Shown here: positions 1-64,000 of the stretch, in pieces
Layout of the letters: each line of letters starts with the position of its first letter
Position numbering within the stretch: the first letter of the stretch is position 1
DNA from: Desulfobacter hydrogenophilus
Lineage (GTDB): Bacteria > Desulfobacterota > Desulfobacteria > Desulfobacterales > Desulfobacteraceae
Assembly: GCF_004319545.1 (NCBI RefSeq)
Contig: NZ_CP036313.1
Location: 941,501-1,005,500 of the forward strand
Length of the DNA stretch: 64,000 bases
Direction: 5' to 3'
The notes under the pieces: model-generated
The model's input: only the letters and a program-made list of their open reading frames with translations
What the model was told of the DNA's origin: nothing
Databases searched by the model: none
Position numbers and translations under genes: made by a program

Positions 1-453
1 TGGGCTATCAGTCAGCAAACAGCCGCCGAGCTGGTTTATAGACGTGTGGATGCCTCTTTACCCCTTATGGGCATGCAATCCTTTGATAAGAAGGGCAATG
101 GTGCCGTCACAAAAAAGGATGTCAGCATTGCCAAGAATTACCTGGACGAAGACGAAATGAAACTCTTGGGCCTGCTGGTGGAACAATACCTTGCCTTTTC
201 TGAAACCATGGCCCAGCAACAAACACCCATGTATATGAAAGACTGGATTCAGCGGTTGGACGCCATAATTCAATTGAACGGGAGGGAGTTGCTTACCCAT
301 GCTGGAAAAATTAGTCGTGTTGTGGCCGATGAAAGAGCCGCCATTGAATATGCAAAATATCGCCATGATAGAAAAAAGCTTAAACGTGAAGAAAGCCTAA
401 AAGAATTGGAGAGAGATATCAAACAGCTCTCCCAGAAAAAGAACGAAAAATAG
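1..453 (+). CDS. RhuM-family protein, C-terminal part (5' end outside window)
   Basis: The reading frame is open from base 1, so the start lies upstream; the GTG at 46 is only internal. The translation begins WAISQQTAAELVYRRVDA and continues through a KNYLDEDE segment and THAGKIS. These match, nearly position for position, the C-terminal third of the complete RhuM-family protein at 39416-40504 (WAITGQTAAEII, KNYLDEDE, THAGKIS). RhuM is named from a Salmonella pathogenicity island and is common beside type I restriction systems and on mobile DNA; its biochemical role is not established. The tail is lysine-rich. Two hairpins and no gene follow before the next start. Family assignment is firm; function is unknown. 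Confidence 0.85.
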   Translation, partial: WAISQQTAAELVYRRVDASLPLMGMQSFDKKGNGAVTKKDVSIAKNYLDEDEMKLLGLLVEQYLAFSETMAQQQTPMYMKDWIQRLDAIIQLNGRELLTHAGKISRVVADERAAIEYAKYRHDRKKLKREESLKELERDIKQLSQKKNEK

Positions 454-565
454 CAATTAGTGTTTTCCCCGGGATAGGGTCCGGCTGATCACCGGTTCCG
501 AACAGGCGGTTTCCTGGCCGCCTTTCCTGGGATCTTTTAATCAGGGATCATTGCAGGAGATGAAC

Positions 566-1390
566 GTGGAAAAACAAGCTAATTCTTTTTGCGAATCTGC
601 TCTTAAAAAGGGCTTTATAGATATCATAAAACTATCCTATGTATTGGGTTGCGACAACCGATATACCGTACCGGAGATTGTCAATTTATGGAAAACGCTT
701 AGTATGCATGTCCGATTTGAGGACACTCCGGATTTATCAACACCAGAAAAAAAAATTGGAGCGTGGTTCCGGATGTTGCAGGTGATGATATCAGGAAAAG
801 CAGCAGGCGCACCACTATCAGCGATGTCCATCTCAGAAGCCCCAATAGATTATTTGCCTGCTAAACATGACATTATCCAATTGAAAGATTTGATGAAATT
901 TTTCGAAGTGCAGCTTGAACTACCTTCTTGCTTTGATTTTAAAAAAATTGCAAATAAAGATTGTGAGACCGTTTATCATATGGTGAAGCAAGAACAAATG
1001 GGAGGCGATACCCAAGCTAAAAAGAGTACAGGTAGGAATCAAAGCATCGTCACAATATACACCCCGCCGGAAACAACCTGGGAACAAATAAAAATTCGAT
1101 ATGTGAATGATGATCATATAGAGATTTCTCATCCTGGAGTAAAAACGCATGCACCCTATTCAATGGCTGATCTTGGAATGGACAGCAAACCGACGCTTTC
1201 AAGTTTGTTGAAGCTGTTCGCGGAATATCATGGGGAACTCAACAATGAAAATATGACTACCAAAGCACTTAAAGCCAATATTTCAAATTTGAGAATGCAT
1301 CTTAAAAAAATTTTCCCGAATATCGAAGAATCTCCTATCGCAAAGTATCACAAAAAAAAGGGGTATGTCTGCAAATTCATAATCCGTTAA
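566..1390 (+). CDS. Unrecognised protein, possible C-terminal winged-helix domain
   Basis: I do not recognise a named family. The frame opens at TTG 551, but AGGAG at 555-559 sits 6 bases before GTG 566, so GTG is the best-placed start (about 274 aa); ATG 560 directly abuts the AGGAG and is less likely. The product is soluble with no signal peptide or membrane segment. The last 80 or so residues (ALKANISNLRMHLKKIF ... YHKKKGYVCKFIIR) resemble the recognition helix and wing of OmpR/PhoB-type winged-helix domains. A regulatory or DNA-binding role is therefore possible but unproven. It is monocistronic and followed by a strong terminator at 1416-1446. Confidence 0.7.
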   Translation: MEKQANSFCESALKKGFIDIIKLSYVLGCDNRYTVPEIVNLWKTLSMHVRFEDTPDLSTPEKKIGAWFRMLQVMISGKAAGAPLSAMSISEAPIDYLPAKHDIIQLKDLMKFFEVQLELPSCFDFKKIANKDCETVYHMVKQEQMGGDTQAKKSTGRNQSIVTIYTPPETTWEQIKIRYVNDDHIEISHPGVKTHAPYSMADLGMDSKPTLSSLLKLFAEYHGELNNENMTTKALKANISNLRMHLKKIFPNIEESPIAKYHKKKGYVCKFIIR

Positions 1391-1415
1391 AAATTCAATA
1401 AATCTTATCAGCGTC

Positions 1416-1446
1416 AAAAGCCGGTCAAAACGACCGGCTTTTTTTT
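1416..1446 (+). terminator. Rho-independent terminator after the 566-1390 gene
   Basis: The stem AAGCCGGTC/GACCGGCTT closes a short A-rich loop and is followed by eight T residues and a further T-rich tract. It begins about 25 bases after the stop codon at 1388-1390. Confidence 0.85.
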
Positions 1447-1583
1447 ATTTTTTTATTCCAGCAAGATTAGTTGGTTAGCTGATTCTCGGTCAAAAATCAA
1501 ATTGCCACCGGTAAAATTTGACGGAAAGGGACAAAGCGCCGGTAAAAATCGGCAACACCCTAAAGGTTAAAGGATTTTTAAAC

Positions 1584-1814
1584 ATGGGCAAGAAAAACAC
1601 CGAAAATGTACACCCCGGTTATTTGGGCAAAGGTAAGCGCTTGCGCTCAATTAAAGAGACCGCCGAATTTCTCGGAATCAAACCGCAGACCCTTTACAAC
1701 ATGAGAAACCGGAGGCAGGGACCGGATTATGTGATGGTCGGAGGCAAGCCCATGTACGAGGATGAAGCTATCGACAGATATCTTGATGCAAATCGTGTTT
1801 GCTTGTCTGCATAA
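1584..1814 (+). CDS. Helix-turn-helix DNA-binding protein (AlpA/excisionase-like)
   Basis: About 76 aa from ATG 1584, which has an AAAGGA upstream at 1568-1573. An earlier in-frame TTG at 1518 exists, but its extension looks non-coding. The core (LRSIKETAEFLGIKPQTLYNMRN, split around FLGIK, then GKPMYEDEAIDRYLD) is the MerR-like helix-turn-helix plus short strand of the HTH_17/excisionase class. Such proteins act as excisionases or transcription switches on integrative elements. It heads the phage-like block and lies 50 bases before the Rha gene, which suggests shared transcription. Confidence 0.75.
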   Translation: MGKKNTENVHPGYLGKGKRLRSIKETAEFLGIKPQTLYNMRNRRQGPDYVMVGGKPMYEDEAIDRYLDANRVCLSA

Positions 1815-1864
1815 GCCAGAAACACCAATCGCCGAGGGAGAACCCGGCGAAAGAGGAAAAAATA

Positions 1865-2656
1865 ATGTTCAACAAAAATAATACCCCGACGCCAACATGT
1901 CAAATCAACGATCCCACCATGGTCAATGATTTGGGATGTCCTTATGAATCGTCCATGCTCACTTTCGAAATTGCAGAGTTAACCGGGAAACGACATGACA
2001 ATGTTATGAGGGATGCAAGGAAAATACTGATTGAACTCTACGATAATTCCGGGCTCCTCAATTTTGAGGAACGTTATAAAGCAGCCGACGGCAATCTGCA
2101 TCCCTGCTATCGCCTTCCCAAAAAAGAAGTTCTTGTCCTTGTATCCGGCTATTCCATCAGACTCAGGATGAAAATTATCACTCGCCTGGAAGAATTGGAA
2201 AAAAAGACCAGAGATCCCATGGCCGCCCTAAATGACCCGGCAACAATGAGACAGATCCTTCTTGGGTACACGGAACGTGTTTTGGCTTTAGAGTCAGAAA
2301 ACAAAAAGATGCAGCCCAAAGCTTTATTTGCGGATGCGGTCAGCGCTTCAACATCATCAATTCTTGTTGGAGAACTTGCCAAGATAATGCGCCAAAACGG
2401 TATTCATACCGGTCAGAATCGTTTTTTTGCATGGCTTAGGGATAACGGATATCTGATTAAGCGCAAAGGGACTGACTTTAACATGCCAACGCAGAAATCA
2501 ATGGAACTTGGCCTGTTTGAGATAAAAGAACGAACCATCGTTAATCCCGATGAGTCTACCCGTATCACAAAGACCAGCAAGGTGACCGGGAAAGGCCAGC
2601 AGTATTTTATCAACGCGTTCATGGGCCGGGATACCGACGCCTTGTCGGTAGTGTAA
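1865..2656 (+). CDS. Rha-family phage regulator with KilAC-type antirepressor domain
   Basis: About 263 aa from ATG 1865, chosen because GAGG at 1853-1856 lies 8 bases upstream; the frame itself is open from 1799. Residues about 20-110 carry the Rha signature (LTFEIAELTGKRHDNVMRD, then YRLPKKEVLVLVSGYS and MKIITRLEELE). The C-terminal half (LVGELAKIMRQNGIHTGQNRFFAWLRDNGYL, read in two parts, then QQYFINAF) is the KilAC/ANT domain of phage antirepressors. Rha proteins interfere with host-factor-dependent phage growth, and KilAC domains bind repressors or DNA. This pairing is typical of temperate phage regulators. Its precise target here is unknown. Confidence 0.88.
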   Translation: MFNKNNTPTPTCQINDPTMVNDLGCPYESSMLTFEIAELTGKRHDNVMRDARKILIELYDNSGLLNFEERYKAADGNLHPCYRLPKKEVLVLVSGYSIRLRMKIITRLEELEKKTRDPMAALNDPATMRQILLGYTERVLALESENKKMQPKALFADAVSASTSSILVGELAKIMRQNGIHTGQNRFFAWLRDNGYLIKRKGTDFNMPTQKSMELGLFEIKERTIVNPDESTRITKTSKVTGKGQQYFINAFMGRDTDALSVV

Positions 2657-2675
2657 AGAGGTGGCTACTATAACC

Positions 2676-2816
2676 ATGAAATTATCCACTATCAAAAAAT
2701 CCGTAGCCGGTCGCCTGTCCCCTTGGGTGGCGGAGCTGGCCATCCGTTTCTTTCCAAAAAGCAACAGGATTTCACGGCTTCATGATCTGCTCCTTATCCT
2801 GAGCGAGGGCGAATAA
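2676..2816 (+). CDS. Small basic protein of the phage-like block (46 aa)
   Basis: ATG 2676 to TAA 2814-2816 encodes 46 aa beginning MKLSTIKKSVAGRLSPW and ending LSEGE. A GAGGTGG sequence lies about a dozen bases upstream. The stop overlaps the next start as TAATG, so the ORF fits translational coupling with the initiator gene. It is basic in its N-terminal half and has no recognisable motif. Support comes from position, spacing and overlap rather than homology. Confidence 0.5.
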   Translation: MKLSTIKKSVAGRLSPWVAELAIRFFPKSNRISRLHDLLLILSEGE

Positions 2817-3562
2817 TGGATCTCGCCGGTTTCATTTTCCTCCATCGAAAGCTCTTAGATTCACGAGTATTTCAGAATGAGGGACTTCTTAAAGTCTGGA
2901 TCTGGTGTTTATTGAAAGCTGGTCACGAAGAACGGTGGGTCCCGGTCAAAACTGGTCGTGGAGAGACTGAAATATTATTGAAAAAGGGTCAATTTATTTT
3001 CGGTCGTAAAACTGCCGCCAAAGAACTCAAGATGAGCCCATCCACGATTAGAAACCGAATGGAAAAATTAAAAACTGTTGAAAATCTGGACATCCAAACG
3101 GACACCCATTTTTCTATTGTAACCATTGTCAATTGGGAACTTTATCAACACCAGAACAAAAAAGAGGACACCCAAACGGACAGGCAAAGGACAGGCAAGG
3201 GACAACCAAAGGACACAAACAATAATGTAGATAATGTAAATAAATATAAAAGGGCGATTTCTGTTTTAGAATTTTTTGCTCCGGTGATAAACGGGTGGGA
3301 TAAATCAAATCTTGAAAAAACAATAGACGGATTTATTTCCACCAGAAAAACAAAACAGATTTCATCCGGTGTCATCCAAAAAGAATTCGAATACTGGAAA
3401 CGATTCCCAAATGAAACAATCAACGCCGCACTTGCCGCATATGTAGATGGCCAGCACTGGGAATCCGGCAAAAGTGAAAAATATTTCCAGGGGATCATCC
3501 GCGGAAAAGACAAGGCCATTCAAAAAGAATCAAATCAATCTCTCTTCCAAAAGGCGTTTTAA
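2816..3562 (+). CDS. Phage replication initiator-like protein (winged helix, DnaD/O-like)
   Basis: 248 aa. The N-terminal part (FIFLHRKLLDSRVF, KVWIWCLLKAGH, GQFIFGRKTAAKELKMSPSTIRNRM) is the winged-helix domain of phage replication proteins that resemble DnaD or lambda O. A hydrophilic, Asn/Lys/Thr-rich linker follows at about residues 110-145. The C-terminal half is predicted helical. In the family such proteins bind the phage origin and recruit a helicase. The gene ends directly before the primase-helicase start at 3563, and its start overlaps the preceding stop, so initiator and helicase would be made from one message. Confidence 0.78.
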   Translation: MDLAGFIFLHRKLLDSRVFQNEGLLKVWIWCLLKAGHEERWVPVKTGRGETEILLKKGQFIFGRKTAAKELKMSPSTIRNRMEKLKTVENLDIQTDTHFSIVTIVNWELYQHQNKKEDTQTDRQRTGKGQPKDTNNNVDNVNKYKRAISVLEFFAPVINGWDKSNLEKTIDGFISTRKTKQISSGVIQKEFEYWKRFPNETINAALAAYVDGQHWESGKSEKYFQGIIRGKDKAIQKESNQSLFQKAF

Positions 3563-5197
3563 ATGAGTTTCGAAAGCTACGGCATACATATCCATGGAAG
3601 TGGGGCAGAAATCCGCACAATCTGCCCACAATGCTCTCCAAACAGAAAAAAATCAAAAGACCAGTGCTTGGCTGTTAATACCATCGACGGTGTTTGGCTT
3701 TGCCACCATTGCGGATGGTCCGGTTCATTGAAAAAAAGTGATACCAAACCGATTCCATACGAATCAAAACAGACGCTGCCTGAAAAGGTCGTTCAGTATT
3801 TTGAATCCAGGGGCATCCCCCAGGGCATTCTTGAACAAGAACGGATCGGTTTTGAAAAAAGTTTTGGTAAAGGCTGGATCAAGTTTCCGTACTTTTACAA
3901 TTCCATTTGCGTAAACGTGAAGTACCGGACCAGCCAGAAAGATTTCCGGCAGGAAAAAGGTGGCAAGAAATGCCTTTACCGCCGGGACAAGGCCATGGGA
4001 TCAGCCAAAAAGGAATTGGTTCTCACTGAGGGAGAAATAGATGCGCTTTCCTGCCTTGTTGCCGGATATGAGGCTGTCAGTATCCCCGATGGTGCCCCGT
4101 CCGAGAATTCAAAGAATTTCAATACCAAATTTGATTTCTTGAAAGGCACGGAAAAGCTATTCTCACGATTTGATAGAATTATCATTGCCGGAGACAACGA
4201 CGCGCCCGGTAAAAGGGCTGTTCAGGAATTAGGCCGGCGGATCGGTGTTGAAAAATGTTTTGTAGTTGAATATCCGGCTGGGTGCAAGGACTGCAACGAT
4301 GTTTTAAAACAGCATGGCAACGATGAATTAAAGGCGGCCCTGGAAAGTGCAAAGCCGTTTCCAGTTGAAGGGATCGTGACCCCCTCAAGCCTTACGGATA
4401 TTGTTCTGCACGAATACTGCCAGGGAATTCAAGGCGGGGAAAAAACGGGATGGAGAAACTTGGATGAATATTACACAGTCCGCCCCGGGGAACTGACCAT
4501 TGTTACCGGCATACCAGGCAGCGGGAAATCTAATTTTGTGGATGCCCTTGCCGTCAATCTTATCAAAAACAGCATGTGGCGCTTTGGTTTTTTTAGTCCT
4601 GAAAACTGGCCACTGCAACGCCACGCCCAAACTCTTATTGAAAAATTTCTTGGAAAATCTTTCCGGCCATCACGGTTTGGGGACCGCATGTCCATGGACG
4701 AGGCCAAGGAAGAAACTGAAATGCTTGACGACTTTGTGAAATTCATTGCCCCCAAAGGCGAAATTTTATCTGTAGATACAATTTTAAAGTATGCCCGGAT
4801 ACTCTGCCTTCAATTTGGAATAAAGGGCCTTGTAATAGATCCTTGGAACGAAGTTGAACATCTTTTCAAAGGATTGTCTGAAACCCAGTATATTTCCCAG
4901 GAACTAACAAAGATCCGTCGTTTTGCCAGACTAAATGGAATTCATATCTGGATTGTGGCCCATCCAACCAAATTGCAAAAGAACAGCCAAGGAAAATATG
5001 ATCCGCCTACCATGTACGATATCAGTGGTGGGGCTCACTGGAGAAACAAGGCAGACAACGGGATCTGCGTTTATCGAGATTTCGAAACCAATCAAACCGA
5101 AATCATCGTTCAAAAAATTCGGTTTAAGGAAATCGGCAAACTGGGATCAGCGAAATTAAAATACACCTATTCGGGTAATTACAGGGCATGGGAGTAG
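3563..5197 (+). CDS. Phage primase-helicase (zinc ribbon, TOPRIM, RecA/DnaB-like), T7 gp4-like
   Basis: 544 aa. Residues about 21-50 hold a four-cysteine zinc ribbon (CPQC ... CHHCGWSG), as in phage primases. A TOPRIM fold follows, with the glutamate in LTEGEIDAL (about 155) and the acidic pair in IIAGDNDAPG (about 210). The C-terminal half is a RecA-like helicase with Walker A GIPGSGKS (about 315) and Walker B LVIDPWNE (about 423). The order matches T7 gp4 and mitochondrial Twinkle, which prime and unwind at replication forks. All key residues are present, so the protein may be active even though the element looks incomplete. It immediately follows the initiator gene. Confidence 0.9.
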   Translation: MSFESYGIHIHGSGAEIRTICPQCSPNRKKSKDQCLAVNTIDGVWLCHHCGWSGSLKKSDTKPIPYESKQTLPEKVVQYFESRGIPQGILEQERIGFEKSFGKGWIKFPYFYNSICVNVKYRTSQKDFRQEKGGKKCLYRRDKAMGSAKKELVLTEGEIDALSCLVAGYEAVSIPDGAPSENSKNFNTKFDFLKGTEKLFSRFDRIIIAGDNDAPGKRAVQELGRRIGVEKCFVVEYPAGCKDCNDVLKQHGNDELKAALESAKPFPVEGIVTPSSLTDIVLHEYCQGIQGGEKTGWRNLDEYYTVRPGELTIVTGIPGSGKSNFVDALAVNLIKNSMWRFGFFSPENWPLQRHAQTLIEKFLGKSFRPSRFGDRMSMDEAKEETEMLDDFVKFIAPKGEILSVDTILKYARILCLQFGIKGLVIDPWNEVEHLFKGLSETQYISQELTKIRRFARLNGIHIWIVAHPTKLQKNSQGKYDPPTMYDISGGAHWRNKADNGICVYRDFETNQTEIIVQKIRFKEIGKLGSAKLKYTYSGNYRAWE

Positions 5198-5201
5198 TAG
5201 T

Positions 5202-5432
5202 ATGGAATCTGCCATCAAATTGAAAACGGTGGATGTAAAATCCCTGTCGCGGGCGGACCTCGAAACTGCATATCTCAGCCTGCTCAAAGTGTCACTGATG
5301 AAAACAAAATTGATTGAATCTATGGGAAATCTAATGAATCCCAGACACCAGCCAGTCGGACCAATCCCTTTGAAAGGAATAATTCATATGCAAAAGTTTA
5401 AAGTTATCAAGGAAGGTATCCATGAAACATAA
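5202..5432 (+). CDS. Small unknown protein of the phage-like block
   Basis: 76 aa from ATG 5202, four bases after the primase-helicase stop, beginning MESAIKLKTVDVKSL. It is soluble and lysine-rich with no motif I recognise. Its 3' end overlaps the start of the next gene by 11 bases, supporting one operon. The function is unknown. A middle region with two methionines leaves room for a shorter start, but none has a better ribosome-binding site. Confidence 0.55.
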   Translation: MESAIKLKTVDVKSLSRADLETAYLSLLKVSLMKTKLIESMGNLMNPRHQPVGPIPLKGIIHMQKFKVIKEGIHET

Positions 5433-5997
5433 AGACCAAATCGAAAAGCCCGCAGATAAAGAAAAAGAAGTTGCCACAGAAACAAAATCCACATGTCTTG
5501 ATGAATTTATGATGGCCCAGGATGAATTTGACCGAGGTGAAATAAAAAAGTCTCCTGCTATGAAAAAAATAAGCGGTTTTGATAATTATCCGGCAGCGTT
5601 TGCGGTCATCGGCCATGTCATTGCAATGACGAATCAAAAAATAGAAAGCGAAGAAGATAGGGATTTGGTCAGACGAGAGGCAAATACGAAACTGGAAATG
5701 ATGGCCTCTCTTGGTCCCAAAGATGGTTTTGAAGGAATGCTTATCGCTCAGATGATGATGGTTTTTCAAAAGTCCGTGGATCTGCTTTATAAATCCAATG
5801 GATCTGAAAGTTTTGAATTCAGCAACTCAATGCTGAATCAATCGATAAAGCTTATGAAGCTCTACAACCAGCAACTTGAATCTCTTGATAAGCACAGACG
5901 TGGAGGCAAACAGAAAATGACTGTGGAGCATATTAATGTTTCTGATGGGGGGCAGGCTATTATTGGAAATGTTCACCAGGGAGGGGATGAACGTTGA
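5422..5997 (+). CDS. Unknown phage-type protein with GGQAIIGNV tail motif
   Basis: 191 aa from ATG 5422 with GGAAGG nearby upstream. The N-terminus is charged and probably disordered. The body is helical with many methionines (GMLIAQMMMVFQKS). The C-terminus carries KMTVEHINVSDGGQAIIGNV, a motif I associate with small proteins encoded just before HGGxSTG proteins in phage and prophage late-early junctions. The downstream HGGxSTG gene fits this. No enzymatic residues are evident. The stop codon overlaps the next start, so the two are probably translationally coupled. Confidence 0.7.
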   Translation: MKHKDQIEKPADKEKEVATETKSTCLDEFMMAQDEFDRGEIKKSPAMKKISGFDNYPAAFAVIGHVIAMTNQKIESEEDRDLVRREANTKLEMMASLGPKDGFEGMLIAQMMMVFQKSVDLLYKSNGSESFEFSNSMLNQSIKLMKLYNQQLESLDKHRRGGKQKMTVEHINVSDGGQAIIGNVHQGGDER

Positions 5998-6278
5998 AAA
6001 CTGAAGACTTACCTCATGCAAAAGCACCTTTGAACGGAGCCGCCCGGTGTGGCGCCAAGACAAGATCGGGGGAGCCTTGTAAAAATCCTGCTATGCCAAA
6101 TGGCCGGTGCCGAATGCACGGTGGGAAATCAACAGGACCGCCGAAGGGCAGCCAGAATGCCTTGAAGCATGGGCTCTATACCCAGGCGGCAATAAAGGAA
6201 CGAAGACAGATCCGCGAATTGATTAAAGATTCGCGGGAATTCATAACATGTCAAAGTACTCCTGGCCCCATGCCATGA
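5994..6278 (+). CDS. HGGxSTG-domain protein, probably C-terminally altered
   Basis: 94 aa. The start is TTG 5994, overlapping the previous TGA; a GGGAGGGG sequence lies just upstream. The N-terminal part has a cysteine-rich element (CGAKTRSGEPC ... GRCRMHGG), then HGGKSTGPPKGSQNALKHG, the diagnostic HGGxSTG signature of a small phage protein often encoded next to terminase. After RELIKDSREF the sequence turns to an unrelated short tail. This coincides with the end of phage-like sequence, so a deletion junction near 6240-6280 is likely. Confidence 0.78.
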   Translation: MKTEDLPHAKAPLNGAARCGAKTRSGEPCKNPAMPNGRCRMHGGKSTGPPKGSQNALKHGLYTQAAIKERRQIRELIKDSREFITCQSTPGPMP

Positions 6279-6329
6279 TAGGGCATTGACGGATTCAGCC
6301 GAAGAGGACAGGCCCTTGATTTAGGGTGC

Positions 6330-6554
6330 TTATCCTCCGCGAGCCTCTCGCCGAGCGGCTCGCAGGGTTTCTATAAATTCGAAAACCTTCTTTTTCTGAT
6401 CATAATCCAACTCTTTTAACCGCAAGGAAATCATTTCATCAAAGTAAGTGTCATTCGCTTTTGTGGGGCGTTCCCTTAACTGTGAGGGCTCCACATTCTT
6501 TCCGTAATCCCACATGGGAGAATACGGGCACAGGTGTTTCAGATCGCTTATCAT
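6330..6554 (-). CDS. Possible small unknown protein
   Basis: 74 aa from ATG 6554, opposite in direction to the phage block and 51 bases downstream of the lipoprotein stop. It is hydrophilic with a helical, charged C-terminus (LRLKELDYDQKKKVFEFIETLR). No good ribosome-binding site is visible, and no family is recognised. Helix-like composition argues for coding; lack of homology and of an upstream signal argues against. It could be the 3' part of a gene cut by the deletion that ended the prophage block. Confidence 0.35.
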   Translation of the reverse strand: MISDLKHLCPYSPMWDYGKNVEPSQLRERPTKANDTYFDEMISLRLKELDYDQKKKVFEFIETLRAARREARGG

Positions 6555-6605
6555 GCTTAATTTTTCTTCTGTGGTGGTTTCTAAAAAATGAGAAAACTTT
6601 TTTAA

Positions 6606-7358
6606 TCAAAAATTGTTTGCGGCCGTGGCTGGATCATCGTTTCTGTTTCGGTCATAAGGACCATCTTCTATAAGTCCCCCTCTGCATATTTTGTATGCAA
6701 ATTTTCCAGTTTGAGAATCTTCCGGAAGATTCTTCCATTCTGTCTCTATTGTGATCGGGTCTACTGTTTTTCCAGCCTTATCGACTGCAACAAAGCCATA
6801 GTATTTAAAAATTTTATCCGCGCAATTAACCTTAACGTGGCGCCAGATGCATCCATAATGAGTATCTGTTCTTTCGGGCAGCAATTCGGCCTGTTCTCTA
6901 AACGAAACGTAGTGTTGATCTTTAGATATAGATACCGGGTCATAATATACACAGAAATCCTTTGGAATACATGCGTAACGCACCCAGTTTTTCTTTCTCT
7001 CTTCTTGAATAACCGCATCCCATTTAGATAGCAGTTCAGGATCAACCGGTTTTTTGGCAATTTTTACAGAAGATTGATGAGGGCAGTTTTCAATGCACCT
7101 AAACCCTTTATCCTCCATGCACGTCTGGACATTATTACGCTGGCCTGCTTTAACCCCCTCGACGACAGCAACGGCCGGCGCGACTAAAATAAGAGGACCA
7201 AAAAGAAAATAATTGCTCTGTTTTTTATCCCCTCCACATTCATTTAATGCCGCTCGGTAATCATTTTGGTTTGTTCCCTGGGCAAGTTGGAATTGCATTG
7301 GGGCGTGAGCGCAACCTGTGATAAAGAGAACGGATAAAAAGAAAGCTATATATTTCAA
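6606..7358 (-). CDS. Lipoprotein with surface-adhesin-E-like C-terminal domain
   Basis: 250 aa with a short signal peptide and lipobox (LFITGC, lipidated Cys about residue 16), so it is probably membrane-anchored on the periplasmic side. After a hydrophobic segment (LFGPLILVAPAVAVVEG) the C-terminal half (WVRYACIPKDFCVYYDP, then a cysteine-flanked VNCADK and a final WKNLPEDS ... KICRGG) resembles the surface-adhesin protein E family, which is also a common lone lipoprotein in proteobacteria. Eight or more cysteines outside the lipobox suggest disulfides. It is monocistronic. Confidence 0.65.
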   Translation of the reverse strand: MKYIAFFLSVLFITGCAHAPMQFQLAQGTNQNDYRAALNECGGDKKQSNYFLFGPLILVAPAVAVVEGVKAGQRNNVQTCMEDKGFRCIENCPHQSSVKIAKKPVDPELLSKWDAVIQEERKKNWVRYACIPKDFCVYYDPVSISKDQHYVSFREQAELLPERTDTHYGCIWRHVKVNCADKIFKYYGFVAVDKAGKTVDPITIETEWKNLPEDSQTGKFAYKICRGGLIEDGPYDRNRNDDPATAANNF

Positions 7359-7544
7359 TGTCTGTCTCCCCTGGCTTAGTTGAAATTTCTGCCTACATAC
7401 TGAATAAGCATCATATTGTCCATAGGCTTTTTTGGGGAGTGATTTTTAATTTCGTTTCATGTTTAGAGGGCATCAATTTCAAACGAGCATTGACAACCTA
7501 AAAAGAATTTGGGACAGTAGAGGTTCCTAAAATGCAATCGGTGA

Positions 7545-7666
7545 ACCGGGCCGTAAATCCGGTATATTTATTTGTATATGCGTTATCCAAATTATAATTG
7601 GGGTATGGTGCCGGATTCCCGAAAGGGCCGGAAAGGCTCATTGCAGCCTTAGGACACCTAACCCCC
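7545..7666 (+). ncRNA. Candidate structured leader RNA (three-way junction)
   Basis: The 5' leader of the 7687 gene can fold strongly. A closing helix pairs GGGG-T..GGTG (7600-7610) with CACC..ACCCC (7655-7665). Inside it are two hairpins: CCGG/CCGG plus CCC/GGG capped by a GAAA tetraloop (7611-7631), and AAGGCT/AGCCTT with a 6-base loop (7633-7650). Upstream, CCAAATTATAATTGG (7587-7601) uses two of the same Gs, so the two folds would compete. A further hairpin ACCGG/CCGGT lies at 7545-7563. The ribosome-binding site begins 12 bases after the structure. It matches no riboswitch consensus that I can recall. This is a fold prediction by eye. Confidence 0.45.
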
Positions 7667-7686
7667 ATTTTGTTTTGGAGGTACAA

Positions 7687-8436
7687 ATGAAACCTTGTCA
7701 GAAACCCACCGCGTCCTTAAATCAGAACAAAATCATTCCATTCCCAATGCAATCAAAAACATGTGATGCCCTGGATGATTGGTTGAGCAAGTCCTCAAAG
7801 GAATCCTCAATGAGGAAAAAACGCTTTAACAAACAAATGAACGATCCAAAAAAACTTAGGAAGCGATTGAAGATAAATAAAAAATCAACAAAAAATATCG
7901 AAAAGCTTCTTGAGATATATACGAAAAAAGAACGAAAGGCAGGGGAAAAATCGTCTTTCAAAAAGACGCTATACAGCCTCTTGAATATGGATAAGCGGGA
8001 GAAAAAAGAAATATTATCAACACTTGAAAAAGAAGAACATATCTGGAAAGCCACACCGACTTTGCGTGGCGCAATGGAAATAAGCAAGGCTGCCGGTATT
8101 AAACCCGGAGACGTGAAGTTGTTTGTTGAAACCAAAGACCTTCCTGCTTTCAAAATTTATAGTCGAAAATTCTGGTTTGCCTTTCCCGAACAAATTGAGT
8201 TTTGGAAAAAAGAACAGGCTGGCGCCAACCTATTTCGTGCCACCCAAACCGAAGAAAAGCTGCGTCGGGAAAACATTCAAGGCAAGAGCAAAGCAAACCA
8301 AACCCATTATGATGTAGGAGCCAAGGTAAGACAGACAATCAAGGAACTTGGAGGTACCATGCCAGAAGACCTCCCCTCTCCGGGAAAGGGTATCAAGCAA
8401 TTAGAGCGGGAACAGAAAAGGCTGGACGAAAAATAA
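7687..8436 (+). CDS. DinD-like protein with a divergent N-terminus
   Basis: 249 aa from ATG 7687, with GGAGG at 7677-7681. The first 110 residues are very basic and unlike anything I recognise. The middle (LRGAMEISKAAGIKPGDVKLF) looks like a small HTH-type DNA-binding segment. The C-terminal part (FRATQTEEKLRRENIQGKSK, then THYDVGAKVRQTIKELGG, TMPEDLPSP) matches the C-terminal module of DNA-damage-inducible protein D and related phage antirepressors. The usual BRO-N domain of DinD is absent, so this is a chimeric or truncated relative. The highly structured leader just upstream suggests post-transcriptional control. Confidence 0.65.
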   Translation: MKPCQKPTASLNQNKIIPFPMQSKTCDALDDWLSKSSKESSMRKKRFNKQMNDPKKLRKRLKINKKSTKNIEKLLEIYTKKERKAGEKSSFKKTLYSLLNMDKREKKEILSTLEKEEHIWKATPTLRGAMEISKAAGIKPGDVKLFVETKDLPAFKIYSRKFWFAFPEQIEFWKKEQAGANLFRATQTEEKLRRENIQGKSKANQTHYDVGAKVRQTIKELGGTMPEDLPSPGKGIKQLEREQKRLDEK

Positions 8437-8577
8437 GGAGCTTGTTCAATTGGTCTTCTTGCAAGTGAACCGCGCCCCCGCTTCAAAAATATGGTAAGTG
8501 TTGCTTGTAAGGATTCCGCAAAAAGTCCACGGGTGTGGGGAATAGTGTGGGGAAGATTATTTTCGGGCATAAAAAAA

Positions 8578-8605
8578 GGCACCTACAATTCAATGTAAGT
8601 GCCTG
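8578..8605. terminator. Bidirectional-looking terminator between the DinD-like gene and tRNA-Glu
   Basis: An 11-bp stem with one mismatch (AGGCACCTACA against TGTAAGTGCCT) is flanked by seven A on the left and five T on the right. It can terminate the minus-strand tRNA transcript and also plus-strand transcription. Confidence 0.8.
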
Positions 8606-8616
8606 TTTTTATTATA

Positions 8617-8691
8617 TGGTGATCCCACCGGGAATCGAACCCGAGTTTCCGGCGTGAGAGGCCAGCGTCCTAACCGCTAGACGATGGGACC
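8617..8691 (-). tRNA. tRNA-Glu (anticodon CTC)
   Basis: On the minus strand the sequence starts GGTCCCATCGTCTAGC. The 7-bp acceptor stem GGTCCCA/TGGGATC (one G-U) closes the gene, followed by discriminator A and an encoded CCA. The D arm, the anticodon loop CTCTCAC with anticodon CTC, and the T arm with GGTTCGATTCC are all present. CTC reads GAG codons for glutamate. The extent includes CCA. tRNA 3' ends are common integration sites, relevant to the phage-like block next door. Confidence 0.95.
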
Positions 8692-8714
8692 ACATATCAC
8701 GATGTGGGTGAATA

Positions 8715-8741
8715 TTTATAATGGTTGGGTTTAAATGTCAA
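8715..8741 (-). promoter_or_regulatory. Promoter for tRNA-Glu
   Basis: On the minus strand a perfect TTGACA (8741-8736) and TATAAA (8720-8715) are separated by 15 bases; TAAATA two bases further gives a 17-base spacer. The tRNA 5' end lies about 24 bases downstream. Confidence 0.65.
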
Positions 8742-8810
8742 TAAAAATTAAGTTCAAAGCATCCCAGTCCAATGGGTGTCCATGAGTATAAAACATCTTA
8801 CCCTCTGAAT

Positions 8811-9029
8811 TTACTTTGAATCAAAATTTTTACGGGTTCCCTTTTTGGCGCCCAAGGCAAAATAGAAAAGCCAACCGATGACCGGAACGATGGCCACAAG
8901 GTGCCAGACAAATTTTTCTTTGGGTGTGGAGAAATCTTTTTTCAGCAGGTCGATTAATGCAAGCATGGTCAAGACAAAGGAGAGCCCGACAATGAGAAGG
9001 ACATATAAAATAAGTTCTTTGGGTGTCAT
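8811..9029 (-). CDS. PLDc_N-type small membrane protein
   Basis: 72 aa with two hydrophobic helices (LILYVLLIVGLSFVLTMLALIDLL and HLVAIVPVIGWLFYFALG, each about 20 residues) separated by a charged loop containing KEKFVWHLV. This is the pattern of the phospholipase D nuclease N-terminal (PLDc_N) domain found in cardiolipin synthases and in stand-alone inner-membrane proteins. There is no HKD catalytic motif, so it is not itself an enzyme. It is transcribed in the same direction as the upstream transglycosylase gene, 72 bases away. Confidence 0.72.
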   Translation of the reverse strand: MTPKELILYVLLIVGLSFVLTMLALIDLLKKDFSTPKEKFVWHLVAIVPVIGWLFYFALGAKKGTRKNFDSK

Positions 9030-9101
9030 TTAATTTTCCCGATGTTTTTAAAACAACCGATATTGGCCTTACGTTTTTTGTTGCGGGTCAAACATTTACC
9101 G

Positions 9102-9998
9102 TTATTTCAATTTATCTGAAACCTTGAGCAGCGCATCTACATAATAGTTGGAATGGTTGTACCGAAACAGGACTTCGTGCTGGCGCTGACGGCTCAATCC
9201 CGATTTCCAACCGTGATGTTTTAAATAATTGGCCACGGAAAAAATGGCATCATCATGGTCAAATAAATCCACCTTACCATCCTTATTGCCGTCCCTTGCC
9301 AATGTCAGCGCATTGGAAGGCATGAACTGAGGGATACCCATGGCTCCGGCGTAGGATCCTTTAACGGCAACGGGATCAATGCCTTCACGATTGGCATAGC
9401 TGATCAGGGCCTTAAGCTCCTCATAACCCCACCGGCTTTTTTGATCCACTTTCTTATCAAAAACGGCTCGCTTAGGTCTTTTATTATCTGATATAGCACG
9501 CCAAACCCTTTCGGCAAGCACGTTTTCCGTAAGCGCTGCCATGGTGGACAAAGTGTTTATCACCGTGCGATTGCCAAGATACGTGCCCAGGCGGGTTTCC
9601 ACCAGAAGGATGGCTGTAATGATGGTTTTATCCACTGAAAATTCTTCCTGGGCTTTATCCAGGCTATCCTTATGCGTAACCATGTACTTTCGGGCATTGG
9701 CTATGGATTTCGGAGAAGAGAACTGGTCATAGTTAAGGCTGGATTCCGAATGGATAAAAAACAGAGAAACACCCCCGGGATCAAAACCAACTGCGTCATT
9801 GCCAAACAGGGCTTGGGTCTTTTCCTGATCAAACCCATCCTGGACAAGCCGCTGGGTAAGCAGATCGAAGTCATTGACCGAACCGGGGCTGTCCGGCGCA
9901 TCACCCTCTTGGGCATAGCAAAAATTAACAGAAAAACAGATGATCAGCGCGACAACAACGTTCAGGATGAATTTGGGGGATAGGTCGAAATTTTTCAT
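9102..9998 (-). CDS. Lytic murein transglycosylase, MltB (SLT_2) family
   Basis: 298 aa with an N-terminal signal peptide ending near CYAQ (about residue 29), so it is periplasmic. The central region has the MltB-family catalytic glutamate context AILLVETRLGTYLGN. This is followed by INTLSTMAAL, GAMGIPQFMPSN, a DGNKDGKVDLFDHDDAIFSVANYL-type segment and HGWKSG. These enzymes cleave glycan strands between MurNAc and GlcNAc, producing 1,6-anhydro ends. It is somewhat shorter than E. coli MltB and lacks a lipobox, so it is probably soluble. It lies after, and on the same strand as, the glnA terminator. Confidence 0.9.
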   Translation of the reverse strand: MKNFDLSPKFILNVVVALIICFSVNFCYAQEGDAPDSPGSVNDFDLLTQRLVQDGFDQEKTQALFGNDAVGFDPGGVSLFFIHSESSLNYDQFSSPKSIANARKYMVTHKDSLDKAQEEFSVDKTIITAILLVETRLGTYLGNRTVINTLSTMAALTENVLAERVWRAISDNKRPKRAVFDKKVDQKSRWGYEELKALISYANREGIDPVAVKGSYAGAMGIPQFMPSNALTLARDGNKDGKVDLFDHDDAIFSVANYLKHHGWKSGLSRQRQHEVLFRYNHSNYYVDALLKVSDKLK

Positions 9999-10154
9999 AT
10001 TTGCGGAATCTGCTCCCTTGCTGTGATAGTTTGAGGCAGGATGTTTTTTCCTGTTCCAAGGCCTGTTTTACTACCGCTTTATATAGCGTATTTTGTTTTT
10101 GATTGCATTAAAAAAGTGCAGGTATAAAAACGCGTCACAGGCAAAAAGATACAA

Positions 10155-10198
10155 CAAAAAAACGGGCCCGGGAAAGCCAAAGCGTCCCGGACCCGTTT
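10155..10198 (-). terminator. Rho-independent terminator of glnA
   Basis: On the minus strand a 13-position stem (AACGGG-T-CCGGGA against TCCCGG-G-CCCGTT) closes an 11-base loop and runs into seven T residues. It lies about 32 bases past the glnA stop and would end the glnD-glnB-glnA transcript. Confidence 0.9.
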
Positions 10199-10229
10199 AT
10201 CAGGTCAATTCCAACAGAAGGCTGGTTTT

Positions 10230-11642
10230 TTAAATATCAAAGTACAGATAGAACTCATGGGGATGCGGACGGCTGATAACCGGTTTAACTTCGTTTTCCA
10301 TTTTGTAGTCAATCCAGTAGTCAATAACGTCCTTGGTGAAAACATCACCTTTGAGCAGGAAGTCATTATCCGTTTTAAGTGCGTCCAGGGCTTCTTCAAG
10401 GGTGCCCGGTGCGGACGGAATAGCAGCCAGTTCTTCAGCCGGCAGATCATAGATGTTTTTATCCATGGGATCGCCCGGATCAATTTTGTTCTGGATACCG
10501 TCAAGCATGGCCATGGCAATGGCGGAGAAGGCCATATAACCGTTGGCGCTAGGATCAGGTGTACGGAATTCAAGACGTTTTGCCTTGGGAGATCCGGAGT
10601 ACATGGGCAGACGGATGGCAGCAGAACGGTTCCGGCTGGAGTAAGCAAGTTTAATGGGCGCTTCAAAACCGGGCACCAGACGTTTGTAGGAGTTGGTGGT
10701 GGGGTTGGTGATGGCGCACAGGGCTTTGCAGTGTTTCATGATGCCGCCGATGGCCCACAGGGCACTGTCGGACATACCGGCATATTTGTTGCCGGCAAAT
10801 GTGGGATCGCCATCTTTCCAGAAACTCATGTGGGTGTGCATGCCGGTACCATTGTCGCCATAGAGGGGCTTGGGCATAAAGGTAACGCAATGTCCGTATT
10901 TTGCAGCCACATTTCTCAATACATATTTGAACCAGGCAAGCTTGTCACCCATTTTCAGCAGGGAATCAAACCGAAGATCAATCTCAGACTGTCCGGCGGT
11001 AGCGACTTCGTGATGCTGGCATTCCATGTCAATACCCAGATCCTGCAGGGTCAGCATCATCTCAGTTCTCATGTCCTGATAGTTGTCTGTGGGAGGCAGG
11101 GGGAAATAACCGTGTTTGGGTTTAATTTTGTATCCCAGGTTGGGTTCGGAACCGTCACCGGTGTTCCAGTATGCTTCCGGAGAATCAATTTCAAAAAAGG
11201 AAGCATGGGGATCTGAAGAGTAACGGATATTGGAGAAAATAAAAAACTCGGGCTCGGGACCTACAAAAATTGTGTCGCCGATGCCGGTGCTTTTGATATA
11301 GGCTTCAGTTCTTTTGGCAATACCGCGGGGATCCCTGGAGTAACCTTCGCCGGTGATGGGGTCATGGATGTTACCAATAAGAACCAAAGTCGGTACTTTG
11401 AAAAACGGATCAATTTTTGCCGTACCTGCTTCAGGAACTACGTTCATATCGGAGTTATCAATCTTCTGCCATGCTCTCATGGAAGAACCGTCAAATCCGA
11501 ACCCGTCTTCAAAGGACGCTTCTGTCAGTTCGCATACAGGCACACTAAAGTGCTGCCAGGTACCGATGAAGTCCATGTAGCGGATATCAACGACTTTAAC
11601 GTCATTCTCTTTAGCCATTGCCAATACTTCTTGTGGTGTCAT
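10230..11642 (-). CDS. glnA: Glutamine synthetase, type I
   Basis: 470 aa, the usual length of GSI. It makes glutamine from glutamate, ammonia and ATP in the cytoplasm as a dodecamer. Visible signatures are FGFDGSSMRAWQ near residue 50, FFIF before the active-site glutamates, NGTGMHTHMSFWKDG, and NRSAAIRLP. The adenylylation-site loop MDKNIYDLPAEE (Tyr about 397) is present, so activity could be controlled by an adenylyltransferase; none is encoded in this window. AAAGG lies about 6 bases before ATG 11642. It is third in the glnD-glnB-glnA row, 88 bases after glnB; I see no sigma-54 motif in that gap. Confidence 0.97.
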   Translation of the reverse strand: MTPQEVLAMAKENDVKVVDIRYMDFIGTWQHFSVPVCELTEASFEDGFGFDGSSMRAWQKIDNSDMNVVPEAGTAKIDPFFKVPTLVLIGNIHDPITGEGYSRDPRGIAKRTEAYIKSTGIGDTIFVGPEPEFFIFSNIRYSSDPHASFFEIDSPEAYWNTGDGSEPNLGYKIKPKHGYFPLPPTDNYQDMRTEMMLTLQDLGIDMECQHHEVATAGQSEIDLRFDSLLKMGDKLAWFKYVLRNVAAKYGHCVTFMPKPLYGDNGTGMHTHMSFWKDGDPTFAGNKYAGMSDSALWAIGGIMKHCKALCAITNPTTNSYKRLVPGFEAPIKLAYSSRNRSAAIRLPMYSGSPKAKRLEFRTPDPSANGYMAFSAIAMAMLDGIQNKIDPGDPMDKNIYDLPAEELAAIPSAPGTLEEALDALKTDNDFLLKGDVFTKDVIDYWIDYKMENEVKPVISRPHPHEFYLYFDI

Positions 11643-11730
11643 TTTTTTACCTTTCTATCTATATAAAGTTACTATGGGCTTACCCTGATTTTTTGGGTTT
11701 GAAATAATGGGCGGGAAAGCACCTTAGCCA

Positions 11731-14689
<2,959 letters not shown>

Positions 14690-15063
14690 GTCTGTTTAGT
14701 ATCTCTTTTGACTTTTTAATATATGTCCTTTTTCCGGCAAAAACATCTCATACACCTGACCAAATACCCTAAAACGCTTCTCATTACAGTCTGCAATGGA
14801 TGTGCCAGCCTTTTATTTTCAAGAGGTTATCACGTATACATACGGCTGAGCCCTACAAATCAAGCGAAAGAACAAAATTTATTACAGTAATGTTTATCTT
14901 AAATGGCGGCATATTACTTTTTTGTAATTACCGCCAAATATGGGCCTAAAATTAAGCAGGCAGGTATATGATATGTCAACTTTTTGAAAAAGCATGAATA
15001 ATCAACCAGGCACATGGCGTGCTTGGCTGTGGAAATACGGAAAGAAGCGGCGAATAAACACCA
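14690..15063. other. Gene-free stretch upstream of glnD
   Basis: 374 bases between tatA and glnD, both on the minus strand. It should contain the gln promoter, but I cannot pick a convincing one. An imperfect palindrome at 14905-14935 (GGCGG..ATTAC / GTAAT..CCGCC) and a short palindrome ATTACAGTAAT at 14881-14891 could be a tatA terminator or operators. No ORF of note is present. Confidence 0.4.
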
Positions 15064-15252
15064 TTAATCTTTATCTATTTTTTCAGGTTCCTTTTCCTTG
15101 TCATCATCAATGGGTTCTTTTGTTGCTTTTTTGAAATTTTTAATGCCCTTTCCTAAACCGGCACCGATTTCAGGCAACTTACCCGCACCGAATATAATAA
15201 GGATAATCACCAGAATTATTATTAACTCCGGCATTCCTATACCACCAATCAT
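15064..15252 (-). CDS. tatA: Sec-independent (Tat) translocase subunit TatA/E
   Basis: 62 aa. It has one N-terminal membrane helix ([21 protein letters not shown]), the conserved FGAGKLPE turn, then an amphipathic helix ([17 protein letters not shown]) and an acidic-basic tail. This is the canonical TatA/TatE layout; it forms the pore for folded proteins with TatBC, which are not in this window. Spacing from ATG 15252 to AGGAG is suitable. The gene appears to stand alone. Confidence 0.93.
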
Positions 15253-15557
15253 GATTCAAGCTCCTCGTTTTGTTCATGGCGTTACTACAAAATTCATCAA
15301 ACCAGGTCATTAGCATTTAACCAGTATGAAGTCAATCATTAAGGATTCATGTGAGTGCATCACCGTACTACAATTTTGTAATAAAATATTCTTATTATTG
15401 TTGTTGTATACCGATCATGCGACGGCTTTTTAATTTTTCCCGAAAAGTACAAAATTTTGATGGAAGAATATTAACCATTGACTATAAAAACGGAGCCTGC
15501 TACCCCAAACGGATTAAACTTACCCCTTTTCAATAAATTCGACAGAACGGAGACCCA
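15253..15557. other. Divergent intergenic region tatA / MoxR gene
   Basis: 305 AT-rich bases between diverging genes. A TTGACT at 15478 sits at a plausible distance before the MoxR gene, but its -10 is poor. A 61-codon plus-strand frame inside shows no family and no ribosome-binding site. I see no further feature. Confidence 0.3.
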
Positions 15558-16409
15558 ATGACAAAACATCAAGACGCACGGTTCCAAGGGGCCCCAAAAT
15601 ATGTACTTGACCCCGAACTTGCTTCCATTGTCAACATATCCATGACCCTTGAAATGCCCCTGCTCTTAAAAGGGGAGCCCGGTACGGGCAAAACCATGCT
15701 GGCCCATGCCATTGCCGACACTCTGGACATGCAGCTGATTATCCTCAACGTTAAATCCAGCATGAAACTTGTGGAGGCTCTCTACCAGTACGATACCCTT
15801 ACCCGCCTCAATGATTCCCGCTTTGGTGACTCTACCAGGGATGTCAGCAATATTGACGAATATATAAAGATGGGGAAGATCGGGCAGGCATTCTGCGCAG
15901 AAAAACGCGCCGTACTCCTCATTGATGAAATTGACAAGGCAGATACGGATTTTCAAGATGATATGCTCGATGTCCTGGACCAAATGCAGTTTGATATTAT
16001 TGAAACAGACAGAACCATATCCGCCATCCACAGACCTGTGATCATAATAACATCCAATGCAAAAAAAGACTTGTCCGATCCATTTCTCGGGCGGTGCAAT
16101 TTCCACCACATTGCGTTTCCTGAACCTAAAATGATGCGCAAAATTATCCAGGTCCACTTCCCGGCCATTGATTCAAAACTGGCGGAAAATGCCATCAGTG
16201 CATTCTATGGGGCCAGGGGCATTGACGGAATAGAAAAAAAACCTGCCACCCGGGAACTGATCAACTGGATACGGGCCCTTCAGGCAGATCCCGACTTTAA
16301 GGCCAAAGACCTTCTCAAAGGCAGCATGCCGTTTTTAGGCGTAATGTTTAAAAAAAGCCCGGACTATGAACGGGTCAAAAAAATAACCGGTCAGTCCAGA
16401 CGGTTCTAA
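15558..16409 (+). CDS. MoxR-family AAA+ ATPase
   Basis: 283 aa from ATG 15558 with GGAG upstream. Walker A is LLKGEPGTGKTMLAHA (about residues 36-50), Walker B LLIDEIDKAD (about 121), with a sensor asparagine in IITSNAKKDLSDPFLGRC. This matches the MoxR/CbbQ/NorQ group, chaperone ATPases that insert cofactors or remodel protein complexes with a VWA-domain partner. That partner is the next gene, 10 bases downstream. The client enzyme is not evident nearby. Confidence 0.88.
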   Translation: MTKHQDARFQGAPKYVLDPELASIVNISMTLEMPLLLKGEPGTGKTMLAHAIADTLDMQLIILNVKSSMKLVEALYQYDTLTRLNDSRFGDSTRDVSNIDEYIKMGKIGQAFCAEKRAVLLIDEIDKADTDFQDDMLDVLDQMQFDIIETDRTISAIHRPVIIITSNAKKDLSDPFLGRCNFHHIAFPEPKMMRKIIQVHFPAIDSKLAENAISAFYGARGIDGIEKKPATRELINWIRALQADPDFKAKDLLKGSMPFLGVMFKKSPDYERVKKITGQSRRF

Positions 16410-16419
16410 AGGCGTATCC

Positions 16420-17613
16420 ATGTTTCTCAAGTTCTTCTATACCTTAAAGGATGTAGGCATACCTGTTTCCCCAACATCTTTTTTGACCCTGCAAAAAGCC
16501 CTTTACCAGGGCCTGATAACCAGTCTGGACGATTTTTACACCTGTGCCCGGGCTGTACTGGTGAAAAGCGAGCGGTACTTTGATCTTTATGACCAGGTGT
16601 TTGCCCATCACTTTGACGGGGTGCCCCTGCCCGAGGACGAGGGATTTGAAATCGACCAGATGGCACGGGCCATGCTGGATGAATGGCTGAAAGATCCCAA
16701 AAGAATGGCCGACGCCCTGAACGTGGATGAAAACGCCTTAAAAAAACTTAACCCCGATGAACTCATAGACTATTTCAAAAAACGGCTCCAAGACCAGGAC
16801 GGGCGCCATGACGGCGGAAGTAAGTGGATCGGCACCGGCGGCATCTCACCTGTGGGCCATTCCGGGTATCACCCCGGCGGCATGCGTGTGGGAGGTGAAT
16901 CCCGAAACAAATCTGCGGTTAAAGTAGCCAATGAACGCAGATACAAAGATTACTCCACCCGGGGCCCCCTGACCCAGGCAAAAATCGGCGAGGCGTTGAA
17001 GCGGCTGCGCAACATGATTCCGGCAGGCCCCAAGGATGTAATCAATGTTGACGAAACCATCCGGGCGAGCCTTCGCAACGGCGGGGAAATAGAATTAATT
17101 TTTGACCGGGCCATGAAGGACAGGCTTAAAATCATCCTCGCCATAGATAACGGCGGGTGGTCCATGGATCCCCATATCCAGATTGTCCAGACCCTGTTCA
17201 GATATGCCCAGGCCCAGTTCAAAGAAGTAAAAACTTACTTTTTTCACAACACCATCTATGACTATGTATGGGAAGACCCGTCCCGGTATAAAAAGCCCAA
17301 AAAAATAATTGATTTTACTCGACTGGACCCGGAAACCAGACTAATTATCGTTGGGGATGCCAGCATGGCGCCCTATGAACTCATGGCACATGACGGGGCC
17401 ATCCATATTACGGACCGTGGCGGCATCCCCAGCATTGAGCAGCTCAAATTCCTGACAAAAACGTTTAAAAATGCAGTCTGGCTTAATCCGATATCACAAA
17501 TCATGTGGGGCTATACCCACACCATCATGGCCATTTCACAAATTTTTCCCATGTATGAATTGTCCCTGGATGGGCTGGAGAGGGCGGTCACAAAACTAAT
17601 GGAAAAAGCATAA
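16420..17613 (+). CDS. CoxE-like VWA-domain protein, partner of the MoxR ATPase
   Basis: 397 aa. The N-terminus (FFYTLKDVGIPVSPTSFLTL) and ARAVLVKSERYFDLYDQVF are typical of the VWA/CoxE (DUF58-unlike) family. The middle is a glycine-rich linker (about 130-170). The C-terminal half is a von Willebrand A fold in which the first metal-site segment reads ILAIDNGGWSMD instead of DxSxSM, so metal binding by the classical MIDAS may be weakened. With the MoxR ATPase it forms a conserved two-gene chaperone cassette. The soluble product is presumably cytoplasmic. Confidence 0.82.
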   Translation: MFLKFFYTLKDVGIPVSPTSFLTLQKALYQGLITSLDDFYTCARAVLVKSERYFDLYDQVFAHHFDGVPLPEDEGFEIDQMARAMLDEWLKDPKRMADALNVDENALKKLNPDELIDYFKKRLQDQDGRHDGGSKWIGTGGISPVGHSGYHPGGMRVGGESRNKSAVKVANERRYKDYSTRGPLTQAKIGEALKRLRNMIPAGPKDVINVDETIRASLRNGGEIELIFDRAMKDRLKIILAIDNGGWSMDPHIQIVQTLFRYAQAQFKEVKTYFFHNTIYDYVWEDPSRYKKPKKIIDFTRLDPETRLIIVGDASMAPYELMAHDGAIHITDRGGIPSIEQLKFLTKTFKNAVWLNPISQIMWGYTHTIMAISQIFPMYELSLDGLERAVTKLMEKA

Positions 17614-17752
17614 CTTGTTTGAGCGAGAAGTCACCCACCTGCGGCGTTGCAGAAAAATTTGCCAAAGTTAGGATCGGGTCTCACAACCTTCCAGGTTGCT
17701 CCGGTCACAAATTTCTCTACGCCTTGCATCTGGCAACTTCTCGCCCAAACAC
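17613..17752. repeat. Long imperfect palindrome between convergent genes (MITE/REP-like)
   Basis: Terminal arms TGTTTGAGCGAGAAGT and ACTTCTCGCCCAAACA pair with one mismatch. Inner blocks GGCGTTGCAGAAAAATTTG and CAAATTTCTCTACGCC also pair imperfectly, and the centre is CAACCTTCCAGGTTG. The whole can fold into a hairpin of about 140 bases. It fills the space between the VWA gene and tatD, where it may act as a terminator for both. Its layout suggests a non-autonomous repetitive element; copy number cannot be seen here. Confidence 0.6.
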
Positions 17753-17769
17753 GGCTTCCCGCTCAAACA

Positions 17770-18576
17770 CTATTTATCCGGCCAGGCCGGGTCTGCCGGT
17801 ATATTGTAAAGATCCAAGGTATTTTTAAACACGGCAGCGGCCAGCTGATCCGGCTCTTCGCCGCGTACCTGGGCAAGGCAGTCCATGACGGAACGCACAA
17901 AAGCAGGTTCATTGCGCCTATGTTTGTTTTTCTGGGGTTTGGGCGTCAGATAGGGGGCGTCGGTCTCGATGAGCAACCGGTCCCGGGGAATTAAATGAGC
18001 GATGCTACGCAGGTACTCACCCCGTTGGAGAATGGTACAAATACCTGTAATGCCGATATAATACCCAAGATCAAGGTATTTAAACATCTCCTCTTTGGTG
18101 CCGGAAAAACAGTGAATCACTCCTTTTCTGGATTTGGGCCCCTCTGATTTCAATATCTCATAAAATCGCCCCTTGGAATCCCGTTCATGAAAAATCAGTG
18201 GCAGGTCCAGTTTCCCGGCCAGGGCAAGTTGGGCCGAAAAGCAGGCTTCCTGGTCTTCCTGGGGTGAGAACATGCGGTTGAAGTCCAGTCCTGTTTCCCC
18301 CCAGGCCTTGATGCAGTCATGGGTCAGAACCAGTTGTTGAAGCTCATTGAGCACCTGGGCGGAACACTGAACCGCATCATGGGGATGAATCCCCACAGAC
18401 GTGTAAACATGATCAAACCGGGATGCGATATCTATGGCCTTCTGGGAGGTGGCCCTGTCAATTCCGACCACCATCACCGCCAGCACCCCTTCCCGGCGTG
18501 ATCTGTCCATGACCTGGGCCAGATCATTATCGTAACATTTATCGTCAATATGGCAATGGGAGTCAAAAAGAATCAT
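17770..18576 (-). CDS. tatD: TatD-family metal-dependent hydrolase
   Basis: 268 aa, full length. It starts MILFDSHCHIDDKCYDND with the metal-binding HxH. It contains the family motifs SVGIHPHDA, GETGLDF (conserved Glu), HERDSKG, GVIHCFSGT and LLIETDAPYLTP (conserved Asp). Members are 3'-5' exonucleases or DNases on a TIM-barrel scaffold; some act in DNA repair or quality control. No tat operon context is present apart from tatA at 15 kb, so the name reflects family only. Exact substrate is not determined. Confidence 0.93.
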   Translation of the reverse strand: MILFDSHCHIDDKCYDNDLAQVMDRSRREGVLAVMVVGIDRATSQKAIDIASRFDHVYTSVGIHPHDAVQCSAQVLNELQQLVLTHDCIKAWGETGLDFNRMFSPQEDQEACFSAQLALAGKLDLPLIFHERDSKGRFYEILKSEGPKSRKGVIHCFSGTKEEMFKYLDLGYYIGITGICTILQRGEYLRSIAHLIPRDRLLIETDAPYLTPKPQKNKHRRNEPAFVRSVMDCLAQVRGEEPDQLAAAVFKNTLDLYNIPADPAWPDK

Positions 18577-18661
18577 TTATCTTATCCTATGGTTTTTTCC
18601 CTTCTCTTTTCCTGGAAAGCAAACTTAAGCTTGCAGCAAAACAACCAGTCGTCAAAATTTT

Positions 18662-18711
18662 AAGCCTTCACTGATTTGGAAGAAGCCGATTTACGGGTTC
18701 AGTGAAGGCTT
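18662..18711. other. Perfect 13-bp inverted repeat between tatD and ftsE
   Basis: AAGCCTTCACTGA (18662-18674) and TCAGTGAAGGCTT (18699-18711) are exact reverse complements around a 24-base spacer. It lies between diverging genes, 30 bases before the ftsE promoter, so it cannot be the terminator of either. A regulator site or a small RNA hairpin is possible. Confidence 0.5.
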
Positions 18712-18740
18712 TGTGTAAGAAAAACTGTTTGCAGCACTCC

Positions 18741-18769
18741 TTGACACAGGCGGTTTATATCAGTAAATT
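18741..18769 (+). promoter_or_regulatory. Sigma-70-type promoter for the ftsE cluster
   Basis: A perfect TTGACA (18741-18746), a 17-base spacer and TAAATT (18764-18769, four of six matches to TATAAT). The ftsE ATG lies 45 bases downstream of the -10. Confidence 0.6.
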
Positions 18770-18814
18770 TAATGGCAGTCAATTATCCCTAAAAGACCAC
18801 AAGGCAAATTTTAT

Positions 18815-19513
18815 ATGAGGGCGAACAGCGGTAAAGCCAATATTATCAGGCTGTTTAATGTAACCAAGCGTTATGGCGGCAAGCTGGCTCTAAATAACAT
18901 CACCCTGGATATCAAGCCTGGTGAGTTCATTTTTATTTCCGGGCCTTCCGGGGCCGGCAAATCCACCTTACTCAAGGTTTTATATCTGGCCGAACGGGTG
19001 TCCGAAGGACAAATTCTCATTGACGGCATGAATCTGGCGCGCATTTCATCCACAAAATTGCCTTTTTTACGGCGTCGTTTCGGCATGGTGTTCCAGGATT
19101 TCAAGCTGATCCCCAGTCGCACGGTGTTTGAAAATGTCGCCCTGGTGCTCAAGGTTGCCGGAGAAAAACCGTCCTTCATAAAAAAAAAGGTGATGCACGT
19201 GCTCAGGGTCACGGGCATGGAAAAAAAGGCCAATCACCTGCCGCCGACCCTGTCGGGCGGAGAGCAACAGCGAGTTGCCGTGGCAAGGGCAGTGGTGGGA
19301 GAACCCTCCATTATCCTTGCAGATGAACCCACGGGCAGCCTGGACAGAAAATCTGCCCAGCGTGTGCTTGATCTGCTTTCAGGGTATCATCAAAATGGGG
19401 CCACCATTCTCATGGCCAGCCACAACACAGAGCAGATGGACCGTTTCAGTAAGGGAAGAAATATCTCCATAGAAGACGGGACGCTTAAAGGAATATCAAC
19501 CATTCTATGCTAA
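18815..19513 (+). CDS. ftsE: Cell-division ABC-type ATPase FtsE
   Basis: 232 aa from ATG 18815. Walker A is [14 protein letters not shown] (about residue 40-47), the signature is [14 protein letters not shown], and Walker B is [12 protein letters not shown], all intact. FtsE powers FtsX at the division site to switch on periplasmic murein hydrolases. The next gene is ftsX and the one after an EnvC-like activator, which fixes the identity over other LolD/MacB-like ATPases. No better start with a clear Shine-Dalgarno is visible. Confidence 0.92.
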
Positions 19514-19592
19514 GGAACTTAGAAAAAAATTCGGCGCAAAACACTGTAGCATTTATTTTTTACAAGTCCCTAAAAAAAGATGCGATGGCGAT

Positions 19593-20468
19593 ATGATGCG
19601 ATTTCCAAGTAAAGCCTTGACAGATATCCGGTCTAATCGATTTTTAAATATCATTACCATCATCACCATCGCCCTTTCCATCCTTCTGGTATCAGTTTTC
19701 ATGCTTTTTTTTGAAAACGCAAGCCGGGTCCTTTCTGCCTGGAATCAGGGCGGACGGGCCATGGTTTACTTAAGTGAATCTTTCACGCCTGCCATGCTGC
19801 CTAATGTAAAAGAACAGCTTATGTCCATGGGCGGTATCGAAGAAATGGTATTTATACCCAAAACCCAGGCTCTGGAACGGTTGAAAAAAGAGATGGGTTC
19901 CAGAACCCAGTTTCTATCGACCCTCCAGGAGAATCCCCTTCCTGACGCCATTGAAATCACCATGATCGCCCATTCAAACTTTGATCAGATCCAAAAGTCA
20001 GCCGACCGGATTGAGGCCTTAGACATTGTAGATACCGTAGAGTATGGACAGGGATGGTTAGGCCGCTTTTTCAAGCTGTTCAATCTTTTCAAAATGACGG
20101 GGTATACCATGAGCGGTCTGTTTTTAATGATTGCCCTGTTCATCACGGCCAACACCGTACGTCTGGCCTTTTATGCCAGGCAGACTGAAATAGAAATCAT
20201 GCGTCTGGTGGGGGCCACAGACGGGTTCATCAAAACACCTTTTTATATTGAAGGGCTCTTCCAGGGATTTCTAGGCGGAATTTTAGGTATCATCATTCTT
20301 CTATCAGGCTATCTGACAATAGCTTCCGGCATTTCCCAGAACCTGGGTGCCTATGTTTATCTGGACATTCATTTTCTTTCCTGGCCGGCCATGGCGATCA
20401 TTTTATTTTCCAGTACCTTTTTAGGTTGGTTCGGATGTTTCATTTCACTCAAGCAGATTTTAAAATAA
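19593..20468 (+). CDS. ftsX: Cell-division protein FtsX
   Basis: 291 aa with the FtsX layout: a first membrane helix (residues about 17-40), a periplasmic domain (about 45-165, containing ALERLKKEMGS and NPLPDAIEI), and three more helices. The cytoplasmic loop ARQTEIEIMRLVGATDGFI is the conserved FtsX/permease signature that contacts FtsE. ATG codons at 19593 and 19596 are adjacent; either could be used. The EnvC-like gene overlaps its 3' end by 34 bases, implying coupled translation. Confidence 0.93.
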   Translation: MMRFPSKALTDIRSNRFLNIITIITIALSILLVSVFMLFFENASRVLSAWNQGGRAMVYLSESFTPAMLPNVKEQLMSMGGIEEMVFIPKTQALERLKKEMGSRTQFLSTLQENPLPDAIEITMIAHSNFDQIQKSADRIEALDIVDTVEYGQGWLGRFFKLFNLFKMTGYTMSGLFLMIALFITANTVRLAFYARQTEIEIMRLVGATDGFIKTPFYIEGLFQGFLGGILGIIILLSGYLTIASGISQNLGAYVYLDIHFLSWPAMAIILFSSTFLGWFGCFISLKQILK

Positions 20469-21919
20469 GGCCTTTTATTTTTGCCTGTATTACGACTGTT
20501 GCCGTTATTTGGGGCCTGGCAGACCTGTGTTACGCACAGGTTCTGTATAAGGGCAAAATCAATGCAGCCAAACTCAATGTCCGCGCAGCTCCCGATAACA
20601 TCTCCTCAGTGGTGGTGGTTCTCAATAAAGGCGAACGGGTTGATGTTCTGGAGATGAAAGATGGTATCGGCGGCTGGCTGATGATAGAATACCAAGGCAT
20701 ACTGGGATATATCAAAAACCGCAGCCGCTATATTCTTTTAAAACCGGTATCTTCGCGCCCGAAACAAAACCCCGCGCCACCTGAGCCGCCACCCCCAACA
20801 CCGGCCAAAGTCATAAAGAAAAAGCCTGCATCCCAAAAAACTTCCGAGGCAAACAAAACCAGACAAGCGGTCATTGCACGGCAGATCCGGGAAGAGAACC
20901 GGAAAGTCAAAGAATTCTCCCAGCAGGAGATGCAGATTCTTGACGGACTTAACGAAATTGATAAGGCCCTGAACAGTGCCCGGCTGACAGCCCGAAAATT
21001 AAAGCGCGATGCCACTATCATTTCCCAGGAAATTGAAAAGACACAAGCGCGTATTGCAGACCTTAACAAATCAATGAAAGCCACACGGGGGTATGCCGGA
21101 GAACGTTTGAATGCTCTTTTCCGCATGCACATGATGGGCCGTCTGGAAATGGCCGGTCCCCCGTCGTCTTTATTTGACTTTGTCATCACCCAGAATGCGC
21201 TTAAAAAAGTCGTAGAATCAGATTTTTACCTGCTGAATAAACAGGCTGGGAATATGAAGGAACTTAAAGGTCTTGAACTGGATCTGAACAATCAGCACAA
21301 GCTGAAATCAGGTCTGCAGGAACAATTGACTTATGAGATTAAAATCCGAAAAAAAGAAGCCCGTAAAAAGGAAGAAATCCTTAAAGAGATCAGACGCCGC
21401 AAAAGCCTGTCCATGGCCGCAAAGAACTCCCTTGAAGTATCGTCCTGGGCCCTGAACCAGACCATATCCGCCATCGCACCTCCGGCCGGTTCCTTACGTG
21501 TGAAAACATCCTTTGCAAAACAGAAAGGCAGACTGCAGCCTCCGATAAATGGTAAAATCATTTCAAGTTTCGGCACCAAACGCAAAGGTGATTACAACGC
21601 CTTCACATTTCAAAGCGGAATTGATATAAAGGCGGAACGGGGTACGCCCGTAAAAAACGTTTTCAGCGGAGAGGTCATGTTTGCCCAGTGGCTGAAGGGC
21701 TACGGCAACCTGATGATCATCAACCACGGAAACAATTATTATACCCTTTACGCCCATGTGGAAGAGCTGTACAAAAAAAAAGGCGAGCGGGTGAACACTG
21801 GAGAAATCATTGGCACGGCAGGAGATACCGGCTCCATCAAGGGACCGTGCCTTCATTTTGAGGTCCGTCACCACGGAAAACCCGTCGATCCCCTCAAATG
21901 GCTGAAAAAAGGAGCATGA
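20435..21919 (+). CDS. EnvC-like murein hydrolase activator (SH3, coiled coil, M23/LytM)
   Basis: 494 aa from ATG 20435; a TTG nine bases upstream is possible. A signal-like helix ends near LCYAQ. Residues about 40-105 form a bacterial SH3 domain (LNVRAAPDNISSVV). A proline-rich linker is followed by a long coiled coil (about 145-340), then a LytM/M23 domain. In the LytM domain, LYAH and LHFEVRHHG are kept but the usual first ligand, HxGxD, reads FQSGIDI, so one zinc histidine is missing. That fits a non-enzymatic activator such as EnvC, controlled by FtsEX, encoded just upstream. Confidence 0.88.
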   Translation: MFHFTQADFKIRPFIFACITTVAVIWGLADLCYAQVLYKGKINAAKLNVRAAPDNISSVVVVLNKGERVDVLEMKDGIGGWLMIEYQGILGYIKNRSRYILLKPVSSRPKQNPAPPEPPPPTPAKVIKKKPASQKTSEANKTRQAVIARQIREENRKVKEFSQQEMQILDGLNEIDKALNSARLTARKLKRDATIISQEIEKTQARIADLNKSMKATRGYAGERLNALFRMHMMGRLEMAGPPSSLFDFVITQNALKKVVESDFYLLNKQAGNMKELKGLELDLNNQHKLKSGLQEQLTYEIKIRKKEARKKEEILKEIRRRKSLSMAAKNSLEVSSWALNQTISAIAPPAGSLRVKTSFAKQKGRLQPPINGKIISSFGTKRKGDYNAFTFQSGIDIKAERGTPVKNVFSGEVMFAQWLKGYGNLMIINHGNNYYTLYAHVEELYKKKGERVNTGEIIGTAGDTGSIKGPCLHFEVRHHGKPVDPLKWLKKGA

Positions 21920-21922
21920 CAG

Positions 21923-23233
21923 ATGAGAAAAACGAATTGGGCCGGATTGATGCGGTTCTGGCTGACTGCGGCTGTGATCCTTATGCTGACTGCAGGTTCA
22001 GTGCATGCGGCTGAAGAAAAGACCTATCAATCCTTAAAACTGTTTGCCGACGTCCTGGAAGAGCTTGAAAACAACTATGTGGACGAGGTCAAGCCCGAAG
22101 AGCTGGTACACAATGCCATAAAGGGTATGGTGGGTAATCTTGATCCCCATTCCAGCTTCATGCCCCCGGATGCCTTTGGGGATCTTCAAGATGATACCAA
22201 AGGGGAGTTTTCCGGTATCGGCATTGTCATTACCATGAAGGACGGCATTCTTACAGTCGTATCCCCCATTGAAGGCACCCCTGCCTACGAGGCCGGTATC
22301 ACCGCCGAGGACATCATTGTCAAAATTGATGATGTATCCACCAAGGACATGGCCATGTGGGAAGCGGTAAACAAAATGAGGGGACCACGGTACGAAGAAG
22401 TTAAAATCACCATCATCCGGGAAGGGGCATCAGCCCCGCTGATCTTTACGCTTAAACGGGATCTGATCCCCATGACCAGCGTACGCTCGGCCATTCTCAC
22501 ACCAGGGTTCGGGTATTTAAGAATCACCAATTTCAGAATGAACACCCTGGATGATGTGATCGAAAACCTGTCAGGCCTGGAAAAACAAGAAGGTGGTCTT
22601 AGAGGTTTGATTATTGACCTTCGGGATAATCCGGGAGGGCTTCTGGACCAGGCCATTCAAATCTCCGACCTGTTTATCGACAAGGGGACTATCGTATCCA
22701 TCAAGGGACGCATTGAAAAAAACAACCAGGCATTCAAGGCCCATCCTAATTTTCCGGAACGTAACTACCCCATTGTCACGCTTATCAACGGCGGTTCTGC
22801 GTCCGCTTCCGAAATTGTGGCCGGTGCCCTTAAAGACAATTTCCGGTCTTTGATTATAGGCACAACATCCTTTGGCAAAGGTTCGGTGCAAACGGTACGC
22901 CCACTCAAGGACGGATTTGGGCTTAAATATACCATAGCCCGGTACTATACCCCCAGCGGGCATTCCATCCAGGCCAAGGGCATCCAGCCGGACATCCGGG
23001 TGGAGCCGGGGACAGTGGAGGAAGACCCAAAAGAAAATTCTGCCTTTGAGCTGATGCTCAAAGAAAAAGATTTGAAAAACAGTCTTAAACCCGAAGCAGA
23101 AGAGACTAAAAATAAGAAAAAATCCCAAAAAGATACTGAAATCGAAAAACTCAATAAAGATATCCAGGTAAAACGCGCCCTTGATATTCTCATAAGCTAT
23201 GGTGTGTTCAGTAAAATAAATGGCACAAACTAA
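21923..23233 (+). CDS. ctpA: C-terminal processing peptidase, S41 family
   Basis: 436 aa with a signal peptide (cleavage near SVHAAEE). Domains: N-terminal helical part, PDZ (about 85-170, containing SGIGIVITM and GIT-type carboxylate-binding segment), and the S41 core with catalytic Ser in GGSASASE (about 293) and Lys in SFGKGSVQT (about 318). The C-terminal tail is Lys/Glu-rich. These periplasmic Ser-Lys proteases trim or degrade envelope proteins, including murein hydrolases and their adaptors. AGGAG lies 9 bases before ATG. It follows the EnvC-like gene by three bases and overlaps the deacetylase gene. Confidence 0.94.
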   Translation: MRKTNWAGLMRFWLTAAVILMLTAGSVHAAEEKTYQSLKLFADVLEELENNYVDEVKPEELVHNAIKGMVGNLDPHSSFMPPDAFGDLQDDTKGEFSGIGIVITMKDGILTVVSPIEGTPAYEAGITAEDIIVKIDDVSTKDMAMWEAVNKMRGPRYEEVKITIIREGASAPLIFTLKRDLIPMTSVRSAILTPGFGYLRITNFRMNTLDDVIENLSGLEKQEGGLRGLIIDLRDNPGGLLDQAIQISDLFIDKGTIVSIKGRIEKNNQAFKAHPNFPERNYPIVTLINGGSASASEIVAGALKDNFRSLIIGTTSFGKGSVQTVRPLKDGFGLKYTIARYYTPSGHSIQAKGIQPDIRVEPGTVEEDPKENSAFELMLKEKDLKNSLKPEAEETKNKKKSQKDTEIEKLNKDIQVKRALDILISYGVFSKINGTN

Positions 23234-24452
23234 ATCCACAGGCGGTACGAAAAAAAGGCCGGGGAAAAAGGCCAAGCCCCCGGCACCCCAAAAAACGACC
23301 AAAACCGCCCCCAAAAAAAGTACAAAAACAAAGAAAAAGCCAAGAACAGCAAGCAAAGCCGGAACAAAGAAACCTGCTAAGAAAAAAAATCCCGATTTTT
23401 TCCACGAATTGAAAAAAACGGTGCTGGGCATTGCCATCCTTGTCTCGGTCTGCCTGACCGCAGCGATGCTGATTGATATTTTTATACAAGCCGATCGGCC
23501 GGTGGCCCCAAAGACCCAGGCGGTGGCACAGCCCCAAGACCCGGTACCGCCTCCCCCCCGGCAAAAGCACCAGCCGCCGGAGACAAAGCGCCTGCCAACC
23601 GCCGAGCCGAAAATCATATCCAAAGCCAAAAGCCTTAAGGGAAAAAACAATTCAGCCGGCAAAAGCAGTATAGCCGAATCTTCGCTACCCAGAGAGGGAT
23701 CGGCGATTGTCTATGAAGTATATGAAGATGTAACACCGGCACCCACTAAAAAGGTTATACCGCCGAAAAAAAACAATTTTGTACCCCGGATTGCCATTAT
23801 CATTGATGATATCGGATACAACAAAGAACTGGCCATGGGCCTGTTCAACATAGATAAAAATATCACCTTTTCCATTCTGCCTTTTTCTCCTGCCGGAACG
23901 CAGCTTGCCCACAGTCTGTCGGCAAAAGGGGCGGAACTGATGCTGCATCTTCCCATGGAACCGACCCAGTACCCCAAGGTCAATCCCGGACCGGGAGCGT
24001 TGTTATCTTCCATGTCCCCGGATGAGCTTTTAACCCAGCTTCGAAAGGATATCCATGCGGTTCCCGGCACCGTGGGGGCCAACAACCACATGGGGTCCAG
24101 ACTTACGGCGGATTCAGACAAAATGAACCAGATTTTCACGGTACTGAAACAAAAAAATTTATTTTTTGTTGATTCCAGAACATCTGCTGAATCCAAGGGC
24201 GAGCAGTCCGCACGTATGTTTCAGCTGAAATTTTCCCACAGGGATGTATTCTTGGATAACTTCCAGGATATCGAATACATTTCAGGCCAGATCAAAAAGC
24301 TTATCAAGCAGGCCAAAGACCATGGCAGCGCCATTGGTATCGGGCACCCTCACCAGGCGACCCTGGATGCGCTGAAACGCGAACTTCCAAAACTTAAGGA
24401 AAAAGCCCGGCTGGTGCCGGCCAGCAGGCTTGTTGAGGTACCAGAAAGTTAA
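23220..24452 (+). CDS. Divergent polysaccharide deacetylase family protein
   Basis: 410 aa. Residues 1-60 are extremely Lys/Pro/Ala-rich; a single membrane helix follows (about 68-90), then a proline-rich spacer and the deacetylase fold from about residue 190. Visible signatures are IAIIIDDIGYN, ILPFSPAG, LMLHLPMEP, GANNHMGSRLT and FFVDSRTSA. This is the family found directly after ctpA in many Gram-negatives (YibQ-like). The periplasmic domain probably acts on a glycan, but the substrate is unknown. The start overlaps the ctpA end by 14 bases, and the 3' end overlaps the converging YkgJ-type gene by 4. Confidence 0.88.
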   Translation: MAQTKSTGGTKKRPGKKAKPPAPQKTTKTAPKKSTKTKKKPRTASKAGTKKPAKKKNPDFFHELKKTVLGIAILVSVCLTAAMLIDIFIQADRPVAPKTQAVAQPQDPVPPPPRQKHQPPETKRLPTAEPKIISKAKSLKGKNNSAGKSSIAESSLPREGSAIVYEVYEDVTPAPTKKVIPPKKNNFVPRIAIIIDDIGYNKELAMGLFNIDKNITFSILPFSPAGTQLAHSLSAKGAELMLHLPMEPTQYPKVNPGPGALLSSMSPDELLTQLRKDIHAVPGTVGANNHMGSRLTADSDKMNQIFTVLKQKNLFFVDSRTSAESKGEQSARMFQLKFSHRDVFLDNFQDIEYISGQIKKLIKQAKDHGSAIGIGHPHQATLDALKRELPKLKEKARLVPASRLVEVPES

Positions 24453-24985
24453 AGGCTTTGATATAATTCCAGGGCCTGATCCACAGGTATACGGTCAGGC
24501 AGCACGTCTTCAAAGCAGGCGGTAAAATGGCTGTTTACAACTGTTAAAAGGGTATTCATCCGGTCAAGATCCAGCATATCAGACCGATCCAATTTTTTTA
24601 CGCCCTTGAAATTTTTAGGGCAGAAATCCACCATGGCCCTGCCCTCTTTTTCCATATACAAAGGATATCCGTGGGTCCTGCAGATAATGGGGCGGGCTTC
24701 ATAAATCATACAGACATGGTCCACGAGCAGGGGGCATGCGCGATTGGTCTGATGTGCCTGATCAAGAACCCTTTCCCGGCATGGGGCATCCAGGCGACTG
24801 AAGGCCCGTGACAAGGCAAAGGCCTCAACCGGAAATAAAGACAGGTGCCTGCAACATTCATCACACCCTTTTTTGCAGGCAAGCCGGTCTTTATGGATCC
24901 GGGCAAGCCTTTGGATGTGTTCATCCACCCGGGTGATCAGATCCGTGTAATTTTTCAATAGATTGTCAAGCACATGCTCTGTCAT
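24449..24985 (-). CDS. YkgJ-type cysteine-cluster protein
   Basis: 178 aa from ATG 24985, preceded by a GAGGGGGGG run; the frame also allows ATG 25009. The cysteine pattern CKKGCDECC (about 45), then CPLL, CMIYEARPIICRTHGYP, and CPKNF is the zinc- or iron-binding CxxxCxxCC family (YkgJ/UPF0153). Function is unproven; members are proposed metal-binding proteins. It converges on the deacetylase gene with a 4-base overlap, so no terminator separates them. Confidence 0.85.
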   Translation of the reverse strand: MTEHVLDNLLKNYTDLITRVDEHIQRLARIHKDRLACKKGCDECCRHLSLFPVEAFALSRAFSRLDAPCRERVLDQAHQTNRACPLLVDHVCMIYEARPIICRTHGYPLYMEKEGRAMVDFCPKNFKGVKKLDRSDMLDLDRMNTLLTVVNSHFTACFEDVLPDRIPVDQALELYQSL

Positions 24986-25185
24986 TGCATTTACCCCCCC
25001 TCTCCCCATTTATTTTCAGCACCCCTTATATCTTACTTGCCATGAAATGCAAACGATCCGGATAATGAATCAGAGAATTGATCCGGCCCGGAATATTTTA
25101 TTGATTTTTTTGCAAGAGTAAGGCTAATCTTCATAAATCCTAAACAAAAATATTATTTCATGGGATCCTATGATTCAGATACGAT

Positions 25186-28155
25186 ATGACTATCAACGAT
25201 TACGATGAGTTGAAAAAAAAATATGACGCCCTGCTTGAAGAAAACAAAGCTCTGAAAGCAAAAATCCGGGAATTAGAGCCCAAACCCGAAATTATTATTT
25301 CCCATCATAAACCTGACCAATCCAGGGAAACGTTGATATTCGGTAACCTTAAAAACACTGCAACAAGCCAAAAATCCGGTACGGCAGTAACATCAGAAAA
25401 ATATGCCAGTGTAATTAGCCGGTATTCTCAAAGCAATGAAAAGATTAAGCTTTTTATGTCCCTGTTTAAAGGCAGGGCCGATGTATATGCAAAAAAATGG
25501 CAAAGCAAAAAGGGCGCTACAGGATACAGCCCGGTCTGCCTGAATGAATGGGTACCCGGGATCTGCAATAAGCCCAGAATAAAATGTTCGGTATGTGGCA
25601 ATCAATCATATGGGACGCTGAATAAATCCGTTATCGAAAAGCATCTCAGGGGTGAGTACGTCATCGGGATCTATCCCATGAATCCTGATGAAACCTGCCA
25701 TTTTCTGGCTATTGATTTTGACAAAGAAGGATGGAAACAAGACATTGCGGTGATTCGAAACACCTGCTCAGAATTTGAAATACCGGTCGCAATAGAGCGG
25801 TCACAATCCGGCAATGGCTGTCATGCCTGGTTCTTCTTTGAACAAAAGGTCCCTGCAGCATTTGCCCGAAAATTCGGGACATCATTATTGACCTACTCAA
25901 TGGGAAAACGGCATGAAATCTCGTTCAAATCCTATGACAGGCTGTTCCCGAATCAAGACACCATGCCGGATGGCGGGTTTGGTAACCTGATTGCCTTGCC
26001 GCTCCAGAAAACGGCCCGGGATAACGAGAATGCGGTTTTTATCAATGAAGATTTTAATCCGTACCCTGACCAATGGCAGTTTTTATCCGGCATTCAAAAG
26101 CTGAGCGAAAAAGATCTGACATCTTTTATAAACAAGCTGGCCCGGGGAAACGACCTGGGAGTGCTAAAGGAAGAAATGTCAGAATCAACACCGTGGAAAA
26201 AACAGCAAGCCATTGACCTGAAGGCTAAGGATTTTCCCAAAACGGTTAAAATGACTAAATCCGGCATGCTGTATATTGAAAAAACAGGGTTAAGCCAGAA
26301 AGCATTAAATACCCTTAAAAGATATGCGGCCTTTAAAAACCCTGTATTTTATAAGGCCCAGGCCATGAGAAAATCAACCTTTGGCAAGCCAAGGGTCATT
26401 TCCTGCTCAGATGATTATAAAAACCATCTTGCCCTGCCTCGCGGGTGTGAATGCGATATCAAATCTTTGTTCAAAAAAAATAATGTCACTCTGATACAAG
26501 AAGATGAATCAAATCCCGGAAAGGCAATTAATGTTGAATTCCGAGGTGAATTGAGGGATGAACAGCAACTTGCGATTGATGCATTGTCGGTACATGCCAA
26601 TGGCGTGTTAGCAGCTGCGACGGCATTCGGGAAGACCGTTATCGGCGCAAAATTAATCAGTATAAAAAAAGTAAACACCCTGGTATTGGTTCACCGGCAG
26701 CAACTTGTTTCCCAGTGGCGGGAACGGCTGGAACAATTTCTCATCATCAATGAATCCCTTCCTGAACCGCCTAAAAAAAGAGGCCGTAAAAAAGAACTCA
26801 ATATCATCGGCCACATGGCGGCCGGGAAAGACAGCTTAAGTTCCATTGTCGATATAGCGGTGATGCAATCATTGAATACCAAAGGAGATGTCAAAGAAGC
26901 CGTACAAAATTATGGAATGGTTCTTGTGGATGAATGCCATCATGTTCCTGCAGTCACTTTTGAACAAATATTGAAGAAGACCACAGCAAAATATATTTAC
27001 GGCTTGACGGCCACCCCTGCCAGACCTGACGGCCACCACCCGATTATCTTTTTTTACTGCGGACCTGTACGGTTTTCAGTGGATGCAAAAAAACAGGCTG
27101 AAAAGCGTCCCTTTGAGCACTATCTCATGCCAAGATTCACATCATTTAAATCGCCACCAGATAAAGACGGAAAACAGCTGTCTCTTCAGGAAATAAAAAC
27201 ATGCCTGGCATCAGATGAAATAAGAAACCAGCTCATCATGGATGATGTATTGGAATGTTATGAAAAAGGGAGAAAGTCCTTAATTCTAACAGGTCGGGTT
27301 GGCCATGTAGCAGAACTTGCAGCAAAGCTAAGGGAAAGAATATCAAATGTTATTTGCCTCACAGGTGGTATGGGGGATAAAAAAACGACCCGGGTAATGA
27401 GGGAAATCAATGGGATTGAGGAGACAGAGCCCTTTGTACTGGTTGCCACGGGCAGCTATATTGGTGAGGGTTTTGATGAAGCACGGCTGGATACGTTATT
27501 TTTGGTCATGCCCATTGCCTGGAAAGGGACACTGCATCAATATGCCGGCAGACTGCACCGTTACTTTAAAGGGAAAAAAGATGTACGGATTTACGATTAT
27601 GTCGATCTCCATGTAAAAATGCTCGAAAAAATGTACGGGAAACGGCTGAAAGGATATGCCTCAATCGGTTATAAAGCCAAAGCCTCAAAATATCCCGATG
27701 CACCGACCAATATTATTTTCAATAAAGACAGTTTTTTTCCGGTTTATCTGCAGGATATTGCCGTTGCCTCAAAGCATCTGCTGATCGTCAGTCCGTTTAT
27801 CACAAAAAACAGGATGTACCAAATGATGGACCACTTTAAGGACCTCTTGAAAAAGCAGGTAAAAATAACGATCATAACCAGACCGGCTGATGATTATGAC
27901 AAAAATAGAAAAGCCATGTTGAGCAATCTTTTTTCAGATATTGATACACAAGGTGTCCAAATGGTATACAAACCCAACATCCACCAGAAATTTGCAATCA
28001 TTGACAACAAGATTACCTGGTACGGCAGCATCAATCTTTTAAGCTTTGGCTATTCTGAAGAAAGCATCATGCGACTTGAAAGTACCAGTATCGCCCGTGA
28101 ATTAACGGATAGTATCGATATGGAAACCTTTTCCAAGACAACGCCATTGAAATAG
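25186..28155 (+). CDS. TOTE-type primase-SF2 helicase-PLD protein
   Basis: 989 aa. It has a short N-terminal coiled coil (about 5-35) and a CSVC pair near 134. An archaeo-eukaryotic primase domain carries the DxD in FLAIDFDKEGW (about 175) and GNGCHAWFFF. A superfamily-2 helicase has ATAFGKT (about 478), VDECHH (about 580), LTATPARPDG and a C-terminal RecA lobe with GEGFDEA and QYAGRLHR. A C-terminal phospholipase-D-like module has one HxK motif (NIHQKFAIIDNK, about 930). This combination is the TOTE conflict-system type, thought to act in defence or DNA repair; activity is inferred. It is a lone gene in core surroundings with no strong ribosome-binding site. Confidence 0.85.
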   Translation: MTINDYDELKKKYDALLEENKALKAKIRELEPKPEIIISHHKPDQSRETLIFGNLKNTATSQKSGTAVTSEKYASVISRYSQSNEKIKLFMSLFKGRADVYAKKWQSKKGATGYSPVCLNEWVPGICNKPRIKCSVCGNQSYGTLNKSVIEKHLRGEYVIGIYPMNPDETCHFLAIDFDKEGWKQDIAVIRNTCSEFEIPVAIERSQSGNGCHAWFFFEQKVPAAFARKFGTSLLTYSMGKRHEISFKSYDRLFPNQDTMPDGGFGNLIALPLQKTARDNENAVFINEDFNPYPDQWQFLSGIQKLSEKDLTSFINKLARGNDLGVLKEEMSESTPWKKQQAIDLKAKDFPKTVKMTKSGMLYIEKTGLSQKALNTLKRYAAFKNPVFYKAQAMRKSTFGKPRVISCSDDYKNHLALPRGCECDIKSLFKKNNVTLIQEDESNPGKAINVEFRGELRDEQQLAIDALSVHANGVLAAATAFGKTVIGAKLISIKKVNTLVLVHRQQLVSQWRERLEQFLIINESLPEPPKKRGRKKELNIIGHMAAGKDSLSSIVDIAVMQSLNTKGDVKEAVQNYGMVLVDECHHVPAVTFEQILKKTTAKYIYGLTATPARPDGHHPIIFFYCGPVRFSVDAKKQAEKRPFEHYLMPRFTSFKSPPDKDGKQLSLQEIKTCLASDEIRNQLIMDDVLECYEKGRKSLILTGRVGHVAELAAKLRERISNVICLTGGMGDKKTTRVMREINGIEETEPFVLVATGSYIGEGFDEARLDTLFLVMPIAWKGTLHQYAGRLHRYFKGKKDVRIYDYVDLHVKMLEKMYGKRLKGYASIGYKAKASKYPDAPTNIIFNKDSFFPVYLQDIAVASKHLLIVSPFITKNRMYQMMDHFKDLLKKQVKITIITRPADDYDKNRKAMLSNLFSDIDTQGVQMVYKPNIHQKFAIIDNKITWYGSINLLSFGYSEESIMRLESTSIARELTDSIDMETFSKTTPLK

Positions 28156-28270
28156 TGACTGGCCCCCAAAACCTTATTTGGACGACTCTGGCGAGCCGTT
28201 CAAACACGAAATAGATTTTCCGATCAAAATTTCCATGTTAAGGTAAAAAAACCCTCAAAGGGATTAGGAT

Positions 28271-30760
28271 ATGGATTCTCTCGTATTTGCCGCAGGATTC
28301 TGCATCATTGCCCTGGCTGCCAGGCAGATCGGCGACACATTTAAACAGGCCGGATTTCCCCTGATCAGCGGTTTTTTATTCACCGGCATCATTGCCGGCC
28401 CCCATGTTCTGAATCTGATACCCAGCCAGGCCGTTTCAACCCTGACCTTTGTGGATCAGGTGTCGCTGGGGCTGATCGCCTTTGCCGCAGGCGGGGAACT
28501 CTACTTGAAAGAACTCAAGTCAAGGCTGGTGGCCATTGGATGGATCACGTCAGGGCTTGTGATCTCAACCTTTACAATGGCGTCCCTGGCGCTTTTTGCC
28601 CTTGCCGGCCATATCCCTTTCATGGCGGCCATGCCGGTTTCAGGAAGAGTTGCCGTGGCGCTCATTGGTGGAGCCATTCTTGTGGCAAGGAGCCCATCCT
28701 CGGCCATCGCCATTATCAATGAACTCAGGGCCAAGGGCCGGTTTACAAAAACGGTCATGGGGGTGACGGTCATCTTGGACGTGGTGGTCATTGTGCTGTT
28801 TGCCGCAGCCATCACCATAGCAGACGCCCTGCTTACCGGGTTGACCTGGAATGTCGGGGTCGTCTTTTTTCTGATCCTGGAGATCGCATTGTCCATGTCC
28901 CTTGGCATGCCGGTCGCCGGAATTTTGTTTTTTATCCTCCGGCTTCCCGCCCCCTTTGTTTTAAAATCCACGCTGATCCTTTTAACCGGATACCTTGTTT
29001 TTATAGGTTCCTCAGGCCTTCGCGCGTACACCCACCATAAGATGAATATTGAAATTCTGATTGAACCCCTCCTGGTCTGCATGGTGGCCGGTTTTTTGGC
29101 AGCCAATTCAAGGCAGTACAGGAAAGAGTTTCTTGATCTACTCCATCGTGTCGGCCCGGGGGTTTACATTGCCTTTTTCACCCTGACCGGGGCCTCCATT
29201 CGCCTTGATATCCTGGCCCACACCTGGCCTATTGCCCTTATCCTGTTCGGGGTTCGCGTCTTTGCCATATTTACAGGATCTTTTTTAGGGGGGTGCCTGG
29301 CCGGAATCGGCGCCCAAAGCAGCCGGACCTATTGGATGGCATTTATCACCCAGGCCGGTGTCGGGCTTGCGCTTGCCAAGGAAGTAGGAATAGAATTTCC
29401 CCAATGGGGCCCTTCTTTTTCCACGCTTATAATATCCGTTATTATCCTTAACGAGATCGTCGGCCCCCCGTTGTTCAAACTGGCCATCAAGCGGATGAAA
29501 GAGGATCACCCCCCGGCCAAACCCAATGCCGTCAACGCACCACGGAATGTGGTGATTTTCGGAACCGACACCCAGTCCACGGCACTGGCCCATACCTTGT
29601 TTTCCCATGGGTGGCGGGTAAAACTGGCCCAGCCAAGGGGTGACTCTACCTTAGCAAGCCTGGAAAACAGCCCCCAGATACCTGTCCTGGTTGTGGACGG
29701 ATTTGATTGCAAATCCCTTGAAAAAATCCAGTGCCGAACTGCAACGGCCATTGTGACTCTGCTAAGCGACAGAGAAAATCTGGATATCTGCGAAACCGCG
29801 TTTGAGCATTTTGCTACCCAGACTCTGGTTGCCCGGCTCAATGACCGCAGCAACCTTAAGGCATTTGAGGATCTCAACGTATTGGTCGTAGACCCATCCA
29901 CAGCCATTATCGGGTTGCTGGACCACTTTGTCCGGGCGCCGGGGGCGGCGTCCCTGTTGATGGGATTTCACCGGGGCCGGGATGTGGCAGACGTGACGGT
30001 CCGCAACCCGGACCTTGCAGGCCTTTCCCTAAGAGACCTTCGCCTGCCCTTTGACTCGGTGATCATGGCGGTCCGGCGCAGGGGAACGCTCTATGTTCCC
30101 CATGGGTTTACCCGGCTGGAATCCGGAGACCGGGTCACGGTCATGGGCACCACGGCGGCCCTAAGAGAAATTGCCCTGCGTTTTGACCGGCATGAGGGCC
30201 AAGCCGCTTTAAATCTAATGGAAAGGGCCGTGCCTGAACAATTGAAAGAGGATGGGGAAAAACTTTATCTCATTAAAAACGGACAAAGAGACCGGTTTGA
30301 TCTCTTGGTGGAAAAGGCTGTGGTGGCTGATCTTAAGCAGGAAATGGACAAAAACGCCTTTTTTGAACAGGCCGCAAAACAGCTTAGCAAACAGGTGGAT
30401 ATATCTGCATCCACCCTGTTTGAAATGCTCCGCCAAAGGGAAAACGAAATGACCACGGTGCTGGCCCCGGGACTTGCCATCCCCCACATTATCATTGAAG
30501 GAGAGAACCAATTTGGTATGCTGATTGTCAGGAACAAAAAGGGAATCATTTTTTCGCCCCAGGCCCCGAGCGTTCATGCCGCCTTTGTGCTGGTGGGAAC
30601 AAGGGATGAGCGCAATTTCCATCTTGAGGCCCTGTCTGCCATCGCCAAGATTGTCATGGACCCGAGGTTTGACGATAAATGGCTCAGGGCCAGGTCTGCC
30701 AAGGCGCTCAAAGAATTGCTCCTGAATGCTGACCGGGATCGCCGGCTGCCTGAACCCTGA
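28271..30760 (+). CDS. CPA2-type cation/proton antiporter fused to TrkA-N, TrkA-C and PTS EIIA
   Basis: 829 aa. About 12 membrane helices occupy residues 1-400 (KefB/Na+:H+ exchanger fold, with GEL(Y) and the GATLIA-like GGAILVARSPSSA region). A TrkA-N domain follows (VVIFGTDTQSTALAHTLF, about 425). A TrkA-C domain comes next (about 575-650, RDLRLPFDSVIMAVRRRG). Last is a PTS EIIA(Ntr/Fru)-like domain (about 675-820) with the phospho-acceptor histidine context GLAIPHIIIEG. Coupling a transport core to an NAD-binding and a phosphotransfer module suggests redox- and carbon/nitrogen-responsive control. Which ion it carries cannot be read from sequence. Confidence 0.88.
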   Translation: MDSLVFAAGFCIIALAARQIGDTFKQAGFPLISGFLFTGIIAGPHVLNLIPSQAVSTLTFVDQVSLGLIAFAAGGELYLKELKSRLVAIGWITSGLVISTFTMASLALFALAGHIPFMAAMPVSGRVAVALIGGAILVARSPSSAIAIINELRAKGRFTKTVMGVTVILDVVVIVLFAAAITIADALLTGLTWNVGVVFFLILEIALSMSLGMPVAGILFFILRLPAPFVLKSTLILLTGYLVFIGSSGLRAYTHHKMNIEILIEPLLVCMVAGFLAANSRQYRKEFLDLLHRVGPGVYIAFFTLTGASIRLDILAHTWPIALILFGVRVFAIFTGSFLGGCLAGIGAQSSRTYWMAFITQAGVGLALAKEVGIEFPQWGPSFSTLIISVIILNEIVGPPLFKLAIKRMKEDHPPAKPNAVNAPRNVVIFGTDTQSTALAHTLFSHGWRVKLAQPRGDSTLASLENSPQIPVLVVDGFDCKSLEKIQCRTATAIVTLLSDRENLDICETAFEHFATQTLVARLNDRSNLKAFEDLNVLVVDPSTAIIGLLDHFVRAPGAASLLMGFHRGRDVADVTVRNPDLAGLSLRDLRLPFDSVIMAVRRRGTLYVPHGFTRLESGDRVTVMGTTAALREIALRFDRHEGQAALNLMERAVPEQLKEDGEKLYLIKNGQRDRFDLLVEKAVVADLKQEMDKNAFFEQAAKQLSKQVDISASTLFEMLRQRENEMTTVLAPGLAIPHIIIEGENQFGMLIVRNKKGIIFSPQAPSVHAAFVLVGTRDERNFHLEALSAIAKIVMDPRFDDKWLRARSAKALKELLLNADRDRRLPEP

Positions 30761-31013
30761 CAGAAGGACTTCTCCACTCACTGGAGAACAGGTAGATTCA
30801 CGGTCCCCTGTTATTTACAATTACATTTTTTAACCCACTGAACTTTCAGTAATAACCTGGGGTTCTAAATTCCACAATAGGGTGTGAACTAACAGGGAAA
30901 GTTTACTGTGCTCAGGTTCCTAAAAAAATGAGCTTGTCTTGGAGATAGTCCTCGCTTATTTATCAGGTTCCAAAAAAATTATTTATAATGCAGCAATTCT
31001 TTCTTTTTGGGCC

Positions 31014-34000
31014 TTAATAGTGTTCCCCTATATACCCAAATGCCTTCTCGAAAAGTTCCTGCTCTTTATGGAGCTTGTATTTAAAAAGCGTTTGCCGGAG
31101 CACCTTCTGTATTTCCTTTTGCCCGGCGTGCGTGCTTTGCCAGCCGTCAAATCGGGTGGCTCGAACGATCTTATCGATGTCCTCAACCACATTGGCGATG
31201 ATCTGCGGAGTCGTGCCGTTCCTCATCTCAAGGAATATTTCAGTGAGCGCCTGCTTGTCGTCCGGAATGACCTCTTCATGGGTCTCGTTTTCGAGGCGGA
31301 CCATATCGCGGGCGGCATCAAGAAGTTTTTTCAACCATTCAAGACTGCTCAAAACTCCGGCTTCATATTTATCCTTGAGGCGTTCAAGGCGTTGTCCCAG
31401 TTCTTCAAAGCGCGGATCATTCTTCGAGCGGACCTTTGCCATAAGGGACAGGTTCAGTTTCTTGGCCTTTTTCTTTTTTTCTTCCTCGGTCAGTTCAAAA
31501 ACCGATTCCGCATCCATAACCAACTCGTCGATATCATCTCTGATCCGATCAATTTCGGTATTTTCATGGATCAATTTGATGGTTTCCGGCCCAAGGGATT
31601 CCCAAAGCAAAGATCCCAATCCGCCGACAGGCTTAATCGACTCATAGACCTGCGCCAACCAGCGATAGTCTTTTCTGAAAGCATTCAGATATGGGTCGGG
31701 CGTAATGGACTCCCAAAAACGTTTCAACACATTGAACTGCGCTGCAAAGGCATCTTTCTTTTCATTGCCGACCAGACAATCCTGCGCGGCAATCAAGCCT
31801 TCGTAGCCTTCGACAGTTCGATCAACACCCGGGAAATACTCCAGGCATTTTTCAATGGCTTCAGGAAACAGCTTTTTGAATGCTTCAACGCTCTCCACCA
31901 CGCCTTCGATTTCCTTGGGATCGTAATCCAATGCCTTGGCAACATTTTCAAACACGCCGAGATAATCAATAATCAGGCCGTGCTTTTTGGTGTCACTGTA
32001 GAGGCGGTTAGTTCGGCACATGGCCTGAAGAAGGGTGTGATCCTTGAGCGGTTTATCCAGATACATGCAGTAGCAGATCGGCGCATCGAAACCAGTAAGC
32101 AGCTTGGCGGTAACAATAATAACCTTGAGCGGGTCGGTCGTATCACGATAGCGGTCGAGCAACTGCTCCTGAACTTCCGGGCTGGCATCAATCCCTTGCC
32201 ACCGTTTGAAGTCTGCCTTCTCAATCGGGAGGCCTAATTTCTGCCAATTAAGCCAGTCGGTTGCTATTTTCTTTGGTTTGCCGTTTTCATCGGTTTCTTC
32301 TTCAATCGTGCCTTGTGAAATGTTCATCACCACTTCAACAGCATCTTTGCCGAGGCGCTCACAAAGGAGATAATACATCCGAACCACAGCCTCGCGGTCA
32401 TACACGACCACTATTCCTTTAAAATGCTTGGGCGCAACGTGGTTTTGATAATGGTTTGAAATATCCTCCGCGATGGCCGTGATACGCTTTGGTGCTTTCA
32501 GCAAGTGGGCCAGCTTTCCAGCTTTTTGAGAGATGAATGTTTTCTCTTCCTCATTGAGGTTGTTCTGTTCTGCCAGCTCCTCAAATCCCTGATCGATGGT
32601 TTCCCGGTCGATGCGCAGCTCAACCAGACGAGGTTCGAATTTGACAGGCAGTGTTGCCTCATCACGAATGGACTGCTTATAGGAGTATCGATTGAGGTAT
32701 CTGCCCGGATCATTGGGAGCGCCGAACAGCTTAAAGGTGTTTCGTTCAAGACCAGAAATCGGTGTGCCGGTCAATCCGAAAAAAAAGGCATTGGGCAAAG
32801 CCCAACGCATCTTTTCACCCAGACTGCCTTCCTGGGTGCGGTGGGCCTCATCCACCAGCACAATGATATTATCCCGGGGATTCAGGCCATCGGTATTGTG
32901 TTCATCAATTTCCACTTCATCGAATTTAAAGACGGTGGTGATCAGGATCTGTCGGGAGTCCTGCTTCAATTCCTGAGCAAGCGCCTTGCATGACTTTACC
33001 GGCGTGACGTTTTTGACAGCGGCATTGTTGAACACCGAGTTGATCTGACTGTCCAGATCCACCCGGTCAACGACCACCACAACCGTTGGATTTTTCAAGT
33101 CGGAATCTGCCTTGAGCATCTGCGCCGCAAACAGCATCAAGAGTGATTTACCTGAACCCTGAAAATGCCAGATCAGTCCCTGACGGGCATCCTGCGTCTT
33201 AACGCGCTCAACTATGGCTTTGGCCGCTTCATATTGCGGATAACGAGGCAGAATCTTGATTTTGAAACTCGGTTTGCCTGCTCCCTGTTTGATCGTCGAG
33301 AACACCACAAAGGATTGCAGGATGTCCAACAGCGTCTTCGGGTGCAGCAGACGTTCCGCACTCTTTAGCACGGTACGCATATCCTGCGGGATTGCTTCTC
33401 GGTCTTCGGTACTGTGCCACGGAGCCCAGTTCTTAAAACGGGCGCCGATCGCACCGTAATAGAAGGTCTTTCCTTCCGAGGCAAAGCAGAGCAGGTTCGG
33501 CACAAAAAAGGCTTTCTGGTTTTCCCAGTAATGCTTTTGACCGCCCAAAAAATCCGCCGCGCCATCCTGCCAGCTGATGGCATCGCGCACCGGCGTTTTT
33601 ACCTCACCGACGACCAGAGGCAGCCCGTTGACATACAACACCAAATCAAAGTAACAGTCCCTCGTACCGGTAAACTGAACCTGCTGACTGACCACAAAGT
33701 GATTGTTCTGCGGTGTATCGAAATCAAGCAGGTGAATAGTGATGTGTTCGCCATCCTTGCCAAGCGGCATGGAAATACGGCCCAGCAGCCAATCCTGAAA
33801 GATCTCATTAGCCCGGATTAACCCGCTGTAGCCTGCTTCCAACAGCACGCCACGCAAACGGTGAATCACCTCATCCGCCAGATCCGGATTGGTAGCCAGT
33901 GGTTTATTCAATCGGCACAGCGTGTCCTTAAGCCAGGTATCGACAAAGACATCCTGAGGCTGCTTGCCATAAAGCACCAGATTTTCACCATGGACATATT

Positions 34001-34136
34001 TCCATTTCAGATCTCTGTTGCTCGTAATGTATTCCGCCGTTTCTTCAGCCACCATGCCGGTCTGAGCGGTAACAGGCTTACCAACAAGGTGGTCGCGTAG
34101 AGCATTCTCGATCGTATTCATCTCATTGAAGCTCAT
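31014..34136 (-). CDS. hsdR: Type I restriction endonuclease, R (motor/nuclease) subunit
   Basis: 1040 aa, typical for HsdR. The N-terminal nuclease domain (HSDR_N) includes YFDLVLYVNGLPLVVGEVKT, with the PD-(D/E)xK residues (about 165-195). The helicase motor has Walker A FQGSGKSLLML (about 322) and a DEAH box VDEAHRTQEG (about 428), with LTGTPI and the second RecA lobe (QAMCRTNRLY). The C-terminus is helical and binds the methylase. The enzyme translocates and cuts unmethylated DNA. It begins 4 bases after the AlbA_2 gene rather than overlapping hsdS, a sign that its original neighbour was separated from it. Confidence 0.96.
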   Translation of the reverse strand: MSFNEMNTIENALRDHLVGKPVTAQTGMVAEETAEYITSNRDLKWKYVHGENLVLYGKQPQDVFVDTWLKDTLCRLNKPLATNPDLADEVIHRLRGVLLEAGYSGLIRANEIFQDWLLGRISMPLGKDGEHITIHLLDFDTPQNNHFVVSQQVQFTGTRDCYFDLVLYVNGLPLVVGEVKTPVRDAISWQDGAADFLGGQKHYWENQKAFFVPNLLCFASEGKTFYYGAIGARFKNWAPWHSTEDREAIPQDMRTVLKSAERLLHPKTLLDILQSFVVFSTIKQGAGKPSFKIKILPRYPQYEAAKAIVERVKTQDARQGLIWHFQGSGKSLLMLFAAQMLKADSDLKNPTVVVVVDRVDLDSQINSVFNNAAVKNVTPVKSCKALAQELKQDSRQILITTVFKFDEVEIDEHNTDGLNPRDNIIVLVDEAHRTQEGSLGEKMRWALPNAFFFGLTGTPISGLERNTFKLFGAPNDPGRYLNRYSYKQSIRDEATLPVKFEPRLVELRIDRETIDQGFEELAEQNNLNEEEKTFISQKAGKLAHLLKAPKRITAIAEDISNHYQNHVAPKHFKGIVVVYDREAVVRMYYLLCERLGKDAVEVVMNISQGTIEEETDENGKPKKIATDWLNWQKLGLPIEKADFKRWQGIDASPEVQEQLLDRYRDTTDPLKVIIVTAKLLTGFDAPICYCMYLDKPLKDHTLLQAMCRTNRLYSDTKKHGLIIDYLGVFENVAKALDYDPKEIEGVVESVEAFKKLFPEAIEKCLEYFPGVDRTVEGYEGLIAAQDCLVGNEKKDAFAAQFNVLKRFWESITPDPYLNAFRKDYRWLAQVYESIKPVGGLGSLLWESLGPETIKLIHENTEIDRIRDDIDELVMDAESVFELTEEEKKKKAKKLNLSLMAKVRSKNDPRFEELGQRLERLKDKYEAGVLSSLEWLKKLLDAARDMVRLENETHEEVIPDDKQALTEIFLEMRNGTTPQIIANVVEDIDKIVRATRFDGWQSTHAGQKEIQKVLRQTLFKYKLHKEQELFEKAFGYIGEHY

Positions 34137-34140
34137 TGAA

Positions 34141-35364
34141 TCAACCTTTTCGCCTTGGCAGAATTACTTTCAAATAGTCCTCCGTTGCCTCAAAGATTGG
34201 ATCACAATCATTATGAGAGCGCATTAGTGGAATAACTTTGGTCCGCAACCCCATACCCCGGAAATCCACATAACCATAATCCCTCATAATTTCCATGATG
34301 ATGGTGTTGCGAGTATATCTTTGTCCTGCAATCATTTTTTCAACAGTCATTGAGTTTTGAAGGCAACCAGGGCTGATGACTTCAAGTCGATCGGAATAAA
34401 TACCAATTTCAATATCCACAAATCGAGTCCAATCTCTATGCACTAAAGCATTGATAAGTACTTCCCTTATCGCTTCAATAGGATACAAATATTGCTTTTC
34501 ACGCTGGAAATTCTCAGCAATTTTATCCAATTCTTCAGAAATAAATGGATCCATTTTTTGAAGAACACTTTCAATCAGCCCTTCATCAATCAATTGCCTT
34601 GCCCCTTGCGTAAAATCCCATCTGGCAGCAAGAGGCCCATCCAAAATAGCATCTAATTCTGCTTTATATTCTTTATCCGGGCTATTGAACGCAAATAACC
34701 TCAGACCACTTTGTTTTAAATATTGGCGCGGTTGCTTCCCGAATAATACAATTCCGGCGATCGTGCACATTCCTTTGGGTTCGGTTAAGAAACCAATGTT
34801 TGCCAACCTGTTTTCCCATTCAGCATCCGTTGAAGGCATATCAGGATCATTTACAATATCTTTGAGATAATTTTCTATGCGAACTTTATCAAGATCATTT
34901 GATGAGGTGCGAGATACCGGCAGAACTTCGGTATGGAGCATGCCTCCTATCTCATATAGCCGCATCTGCTGCTCACGGGTTGCAAGGCGTGAAGTTGAAC
35001 CCACTCTGATAAAAACTTCTTCGGCTTTATTATGCCGTCGAACATAAGGCTTGGAGCTCCCTTGTGGAAAGGTAAGAACAGCCACAATGGTTCTCTCATC
35101 TATTTTGATTTCTTCATAAAAAGGCAAAATCGCGGGATGAACCTTCTCTGAAATGACATTCATCACCCATTCTTCTACATCTGAACGCTGAAGACCAGAG
35201 ATAGATCCATCATCATCAACCCCTAAGAGGATCTTACCTCCTTGAAAATTAACCAATGCCACGACTTCTTTGGCCAGCTGTTCTGGACGAATGTCATCCC
35301 GTTTGAACTCAACACCGGAATTTTCACCATTGGCAATAATCTCAAATAATTCTGTTTTCAGCAT
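34141..35364 (-). CDS. AlbA_2 (Schlafen-like) plus HATPase_c_4 ATP-binding protein
   Basis: 407 aa. Residues about 14-130 are an AlbA_2 putative DNA-binding domain (SGVEFKRDD, VVALVNFQGGKILLGVDDDG, VFIRVGSTSRLA). The C-terminal part is a GHKL-type ATP-binding domain (AIREVLINALVHRDW, EIGIYSDRLEVISPGCL, GMGLRTKVIPLM). Such proteins are widespread on islands near restriction systems and are annotated as transcription regulators or ATP-dependent helicase-like proteins; the mechanism is unclear. It sits between trlF and hsdR with gaps of 9 and 4 bases, as cargo inside the hsd operon. Confidence 0.87.
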   Translation of the reverse strand: MLKTELFEIIANGENSGVEFKRDDIRPEQLAKEVVALVNFQGGKILLGVDDDGSISGLQRSDVEEWVMNVISEKVHPAILPFYEEIKIDERTIVAVLTFPQGSSKPYVRRHNKAEEVFIRVGSTSRLATREQQMRLYEIGGMLHTEVLPVSRTSSNDLDKVRIENYLKDIVNDPDMPSTDAEWENRLANIGFLTEPKGMCTIAGIVLFGKQPRQYLKQSGLRLFAFNSPDKEYKAELDAILDGPLAARWDFTQGARQLIDEGLIESVLQKMDPFISEELDKIAENFQREKQYLYPIEAIREVLINALVHRDWTRFVDIEIGIYSDRLEVISPGCLQNSMTVEKMIAGQRYTRNTIIMEIMRDYGYVDFRGMGLRTKVIPLMRSHNDCDPIFEATEDYLKVILPRRKG

Positions 35365-35373
35365 AGTATCATC

Positions 35374-38034
35374 CTAATAGCCGTATTTGAGTTTGCGTTG
35401 ATTAAAGGCAGTACGTCCGCCCTCAAGAATATTCGCCGCCTTTTCACGCACTGCAGGAACATCAATGGCACCTTGTGCTTCGGGGGGCATGACTCCTTGT
35501 TCATCCACTGATTCAAAAATGCCAATCCATTCAGCATCACCAAAGACTGGAATATTGGCATTGTGAGTAGCAAAGAGGAACTGGCGATTAATCTTTGCGT
35601 TACGTAATTCGGAAACAATGCGATCGGCAATAAACGCATTATCCAGATTGTCCTCGGGTTGATCCATAATGAGCGGATCTTTGTTTTGTAACAATAGCAG
35701 ATGCAGCACAGCCGTGCATTGCTGACCTGTTGAAAGCTTTTTCAATGAACGATAATTCGCTGCACCTTCATGTGATACATTCAATTCAATTTCAATGATG
35801 TCGGGCAATTCCAGCTCTTGAAGTTCGAGCACTTTTGATGCAGGCAGCCTAACCAGTGCATTTGCAATAGTTGGCGTTATACCCCAATTTGATCCTGTTA
35901 GTTCACCCATGCCTTTTTGAATCAATTCAGCAAGCTTCACTGGGGAAAAATCATCATGCTCATTAATCCATGAAAGACGTTTTTCCCCAACACCTTCCAA
36001 GTTGCAGCTTTGTAAGAAATCGATAACAGGCTGCCTGTTGGCTTCTGGCTTCACCGTTAGCTTCAGTTTGTTTTGCAGCTTTTTATTCAGCTTCTTGAGT
36101 GAAGACTCAAATTGAGCCGTTCGACTTGCACGATAACCCGAGAGTTCTACCAACAGAGAGTTTCTTTGTTTTTTCAGTTCATCAATCAAGGCTTGCTGAC
36201 TCCTGATTGCAACTTCCTTGGGTTTAATCCGTTCTATTGCCTGAAGAAGCTGTTGATATTCAACACCAATTTCACGTCCACTTTTCCCTTCGCTTGCGGG
36301 TAGATTCTTAAATGTTTTTTCCAGTGTCTCTTCTTCACACTGGATACCTTGTTGCACGTCCGCAATCAACCGGGTAATGATTGCTTTGCTCGTTGTGAAA
36401 AAAGCCTTCCATTGATCAAATGTTCTTTCCGTGTCGACTTTCAACTGATCCAATGTTGTTTTTATTTTCTTTAATGCGTCGCTGTGGGGAAGATTGTCAA
36501 TCGCCTTATCACTTAAAAAAACGGTATCCGGCAAAGCATCCTTGATTTGAGCAAAAGCCTGCTCCAGATTATATAATTCCTCTTGTTCAATACGCTGTTT
36601 AAGTCTCTTTTCTGTTTCTAACAGAGGAATAATCTTGAGCTTATCCTCAATACCAAGTGATTTAAATTGTTGCACGCGTTCCTGCAACTTGGGCAATTTG
36701 CTTAATTCATCTTCAACAATCGATTTATCCTCAAGAGCATTATGCAATTTTTTTCGATTCCCATTGAGGGCAATGAGTGCTGTTTTTATTTTATCCTCAA
36801 AAGTATCATGTTCAGCATCTAAAAAGCGGCCAAGTAGTTTCTTTTGAGACTGGCCATCCTGGGCGATTTCGTAAATCTCGTTCTGACCGTAGATTTCTAT
36901 CTCAGGGAGAAGCTCGCGGGGAGTGAAGGATGAAATATTTCCTGCTTCCTCTTTTACAGAGGCGCTTTCACCATAGCGACGGGCAATGGTGTATTTTTTG
37001 CCATTCATTTTAGATGAACGCACTACCAACTCAATTCGACCTTTGGATTTGCCAATATTTTCCTTGATGATTTCCAGATGTTGTTTACACGCGCTCTTAC
37101 CAATAGGATCCAGCTCCAGTGCATAACGAATGCATTCCAGCAGGGTTGATTTTCCTGTTCCGCGACCACCAATTACCGAATTCAAGTGTTCTGAAAAATT
37201 AATATGAACACCATCCAAATACCCCCCGGTAATGGATAATGATTCAATGCGAGAATAGTATTTTTCTGAAATATCACTATTTAAACGCACCCGGGACTCT
37301 GGATCCTGAAACGCCAACTTAAAGGCCTCAAAACCGGGTTTGGTCATCTTAATCAGGCAAGAGGCTTTTGGATTTTTTAGTGTCTCGGGTTTTTCCACAT
37401 CTTTGGCATTGATAATGGCAATAGGTGTTTCTCGTGTATAATCCCTGTTTTTATTCATTAAAATCTGACGATAGCCATTATTCTCTTCAGCTTTTAATTC
37501 ATCAAGTGTTGCAGGGATTTGAGCGGCTTTTAGCAGGTCATTTTTCCAAACATGAACAAGTTTGTGTTTCAGTATCCCACTGTCATCCGTGCAGTGTGCT
37601 GCATAACAAAAGCCACCAAGCTCATTTATTTTTAACACTAAGTCATTGCCGCCAAGATTGGATGGCCAGACACCATCACTCGGATTCGTTAAGCCCAATG
37701 CCCCTAAATAGCGATTCAGCTGGTCTGTTGTTGTCTTCTCAGGAAAAAGACATACAAAATGCACTTTTTCGGTGGTTGCAATCTCAAACCCTGGAAAAAC
37801 AAGGATTCCATGTGGTTTCAAGACATTTCGAATCGCATCGATTCCATCCACATTGCCGTGATCAGCGATGCCAAGTACTTTGATATTCTCTTCTTTGCAG
37901 ACCTGCAAGAGCTGCTGGTTATATTCGTCTTCCGTTAAGCGCTGCTCCTCTCCCCGATAAGCAAGATAAGTGTAAGGATTCACCTGTAAAGCACACTTCC
38001 AGAACCGGGCTTTTGTGTATGTTTCGGTCATCAT
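35374..38034 (-). CDS. trlF: TrlF-family PHP/SMC-like ATPase
   Basis: 886 aa from ATG 38034, or the adjacent ATG 38031, which is better spaced from AGGAG. The N-terminal PHP-like metal domain (KVLGIADHGNVDGI, about 60) is followed by an ABC/SMC ATPase: Walker A VIGGRGTGKSTLLE (about 290), a long coiled coil (about 400-700), and Walker B DPLIMDQPEDNLDN (about 790). This is the TrlF family, frequently encoded inside type I restriction operons. The architecture resembles DNA-sensing defence or repair ATPases such as RecN or RloC-like proteins. Its target is not known. Confidence 0.85.
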   Translation of the reverse strand: MMTETYTKARFWKCALQVNPYTYLAYRGEEQRLTEDEYNQQLLQVCKEENIKVLGIADHGNVDGIDAIRNVLKPHGILVFPGFEIATTEKVHFVCLFPEKTTTDQLNRYLGALGLTNPSDGVWPSNLGGNDLVLKINELGGFCYAAHCTDDSGILKHKLVHVWKNDLLKAAQIPATLDELKAEENNGYRQILMNKNRDYTRETPIAIINAKDVEKPETLKNPKASCLIKMTKPGFEAFKLAFQDPESRVRLNSDISEKYYSRIESLSITGGYLDGVHINFSEHLNSVIGGRGTGKSTLLECIRYALELDPIGKSACKQHLEIIKENIGKSKGRIELVVRSSKMNGKKYTIARRYGESASVKEEAGNISSFTPRELLPEIEIYGQNEIYEIAQDGQSQKKLLGRFLDAEHDTFEDKIKTALIALNGNRKKLHNALEDKSIVEDELSKLPKLQERVQQFKSLGIEDKLKIIPLLETEKRLKQRIEQEELYNLEQAFAQIKDALPDTVFLSDKAIDNLPHSDALKKIKTTLDQLKVDTERTFDQWKAFFTTSKAIITRLIADVQQGIQCEEETLEKTFKNLPASEGKSGREIGVEYQQLLQAIERIKPKEVAIRSQQALIDELKKQRNSLLVELSGYRASRTAQFESSLKKLNKKLQNKLKLTVKPEANRQPVIDFLQSCNLEGVGEKRLSWINEHDDFSPVKLAELIQKGMGELTGSNWGITPTIANALVRLPASKVLELQELELPDIIEIELNVSHEGAANYRSLKKLSTGQQCTAVLHLLLLQNKDPLIMDQPEDNLDNAFIADRIVSELRNAKINRQFLFATHNANIPVFGDAEWIGIFESVDEQGVMPPEAQGAIDVPAVREKAANILEGGRTAFNQRKLKYGY

Positions 38035-38036
38035 GA

Positions 38037-38205
38037 ATCTCCTATATCAAATTCTATGCTTTCTGCAATATATTCACCAGTTTTTGCAGCCACCATTCCG
38101 GTTTTGAGCGGTAACGGGCTGGTGGGCGAGATGGTCCCTTAGCGCATTTTCGGTTTCAGCCTTTAGCCTTCCGCCTTCATCCTTCCAACTCTCATTGAAG
38201 ATCAT
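38037..38205 (-). pseudogene. Vestigial 5' end of a second hsdR gene, frameshifted
   Basis: On the minus strand ATG 38205 overlaps the hsdS stop as ATGA, the usual hsdS-hsdR junction. It encodes MIFNES, then a short insert, then ENALRDHLAHQPVTAQ, which aligns with ENALRDHLVGKPVTAQ of the intact HsdR. One extra A then shifts the frame; the next frame reads TGMVAAKTGEYIAE against TGMVAEETAEYITS. The frame-one stop is at 38074. Nucleotide similarity is only about 70 per cent, so this is not a fresh duplication but the stub of a different hsdR allele. The sequence ends at the trlF start. Confidence 0.85.
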
Positions 38206-39413
38206 TGGACACCTCCTATAAATACCTCGTTAAAAAATGAGGTTCTCAGCATTTTCATGCGAGATATTTTAGATTCAATCGAAATAACTGTTTTTTCAGC
38301 ATTATGGAGCTGTTCTTCGATGATACTCATCCCCTCACTTGGAGGAATTGGAATCATTATTTCGTCAAAGACTTCATTGGGGATTCTTTGCCTTCCGGTA
38401 GTCCCTGCCATACGCTTGATTGCATAGCCATGGACCCTATTAGTTCTACACAAATGGTATAAATACTCGCTACTGGTTTTGCGCGGTGAAATTACTATAA
38501 ACTCAGTAGATCCAACCCCGACGCTATCTTCCTTCAGGAAATCTACTATTGTAATTTTTCCGTTCTCAGCACATGGCGTTATTCGTGCAAAAAGGATGTC
38601 CTTATTTTTGAATCTTGCGCCACCACTTACTTTCTCTCGTGTTTCGATCTCACCCTCAATAGACATTGAATCATTACCTACGGCCGCCATTTCGCAAAAC
38701 TGGATTGGTTCACTTTTAGCGAGAGTATATCGGGGATTTATCTGAGCCATTTCAGAGAGAGGTTGAATTTTCCATCCTTTTGGAACTTCTCCCCAGTGAG
38801 TTTTTTCAGTTTGTTTAATTGTGCATCCTTTAAACAAGAAGTTTGACCTAATTGCTTTCCTCAGTATTTTTGCAGAGTCAAAAGCAACTTCACTTCGAGA
38901 AATAGCTTCCTCGACCTTCTCCAGCACTTCGAGGATCTCTTTCTGGCGCTCAATCGGCGGCAGTGGGAATTCCTGAATCGCAAGGGCCTTCCACTTGATG
39001 GTTGGTGAAAGAGACCCTTCCGAGATCGCTACTGCCCGATCCATAAACATGTCTGATTGCATGAAGAAAGGCAGCAGCCCGGGAATGATTTTACCGACCA
39101 CCTCTTCAAGAACCATGGCATGAGCCGAACAGATCCCCTCAAAGTCAGCAACAGCAACTTTTTTCTGATAGGCGCGTCGTTTACCAAAGATGATCTGGCC
39201 AGGGCGAACACGGAGTTTCTGTCCCTTTACATCTGCCGGAACGCCTCGTCGAGCAATACGCAGTGACTGAGGGTCTATATGTTCAAGGCCGACATAGACC
39301 TCTAAATCTGTTTCTGACGGCTCCACACGTTTCGAGATGTTCTTGGCAATCTCCCCGAACTTAACGATCTGCCACCCGTCCTTTATCTGTTTATCTGAAA
39401 GTTCTATTGCCAT
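38202..39413 (-). CDS. hsdS: Type I restriction specificity subunit
   Basis: 403 aa. Two target-recognition domains are separated by conserved helical regions: the first after WQIVKFGEIA, the central spacer FPLPPIERQKEILEVLEKVEEAISRSE, the second beginning PKGWKIQPLSEMAQINPR, and the terminal helix (SIIEEQLHNAEKTVISIESKIS). Each half recognises one part of a bipartite DNA site for both methylation and cleavage. It lies two bases after rhuM, and its stop overlaps the hsdR vestige. The recognition sequence cannot be read from the gene alone. Confidence 0.94.
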   Translation of the reverse strand: MAIELSDKQIKDGWQIVKFGEIAKNISKRVEPSETDLEVYVGLEHIDPQSLRIARRGVPADVKGQKLRVRPGQIIFGKRRAYQKKVAVADFEGICSAHAMVLEEVVGKIIPGLLPFFMQSDMFMDRAVAISEGSLSPTIKWKALAIQEFPLPPIERQKEILEVLEKVEEAISRSEVAFDSAKILRKAIRSNFLFKGCTIKQTEKTHWGEVPKGWKIQPLSEMAQINPRYTLAKSEPIQFCEMAAVGNDSMSIEGEIETREKVSGGARFKNKDILFARITPCAENGKITIVDFLKEDSVGVGSTEFIVISPRKTSSEYLYHLCRTNRVHGYAIKRMAGTTGRQRIPNEVFDEIMIPIPPSEGMSIIEEQLHNAEKTVISIESKISRMKMLRTSFFNEVFIGGVQ

Positions 39414-39415
39414 GG

Positions 39416-40504
39416 CTACACATCCTCGGATTTTTTCTTAGCTCTTTGCGGTTTTTTCTTGGAGGTGGATTCAATCTGTCCAACCACTTTATCAAAATCG
39501 CTGATTTGCTTGCTCGATTCAGTCAGGCGGTTCGTGTGAAATTTATCATACTCACCTTCCGCCAATTGTTTGGCCATTTCATGTGAGATTTTGCCAGCAT
39601 GTGTAAGAATATTCCGATCGTTGAGAGTCATGAAGCTGTCTAATTTTTTTATCCAATCCAACATATACATAGGAACGCGGCGCATGGCCTGTCCCTGTGC
39701 AAAAATCAGGTATTGCTCAACCAGATTGTTCAGTGCCGCCAGTTCATCTTCATCAAGGTAATTCTTGGCAATGGTCACATCCTGTTTGCGGACTTTGGCA
39801 CCACGGTAATTGGTAAGACCCATGTTCGGCTTGTCGGCATCTGCTCTTGAATGAATGATTTCCGCTGCGGTCTGTCCGGTAATCGCCCAGTGCATTTTGT
39901 TCTGGACTGTTTTGAAAAATTCAATGCTCATATCCAGCGTTGGATCATAGTCGATACTGGTGGCGTAAATATCGGTAATTTTCTGATAAAAACGACGCTC
40001 AGAAGTGCGAATATCCTGAATACGCCGTTCAAGTTCCTCAAAGTAGTCAAAGGGCAAGTCCGGGTTTTTCAGGCGTTCATCGTCCAGCAGAAATCCTTTC
40101 TTGATAAACTCGGTGAGTTGCTGAGTTGCCCAGATGCGAAATCGGGTTGCCACATGGCTTTTCACCCGGTAGCCAACTGAAATAATCATGTCCAGATTGT
40201 AAAAGTCGACCATGCGGGCAACGTCTCGTTTCCCCTCTTTTTGAACTATCCGGAATTTCCGGATAGTTGCTTCAGGAGCCAGCTCGCCTTCATCATACAC
40301 ATTTTGTATGTGCTCACTGATGGTTCGAACATCTTTTTGAAACAGCTCCGCCATCAATCTTTGGGAAAGCCATACCGATTCATCTTCAAAACGAACATCC
40401 AGTTTCAGTTTACCGTCCTCAGCCTGATAAACCAGAAACTGTCCTTTGGCGGGCTCTAACCCACTTTCATCAGCCTTATGTGGTTTGTTTTTGTGATCTG
40501 TCAT
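39416..40504 (-). CDS. rhuM: RhuM-family protein within the hsd operon
   Basis: 362 aa. The N-terminal half (EDESVWLSQRLMAELFQKDVRT, about 35-60, then YNLDMIISVGYRVKS) is the RhuM/virulence-associated HTH-like fold. The C-terminal half has ITGQTAAEII, KNYLDEDEL and HAGKISHEMA and a lysine-rich tail. The family is encoded in many type I restriction operons between hsdM and hsdS; related domains also occur in Fic-associated proteins, but no catalytic motif is visible. Its start overlaps the hsdM stop by 4 bases. A second copy is partly present at the left window edge. Confidence 0.92.
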   Translation of the reverse strand: MTDHKNKPHKADESGLEPAKGQFLVYQAEDGKLKLDVRFEDESVWLSQRLMAELFQKDVRTISEHIQNVYDEGELAPEATIRKFRIVQKEGKRDVARMVDFYNLDMIISVGYRVKSHVATRFRIWATQQLTEFIKKGFLLDDERLKNPDLPFDYFEELERRIQDIRTSERRFYQKITDIYATSIDYDPTLDMSIEFFKTVQNKMHWAITGQTAAEIIHSRADADKPNMGLTNYRGAKVRKQDVTIAKNYLDEDELAALNNLVEQYLIFAQGQAMRRVPMYMLDWIKKLDSFMTLNDRNILTHAGKISHEMAKQLAEGEYDKFHTNRLTESSKQISDFDKVVGQIESTSKKKPQRAKKKSEDV

Positions 40505-42006
40505 ACTCCCACCTTGTCTTCCTGGTCATTGAGGATAATCCCAATTTCAGCCAATGCTGCAAAAAGTTTCTTAGACTGCTTTTTGAGTTCAACCCGGCCG
40601 ACCTGCCAAGCCTCGATGGTTGACTCCAAACTCTGACCATCACCATTTGTGCCGTTGTGAACGTACAGAGGGATCGAGAGGTTGTGCATGTTCTCTCTGA
40701 TCTCTTCAATATCCGTCAATCGTGCGATCTCTTCATGGCCTTCCGGCTCAAAATAAGCCGCCACCAGCCGTTCAAGATTCTTGTCACTCAGGAAGCTGAA
40801 TGCTCTTTCCCGGGTTACTTCCTTAACACCGTTTATGAACAGCACTTTATTCTTTCTTCCCTCTGGTTTGTTCATGCACAGGATGACCACGCATGATTCC
40901 ATGGGAGAGTTGTAAAACAGGTTGGGCCCCAGGCCGATGACAGCCTCAATCATGTCGGTCTCAATGACCTTCTTGCGGATGTCTGCTTCCGAATCTCTGA
41001 ACAGTACGCCGTGGGGCCAAAGCATGGAAGCTCTGCCGGTTTTGGGATTCAGGCTTTTGATGATGTGTTGGAAGAATGCATAGTCGGCACAACCTTGAGA
41101 AGGCACACCGAATTCATTACGATTGAAAGGATCTGCACTGAATTTGCTTCTATCCCATTTCTTGATTGAATACGGCGGATTGGCAAAAATAACGTCAAAC
41201 TGCTTTAAGCGGTCGTATTCAAGAAACTTCGGTTCCGCGAGGGTATCCCCACGCTGAATATCAAATTCCTCAATGTCGTGAAGGAACATGTTCATTCTGG
41301 CGATGGCGCTGGTCAGCAGGTTCACTTCCTGCCCGAACAGTTTTGCCGTGCGCCATTCTTTGCCACACTTTCGCAAATCCATCACCGCATTGAGAAGCAT
41401 CCCGCCGGTGCCGCAGGTCGGGTCATAGGCGCTTTCACCGGGTTTCAGCTCCATGACTCTTGTCATGAGGTGGACAACCGTTCTGTTGGTATAAAATTCA
41501 GCGGCTGTATGGCCGGAATCATCAGCGAATTTTTTAATAAGGTATTCGTAAGCCGCCCCCAGATCGTCCTGGGTCACTGCGCTTATACCCAGAGGGATCT
41601 TGCTGAAATGTTCCACCAGAGATGCAAGCAGATGATCCGGAAGCCGTTCTTTATTGGTCCATTGTGCATCACCGAATACGCCATATAGACGCTGGTTACT
41701 TTTCTCTATGGTCCGCAGCGCTTTTTGTATGAAAGCACCGATGTTGGTCGAGGTTTCACGAAGCGTGTTCCAACGGGCGGATTCGGGAATTATAAAACGA
41801 TGCTGCTCAGGCAATACCGCGAACTGGTCATCTCCATCCGAAAAGGCAAGGGCTTCCTCATACTCGTCCTTATAAACATCAGATAGCCTTTTATAGAAAA
41901 GCAGCGGGAAGATATACTGTTTGTAGTCGGAAGCGTCGATTTGCCCCCTTAAGAATTCTGCTGCTCCCCAGAGCATGCTTTCCAGTTGTTGTTGTGAAAG
42001 ACTCAT
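40501..42006 (-). CDS. hsdM: Type I DNA (adenine-N6) methyltransferase, second HsdM
   Basis: 501 aa. N-terminal HsdM helical bundle (SMLWGAAEFLRGQIDASDYKQYIFP); then the methyltransferase core with S-adenosylmethionine motif YDPTCGTGGML (about 195) and catalytic NPPYS (about 275). It is complete. It differs clearly from the adjacent HsdM (42003-43502), for example NPPYS against NPPFS, so the two are paralogues rather than a recent duplication. Both starts and stops overlap neighbours by 4 bases, so both are likely made. A heterodimeric M1/M2 enzyme is the natural reading. Confidence 0.93.
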   Translation of the reverse strand: MSLSQQQLESMLWGAAEFLRGQIDASDYKQYIFPLLFYKRLSDVYKDEYEEALAFSDGDDQFAVLPEQHRFIIPESARWNTLRETSTNIGAFIQKALRTIEKSNQRLYGVFGDAQWTNKERLPDHLLASLVEHFSKIPLGISAVTQDDLGAAYEYLIKKFADDSGHTAAEFYTNRTVVHLMTRVMELKPGESAYDPTCGTGGMLLNAVMDLRKCGKEWRTAKLFGQEVNLLTSAIARMNMFLHDIEEFDIQRGDTLAEPKFLEYDRLKQFDVIFANPPYSIKKWDRSKFSADPFNRNEFGVPSQGCADYAFFQHIIKSLNPKTGRASMLWPHGVLFRDSEADIRKKVIETDMIEAVIGLGPNLFYNSPMESCVVILCMNKPEGRKNKVLFINGVKEVTRERAFSFLSDKNLERLVAAYFEPEGHEEIARLTDIEEIRENMHNLSIPLYVHNGTNGDGQSLESTIEAWQVGRVELKKQSKKLFAALAEIGIILNDQEDKVGV

Positions 42007-43502
42007 AGTTCAAACCCCTCCCGTTCAAGCAGCAGTTCCAGTTCATTTTCCGCAATTTCAAGTTCAGCCAGTTTGGCTTTGAAATCCCGGAGGGCTTCTT
42101 CTACGGTTATCTTTTCTTCTTCGAGCGGCTTTTGGACGTACCTTGCAATATTAAGATTAAAATCATTTTCCTTGAGTTCGGCATACTCAACCCAGCGGGT
42201 AACGCCTTCTTCCTCAAAAGGTTTCTGCTTTTGTTTCTTGTAAAGCTGATATATCTCGTCGGCCTGTTCCTTGGACATTGTGTTTTGAGCTCGGCCTTTG
42301 GTATAGATTTCTTCCGCATTGATAAACAGCACCGGTGATTTTGCTTTGACTGATTTTCTCAAAACAAGAATGGAGGCGGGAATGCCTGTTCCATAGAATA
42401 AATTGCCTGCCAGTCCAATCACCGCTTCTATAGCACCCAAATCCAAGAGTTTTTTCCGGATCTTCGCTTCCGTACCGGATCTGAACAGAACCCCATGAGG
42501 AAGAACAACTGTCATCCGGCCGCTGCCTTCCTTCATGGAAGTGTACATGTGCATGACCCATGCAAAATCACCATTCGTCTTGGGTGCCAGTCCGAACGTG
42601 TGTCTGTTAAAAGGATCAGAAGACCACATCTCATGGCCCCATTCCTTTAGGCTGAAAGGAGGATTTGCGATCACGCAGTCGAACTGTTCCAGGCGGTCAT
42701 AAGTCAAAAACTTCGGATCTCTCAGAGTGTCTCCACGCCTGATTTCAAAATCTTCCATACCGTGGAGGTATAGGTTCATCCGGGCGATCGCTTCAGTTGT
42801 CAGATTTTTTTCCTGCCCTTTGAGCTTCAGCAAACGTGGGTCCCCACCATGTTCACGCACATGATGAACGGTTTCCAAGAGCATGCCGCCAGTTCCGCAG
42901 GCTGGGTCATAAACGGTTTCGTCGGGCTGAGGGTCCAGTACATTTACCATCAAACGGACAATTGAGCGTGGCGTATAAAATTCCCCGGCCTTTTTGTTGG
43001 CCTTATCCGCAAATCGCTTGATCAAATATTCATAGGCTCTTCCCATGTCGTCATCACGAACATGACCGACACCAAGCCTTATTTTGTTAAAGTGATTCAG
43101 GAGCTGGAGGAGTAGATGGTCCGGCAGTCGTTCTTTATTGGTCCAAGGCGCATCTCCGAAAATTCCATAGAGACGGTCATTTTTCTTTTCGATTCCAAGA
43201 AAAGCAGCTTTCAGCGCTTTGCCAACATCTTTTGTTGCGGCAATGACATTGTCCCAATGGCACCCCCCCGGTACCTCTATTCGATGCTGCTCAGATGCTT
43301 TTGCCATCTCTGCGTCGCCATAAAATTCCATGGCTTCTTCAAATTCTTCATCATAAACGTCACAAACCCGCTTAAAGAAAAGTATGGGAAAGATGTATGT
43401 TTTATAGTCGGACGCATCGATAGGTCCTGTAATAATATGTGCCGCTTCCCATAAATGACGCTCAAGGTCATTAAGCGATAGCTTGCTTTTTTTATCATTC
43501 AT
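42003..43502 (-). CDS. hsdM: Type I DNA (adenine-N6) methyltransferase, first HsdM
   Basis: 499 aa. Same fold as its neighbour: LNDLERHLWEAAHIITGPIDAS at the N-terminus, SAM motif YDPACGTGGML (about 193), catalytic NPPFSLKEWG (about 270) and a C-terminal coiled coil that binds HsdS. Sequence similarity to the following HsdM is moderate. It is the first methylase gene after the small HTH regulator. The two HsdM proteins may contact the two half-sites of the HsdS protein separately. Confidence 0.93.
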   Translation of the reverse strand: MNDKKSKLSLNDLERHLWEAAHIITGPIDASDYKTYIFPILFFKRVCDVYDEEFEEAMEFYGDAEMAKASEQHRIEVPGGCHWDNVIAATKDVGKALKAAFLGIEKKNDRLYGIFGDAPWTNKERLPDHLLLQLLNHFNKIRLGVGHVRDDDMGRAYEYLIKRFADKANKKAGEFYTPRSIVRLMVNVLDPQPDETVYDPACGTGGMLLETVHHVREHGGDPRLLKLKGQEKNLTTEAIARMNLYLHGMEDFEIRRGDTLRDPKFLTYDRLEQFDCVIANPPFSLKEWGHEMWSSDPFNRHTFGLAPKTNGDFAWVMHMYTSMKEGSGRMTVVLPHGVLFRSGTEAKIRKKLLDLGAIEAVIGLAGNLFYGTGIPASILVLRKSVKAKSPVLFINAEEIYTKGRAQNTMSKEQADEIYQLYKKQKQKPFEEEGVTRWVEYAELKENDFNLNIARYVQKPLEEEKITVEEALRDFKAKLAELEIAENELELLLEREGFEL

Positions 43503-43534
43503 CTTTGGTCTTCAATCTTTCCGAGGTATTAATC

Positions 43535-43738
43535 TTATTTTTCATCGGTCCTGTCAGATGCCGCGCCGCCAGCCTCAACCCAAGCGTCAACCTGTTCTTT
43601 TTTAAATTTCCACAGGCGTCCCATTCGATGAGAGGGCATTCCGTGCTTATCGATCCACTTGTAAACGGTGTCTTTACTGACCCCGAGGTGTTTGCATATT
43701 TCGTCCACTGACAACCAGCGATCATCCAAGTCTACCAT
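43535..43738 (-). CDS. Helix-turn-helix regulator/excisionase-like protein
   Basis: 67 aa from ATG 43738, chosen because AGGAG lies 8 bases upstream; the frame is open to 43783. The sequence WLSVDEICKHLGVSKDTVYKW is a MerR-like helix-turn-helix and MGRLWKFKKEQVDAWVE is the following strand and helix, as in HTH_17/excisionase proteins. It heads the hsd operon and may control its expression or assist integrase. A GAGTC/GACTC inverted repeat at 43785-43818 lies just upstream as a possible operator. Confidence 0.82.
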   Translation of the reverse strand: MVDLDDRWLSVDEICKHLGVSKDTVYKWIDKHGMPSHRMGRLWKFKKEQVDAWVEAGGAASDRTDEK

Positions 43739-44009
43739 GTATAAAACTCCTATAGGGCTTGATAAATCTTTGATAGCCTTCAACTGAGTCGATACAGATT
43801 GCTTTTCTATACGGACTCGTTCTTTTCTTTCTTGTTAAGCTACTCAAATGGGGAAATAAAGTCAAACGTCCTTTTATGATTTAAAATGATTTAACCTGTT
43901 TTTGATCGTTCTCATCGAATCAAAAAATAAAAAAACACTTTGTCTTTTTGGCTTGGTACAAGATTTTCAAGGTAAATCGGGGATCGGTTTCTACCAATCC
44001 CCAAAAATT

Positions 44010-44663
44010 TTATTTGTAAAGATTATCAATCCAGTGGATAGCCTCTGTATCGCTGACTTTTCCAAGATACCGCTGGGTAGTTGATATATTTGCATGGCGG
44101 AGAATTATTTTTGAAACGATTTCAATGGGAACCCCTGACCTGCTGGCGTAAGTAGCGGCGTGTCATCTAAGATCATGGGGGTTCAAATTCACATTTATCA
44201 TTTTCCCTGCATTTTGAACAATTTCACGGGCCCTGGTGTATCCTATTGGGAACACGTTGTGGTCATCTTCAATATTTACTGAGGAGATATAATTCCGTAG
44301 TCGATCTGCTACTTTTTTGGGGATAAAAACAATTTCGGTCTGATTTCCGCTTTTCGGTTCTGATAAAACCAGTTTCCGGCCATGTACATTTTTGACTTTT
44401 AATTTCAGGACCTCTCCAACTCTCATACCTCCTCTGACCACCTATTCCAGTAGCAACCGGTTTCTGGAATTATCCATTTTGAAAATAATTTCATCGCTTG
44501 GCCAAAAACCCCATGATATCTTCGGATGTGATTTTTGATATTTCTGAATTGCCATAATCTTTTTTAAAACCGGTCAAAAAAAGTTGATAATTTTTTATAG
44601 TGTTTTTTTTGAATTCATTTTTTGATAACCAAGAAAAGTGTCGATTGCATTTGATGTTTTCAT
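44010..44663 (-). pseudogene. Tyrosine recombinase (integrase), decayed
   Basis: A GGAG-preceded ATG at 44663 starts MKTSNAIDTFLGYQKM. The frame shifts in an A-run, then NYQLFLTGFKKDYGNSEI (core-binding domain) follows; a second shift or deletion follows KR near 44500; then RNRLLLE is interrupted by TAG, and MRVGEVLKL to NPHDLR (44163-44441) is interrupted by TGA at the second R of HDLRR. The rest, with ILRHANISTTQRYLGK, is intact to TAA 44010. Catalytic Arg, Lys, HxxR, His and Tyr are all still encoded, but in pieces. The gene cannot make a working enzyme without recoding. Confidence 0.87.
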
Positions 44664-45158
44664 GATACTCTCCTTTGATAAAAAATTGTCTTTTCGCCTG
44701 GGAATAGGCCTCAACCGAATATTTTACAAATCATGATCTATTTTTTCAACTGATAGACCATGATCAGACAGGGCAATCGCATGTAGATTTCGGTTATAAT
44801 AAATTCAATGGGTTAGAAAGCATGATTTCAACATTTATCTTCAATTCTAACCTCACAATCTGTCTATTATGTGACTTGTAACTACTGCCCGTATAGGATC
44901 TGCCGGAAACACGAATTCTTGCCCAAGACGTGGATCTTCATGGAATCCGGATCAATGAAAAGATAGACAAAAGGCAATTGTCCTTGTCCAACGCCCCTTT
45001 AACGTTGATTTTTCGTACCAGACCCGGTATGGATTAGCCAGTTTAAACGACACCATGGGCTGACCTGGTATATTGACATTCAGGCTCAATCCACAACTAA
45101 ATATAAAAGTAATTCAACGAGTTATTGTAATGTTCATATACCCCCATTGGAGAAGGCT
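44664..45158. other. Gene-free right edge of the defence island
   Basis: 495 bases. Two inverted repeats are visible: ATCATGATCTAT (44730-44741) with ATAGACCATGAT (44753-44764), and GGTTAGAA (44811-44818) with TTCTAACC (44845-44852). They could be integrase arm sites, an attachment site or promoter operators. A short coding-like stretch around 44905-45030 has no recognisable family. The ABC operon begins at its right end. Confidence 0.35.
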
Positions 45159-45854
45159 ATGCGGTTTGAATGCAGGGGCCTGACCTTCACCTACCCGGAG
45201 GCGGACAAACCGGTTCTGGAAAATCTTAATTTTTCCATGGCCGCACCGGGATTTAATGCTGTTTTCGGGCCATCAGGCGTGGGGAAAACCTCTTTTGCAA
45301 GAATTCTTGCCGGTGGCAACAATGGCCCCGGGGGCGATGCGTTGATTTATGAAGGCATTTCCACCATCTTGTATTCTTACAACCAGGAACGCTTGCCCGG
45401 CTGGTCCTGTACCGGCAGCCACCTGGAGAAGGTGTGCCCCCCAAAAAATTCAGATCTTAGAAAGGAACTTATCAAAATTTTCAAAGTGGACGCCTTTTTG
45501 GGATCACGATTCTCCCAGTTGTCCATGGGCCAGCAGAACCGGATGAACCTTATCCGTTACCTTATCCAGGACTTTGATTTACTGATACTGGATGAAAGCC
45601 TTGCCAATGTGGATGAAGCCTTGAGGGAAACCATTGTCCTGGCCATAAAAGAGATATTTCCGACCAAGCTGTTTCTTTATATTTCCCACAATCTCATGGA
45701 AGTGGCACGATTCTGCAAAGACATCCTGGTGTTAAGCCATCCCGGAAAAGGCAAAGGTGCCGTCGTGGTGCAAGGCCAGAATTATAAAACAGGATATACG
45801 GCCACCCCCCAGGCCATTGACCGGTCCATGCTGGAGATTATGAATGCTGTTTAG
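45159..45854 (+). CDS. ABC transporter ATPase of the 45-47.6 kb operon
   Basis: 231 aa from ATG 45159; the frame is open at TTG 45147, but GGAG is correctly spaced for the ATG. Walker A is FGPSGVGKTSFAR (about 32), Walker B LLILDESLANVD, and the signature is a divergent LSMGQQNRMNLIRY in place of LSGGQ. The protein is smaller than most SsuB/TauB ATPases. It energises import with the permease and binding protein encoded next, with an 11-base overlap to the permease gene. Confidence 0.85.
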   Translation: MRFECRGLTFTYPEADKPVLENLNFSMAAPGFNAVFGPSGVGKTSFARILAGGNNGPGGDALIYEGISTILYSYNQERLPGWSCTGSHLEKVCPPKNSDLRKELIKIFKVDAFLGSRFSQLSMGQQNRMNLIRYLIQDFDLLILDESLANVDEALRETIVLAIKEIFPTKLFLYISHNLMEVARFCKDILVLSHPGKGKGAVVVQGQNYKTGYTATPQAIDRSMLEIMNAV

Positions 45855-46611
45855 ACGAATCTACCAGTTTCTGATTGTCTATTGCTTAGGTGTTACCGGG
45901 CTTTTAGCCATCAAATACGGTGCTGGCCTGTCCAACTATGTTATCCCCGGTTTAGCGCTGATTTTTGATACGGCACACCGAATGTTGGCCGGCTATTTTC
46001 TTGACGTGCTCAATACCCTTTCCGTCACTGTACTGGGCCAGATGATTTCCATTTTCATGGCCTTTTTTGTGGGAATCATCGGCCGTAAATCATCTTGGGC
46101 AGGCTCGTTTATCAAGGTCATGGCTTACAACATCCAGGCCTATCCCATTGTTGCCCTGGCACCGATCATTTTTATTCTCATGGGGGACGGATTTTTATCC
46201 CGCCTGCTCATTGCCTCCATGATCTGTTATTTTCCTTTGCTCCTGTCGGTGTTGGGAATCATGGCCTCGCCCATAAAGGACATTGAACATTTTTATATTG
46301 CCACCGGCCGGATGCGCTGGCAGCTGGAAGTCAAAATCCGGGCCTTTGAAAATTTAAACAAGCTGACCACAGTGATTGCAGGATCATCCACACTGGCCAT
46401 GGCAGGGACCATTGTGGCCGAATTTATTGCCGCAGACCAAGGCATTGGTTACAGTATACGCATCGCCCTGTACCAGAGCGATCTTGCCTGCATTCTTGTG
46501 GCCCTGTTTTCCATTGGTATTATCATCTCGGTTTACCAAGGCATTTTGGAAACTGTCGGTGAACAGATGAAAAACAAATGGTTCACCCCAAAGGGAGGAG
46601 ATCTGATATGA
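45844..46611 (+). CDS. ABC transporter permease, nitrate/sulfonate/taurine type
   Basis: 255 aa with about six membrane helices. The EAA-like loop is present in the region ATGRMRWQLEVKIRAFENLN and AMAGTIVAEFIAADQGIGY, typical of SsuC/TauC-type (BPD_transp_1) permeases. It forms the channel for the substrate delivered by the downstream binding protein. The start overlaps the ATPase end, and its TGA overlaps the next ATG (ATGA at 46608-46611). Confidence 0.85.
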   Translation: MLFRRIYQFLIVYCLGVTGLLAIKYGAGLSNYVIPGLALIFDTAHRMLAGYFLDVLNTLSVTVLGQMISIFMAFFVGIIGRKSSWAGSFIKVMAYNIQAYPIVALAPIIFILMGDGFLSRLLIASMICYFPLLLSVLGIMASPIKDIEHFYIATGRMRWQLEVKIRAFENLNKLTTVIAGSSTLAMAGTIVAEFIAADQGIGYSIRIALYQSDLACILVALFSIGIIISVYQGILETVGEQMKNKWFTPKGGDLI

Positions 46612-47609
46612 TTCAAAAAATCAAAACCAACACCGTGATCAGGGCAGGACTTATAGTCTTTTGCATGACACTTTTTTTTGCAACTGCCCCCACCTTTGCA
46701 GGCGAAACGCTGAATTACCGCCTGAAATGGCTGTTCAACACCTCAGTGGCCGGTGACATCATTGCCGATACCGGCGGCTTTTTTAAAAAAGCAGGACTGG
46801 ATGTTTCCGTGAATGAAGGCGGGGCCGGGAAAAATGCCATCAAGGAGCTGGAGCTGGGATATGCAGACTTTGGCGTGGCATCTGCCGACCAGGTCATCCG
46901 GGCCCTTGAAAAAGGCGCTGACGTGGTGGTGTTAGCCCAGCTGTTTCAGGTCAACCCCATGCAGTGGATCTACCGGTCGGATCAGCCTGAAATCAAGGGC
47001 CTTTCCGATTTAAAAGGCCGGCATATCGGGGTCACCTTCGGAGGGAATGATGAAACCATCATGAACACCCTTTTAGCCAAAGCAGAACTTACCTCAAAAG
47101 ATGTCCGCATCTCAAGCGTCAGGTTTAATTTCACCCCGTTTTTAAAAAAAGAAGTGGATGTGTGGCCGATATACCGCAACTCCCAGGGGGTCATCCTGGA
47201 AGAAAGACTATCCGCGGAAAACGAGCAGGTAAAATTTTTCAACCCCGCAGACTACGGTGTATCCTTTGTGGCCAACTCGGTTGTGACCTCAGGTTCCATG
47301 ATAAAAAAACATCCGGAAACGGTAAAAGCATTTATGACGGCGCTGCTGTCGGCCTGGGAATTTGCAATGGATCCGGCCAATCAACCCCAAGTTTTAGCCC
47401 AAATCAAAAAAAAGGATAAAGGCACCAAAGACGACATTCGCCAAAAACAGCTGAAAGCCACCCGGCCTTTGATCAAACCGGACAAAGGTACAAACATCGG
47501 CATCATTGATGTTGGGGCATGGCAGCAGACTGAACGCATCATGGTCAAAGAAAAACAGATCGTGGCCCCGGTTGATGTGACAAGCCGTCTCGTTGGACCC
47601 AAAAAGTAG
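46608..47609 (+). CDS. ABC substrate-binding protein, NMT1/THI5-like
   Basis: 333 aa from ATG 46608, which overlaps the permease stop. The signal peptide ends near PTFAGE. The mature part (LKWLFNTSVAGDIIADTGGFFKKAGLDV, read in segments; GYADFGVASADQVI; GVTFGGNDE) is the NMT1/THI5 fold that binds thiamin precursors, sulfonates or similar small molecules. The ligand is not identifiable from sequence; no thiamin or sulfonate genes flank it. It completes an ATPase-permease-binding-protein operon. Confidence 0.87.
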   Translation: MIQKIKTNTVIRAGLIVFCMTLFFATAPTFAGETLNYRLKWLFNTSVAGDIIADTGGFFKKAGLDVSVNEGGAGKNAIKELELGYADFGVASADQVIRALEKGADVVVLAQLFQVNPMQWIYRSDQPEIKGLSDLKGRHIGVTFGGNDETIMNTLLAKAELTSKDVRISSVRFNFTPFLKKEVDVWPIYRNSQGVILEERLSAENEQVKFFNPADYGVSFVANSVVTSGSMIKKHPETVKAFMTALLSAWEFAMDPANQPQVLAQIKKKDKGTKDDIRQKQLKATRPLIKPDKGTNIGIIDVGAWQQTERIMVKEKQIVAPVDVTSRLVGPKK

Positions 47610-47646
47610 AATCATGTTATGAAGAAAAATAAAAATTCCAGTACAT

Positions 47647-48634
47647 CTAAAATTCTTTTTTTGCAAAAGGTGATGATGCGATACGCGCCTGGGCATCTTT
47701 GACAATCATGTCCCTGTCAGCCCACAGGGTGTATTGTTTAAATTTATCTTGACGATGGATGCCCATGGAAAGGGCGACCAGATTAACAAAATTATCCACA
47801 CTGAAATCATATGCCGGTTCTTCAGTTACAAAAGTCTGGCTGCAATAATGGCATATGGTTACTAATCGATCAGCCCCTGTATTCCCGGCTTCGTCCAGGC
47901 GTTGTTTTCGGATATGCTTGCAGCTGTCCGGAAACCAGGTCATGGCACCGCTGCCGCAGCACATTGTATTACGGCCATAATGCGCCATCTCGACCAGATT
48001 TACTCCTGGCAATCGTTTTAACACATCACGGGGGCCGTTTATATCAACACCGGTGTAAGCTGACTTACAGCCTTCATGGAGGGTGACGGTTCCTGCTGCG
48101 GCATCAGTGAGCTGCAACTTATGCATATTTTCGGCCAGATACTGGGGAAATGAAATAACTTTGAAAGGAATTTTCATTGAAAGTGAAAGAGTTGTTTTAA
48201 ACCGGCAATGACAAGTGGGACACCACAATATAACAGTTTTAGGATTAAACTCCGACAGGGCTGTTATAAGTTCCTCAGCCTTTTTCCCACCTTCTTTGAC
48301 AGCACCGAAAAACAGATGGGAATCTGAGCAACAATAATCAAGTCCCGGCAAAAATGAGTAATCATCCCCGATGGCATCCATAATATCCAGGGCATTCAAT
48401 AGTTTTTCCGGCTGGAAATAGACATTGCATCCAGGAAAATGCTTTGGTATAAGCCTGTTTTGAAAAAAGGCCTTTGTCAATAAAATGAAAGACCTGTTCT
48501 TGGATTTGCTGATAGGTGTCTTTGCTTGAATCCGTATGGGGCAGGATCGGACATGCTTGGTCACAAAGCCCGCATTGAAGGCAATTTTCTAAAAATCGCT
48601 GTTTTTCTTTTACATAATGATCATAGACCGTCAT
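47647..48634 (-). pseudogene. CCG-domain (Fe-S)-binding protein with a frameshift
   Basis: The N-terminus (ATG 48634) has a ferredoxin-like CLQCGLCDQACP, then the frame is lost. The second frame continues FPGCNVYFQPEKLL, CCSDSHLFFG, WCPTCHCRF, LHEGCKSAYTG, CCGSGAMTWF and CHYCSQTF, which are two CCG domains as in heterodisulfide-reductase subunit B, GlcF or LutA. The two pieces overlap and fit if one base is lost or gained at the run of six A (T on the minus strand) at 48463-48468. The intact protein would be about 325 aa and could pass electrons to or from a flavoprotein. A homopolymer sequencing error is as likely as a real mutation. Confidence 0.8.
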
Positions 48635-48654
48635 TTTTATGTTGATTATCCTAA

Positions 48655-48795
48655 GGACCGCAGAAGAAATAAGTTAAACGAAATAACTCGCTCATTTTAC
48701 TATATCCGGGAGCGCGGGCGTCCCGCCCGCATCTTTACAATACTTGCGGACATGCGGGCGGGACGCCCGCGCTCCCAGGTTAAGTTATTTCTGAC
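48655..48795. repeat. Composite repeat: shared end sequence plus GC-rich perfect hairpin
   Basis: The left end GGACCGCAGA..AAATAAGTT..AACGAAATAAC matches the ends of the 52621-52782 palindrome. Its interior contains two 25-base arms (48708-48732 and 48752-48776) that are exact reverse complements, rich in GC, with a 19-base loop. The right end reads TAAGTTATTTC, which pairs with GAAATAACT on the left. It lies between the proX stop and the start of the CCG-domain gene, so it may end proX transcription. Confidence 0.75.
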
Positions 48796-48817
48796 TCATC
48801 CCTAAGGTTTATCTGTT

Positions 48818-49852
48818 TTATTTCATAGCCGCTTTAACCTTGGCGGCAACATCAGCAGAAACCCATTGGGTCCACAAGCTTTCGTACTCTTTGAGAAACC
48901 ATTGGGCTGCCTCATCCGTATCGGCTTTAGAGTCCTGCATATAAGCCAGGAACTTGTTGTTAATATCCAGCGTGGTTTCATACTTTTTTAACATTTCAAC
49001 GACTTCAGGGGCTTGTTCGGGCAGTTTTTTATGGACAAGGATATCGCATTTTACGGCAGGATAGGCGCAGGCCCTTGTTGTGTCCCAAATCTTTTGATCA
49101 AATGCGGGTTCCTCTAATTGATACATGTCCAGCTTACCAAGGACCCATGTAGGCGCCCAGTAGTAGCCCAACCAGGGTTTTTTACGTTTATAGGCGATTT
49201 CCATGGAAGCGGCCAGAGCAGGTCCGCTGCCGGGCTGCATGATGTTGTATTTTTCTTTGATACCATATGCTTCAAACTTTTGATCATTGACCTGGGAGCA
49301 TGACCAGCCGGGAATACAGCTGTAAAAAATGCCCATTGAAGGATCTTCAGGATCTTTGAACAACTTCCAGTATTTAGGCAGATCAAACACGGATTTAAGG
49401 TCAGGGGCAAGGGGTTTGATGCCACGTTCTTTGTCGCCTTCCACAATATATCTTGGCACATACCATCCCTGTACGCTGTTGGGGAAATTGGCCCCAAGAT
49501 TGATGAATCCTTCCTTGGTTCCGGCATCTTTACCTTTGGCAAGGCCCTCGTCATAAAGTTCCTGCCAGTTTTCCGTCCAGGTTTCCATATTGACATTGGG
49601 GGCTTCGGGTCCCTTGGCCTGGATCAGGGCTGAATTGAGCATAACGGTTTCACCCTGGGTAAATTTGACGGGATACCCCAACCCTTTTTCGATGATAAAA
49701 CCGGCAATACGGTTATGTACCTGGGCGCTGTCCCATCCAAAATCAGCAAAAACAATGGTTTTTTGGGCTGTGGCCGGCGTTAATGCGCCCATGAATGCCA
49801 TGGAGATGATTACTGCCATAAACATCAGCACATTTTTTTTAATTGTCCTCAT
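48818..49852 (-). CDS. proX: Glycine betaine/proline ABC transporter, substrate-binding protein
   Basis: 344 aa. A signal peptide ends near TPATAQK. The mature sequence (FADFGWDSAQVHN, GETVMLNSALIQA, NVNMETWTENW, GWYVPRYIVEGD) is the OpuAC/ProX family; tryptophan residues spread along the chain suit binding of quaternary amines. AAGGAG precedes the ATG. It follows proW by 25 bases in the marR-proV-proW-proX order and supplies periplasmic ligand to the ProVW complex. Confidence 0.92.
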   Translation of the reverse strand: MRTIKKNVLMFMAVIISMAFMGALTPATAQKTIVFADFGWDSAQVHNRIAGFIIEKGLGYPVKFTQGETVMLNSALIQAKGPEAPNVNMETWTENWQELYDEGLAKGKDAGTKEGFINLGANFPNSVQGWYVPRYIVEGDKERGIKPLAPDLKSVFDLPKYWKLFKDPEDPSMGIFYSCIPGWSCSQVNDQKFEAYGIKEKYNIMQPGSGPALAASMEIAYKRKKPWLGYYWAPTWVLGKLDMYQLEEPAFDQKIWDTTRACAYPAVKCDILVHKKLPEQAPEVVEMLKKYETTLDINNKFLAYMQDSKADTDEAAQWFLKEYESLWTQWVSADVAAKVKAAMK

Positions 49853-49876
49853 TTTTTTCTCCTTAAGTTATTGATA

Positions 49877-50722
49877 TCAGTGCTTCTTATTTGTTGCCAG
49901 AGCAAATGTAATGCGGTCAATGACAATGGCCATAAAAACGATACACAAACCAGCCTCAAATCCCCGCCCGACTTCGATGCGGTTAATCGCCAGAAGAACT
50001 TCAAGTCCCAGGCCTTTAGCGCCTATCATGGAGGAGACGACAACCATGGACAGGGCCATCATTGTTGTCTGGTTGATACCGACCATGATGGTGGGCCTGG
50101 CCAGCGGCAGCTGGGCCTTGAACAAAATCTGCCAATAGCTGGAACCAAACGCATGGGCTGCCTCAATAACACTTGGGGAGACTTCCCTGATGCCAACATT
50201 GGTCAGGCGAATCACCGGGGGAACAGCATAGATGATCGTTGCAAAAAGTGCCGGCACCTTGCCCAGGCCGAACAGCATCAGGGCCGGGATCAAGTAAACA
50301 AAGCTGGGCATGGTCTGCATGCCGTCCAGGATTGGTTTTAGAACGGCTTCAAACCGGTTGCTGCTGGCCATGGCAATGCCAAAGGGTATGCCTATGAGCA
50401 GTGAAATCAGCACGGATGCCACCACAAGGGACAGGGTCATCATACCCAATTTCCAAAGCCCAAGGGCACCAATAAAAAACAGCATGGCACCCATCAAAAA
50501 GCCGGACCACCAGCGTCCCGTAACTCGCCATGCAAAAAGCCCCACTCCGATGACTAATACAGGCCAGGGGATCCATAGAAAAAACTTTTCAATATATATC
50601 ATGAAATAAAGAATGATTTGTCCCAGCAAATCAAAAAAACCGCTAAAGGTGGCAAGCACCCAGTCCATGGCTGCATCCACCCACACATCTAAAGGAATAT
50701 CAATGGCTTCTGGAAACTGCAT
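49877..50722 (-). CDS. proW: Glycine betaine/proline ABC transporter, permease
   Basis: 281 aa with about six to seven membrane helices. The conserved loop EAAHAFGSSYWQILFKAQLPLARPTIM is the permease EAA motif, and TMPSFVYLIPALMLFGLGKVPA is typical of ProW/OpuAB. A long N-terminal amphipathic part precedes the first helix, as in ProW. GGAG lies about 11 bases before ATG 50722. It works with ProV (ATPase) and ProX (binding protein). Confidence 0.93.
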   Translation of the reverse strand: MQFPEAIDIPLDVWVDAAMDWVLATFSGFFDLLGQIILYFMIYIEKFFLWIPWPVLVIGVGLFAWRVTGRWWSGFLMGAMLFFIGALGLWKLGMMTLSLVVASVLISLLIGIPFGIAMASSNRFEAVLKPILDGMQTMPSFVYLIPALMLFGLGKVPALFATIIYAVPPVIRLTNVGIREVSPSVIEAAHAFGSSYWQILFKAQLPLARPTIMVGINQTTMMALSMVVVSSMIGAKGLGLEVLLAINRIEVGRGFEAGLCIVFMAIVIDRITFALATNKKH

Positions 50723-50765
50723 TATATTTATGTCTCCTTAAAATTCATAAATTTGCAACAGATCT

Positions 50766-51986
50766 TCAAGCGTTTTTGCTTGCAGACTCGTTGATTTCAG
50801 GCTGCATGGTTTCAGCCAATCTGGACAGTAAAAGGCCCACAACAATCACGCCGAGCAAATGATCATTTTCATCTACCACAGCCACTGGATGCGGGGTTTC
50901 ATCACCGAGCATGGAAAAAAGTGTGTTGGCCGGTACATCAGGCGCTACTTTGTGAATTATTTTTTCCAAAATAGTGTGCAGTGTTTTTTCTCCTCGATCA
51001 ACTGCCTTTCTACAATTTTTAGCAGTGACAATGCCTACGCATTTGCCCTTTTCGCGTACAAAAATAGATGAAATTCCGGCTTTTTGCATTTTGCGCAGCG
51101 CAGCCCTGGGGCCGTCTGTTTTTAAATAAGCCATGATCTCGCTTTTTTTCATGACTGATTCAGCAGTGATTACCTTTGTCATGTCCACATCTTCTACGAA
51201 ACTTGCCACATATTCATCGGCCGGATTTGTCAGAATATCTTCAGCGGTTCCCTGTTGAACAATGACGCCGTCTTTCATTAGAATAATACGGTCCCCGAGC
51301 TTGATGGCTTCGTCCAGGTCATGGCTGATAAAAACTATGGTTTTTTGCATTTTTTCCTGCAGATCGAGCAACTCATCCTGCATGTCCCGTCTGATAAGGG
51401 GGTCCAGGGCACTGAACGCCTCGTCCATCAGCATAATATCGGCATCCAGGGCCAATGCCCGGGCCAGGCCCACACGCTGCTGCATGCCTCCGGAAAGCTG
51501 ATCCGGCATGGAGTCTTCCCTGCCTTTTAAACCAACCTGGTCTATCGCCTGCATGGCTGCTTCACGCCGGGCCTCAGGGGCTACACCCTGTATTTCCAAT
51601 CCGTATTCTACATTGCGCAGGACTGTTCGATGCGGGAAAAGGGCAAAATTCTGAAATACCATTCCAAAGTGTTTTTGTCGAAAATGCCTGAGTTCTTTCT
51701 TGTTCAGGAGGGTAACATCCTGGCCGTCAACCAGGACCCGGCCGGAAGTCGGGTTGATCAGCCGGTTGATGCATCGCACCAGCGTTGATTTGCCGCTTCC
51801 GGATAATCCCATAACCACGAGGATTTCACCCTCATTGACCTTAAAGGATGCATTGGCCACGCCAACACCATGGCGGGTCTTTTCCATGATTTCATCCTTT
51901 GAGTGCCCTTTTTTGAGCATCTCCAAGGCCACTTCAGGATTTGGACCAAAAATTTTATAAAGATTTTCAATAACAATTTTTTCCAT
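50766..51986 (-). CDS. proV: Glycine betaine/proline ABC transporter, ATPase with CBS domains
   Basis: 406 aa from ATG 51986, which has a GGAG correctly spaced; ATG 52001 is in frame but lacks a ribosome-binding site. Walker A VVMGLSGSGKSTLVRC, signature LSGGMQQRVGLARAL and Walker B IMLMDEAFSALDPL are intact. The C-terminal 130 residues contain CBS domains that, in this family, sense ionic strength or nucleotides. It drives uptake of osmoprotectants such as glycine betaine. Confidence 0.94.
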   Translation of the reverse strand: MEKIVIENLYKIFGPNPEVALEMLKKGHSKDEIMEKTRHGVGVANASFKVNEGEILVVMGLSGSGKSTLVRCINRLINPTSGRVLVDGQDVTLLNKKELRHFRQKHFGMVFQNFALFPHRTVLRNVEYGLEIQGVAPEARREAAMQAIDQVGLKGREDSMPDQLSGGMQQRVGLARALALDADIMLMDEAFSALDPLIRRDMQDELLDLQEKMQKTIVFISHDLDEAIKLGDRIILMKDGVIVQQGTAEDILTNPADEYVASFVEDVDMTKVITAESVMKKSEIMAYLKTDGPRAALRKMQKAGISSIFVREKGKCVGIVTAKNCRKAVDRGEKTLHTILEKIIHKVAPDVPANTLFSMLGDETPHPVAVVDENDHLLGVIVVGLLLSRLAETMQPEINESASKNA

Positions 51987-52023
51987 TTTTATTTTCTCCA
52001 TTTGTCAGCATGGACCGGAAATT

Positions 52024-52557
52024 TTACGGTTTCAAATTTGGTGTCGCCAAGGGTTGGTCCTTCTTGGGAGTCTCCAATGGTTCGGCTGCAAAAAGTGGTG
52101 CAGAATCTATATGTTGGGCATCCATCAAGGAAACCAGTCGCTGCAGGGATGACAGAATCATGGATTTTTCCCAGTCCTGCAGCTTGTCAAAGGCCTCAAC
52201 AAAGGATTCCTGCATCAAGGGTGGCGCCCCTGCTAAACGCTTTGTGGCTTCTAAGGTGGGTTGCACCAAAATCTTTCTTCGATCATCACGACTCCTTTGC
52301 CGGGTAATCAGACCGCCTTTTTCAAGGCGTTCAAAAATGCCGGTAATAGTGGCCTGGCTTAAACTGACGGCATGGGCAACTTCACCCGCTGTGACTTGGC
52401 CATGTGCGTTGACTTCCCGTAAAACGATCAGCTGGGGGCTTGTCAGGCCGAATCGTTTAACAAGGGATTTGGAGTGCAGTTCAATGGACCGCATAATTTT
52501 TCGCAAGGCAGCAAGTACAAGGTCAGTTACATTGCCACTATTTTGTAAAGTTTCCAT
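52024..52557 (-). CDS. MarR-family regulator of the proVWX operon
   Basis: 177 aa. The winged helix is visible as FGLTSPQLIVLREVNAHGQVTAGEVAH, then SQATITGIFERLEKGGLITRQRSRDDRRK, the DxRxxxL-like wing of MarR proteins. MarR-type regulators controlling betaine or ectoine uptake (EctR-like) are known; its position, 37 bases upstream of proV on the same strand, supports that role. It probably represses its own operon. A possible operator lies at 52577-52595. Confidence 0.87.
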   Translation of the reverse strand: METLQNSGNVTDLVLAALRKIMRSIELHSKSLVKRFGLTSPQLIVLREVNAHGQVTAGEVAHAVSLSQATITGIFERLEKGGLITRQRSRDDRRKILVQPTLEATKRLAGAPPLMQESFVEAFDKLQDWEKSMILSSLQRLVSLMDAQHIDSAPLFAAEPLETPKKDQPLATPNLKP

Positions 52558-52576
52558 TCAATGCTTTCTAATCGTG

Positions 52577-52595
52577 TTGAAAACAATTAATTCAA
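52577..52595. promoter_or_regulatory. Candidate MarR operator
   Basis: TTGAA-N9-TTCAA inverted repeat 20 bases upstream of the marR start on the minus strand, inside the AT-rich promoter region. This is a position-based guess. Confidence 0.3.
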
Positions 52596-52620
52596 AATAT
52601 TTTTATAAAATTCTTCCTTA

Positions 52621-52782
52621 AGGACCGCAGATTAAATAAGTTGGGCAGAAATAACGCCGAATTTTGGTTCATCTACAAGGCGCATCAAAGGTTGAATAGC
52701 AGGCCTATTGAACCTTTGATGCAACGAAGTTGATGGACCAAAAGGCAAGTTATTTCGTTCAAGTTATTTAATCTGCGGTTCT
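52621..52782. repeat. 162-base near-palindromic element (MITE-like)
   Basis: Its left half (52621-52699) aligns with the reverse complement of its right half (52704-52782) at roughly 80 per cent, ending AGGACCGCAGATTAAATAA and AGAACCGCAGATTAAATAA. The whole could form one long hairpin. There is no ORF inside. The terminal sequences recur at 48655. It lies between the divergent marR and flavoprotein genes. Confidence 0.8.
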
Positions 52783-53007
52783 AAACTAAAGACAGGCTCC
52801 GTTGTTTGGTGCAGGCTTGCCTGAAACAAAAATCCATAGAGCCCTGGCTTTATTCAGCATATATTTAGTATTCAAACCACACTAAAATTAAGTAGAAAAG
52901 TGTAAAAATATAATATATAGTTGCCCTTAAAACGTTATTACCCGTACATACGGTACTCTAATTATTAGTTTGTGTTCAAAACAATGTCAACCTTAGTTTT
53001 GGATAAA

Positions 53008-53029
53008 ATTACTTTGAGCACAAAGTAAT
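53008..53029. promoter_or_regulatory. Perfect operator-like palindrome before the flavoprotein gene
   Basis: ATTACTTTG-AGCA-CAAAGTAAT has exact 9-bp arms and ends 32 bases before the ATG at 53061. A TAAAAT at 53004-53009 adjoining its left edge is a possible -10. No cognate regulator is assigned. Confidence 0.5.
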
Positions 53030-53060
53030 ATGCTCGCAGGGTCTTTTTAAGGAAAAAAAA

Positions 53061-54461
53061 ATGATTACATGGGATGAACAAACAGATGTTGTTGTAATAG
53101 GAAGCGGCGTTGCCGGTTGCAGTGCCGCAATTGAGGCCCGCTCAGCAGGTGCATCGGTCATTGTTTTAGAGAAAATGAAAATCACAGGCGGCAACACTCG
53201 AATCAGTGACGGAGGCTTGGCCGCACCTGGGAACAGACTACAAAAAGAACAAGGCATAGAAGATTCGCCGGAACTGTTTTACCAAGATATATTAAAGGCC
53301 GGATTAAACCTCAACCACCCTGCCCTGGTAAAGACATTCGCAGAACAGGGAGCTGGGGCCGTTGAGTGGCTCCAAATGAAACTGGGCGTTCAATTCATGG
53401 ATCGCCTGGATCGTTTCGGGGGGCATTCAGTCGCCCGTTGCCTGACAACCAGCAGCCATTCCGGCAAAGATATAGTCAAAGCGCAAACGTCCCGTTTGAA
53501 ACAAATGGAAGTGGAAATCAGGACACAATGCCTTTTGACAAATTTGCTGACTGATGACAGCGGCAAAGTATGTGGCGTTCGAATCAAAACCGGATATAAT
53601 CACAATGACCTGGGCTTTAAAGGACAAAAAAATATTCGAGCCCGTCGGGCAGTGATTCTTGCCACAGGCGGATTTGGCAATGATGTTGCCTTTCGGATGC
53701 TGCAAAATCCAAATCTGGACACCACTGTCACCTCCACAAACCACCGTGGTGCAACGGCTGAAGGCTTGAGCTCCGCTTTGAAAATCGGAGCGGTGCCTGT
53801 CCATTTGTCCTGGATTCAGACCGGCCCATGGGGCTGTGTTGATGAAGTCGGCTATGGTTCCGGATCACGATTTGCTTCGTATGCGTTATACCCCAATGGA
53901 ATCCTGGTCGATCCCTCAACCGGCCGCCGTATCGTAAGCGAGTGGGCAGGCCGCCAGCAACGGAGTATGGCTATTTTTAAAGCAGGGCATCCCTGTGTCG
54001 GGATTATGGATGCCCAAGGGGTAGAACATGATCCCCAAAGTCTAAAAAAATGTCTCAAGACGGGAAAGGTATATGAATTCAGTAACTTGATAGATCTTGC
54101 CAAGGCCTATAAAATACCGTCTGATACGCTTACTTCCACAGTAAAAGAGTACAACAAAATGATCAGGAAAGGCCAAACAGATCAATTTGCCAAACCCTTG
54201 GAAACTGCGCAACGAATATCCAGCCCACCTTTTTTTGCCATGCATCTGTGGCCAAAAGTCCATTATACCCCGGGAGGTGTGGGAATCAATACAGACGCCC
54301 AGGTGATTGATGTTGGCAACCAGCCGATTCCAAACCTATACGCAGCCGGTGAAGTTTGTGGCGGCATTCATGGCGCTGATCGATTAGGAAGTTGCGCACT
54401 TACCGAATGCCTTGTTTTTGGACGAATCGCGGGCCGGAATGCTGCTGCGGAGCGAGGCTGA
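53061..54461 (+). CDS. FAD-dependent oxidoreductase, fumarate reductase/KstD-like
   Basis: 466 aa; AAGGA precedes ATG 53061. The N-terminal FAD Rossmann motif is VVVIGSGVAGCSAAIEARSAG with the downstream GGNTRISDGG. The C-terminal FAD-binding segment is LYAAGEVCGGIHGADRLGSCALTECLVFGRIAG, read in parts. These place it in the FAD_binding_2 group (fumarate reductase flavoprotein, tricarballylate dehydrogenase, 3-ketosteroid dehydrogenase). There is no signal peptide or heme-binding domain, so it is probably cytoplasmic. Substrate is undetermined. It is monocistronic and likely regulated through the palindrome at 53008. Confidence 0.85.
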   Translation: MITWDEQTDVVVIGSGVAGCSAAIEARSAGASVIVLEKMKITGGNTRISDGGLAAPGNRLQKEQGIEDSPELFYQDILKAGLNLNHPALVKTFAEQGAGAVEWLQMKLGVQFMDRLDRFGGHSVARCLTTSSHSGKDIVKAQTSRLKQMEVEIRTQCLLTNLLTDDSGKVCGVRIKTGYNHNDLGFKGQKNIRARRAVILATGGFGNDVAFRMLQNPNLDTTVTSTNHRGATAEGLSSALKIGAVPVHLSWIQTGPWGCVDEVGYGSGSRFASYALYPNGILVDPSTGRRIVSEWAGRQQRSMAIFKAGHPCVGIMDAQGVEHDPQSLKKCLKTGKVYEFSNLIDLAKAYKIPSDTLTSTVKEYNKMIRKGQTDQFAKPLETAQRISSPPFFAMHLWPKVHYTPGGVGINTDAQVIDVGNQPIPNLYAAGEVCGGIHGADRLGSCALTECLVFGRIAGRNAAAERG

Positions 54462-54496
54462 GGGTAAGTCCGGCCCGGCATTAAAATTCCGGGTAA

Positions 54497-54550
54497 AATT
54501 CCGGGGACATGATATCGTTTCAAATAAAAAACTGTATTGTCCCCAGAATT
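54497..54550. repeat. GGGGACA-type palindrome
   Basis: AATTCCGGGGACATGATA and TGTATTGTCCCCAGAATT pair imperfectly around an AT-rich loop. It resembles the tighter palindrome at 55933-55977. Such GGGGACA hairpins are often found beside Y1 (IS200/RAYT-type) transposases; no transposase is nearby. It lies 35 bases after the flavoprotein stop. Confidence 0.5.
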
Positions 54551-54701
54551 TTAAAAATTTTTATTTTCTTAAACCACATACTGCGGAGCTTTTTCAGGTC
54601 CGGTTGACTGATTCGTTCGGCAAGATCATCTGTTTTGTATGAATTTTTCGGTTGTAAGCCCAATATCCTTAATGATTTGTCTCAGCAATATTGGGATATT
54701 G

Positions 54702-54788
54702 TCAATGAGCTCCTGGAAATCCAGGGATATAACCAACAAATAAGCCTGTTTCATTGCATCTTTCAATAACTGCAGTATATGTTTTCAT
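54702..54788 (-). pseudogene. HicB-family antitoxin remnant
   Basis: GGAGTATC precedes ATG 54788. The product MKTYTAVIERCNETGLFVGY, IPGFPGAH stops after 28 aa, matching the N-terminus of HicB antitoxins. In a shifted frame, GAGCTCATTGACAATATC encodes ELIDNI, the later HicB segment, so about nine codons and the frame were lost. No HicA toxin gene is visible next to it. Confidence 0.65.
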
Positions 54789-55093
54789 GATACTCCTTTT
54801 TATCTATCGCCGAACGCACAGATAAAGGGCCAGGCGGAGTATAGCCGAAACCTTTGTTAAAGCTTTTTCTTTTGTTAAACCAAAGAGTTCCAAAAACGGC
54901 GTAGAGCGCCCGGTCCCTCTCAAGCGTTTTGTGTATGCCGAAAACGGAACATATTCTTAAAAGTGAGTCAACTGTATAGAATTCCAATACATTTGGCAAG
55001 TCTTAGGCCTATTCGGATGAAGGTGAAGGGGGTAATCGTATGGCAACGGGATACCGGAACGAGACTACATAACAAGCAGGAGGTAAAACCCCT
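54789..55093. other. Gene-free stretch upstream of the DUF503 gene
   Basis: 305 bases. A 78-codon minus-strand frame (54763-54999) overlaps the HicB remnant and has no recognisable family or ribosome-binding site, so I do not call it a gene. The right end supplies the AGGAGG for the DUF503 start. Confidence 0.3.
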
Positions 55094-55405
55094 TTGACCC
55101 TGAATGAAATTAAAAAAATGGTTGTTGGAATCGGGCAGATCAAATTCAGACTTTATGATGTTCACTCTCTTAAGGCCAAGCGCTCTGTTGTTAAATCCAT
55201 TATCTCAAGGCTGCAGAACCGTTTTAACATCAGTGTGGCAGAAACAGGCCTTAATGACAGCCACGACTGGGCCCAGATAGGATTTGCTCTGGTGGGCAAC
55301 GATGCAAGGATGATCAACTCAAAGGTGGATAAAGTGTTTAATGCAGCTGACCGGTTCGGACTTGCCGTTATTGTCGATACGCATATGGAAATTATTCATA
55401 TTTAG
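55094..55405 (+). CDS. DUF503 (YlxP-like) protein
   Basis: 103 aa from TTG 55094, chosen because AGGAGG lies 10 bases upstream; ATG 55118 is in frame but has no such signal. The core VVGIGQIKFRLYDVHSLKAKRSVVKSI, then ISVAETGLNDSHDWAQIGFALVGND, matches the DUF503/YlxP family, small proteins often encoded near ribosome-maturation genes. The function is unknown. It stands alone here. Confidence 0.85.
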   Translation: MTLNEIKKMVVGIGQIKFRLYDVHSLKAKRSVVKSIISRLQNRFNISVAETGLNDSHDWAQIGFALVGNDARMINSKVDKVFNAADRFGLAVIVDTHMEIIHI

Positions 55406-55634
55406 AATTGCTGCTAAGACTTGCAAAGGCTTTTAAATTTGTATACGTTTAATTTGGGGTGGCTAAAGGTTCCATTTGGACTTGCTCCATTTTGGACCTC
55501 TTTCGGATTACTAAAAAGACTGCCAAAAAGCATTCCAGTCAATTTCAGCAGGCCCAAAAACTGAGCAAAAAAATAAAAGTCATTGACCATAGGAACAAAT
55601 TATCAAAAAGTTTACTTCTATTTTCGGAGGAGCC

Positions 55635-55907
55635 ATGGGAAAAAACTCGTTTGTTTAAAAGCCAGGAGAAAAAAACAGGACGGACGTCAGTTCTTTTTTT
55701 CACGAACTTGCCGACAAAGTCTCACAAGGCACCATTATATTAAGTAAAGGTGCCGAAGAACTGACCCTTCGAATACCCGAAGACCTGACCTTGGAAATAC
55801 AAGTGGAGAACGAAGAGAAAAAAAAGAAGGGCGTTCAACACAGCCTTGAAATTGAAATTAAATGGTTTGACAATGGCAATGGCCCCACAAACCTACAACT
55901 AAAGTGA
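55635..55907 (+). pseudogene. Amphi-Trp-domain protein, disrupted
   Basis: A GGAG at 55627 precedes ATG 55635 (MGKNSFV), followed by in-frame TAA. In the same frame after that, RTDVSSFFHELADKVSQG, then SKGAEELTLRIPEDLTLEI and IEIKWFDN run to TGA 55907, the amphi-Trp domain. FKSQEKKT between the parts is readable only in another frame, so at least two small indels or a stop mutation broke the gene. No other start codon lies in frame after the TAA. Confidence 0.7.
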
Positions 55908-55932
55908 CGAATGCGACTTAACAACAACTTTT

Positions 55933-55977
55933 AATTCGGGGGGGACACAATAATTTAACATTGTGTCCCCCCGAATT
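55933..55977. repeat. Near-perfect GGGGACACAAT palindrome
   Basis: Left arm AATTCG-G(7)-ACACAAT and right arm ATTGTGT-C(6)-GAATT differ only in the G/C run; the loop is AATTTAAC. It may terminate the preceding region. The design is like REP/RAYT or IS200-type ends, as with the copy at 54497. Confidence 0.65.
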
Positions 55978-56050
55978 ATTTGTTGAGTGCCTGTGCCGGT
56001 ATAGGGGCATAAAGAGTCACCCCATGGAAAACCAATGAAGGATAATAATC

Positions 56051-59000
56051 ATGAAATATTTTCGCCTGCTTTTTTTACCGGTAATATCATTATGCCTGCT
56101 TTTTTTCGCATTTCAGGGTCTGGGCATAAGTGCAGAACTTGAAGCCCGGTTTGCCGGTCAGCAGACTGTGGACGGACAAAACGCCCTGGCCGTTACATTT
56201 TCTTTACCCCTGAATACGACACAGGACTTAAGCAAGTATTTCAGTCTTATTGAACAAGCCGACGACACTCCCGTGGACGGTGCCTGGATACTGACCAAGG
56301 ATACAAAGGTGGTCTATTTCACTCAGATTAAACCGGACACCGCCTATACCATCCATGTGAGAAAAGGACTGGCACCGGCCCATGGTGAGGCCCTGGCCGA
56401 AGAAATCATATACGAGGTGACCACCCGGTCGGCCAAACCCATGATCGCATTCGGTTCCACGGGATTCATTCTGGCCACGGACCTGATCAAGGGGCTGCCC
56501 GTGGACAGCTTAAACATCAAACAGGCAGACATTGATTTTTTCAGGGTACGGCCGGAGCGGCTGACAGATTTCAAGGATGAATTCTGGGATGCCACCTATT
56601 TAAGACATTACCAGTCCGATGAGCTATCCGACATCGCAGATATTATTTATACCGGCCGCTGGGATCTGGACATAAAAAAGGACTTACGCAGCCGGTTCAA
56701 CATCCCCATCACCCATATCCGGGAACTTAAAACGCCCGGTATTTATATTGCCGTACTCCGGGGTGCGGGCCATTATGAATACGGCTACCGCATGACCTGG
56801 TTTTCCATTTCCGATTTAGGGGTGCATGCCAGGGTATATGACACCGCCATCCAGTTTTTCATCCAGAGCCTTTCAACGGCAGACCCAATTAAAAAAGCGG
56901 TCATCACGGGATTTGACAAGAGTGGCAAGGTCCTGTTTGAGCAGTCAACGGATAAAGACGGCCTGTGCATTATAAAAGGACATTTTGAGAAACTTTCTCT
57001 GGTGTCTGTTTCGAAAAAAAATCATATCAGCCTGATGGCCATGGATACCCCGTCCCTTGATCTGTCGGAATTTGCCATGGGCGAGGCTCTGTTCAGGCCC
57101 CTGGATTTGTTTGTATACGGTCCCCGGGACATTTACCGTCCCGGGGAAACCGTTGTGATTGACGGCATCTTGCGAAACCAGGATGGCCGGGCGGCGCCCA
57201 GGATAAAGGTCGCAGCCAAGGTGGTTCAACCCGACGGAAAAACCATTCGCGAATTTACCTGGAAGCCGGGCAAAGGCAACCATTTCAACACCAGTTTTCA
57301 GCTGCCCGCCAATGCGCTGACAGGAAAATGGCGGGTAAAATTTTCCAATGGCGATGACAATTTTGAAGCGTATCCCTTTCTGGTGTCCGAATTTCTGCCC
57401 GAACGCATGAAGCTGGTCATTGACCAGGCGGACGACAACATTCTGTCCCCGGATAAAGACCTTGCCATCCACATCCAGGGAGACTTTCTGTACGGGGCTC
57501 CTGCAAGTGGCAGCCGTGCCAATGCCGTGATCCACGTGAAACGGGCGCGGGATCTGTTCCCAAAAGCCTTACCCGGTTTTGAATTCGGTGGTATCACCGA
57601 TCTTGTCGACACCACCAACACCAGTGATGACATCCATCTGGATGAAACAGGAAAAGGCGTTATTAAGGTGAAGAATCAGTGGAAAGAAGTGAGCTCTCCC
57701 CACTGGATCACCGCCAATGTAAGCCTGTACGATTCCGGGGAACGCCCGGTGGTCAGAAACGCCTCCTGGCAGGTGTGGCCGGCCCAAATTCTTGTGGGCA
57801 TAAGAAACATGTCCGGCACGGAAGATGACCCCGATCAGGTCCCCAACAATGACACCGCAAAATTTGAAGTGATCCTGGCCGATACCCAGGGTCGACTTAA
57901 GGCTGCAAAGGGCCTGAAGGTCACGGTGATCCGGGAGCATCGGGAATATTACTGGGAATATAAAAACGATGAATGGCACTGGGGCAGCAACAGCCAGTTC
58001 TATCCCGTGGACCGGTTTGATCTTGATATTCCGGACCAGGGCAAGGCCCAGGTAAATGTCCCCGTGGAATGGGGCGGCTACCGCCTGGAAATAAAAAATC
58101 CCGCCACAGGCCTGACAAGTACCAAAAGCATCTGGGCCGGCTGGCGCCCCAAAGGCCAGGGCCAGAGCAACATGAACCGGCCGGACCGGGTGGATCTGAC
58201 CCTGGACAAACCCGGCTACCTGGCCGGAGACACGGCCCGGGTGACGGTCAAGGCGCCCCAGGGCGGAAAAGGTTTTTTATTTGTGGATGGCGCAGACAAT
58301 CTTTTAACCCTGCCCATTGATATTCCTGCCCGGGGAAAAGAGCTTGCCATCACCATTGATCCGGACTGGACGCGCCACGATCTGTATGTATCCGCACTGG
58401 TGATCCGGCCCGGAGAACCCAGAAATGCAAAACTGCCCAAGCGGTCCGTGGGACTGATCCACCTTCCCCTTGACCGCACCGACCGCCGTATGAACGTTGA
58501 TATCCAGGCCCCGGAAAAAACAGAACCCAACCGCCGGGTGGATGTGACGGTCAATATGACGAATGCCGACGGCAAACCGGCCAGGAACGCCATGGTCACC
58601 CTGGCTGCCGTGGATTGCGGAATTTTAAACCTGACCCAGTTTAAAACCCCGGACCCCTTTGGCTACTTTTTTCAACCCCGGAAATACAGCCCCGAGCTCC
58701 ATGACATTTACCAAAAACTCATTGAAGCCGCAGACGGCAGCTATGCAAGAATGCGTTTTGGCGGGGATATGGCAACCCTGACCCGGGGCGGAGACCGACC
58801 CTCAACCGATGTACAGATCCTGGCCATCCATCAAAAGATGATTAACGCCGACGCCCAGGGCAACGCCGTATTCCAGCTGGAACTTCCGGATTTTGACGGA
58901 CAGATACGGATCATGGCCATTGCCCATACGGACAACACCTTTGGCTCCGGGGACAAGGAGATAATCCTGGCCTCACCCATCGTGGTCCAGGCCACCATGC

Positions 59001-60907
59001 CGCGTTTTCTTTCCTGCGGTGACCAGGGCTTTATCATGCTGGAACTGAACAACTTAACAGATATTGTCCAGAATATAACCCTGGAAACGGACATCTTCGG
59101 GCCGGTGTCTATCCCAGACCAGGCCAATCACAGCATTGCCCTGGAACCCCATAAACGTGAACGCCTCAAACTGCCGATTACCGCAGGACGCACAACGGGT
59201 CGGGCGCACATCACCTGCCGGATAAAAGGCATCCAGGGGCCGGGTGTATCACCGGAAATGACCAAAACCTGGTTCATAGAAACCCGGTCTCCCTATCCCC
59301 AGAAGACCCGGACCTGGCAAAAGATACTGACACCGGGACAACATTTTTCCATGCCGTCTGCAGCCGTGAACACCCTGGTGCCCGAGACGGTAACCGTAAT
59401 GGCCAGCCTGGATTCAGAGCCGCCGGTGAACCTGGCCCAGCATGTCAGTGAATTGCTGGCCTATCCGTACGGATGTCTGGAGCAGACCGTATCAGGGTTT
59501 TTCCCCCATATACTGCTCTCCTTTGATCAATTTGCGCAATTGGGTGTCGAATCAGGCACCAGGAAAGCCACCAGTGAAAAAATCAGGCACGGCATCCAGC
59601 GCCTGCTTGAAAAACAGAAAAGCTCCGGTGCCTTTGGCCTGTGGAATACCCACAGCCCGGAAAGCCCCTGGCTGAGCGCCTATGCCACCCATATGATGGT
59701 CGAAGCGGTGGACGCAGGATATGAAGTGCCTGTGAGTGCAGTGAAAAAGGCCCTTACCCGCCTTGCCGTATATGTTCGCCGCCCCAAGGCCATCCGGAGT
59801 CCGGGATGGACCGACGGTAAAATGTTCAGGGCGGCCACCCGGGCCTATGCCGCCTTTATCCTTGCCCGGGTCAATTCCCTGGGACTTGCGGATGCCAGGA
59901 ATGTTTATGCCTATGTGAAAGCCAACCATCCCACACCCTTGAGCCTGATCCATGCGGGCACGGCCCTTGGACTTGCCGGTGACCGTACCAGGGCATTTGA
60001 GGCCTTTGACCTGGCCCTGAGAACCCGGCGGGATGACAAACAGGTGTATGGCGGTGACTACGGTTCCAATGTCCGGGACCTGGCTGCCGCCTACTATTAT
60101 GTCACCACCTATTTTACCGACTATACCTTCCGGGGCGTGTTCCTCCACGACCTTGCTGCCGAGCTAAAAGAACGGCAGTGGCTCTCCACCCAGGAACGTA
60201 ACAGCCTGGTCATGGCAGGCGCGGCCAAACTGGCCCATCCGGCCGGGGCATGGGCGGCCGATGTGACCGTTGGAAACCAAACCGGCGCCCACACAGGGAA
60301 AGGTCCGGGTCGGGTGATATTCACAAAGGGTACTGCGGCCGGAGGATTCACAGTAAAAAACACCGGAAAATCAAATATTTACCTGGATCTTGTATTCACC
60401 GGATACCCCAACAGCCTGCCGGTCCCCCAAAGCCGGGGTGTGAGCATATCCAGGCAGTTTCTGGACACCAACGCAAAGCCAGTGGATATTTCCAAGTTGA
60501 CTGCCGGGGACCGGATCATTGTGGCCTTAAAGATTGAATCCCAAAAACAGCAACTGCCCCATGCCCTGGTGGTGGACATGCTGCCGGCCGGATTTGAGCT
60601 GGAAGACCCCAATGTGTCTGGATCATTCCTCATTGATGATATAAAGGTGGCCGGCAAAACCATTTCCCAATGGCATGACGATTGTAATACAACCCACACC
60701 GAATACAGGGATGACAGATTTATTTCAGCCCTGAATCTTGGATACAGTGAATCCTGCCGGATTTTTTACGCCGTACGGGTGGTCAGTCCCGGTGTTTTCA
60801 AGGTCCCACCGTCACTGGTGGAAGACATGTACCGGCCTTATATCCGGGGTGTGGGTAAAACCGTTGACCGAACCCGTGTGAACGCTCCCGGTGCCGCTGG
60901 CAACTGA
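56051..60907 (+). CDS. Bacterial alpha-2-macroglobulin family protein
   Basis: 1618 aa with an N-terminal signal peptide ending near GISAE; no lipobox cysteine, so it is probably soluble in the periplasm. Residues about 30-800 are repeated beta domains (MG domains, FNIPITHIRELKTPG and DIYRPGETVVIDG). The thioester motif is YGCLEQTVSG (Cys about 1143), followed by the alpha-helical thioester domain. This is the YfhM-type macroglobulin that traps attacking proteases by covalent linkage. It is encoded directly before a PBP1C gene, the usual partner. Confidence 0.93.
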   Translation: MKYFRLLFLPVISLCLLFFAFQGLGISAELEARFAGQQTVDGQNALAVTFSLPLNTTQDLSKYFSLIEQADDTPVDGAWILTKDTKVVYFTQIKPDTAYTIHVRKGLAPAHGEALAEEIIYEVTTRSAKPMIAFGSTGFILATDLIKGLPVDSLNIKQADIDFFRVRPERLTDFKDEFWDATYLRHYQSDELSDIADIIYTGRWDLDIKKDLRSRFNIPITHIRELKTPGIYIAVLRGAGHYEYGYRMTWFSISDLGVHARVYDTAIQFFIQSLSTADPIKKAVITGFDKSGKVLFEQSTDKDGLCIIKGHFEKLSLVSVSKKNHISLMAMDTPSLDLSEFAMGEALFRPLDLFVYGPRDIYRPGETVVIDGILRNQDGRAAPRIKVAAKVVQPDGKTIREFTWKPGKGNHFNTSFQLPANALTGKWRVKFSNGDDNFEAYPFLVSEFLPERMKLVIDQADDNILSPDKDLAIHIQGDFLYGAPASGSRANAVIHVKRARDLFPKALPGFEFGGITDLVDTTNTSDDIHLDETGKGVIKVKNQWKEVSSPHWITANVSLYDSGERPVVRNASWQVWPAQILVGIRNMSGTEDDPDQVPNNDTAKFEVILADTQGRLKAAKGLKVTVIREHREYYWEYKNDEWHWGSNSQFYPVDRFDLDIPDQGKAQVNVPVEWGGYRLEIKNPATGLTSTKSIWAGWRPKGQGQSNMNRPDRVDLTLDKPGYLAGDTARVTVKAPQGGKGFLFVDGADNLLTLPIDIPARGKELAITIDPDWTRHDLYVSALVIRPGEPRNAKLPKRSVGLIHLPLDRTDRRMNVDIQAPEKTEPNRRVDVTVNMTNADGKPARNAMVTLAAVDCGILNLTQFKTPDPFGYFFQPRKYSPELHDIYQKLIEAADGSYARMRFGGDMATLTRGGDRPSTDVQILAIHQKMINADAQGNAVFQLELPDFDGQIRIMAIAHTDNTFGSGDKEIILASPIVVQATMPRFLSCGDQGFIMLELNNLTDIVQNITLETDIFGPVSIPDQANHSIALEPHKRERLKLPITAGRTTGRAHITCRIKGIQGPGVSPEMTKTWFIETRSPYPQKTRTWQKILTPGQHFSMPSAAVNTLVPETVTVMASLDSEPPVNLAQHVSELLAYPYGCLEQTVSGFFPHILLSFDQFAQLGVESGTRKATSEKIRHGIQRLLEKQKSSGAFGLWNTHSPESPWLSAYATHMMVEAVDAGYEVPVSAVKKALTRLAVYVRRPKAIRSPGWTDGKMFRAATRAYAAFILARVNSLGLADARNVYAYVKANHPTPLSLIHAGTALGLAGDRTRAFEAFDLALRTRRDDKQVYGGDYGSNVRDLAAAYYYVTTYFTDYTFRGVFLHDLAAELKERQWLSTQERNSLVMAGAAKLAHPAGAWAADVTVGNQTGAHTGKGPGRVIFTKGTAAGGFTVKNTGKSNIYLDLVFTGYPNSLPVPQSRGVSISRQFLDTNAKPVDISKLTAGDRIIVALKIESQKQQLPHALVVDMLPAGFELEDPNVSGSFLIDDIKVAGKTISQWHDDCNTTHTEYRDDRFISALNLGYSESCRIFYAVRVVSPGVFKVPPSLVEDMYRPYIRGVGKTVDRTRVNAPGAAGN

Positions 60908-60908
60908 C

Positions 60909-61013
60909 ATGACGGACAGCGTAGTTCAGACAAAGATTGACCGGATTCTGGACAGCATCAAAGACCCAGGTTCCGACCTGACGATGGCCCAGTTGGGCCT
61001 GGCCAATGGGTAA
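60909..61013 (+). CDS. 34-aa ORF, possible DUF59/Mrp N-terminal-like peptide
   Basis: ATG 60909 begins one base after the macroglobulin stop, and its TAA (61011-61013) overlaps the pbpC start. The product VVQTKIDRILDSIKDPG..MAQLGL resembles the N-terminal helix of DUF59 (MIP18) Fe-S assembly proteins but is only a fragment. It could be a translational linker between the A2M and PBP1C genes, or a chance frame. Confidence 0.4.
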   Translation: MTDSVVQTKIDRILDSIKDPGSDLTMAQLGLANG

Positions 61014-63387
61014 AACAACACGACGCATTACCCGAAAAGCAGTAACGATTGCCGGAATTTTACTCTTTGTTCTACTGGCAGGCGGTATCGGCTTTATTGG
61101 GCTGGACCATTTATTCCCCTTTGACACCACGAGACGGCCCGTCTCCACGGTGATTGTGGACCGCCACCACGCACCCTTGCGGGCCTTTGCCGACAAAACC
61201 GGGGTGTGGCGTTACCCGGCAAGGCCCGACCAGGTCTCTTCGCTTTACCTTCAAGCGCTTTTATCCTATGAAGACCGCTGGTTCTATTATCATCCCGGCA
61301 TCAACCCCCTGGCCATCTGCCGGGCGTTTTTCCAGAACCTGACCCACGGCCGGATCGTATCCGGCGGATCAACGCTCACCATGCAGACCGCCCGGATTCT
61401 TGATAGCAGTAAAAAAGGGAACCGCCCCTCATCCCCAGGGTTTTTCCCGCGCATGGGTATCAAACTGCGCCAGATGTTCAGGGCACTTCAGCTGGAATAC
61501 CACTTTACTAAGGATGAACTTCTTGGGTTATACCTTACCCACGCCCCGTTTGGCGCCAATGTTGAAGGAATCCAAGCTGCCTGCTACACCTGGCTGGGCA
61601 AGGATGCAAAGGAGATGACCCGGGCCGAAGCCGCCCTGATGGCCGTACTGCCCCAGGCCCCGTCCAGATACCGGCCCGACCGCCATCCTGTCAGAGCGGC
61701 AAAGGCCCGGGGCAAGGTGCTTGACCGGATGGGCCGATTCGATATCTGGCGTGCAGACCAGATCAGGGCAGCCAAGCAGGAGCCTGTGATGTCTTTCAGG
61801 TTTCCCACGTCTATGACAGCACCCCTGGCAGCCCGGCGGCTGAAAGTTATTTACCCGGATGCGGAAGTGATCAACACGTTTATTGATGAAAACCTGCAGA
61901 TGCACATGGCAGAACTTTTGCGGGCATATATGGAAAGACTGCCCCCAAAGCAATCCGGGGCCGTTCTGGTGGTCAATCACAAGACCCTGGAAATTGAAGC
62001 CTATGCAGGATCTGCAGACTTTTTCAATTCATCCAGGCTGGGCCATGTGGATATGATCCAGGCCCTAAGGTCTCCGGGTTCCACATTGAAACCCTTTATT
62101 TATGGCCTTTCCATGGATCAGGGTCTAATTCATTCCCATTCCATGCTCCTGGATGTGCCAAGATATAAAAAAAACTATAACCCGGGCAATTTCACCCGGG
62201 GATTTTCAGGACCTGTCACCGTAACCCGGGCGTTGCAGGATTCGTTGAATCTGCCTGCGGTCCAGGTGCTGGAGGCATTTGGTCCGGGGCGTTTCCACGA
62301 CAGATTGCGTAACGCAGGGGCCCGGTTTCAATTTAAAGGTAAACCCAATCTCTCCATGGCCCTGGGGGGTGTGGGCACAAGCCTGGACTCACTGGTAACC
62401 CTGTATACGGCCATCGGGCGCGGCGGTATTGCCGGTAAACCGCGTTTATGCCCCAAGGAGCCTGTGCAGGAGCGGTATCTGATGAGTCCCGGTGCAGCCT
62501 TTATCATCCGGGACATTCTGTCCCGGCCCTTTCCGGGCAGACAGGGCGTCGGAAGGCTGTCTGGTGAATTGTCTATGGCATGGAAAACCGGCACCAGCTA
62601 CGGATTCAGGGATGCCTGGGCCATGGGCCTCAAGGGGGATTACACGGTGGGGATATGGATCGGGCGGCCCGACGGCTCTCCGTCCCCGGGACAGTATGGC
62701 GCCATCACGGCGCTTCCCCTTCTTGGCCAAGTAATGGAAAGCATAGCCGCTGGTGTGGGAACACGGAAACCGCCTGAAAGCGTATTAAAAGAGACCATAT
62801 GCTGGCCGTCCGGCCTTGCTGCATCCGGAATCCGAGGCCGGGCAAAGGGGGCCTGTGCCAAAAAATTTGATGCCTGGATACTTGACGGACAGATCCCGTC
62901 AACCATGACCGGAGAAACCGGCCTGACCGCTCCCCTGGTCCGGACATTCTGGGTGGACAGCAAAGGCATGCGGGCAACACCGGCCTGTGCTGCCATTGGA
63001 AAAAAAACGGTGGCCTTGTGGCCATGGCAGGCAGAGCCCTTTATCCCGGCCCCTTGGCGACGGGCGACCGTGCTGCCCAAGGATTCGCCCACCTGCCCCG
63101 GCATGGCGCCCCTGATTTTACCTGATATACGAATTGTTTCGGTTTCAGACAACAGTATCCTGACCTGCCAGCCCGGGCAGACCACTTTTCCCACCATCCC
63201 CCTAAGGGCCCTGGGCGGCAGAGGCGAACGCCAGTGGTTCCTGAATAAAACCCCCCTGATGAATGCCGACGGTTCAGCCCCGTTTTTTATGCCCATGCCG
63301 GTGCCGGGACGGTATCATCTGGCCGTGGTGGATGAATCCGGCAGTTTTGACCAGGTCTGTTTTTCCGTCATTGAACTCAATCCATGA
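61006..63387 (+). CDS. pbpC: Penicillin-binding protein 1C
   Basis: 793 aa. A single N-terminal membrane anchor (about 12-33) is followed by a family-51 transglycosylase domain (EDRWFYYHPGINPLAICRA near 90, GGSTLTMQTAR near 121). A transpeptidase domain has catalytic SxxK STLKPFIYG (Ser about 360), SLN, and KTGTSYG (about 528). A C-terminal BiPBP_C beta domain completes it. It polymerises and possibly cross-links peptidoglycan; PBP1C is not essential and pairs with alpha-2-macroglobulin. The GGGTAA start overlaps the small ORF. Confidence 0.95.
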   Translation: MGKTTRRITRKAVTIAGILLFVLLAGGIGFIGLDHLFPFDTTRRPVSTVIVDRHHAPLRAFADKTGVWRYPARPDQVSSLYLQALLSYEDRWFYYHPGINPLAICRAFFQNLTHGRIVSGGSTLTMQTARILDSSKKGNRPSSPGFFPRMGIKLRQMFRALQLEYHFTKDELLGLYLTHAPFGANVEGIQAACYTWLGKDAKEMTRAEAALMAVLPQAPSRYRPDRHPVRAAKARGKVLDRMGRFDIWRADQIRAAKQEPVMSFRFPTSMTAPLAARRLKVIYPDAEVINTFIDENLQMHMAELLRAYMERLPPKQSGAVLVVNHKTLEIEAYAGSADFFNSSRLGHVDMIQALRSPGSTLKPFIYGLSMDQGLIHSHSMLLDVPRYKKNYNPGNFTRGFSGPVTVTRALQDSLNLPAVQVLEAFGPGRFHDRLRNAGARFQFKGKPNLSMALGGVGTSLDSLVTLYTAIGRGGIAGKPRLCPKEPVQERYLMSPGAAFIIRDILSRPFPGRQGVGRLSGELSMAWKTGTSYGFRDAWAMGLKGDYTVGIWIGRPDGSPSPGQYGAITALPLLGQVMESIAAGVGTRKPPESVLKETICWPSGLAASGIRGRAKGACAKKFDAWILDGQIPSTMTGETGLTAPLVRTFWVDSKGMRATPACAAIGKKTVALWPWQAEPFIPAPWRRATVLPKDSPTCPGMAPLILPDIRIVSVSDNSILTCQPGQTTFPTIPLRALGGRGERQWFLNKTPLMNADGSAPFFMPMPVPGRYHLAVVDESGSFDQVCFSVIELNP

Positions 63388-63422
63388 CAAAAATAAAGCG
63401 CATAACGAAGAAGATTAACCTG

Positions 63423-64000
63423 TTAAAATAAGGTATCGGCTATTACGCCCCCACTGCTCGGCGAAAACTCAAGATCCTTGATCTTAAACCCGAAATCCTG
63501 GGGTTTAAATGCATAATGTCGGGCATTTCCGCGGTCCTTAAAATAGTCATCCAGGGTCTCACGGATGACGTCAAAGGCAATTTCGTTCCATGGGATATCT
63601 GATTGGGAAAACAGACGAACATCCGTGCTTTCCGTGGTGGGGCCAAAATCCTGGGATAATAGTTCAGCAATGAACATCAGGTAAACCTGGTCCACAAAAA
63701 GTATATTGAACATCCTGTAAGGCGATAGAATTCGGACCTCGACACGGGTCTCCTCCAAGGTCTCTCGAACGGCACCCTGCTGGACGGATTCCTCGTTTTC
63801 AAGATATCCGGCAGGAAGGGTCCAGCACCCTTTTCGGGGCTCAATATTGCGTTTGCACATTAAAATCCTGTCCTGGAAAACAGGAATCGTGCCCACAACC
63901 ATTTTGGGATTTTCATAGTGAATATGGCCACATGAGGCGCACACCTCCCGGACATGGTCATCGTCCTGGGGGATCTGGCGGGTCATGGGATGGCCGCACT
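63423..64000 (-). CDS. NUDIX hydrolase with zinc ribbon, 5' end outside window
   Basis: The frame runs to the window edge: before ATG 63986 it reads CGHPMTRQIP, so that ATG is internal to a conserved CGHP(M/L)TR zinc-ribbon segment and the true start is beyond 64000. A second cysteine pair, CASCGHIHYENP, follows. The Nudix box is GYLENEESVQQGAVRETLEETRVEV, read as G-x5-E-x7-REUxEExGU with the expected glutamates. Members hydrolyse nucleoside diphosphate derivatives such as NADH or ADP-ribose; substrate is not specified. Confidence 0.92.
   Translation of the reverse strand, partial: CGHPMTRQIPQDDDHVREVCASCGHIHYENPKMVVGTIPVFQDRILMCKRNIEPRKGCWTLPAGYLENEESVQQGAVRETLEETRVEVRILSPYRMFNILFVDQVYLMFIAELLSQDFGPTTESTDVRLFSQSDIPWNEIAFDVIRETLDDYFKDRGNARHYAFKPQDFGFKIKDLEFSPSSGGVIADTLF

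Follow-up and report, generated by a model that had tools for sequence, protein, structure and literature searches.

A type I restriction–modification operon of Desulfobacter hydrogenophilus carries, in the normal hsdR position directly behind hsdS, the 5′ relic of an hsdR gene of which the rest has been lost; the working hsdR follows behind a trlF–AlbA_2 gene pair. This stub is very probably the remains of another hsdR, left at a cassette slot, and on balance the sequences lean towards an exchange in which hsdS, the stub and the trlF–trlG pair came in ahead of the operon's own hsdR. The route by which defence genes enter or leave type I operons is—to our knowledge—not settled. Foreign stubs in three lineages, their divergence at silent sites and a change of ancestry at codon 24 of an Escherichia coli hsdR suggest that the 5′ end of hsdR is one of two joints, and a scrap of hsdR 5′ sequence near hsdS or a cassette would be a simple mark by which to search for such an exchange.

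The operon lies on the minus strand of contig NZ_CP036313.1 (assembly GCF_004319545.1). Positions are those of the window, the whole 64,000-nt stretch that was analysed (941,501–1,005,500 of the contig). In the direction of transcription the order is hsdM1, hsdM2, a RhuM-family gene, hsdS, the stub, trlF, an AlbA_2 gene and hsdR:

42003..43502, minus strand: hsdM1 (Pfam N6_Mtase)
40501..42006, minus strand: hsdM2 (Pfam N6_Mtase)
39416..40504, minus strand: RhuM-family gene in the hsdM2–hsdS slot
38202..39413, minus strand: hsdS, with two Methylase_S stretches
38037..38205, minus strand: hsdR 5′ stub, about 40 HsdR N-terminal codons with one frame break and without any later HsdR domain
38155..38186, minus strand: heptad-like repeat tract within the stub (KDEGGRLKAE)
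38035..38062, minus strand: junction zone from the end of hsdR similarity to the trlF leader
35374..38034, minus strand: trlF, SMC/AAA-type ATPase (NF045780, 555.8 bits against a cut-off of 350)
34141..35364, minus strand: AlbA_2 and HATPase_c_4 protein (PF04326 and PF13749), trlG-like partner of trlF
31014..34136, minus strand: working hsdR, 1,040 amino acids (HSDR_N, SWI2/SNF2 ATPase, T1R_D3)

With HsdM, HsdS and HsdR domains all in open frames, this is by gene content a type I restriction–modification operon, the activity of which is predicted. Domain content likewise identifies the cassette as a predicted trlF–trlG pair, with TrlF above the curated cut-off and a partner with AlbA_2 and HATPase_c_4 domains downstream.

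A remnant of hsdR behind hsdS

As the first-pass annotation of this DNA had stated, the ATG at 38205 overlaps the end of hsdS (38202, minus strand) as ATGA, and the frame that follows, MIFNESWKDEGGRLKAETENALRDHLAHQPVTAQ, matches the HsdR N terminus up to a break near 38103, after which the next frame reads TGMVAAKTGEYIA. Its description of this overlap as the normal hsdS–hsdR coupling holds in part: the related loci L006 and L011 have the same 4-base overlap, whereas a second form, in which hsdS extends 14 bases into hsdR, occurs in L004, L005 and L007. Similarity to hsdR stops at about 38064 and trlF starts at 38034. Local alignment of the stub with the working hsdR scores 64, against a maximum of 35 in 1,000 dinucleotide shuffles of the stub; when 169-nt tiles from both strands of the window (hsdR itself excluded) were compared with the first 200 bases of hsdR, just 2 of 1,424 exceeded a score of 27, and both overlap the stub. 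These shuffle and tile scores rule out chance similarity. DNA identity to the intact hsdR, previously put at around 70%, is somewhat higher: where the two can be aligned, 64 of 85 bases agree (75%).

Around 32 bases of GGATGAA/GGCGGAA-type repeats (38186–38155) precede ENALRDHL in the stub. A 21-base pattern of this tract (≤2 mismatches) matches once in its own genome, at the stub. Of 10 genomes searched with a second, exact pattern, 2 gave a single match, in each case at an hsdR 5′ end; given the lone match of the first pattern in its own genome, the tract is unsupported as a genome-wide mobile repeat. A hairpin in the tract found little support: just one of five folded stretches stands out (the copy in the same-genus genome G013, z = −2.42; the rest −1.63, 1.06, −0.43 and 0.26). 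Towards trlF, 19 bases (38062–38044) are assignable to neither the hsdR nor the trlF side. The AGGAGATTC that follows them (38043–38035), directly ahead of the trlF start, is probably part of the trlF side, because the same stretch precedes trlF in L067, a locus without an hsd match.

The hsdS–hsdR slot and its cassettes

Cargo-free hsdS–hsdR junctions, which the first-pass annotation had proposed to look for in relatives, exist. L004, L005 and L007, with the 14-base overlap, are firm cases of an empty slot. In L006 and L011, open frames of 45 and 176 codons overlap the hsdR start, match hsdS weakly (E = 0.018 and 0.006) and have no Pfam Methylase_S domain, and L011 has 5,000 masked bases further upstream; so little recognisable hsdS is visible that the slot is only probably empty in these two. 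Other relatives have the slot filled: L090 with Gabija (GajA 797 bits, GajB 620 bits), L009 with an AAA ATPase, an IetS-like subtilase and a DarG-like macro protein, and L010 with an LmuB-like SMC protein with MComp1. On the basis of gene content, this is one operon family with an hsdS–hsdR slot, empty or variously filled, for predicted defence cassettes. L008 has some other frame ahead of hsdR, and L012 contains the 3′ part of hsdR only.

Gene neighbourhoods indicate that trlF and AlbA_2 form a conserved pair, a unit separate from the hsd genes. An AlbA_2 gene follows trlF in 19 of 20 trlF stretches fetched from the 23 places listed in the class search, and the exception, L054, ends soon after trlF. 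Four of the 20 (L069, L073, L074 and L084) match the Hsd proteins of the window, a count that could miss distant hsd genes near trlF because the Hsd queries came from one family and several contigs are short. The order on a Citrobacter IncC plasmid is hsdM–hsdS–trlF–AlbA_2–hsdR with no stub, and the annotated hsdS there overlaps trlF directly. In Klebsiella quasipneumoniae the order differs (hsdR–trlF–RNA-binding gene–hsdS), and none of the seven plasmid trlF regions besides these two has hsdS–trlF–AlbA_2–hsdR as annotated. Plasmid trlF was also found without an annotated AlbA_2 gene alongside; on a Klebsiella grimontii plasmid (L086), a brxL gene is followed directly by trlF, without an AlbA_2 match.

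Probable separate descent of the stub and the working hsdR

The alignable core of the stub is 74–77% identical to seven other hsdR 5′ ends of the same linker class (identical/aligned bases: L006, 67/87; L011 and L005, 66/87; L007, 65/86; L004, 64/87; G005, 65/87; G013, 64/87) and 75% identical to the resident gene (64/85), so it is no nearer to the resident hsdR than to the others. The remaining sequences that were compared align with the stub over 9–25 bases, the best being the stub of G013 (21/25). At the protein level, the best scores among 120 HsdRs are 123 (P0008 and P0040), and the resident, at 119, ranks 36th. The first-pass expectation of an intact hsdR that matches the stub better than the resident gene does was thus not borne out for the stub of the window, to which no intact gene is clearly closer (67/87 for L006 against 64/85 in DNA; 123 against 119 in protein). 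It was borne out for the stubs of the same-genus genomes G005 and G013: the intact HsdRs P0043, P0055 and P0061 of other genomes carry ENALRDHLCGRQ and a DEGGR-type linker and, as judged by eye, are closer to the stub linker than the resident gene is.

Differences between the stub and the resident gene are mainly silent. Over the 30 codons that align without gaps (first codons, repeat tract and end omitted), there are 14.2 silent changes at 21.5 silent sites and 11.8 replacement changes at 68.5 replacement sites (dS 1.58, dN 0.20; one-sided Fisher test, P = 3.9e-5, for a short tract with sites treated as independent). A silent excess is seen against each of the eight hsdR 5′ ends compared (P ≤ 2.4e-4), among them the frame-broken genes of G005 and G013. 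Free decay of a copy of the resident gene would not be expected to give this pattern, which points to divergence as a functional gene before truncation; the stub is therefore unlikely to have decayed from the working hsdR and probably stems from a gene that diverged first, while it worked. Thirty alignable codons are too short a tract to place its branch point.

Residues 19–44 of HsdR (window 34136–33957 and homologues) are hypervariable, with a mean identity to the window HsdR of 0.66 compared with 0.89–0.92 for the other measured stretches (96 relatives), and a KDEGGR-like repeat linker is present in 6 of 97 HsdRs by one motif. Viral contigs yielded no further hsdR relatives, and plasmids yielded two, with about 42% identity (E limit 1e-200). 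In the phylum sample, 3 of 395 genomes, including that of the window, have hsdR relatives, the other two being 45–49% identical over the N terminus.

Stubs in other lineages

Two more lineages have stubs: G005 and G013, and the Lentisphaerae metagenome-assembled genome with locus L009. In G005 and G013, the start of hsdR (around 17–20 codons) and a linker of another class are followed by the last codons of trlF, an AlbA_2 gene (80% amino acid identity) and a frame-broken hsdR, the linker of which differs in class from that of the stub. The G013 stub is without its own start codon and has the linker ..CGRQKDEGGR..; the trlF tail in this genome ends in ..RKLKYGY and a stop, and has 23 of 23 bases in common with the window. 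We infer an ancestor of G005 and G013 that had the layout of the window and from which most of trlF was then lost. The sequence ahead of the G013 stub (..YFSDVIFWGLQ and a stop) resembles, by eye, a putative end of an hsdS; no recognisable hsdS end lies ahead of the G005 stub. In L009, 16 codons and the repeat tract stand directly ahead of an intact hsdR, behind other cargo. Silent and replacement differences between stub and resident number 5 and 2 in G005 (17 codons), 5 and 1 in G013 (15 codons, from codon 3) and 5 and 0 in L009 (the first 15 codons, without codon 16, which differs).

A motif scan of 888,191 bases of loci (overlaps counted) found no further stubs. By motif, L010 and L090 have cargo and no stub, stubs are likewise absent from the five junctions that are cargo-free or probably so, and no hsdR start lies beside other trlF genes in the loci scanned apart from the stubs described, although some contigs start at or near trlF.

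An enterobacterial hsd family has the same slot. Four E. coli loci (L103–L106) have hsdM (partial in L106) and hsdR in common with the Citrobacter operon and carry cargo of the DUF262/GmrSD type or AAA; in all four, homology to that operon restarts exactly at the hsdR start behind the other cargo. Bases 1–72 of the L105 hsdR are 100% identical to L103, bases 73–372 are 98.3% identical to L106 compared with 84.7% to L103, and past base 372 L103 is nearer again (96.5% compared with 94.6% for L106). These identities mark a change of ancestry inside hsdR at around codon 24 (about base 72), and the return towards L103 makes a short conversion tract as possible as a single crossover. Such a change at the hsdR 5′ end was observed solely in L105; no ancestry break was seen along the length of the window hsdR. 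In none of five enterobacterial loci (L085 and L103–L106) did blastn or tblastn find an hsdR stub, with weak matches only (E = 0.016–0.037) in L085, L103 and L106. Because L010, L090 and these five loci have no stub, the scar is not an obligatory product of exchange.

Direction of exchange and alternative explanations

DNA identity to the cargo-free L004 is 88.7% for hsdM1, 88.2% for hsdM2 and 90.3% for hsdR. Against L011 the values are 89.3%, 83.5% (the 553 visible bases of hsdM2) and 88.9%, and agreement among the three genes is therefore imperfect. In a comparison by 120-base steps, nothing at the 5′ end of the window hsdR departs from the cluster. Since L004 is as close to the working hsdR as to either hsdM gene, the odd piece is the stub, which probably arrived together with the hsdS and trlF–trlG side; the incoming side would then comprise hsdS, stub and trlF–trlG, and the working hsdR would be the operon's own. 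The 5′ part of hsdS is closer to L010 (77.9%), L090 (76.5%) and L009 (75.0%) than to L004 (74.0%) and L005 (73.2%), which are mutually 95% identical in amino acids over this part (residues 11–172). Halves of hsdS are frequently swapped, and these values therefore say little about direction. All of these genes move inside one family, so the exchange may also have run in reverse; a donor locus, in which hsdS would lead into an intact stub-like gene, was not found.

The first-pass reading, that the stub is the relic of a different hsdR with a breakpoint at the hsdS–hsdR junction, is supported; its further proposal, that a trlF–AlbA_2–hsdR block replaced the older gene, is disfavoured. Under that proposal the native operon had the hsdR of the stub, and the incoming block was joined illegitimately at about codon 40. 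It would account for the hsdS–stub junction DNA (GGAGGTGTCCAATGA), which is shared with the hsdS–hsdR junctions of L004, L007 and L011 and takes variant forms in L005 and L006, and for AlbA_2 and hsdR being neighbours in the window and in G005 and G013, whose copies of the two genes are similarly close to those of the window (75% and 76–82% DNA identity). However, an hsdR as near to L004 as hsdM1 and hsdM2, with no mosaic break, would require a donor that equalled the recipient in closeness to L004, and we consider the block replacement doubtful.

Descent of the stub from the working gene itself is improbable. Cassette insertion by target duplication or single-crossover integration would yield the layout of hsdR 5′ end, cassette and full hsdR, with the duplicate since decayed, and L009 does show a near-tandem hsdR 5′ copy; against this, silent sites hold most of the differences in all three stub lineages, and the linker class of the G005 and G013 stubs is unlike that of their resident genes. 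We give very little credence to a selected short leader that would keep trlF translation coupled to hsdS. From the ATGA overlap a frame runs open for 43 codons, and selection on its protein would also keep replacement changes low, but this frame ends 39 bases ahead of trlF, which has its own AGGAG, and the HsdR reading frame is broken; moreover, hsdS overlaps trlF directly as annotated on the Citrobacter plasmid, and the motif is absent beside the other trlF genes scanned, some on contigs that start at or near trlF.

For the favoured reading, an incoming hsdS–stub–trlF–trlG side, the order of events, direction and mode of joining that we infer are as follows. The hsdS–hsdR junction of type I operons would be a place where small defence cassettes are exchanged, with crossovers within the 3′ end of hsdS and the 5′ end of hsdR. 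A segment with hsdS, the former hsdR start and the trlF–trlG pair would have been placed ahead of the hsdR that matches the hsdM genes of the operon; the former hsdR would have been cut after around 40 codons, and the working hsdR would now stand behind the cassette. Joining would have been homologous on the hsdR side and probably illegitimate between stub and trlF. A more speculative extension, which we think unlikely, is that the hsdR 5′ end serves as a docking arm, such that cassettes carry or leave an hsdR 5′ piece on their left side. If so, two hsdR 5′ ends would flank cassettes and allow movement in and out of hsdS–hsdR junctions by recombination, and such exchanges would have left their footprint in the hypervariable HsdR linker and its repeat tract.

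Relation to known systems

Defence genes between hsdS and hsdR have been described as DarTG2 in the RRDM island of enteropathogenic E. coli and as a pair of AAA-like ATPase and RNA-binding genes in four genomes, in a study that puts the site forward as a potential recombination hotspot (PMC12255303). The slot is the same as that of the window and the two-gene pair is the same by description; that set was found via the regulator RptR and, unlike for the window, no hsdR remnant is described in the accessible text (PMC12255303). In the accessible account of the Photorhabdus trlF–trlG (TRL) operon, TrlG has AlbA_2 (14–128) and HATPase_c_4, the same two domains as the AlbA_2 protein of the window, and is likewise in one operon with trlF; the TRL operon is flanked by polA and dsbA and has a small regulator (trlR) and a temperature phenotype, whereas the window pair lies within a restriction operon (PMC7554251). 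Decayed type I loci of Staphylococcus epidermidis have truncated hsdR and hsdS genes, and a truncated hsdS between hsdR and hsdMS was taken by the authors as a sign of recombination of component genes (PMC6918075, accessible text). There, truncation of hsdR leaves a non-functional system and the leftover is hsdS; in the window, a full gene set accompanies the leftover of an hsdR of another lineage. In their accessible parts, these papers thus already record the slot as a potential hotspot (PMC12255303) and the truncation of hsdR in broken systems of staphylococci (PMC6918075). A foreign hsdR stub beside a cassette was not found in the open-access literature searched, a weak negative given that most subscription papers fall outside that scope.

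Other features of the operon

The two neighbouring hsdM paralogues (40501–43502) overlap by ATGA and are about 46% alike by cross-matches in relatives. Such a pair also precedes hsdS in L004, L090, L009 and L010 (the first gene being cut in the last two) and begins in L011; these operons may encode a type I system in which the two M subunits differ. Between hsdM2 and hsdS lies a second cargo slot (window 39416–40504; L004 6610–7815; L010 2490–3611; L009 2024–2407; L090 8529–8532), which holds RhuM, a YhcG/DUF1016 nuclease (twice), a PDDEXK_3 protein or nothing. Near the restriction operon, on the plus strand (25186–28155), lies a TOTE-type primase–helicase with a PLD domain. Short pieces of close hsdR relatives are present in both of the same-genus genomes G002 and G006 (the L027/L028 pair), which suggests repeated gain and loss of this restriction system.
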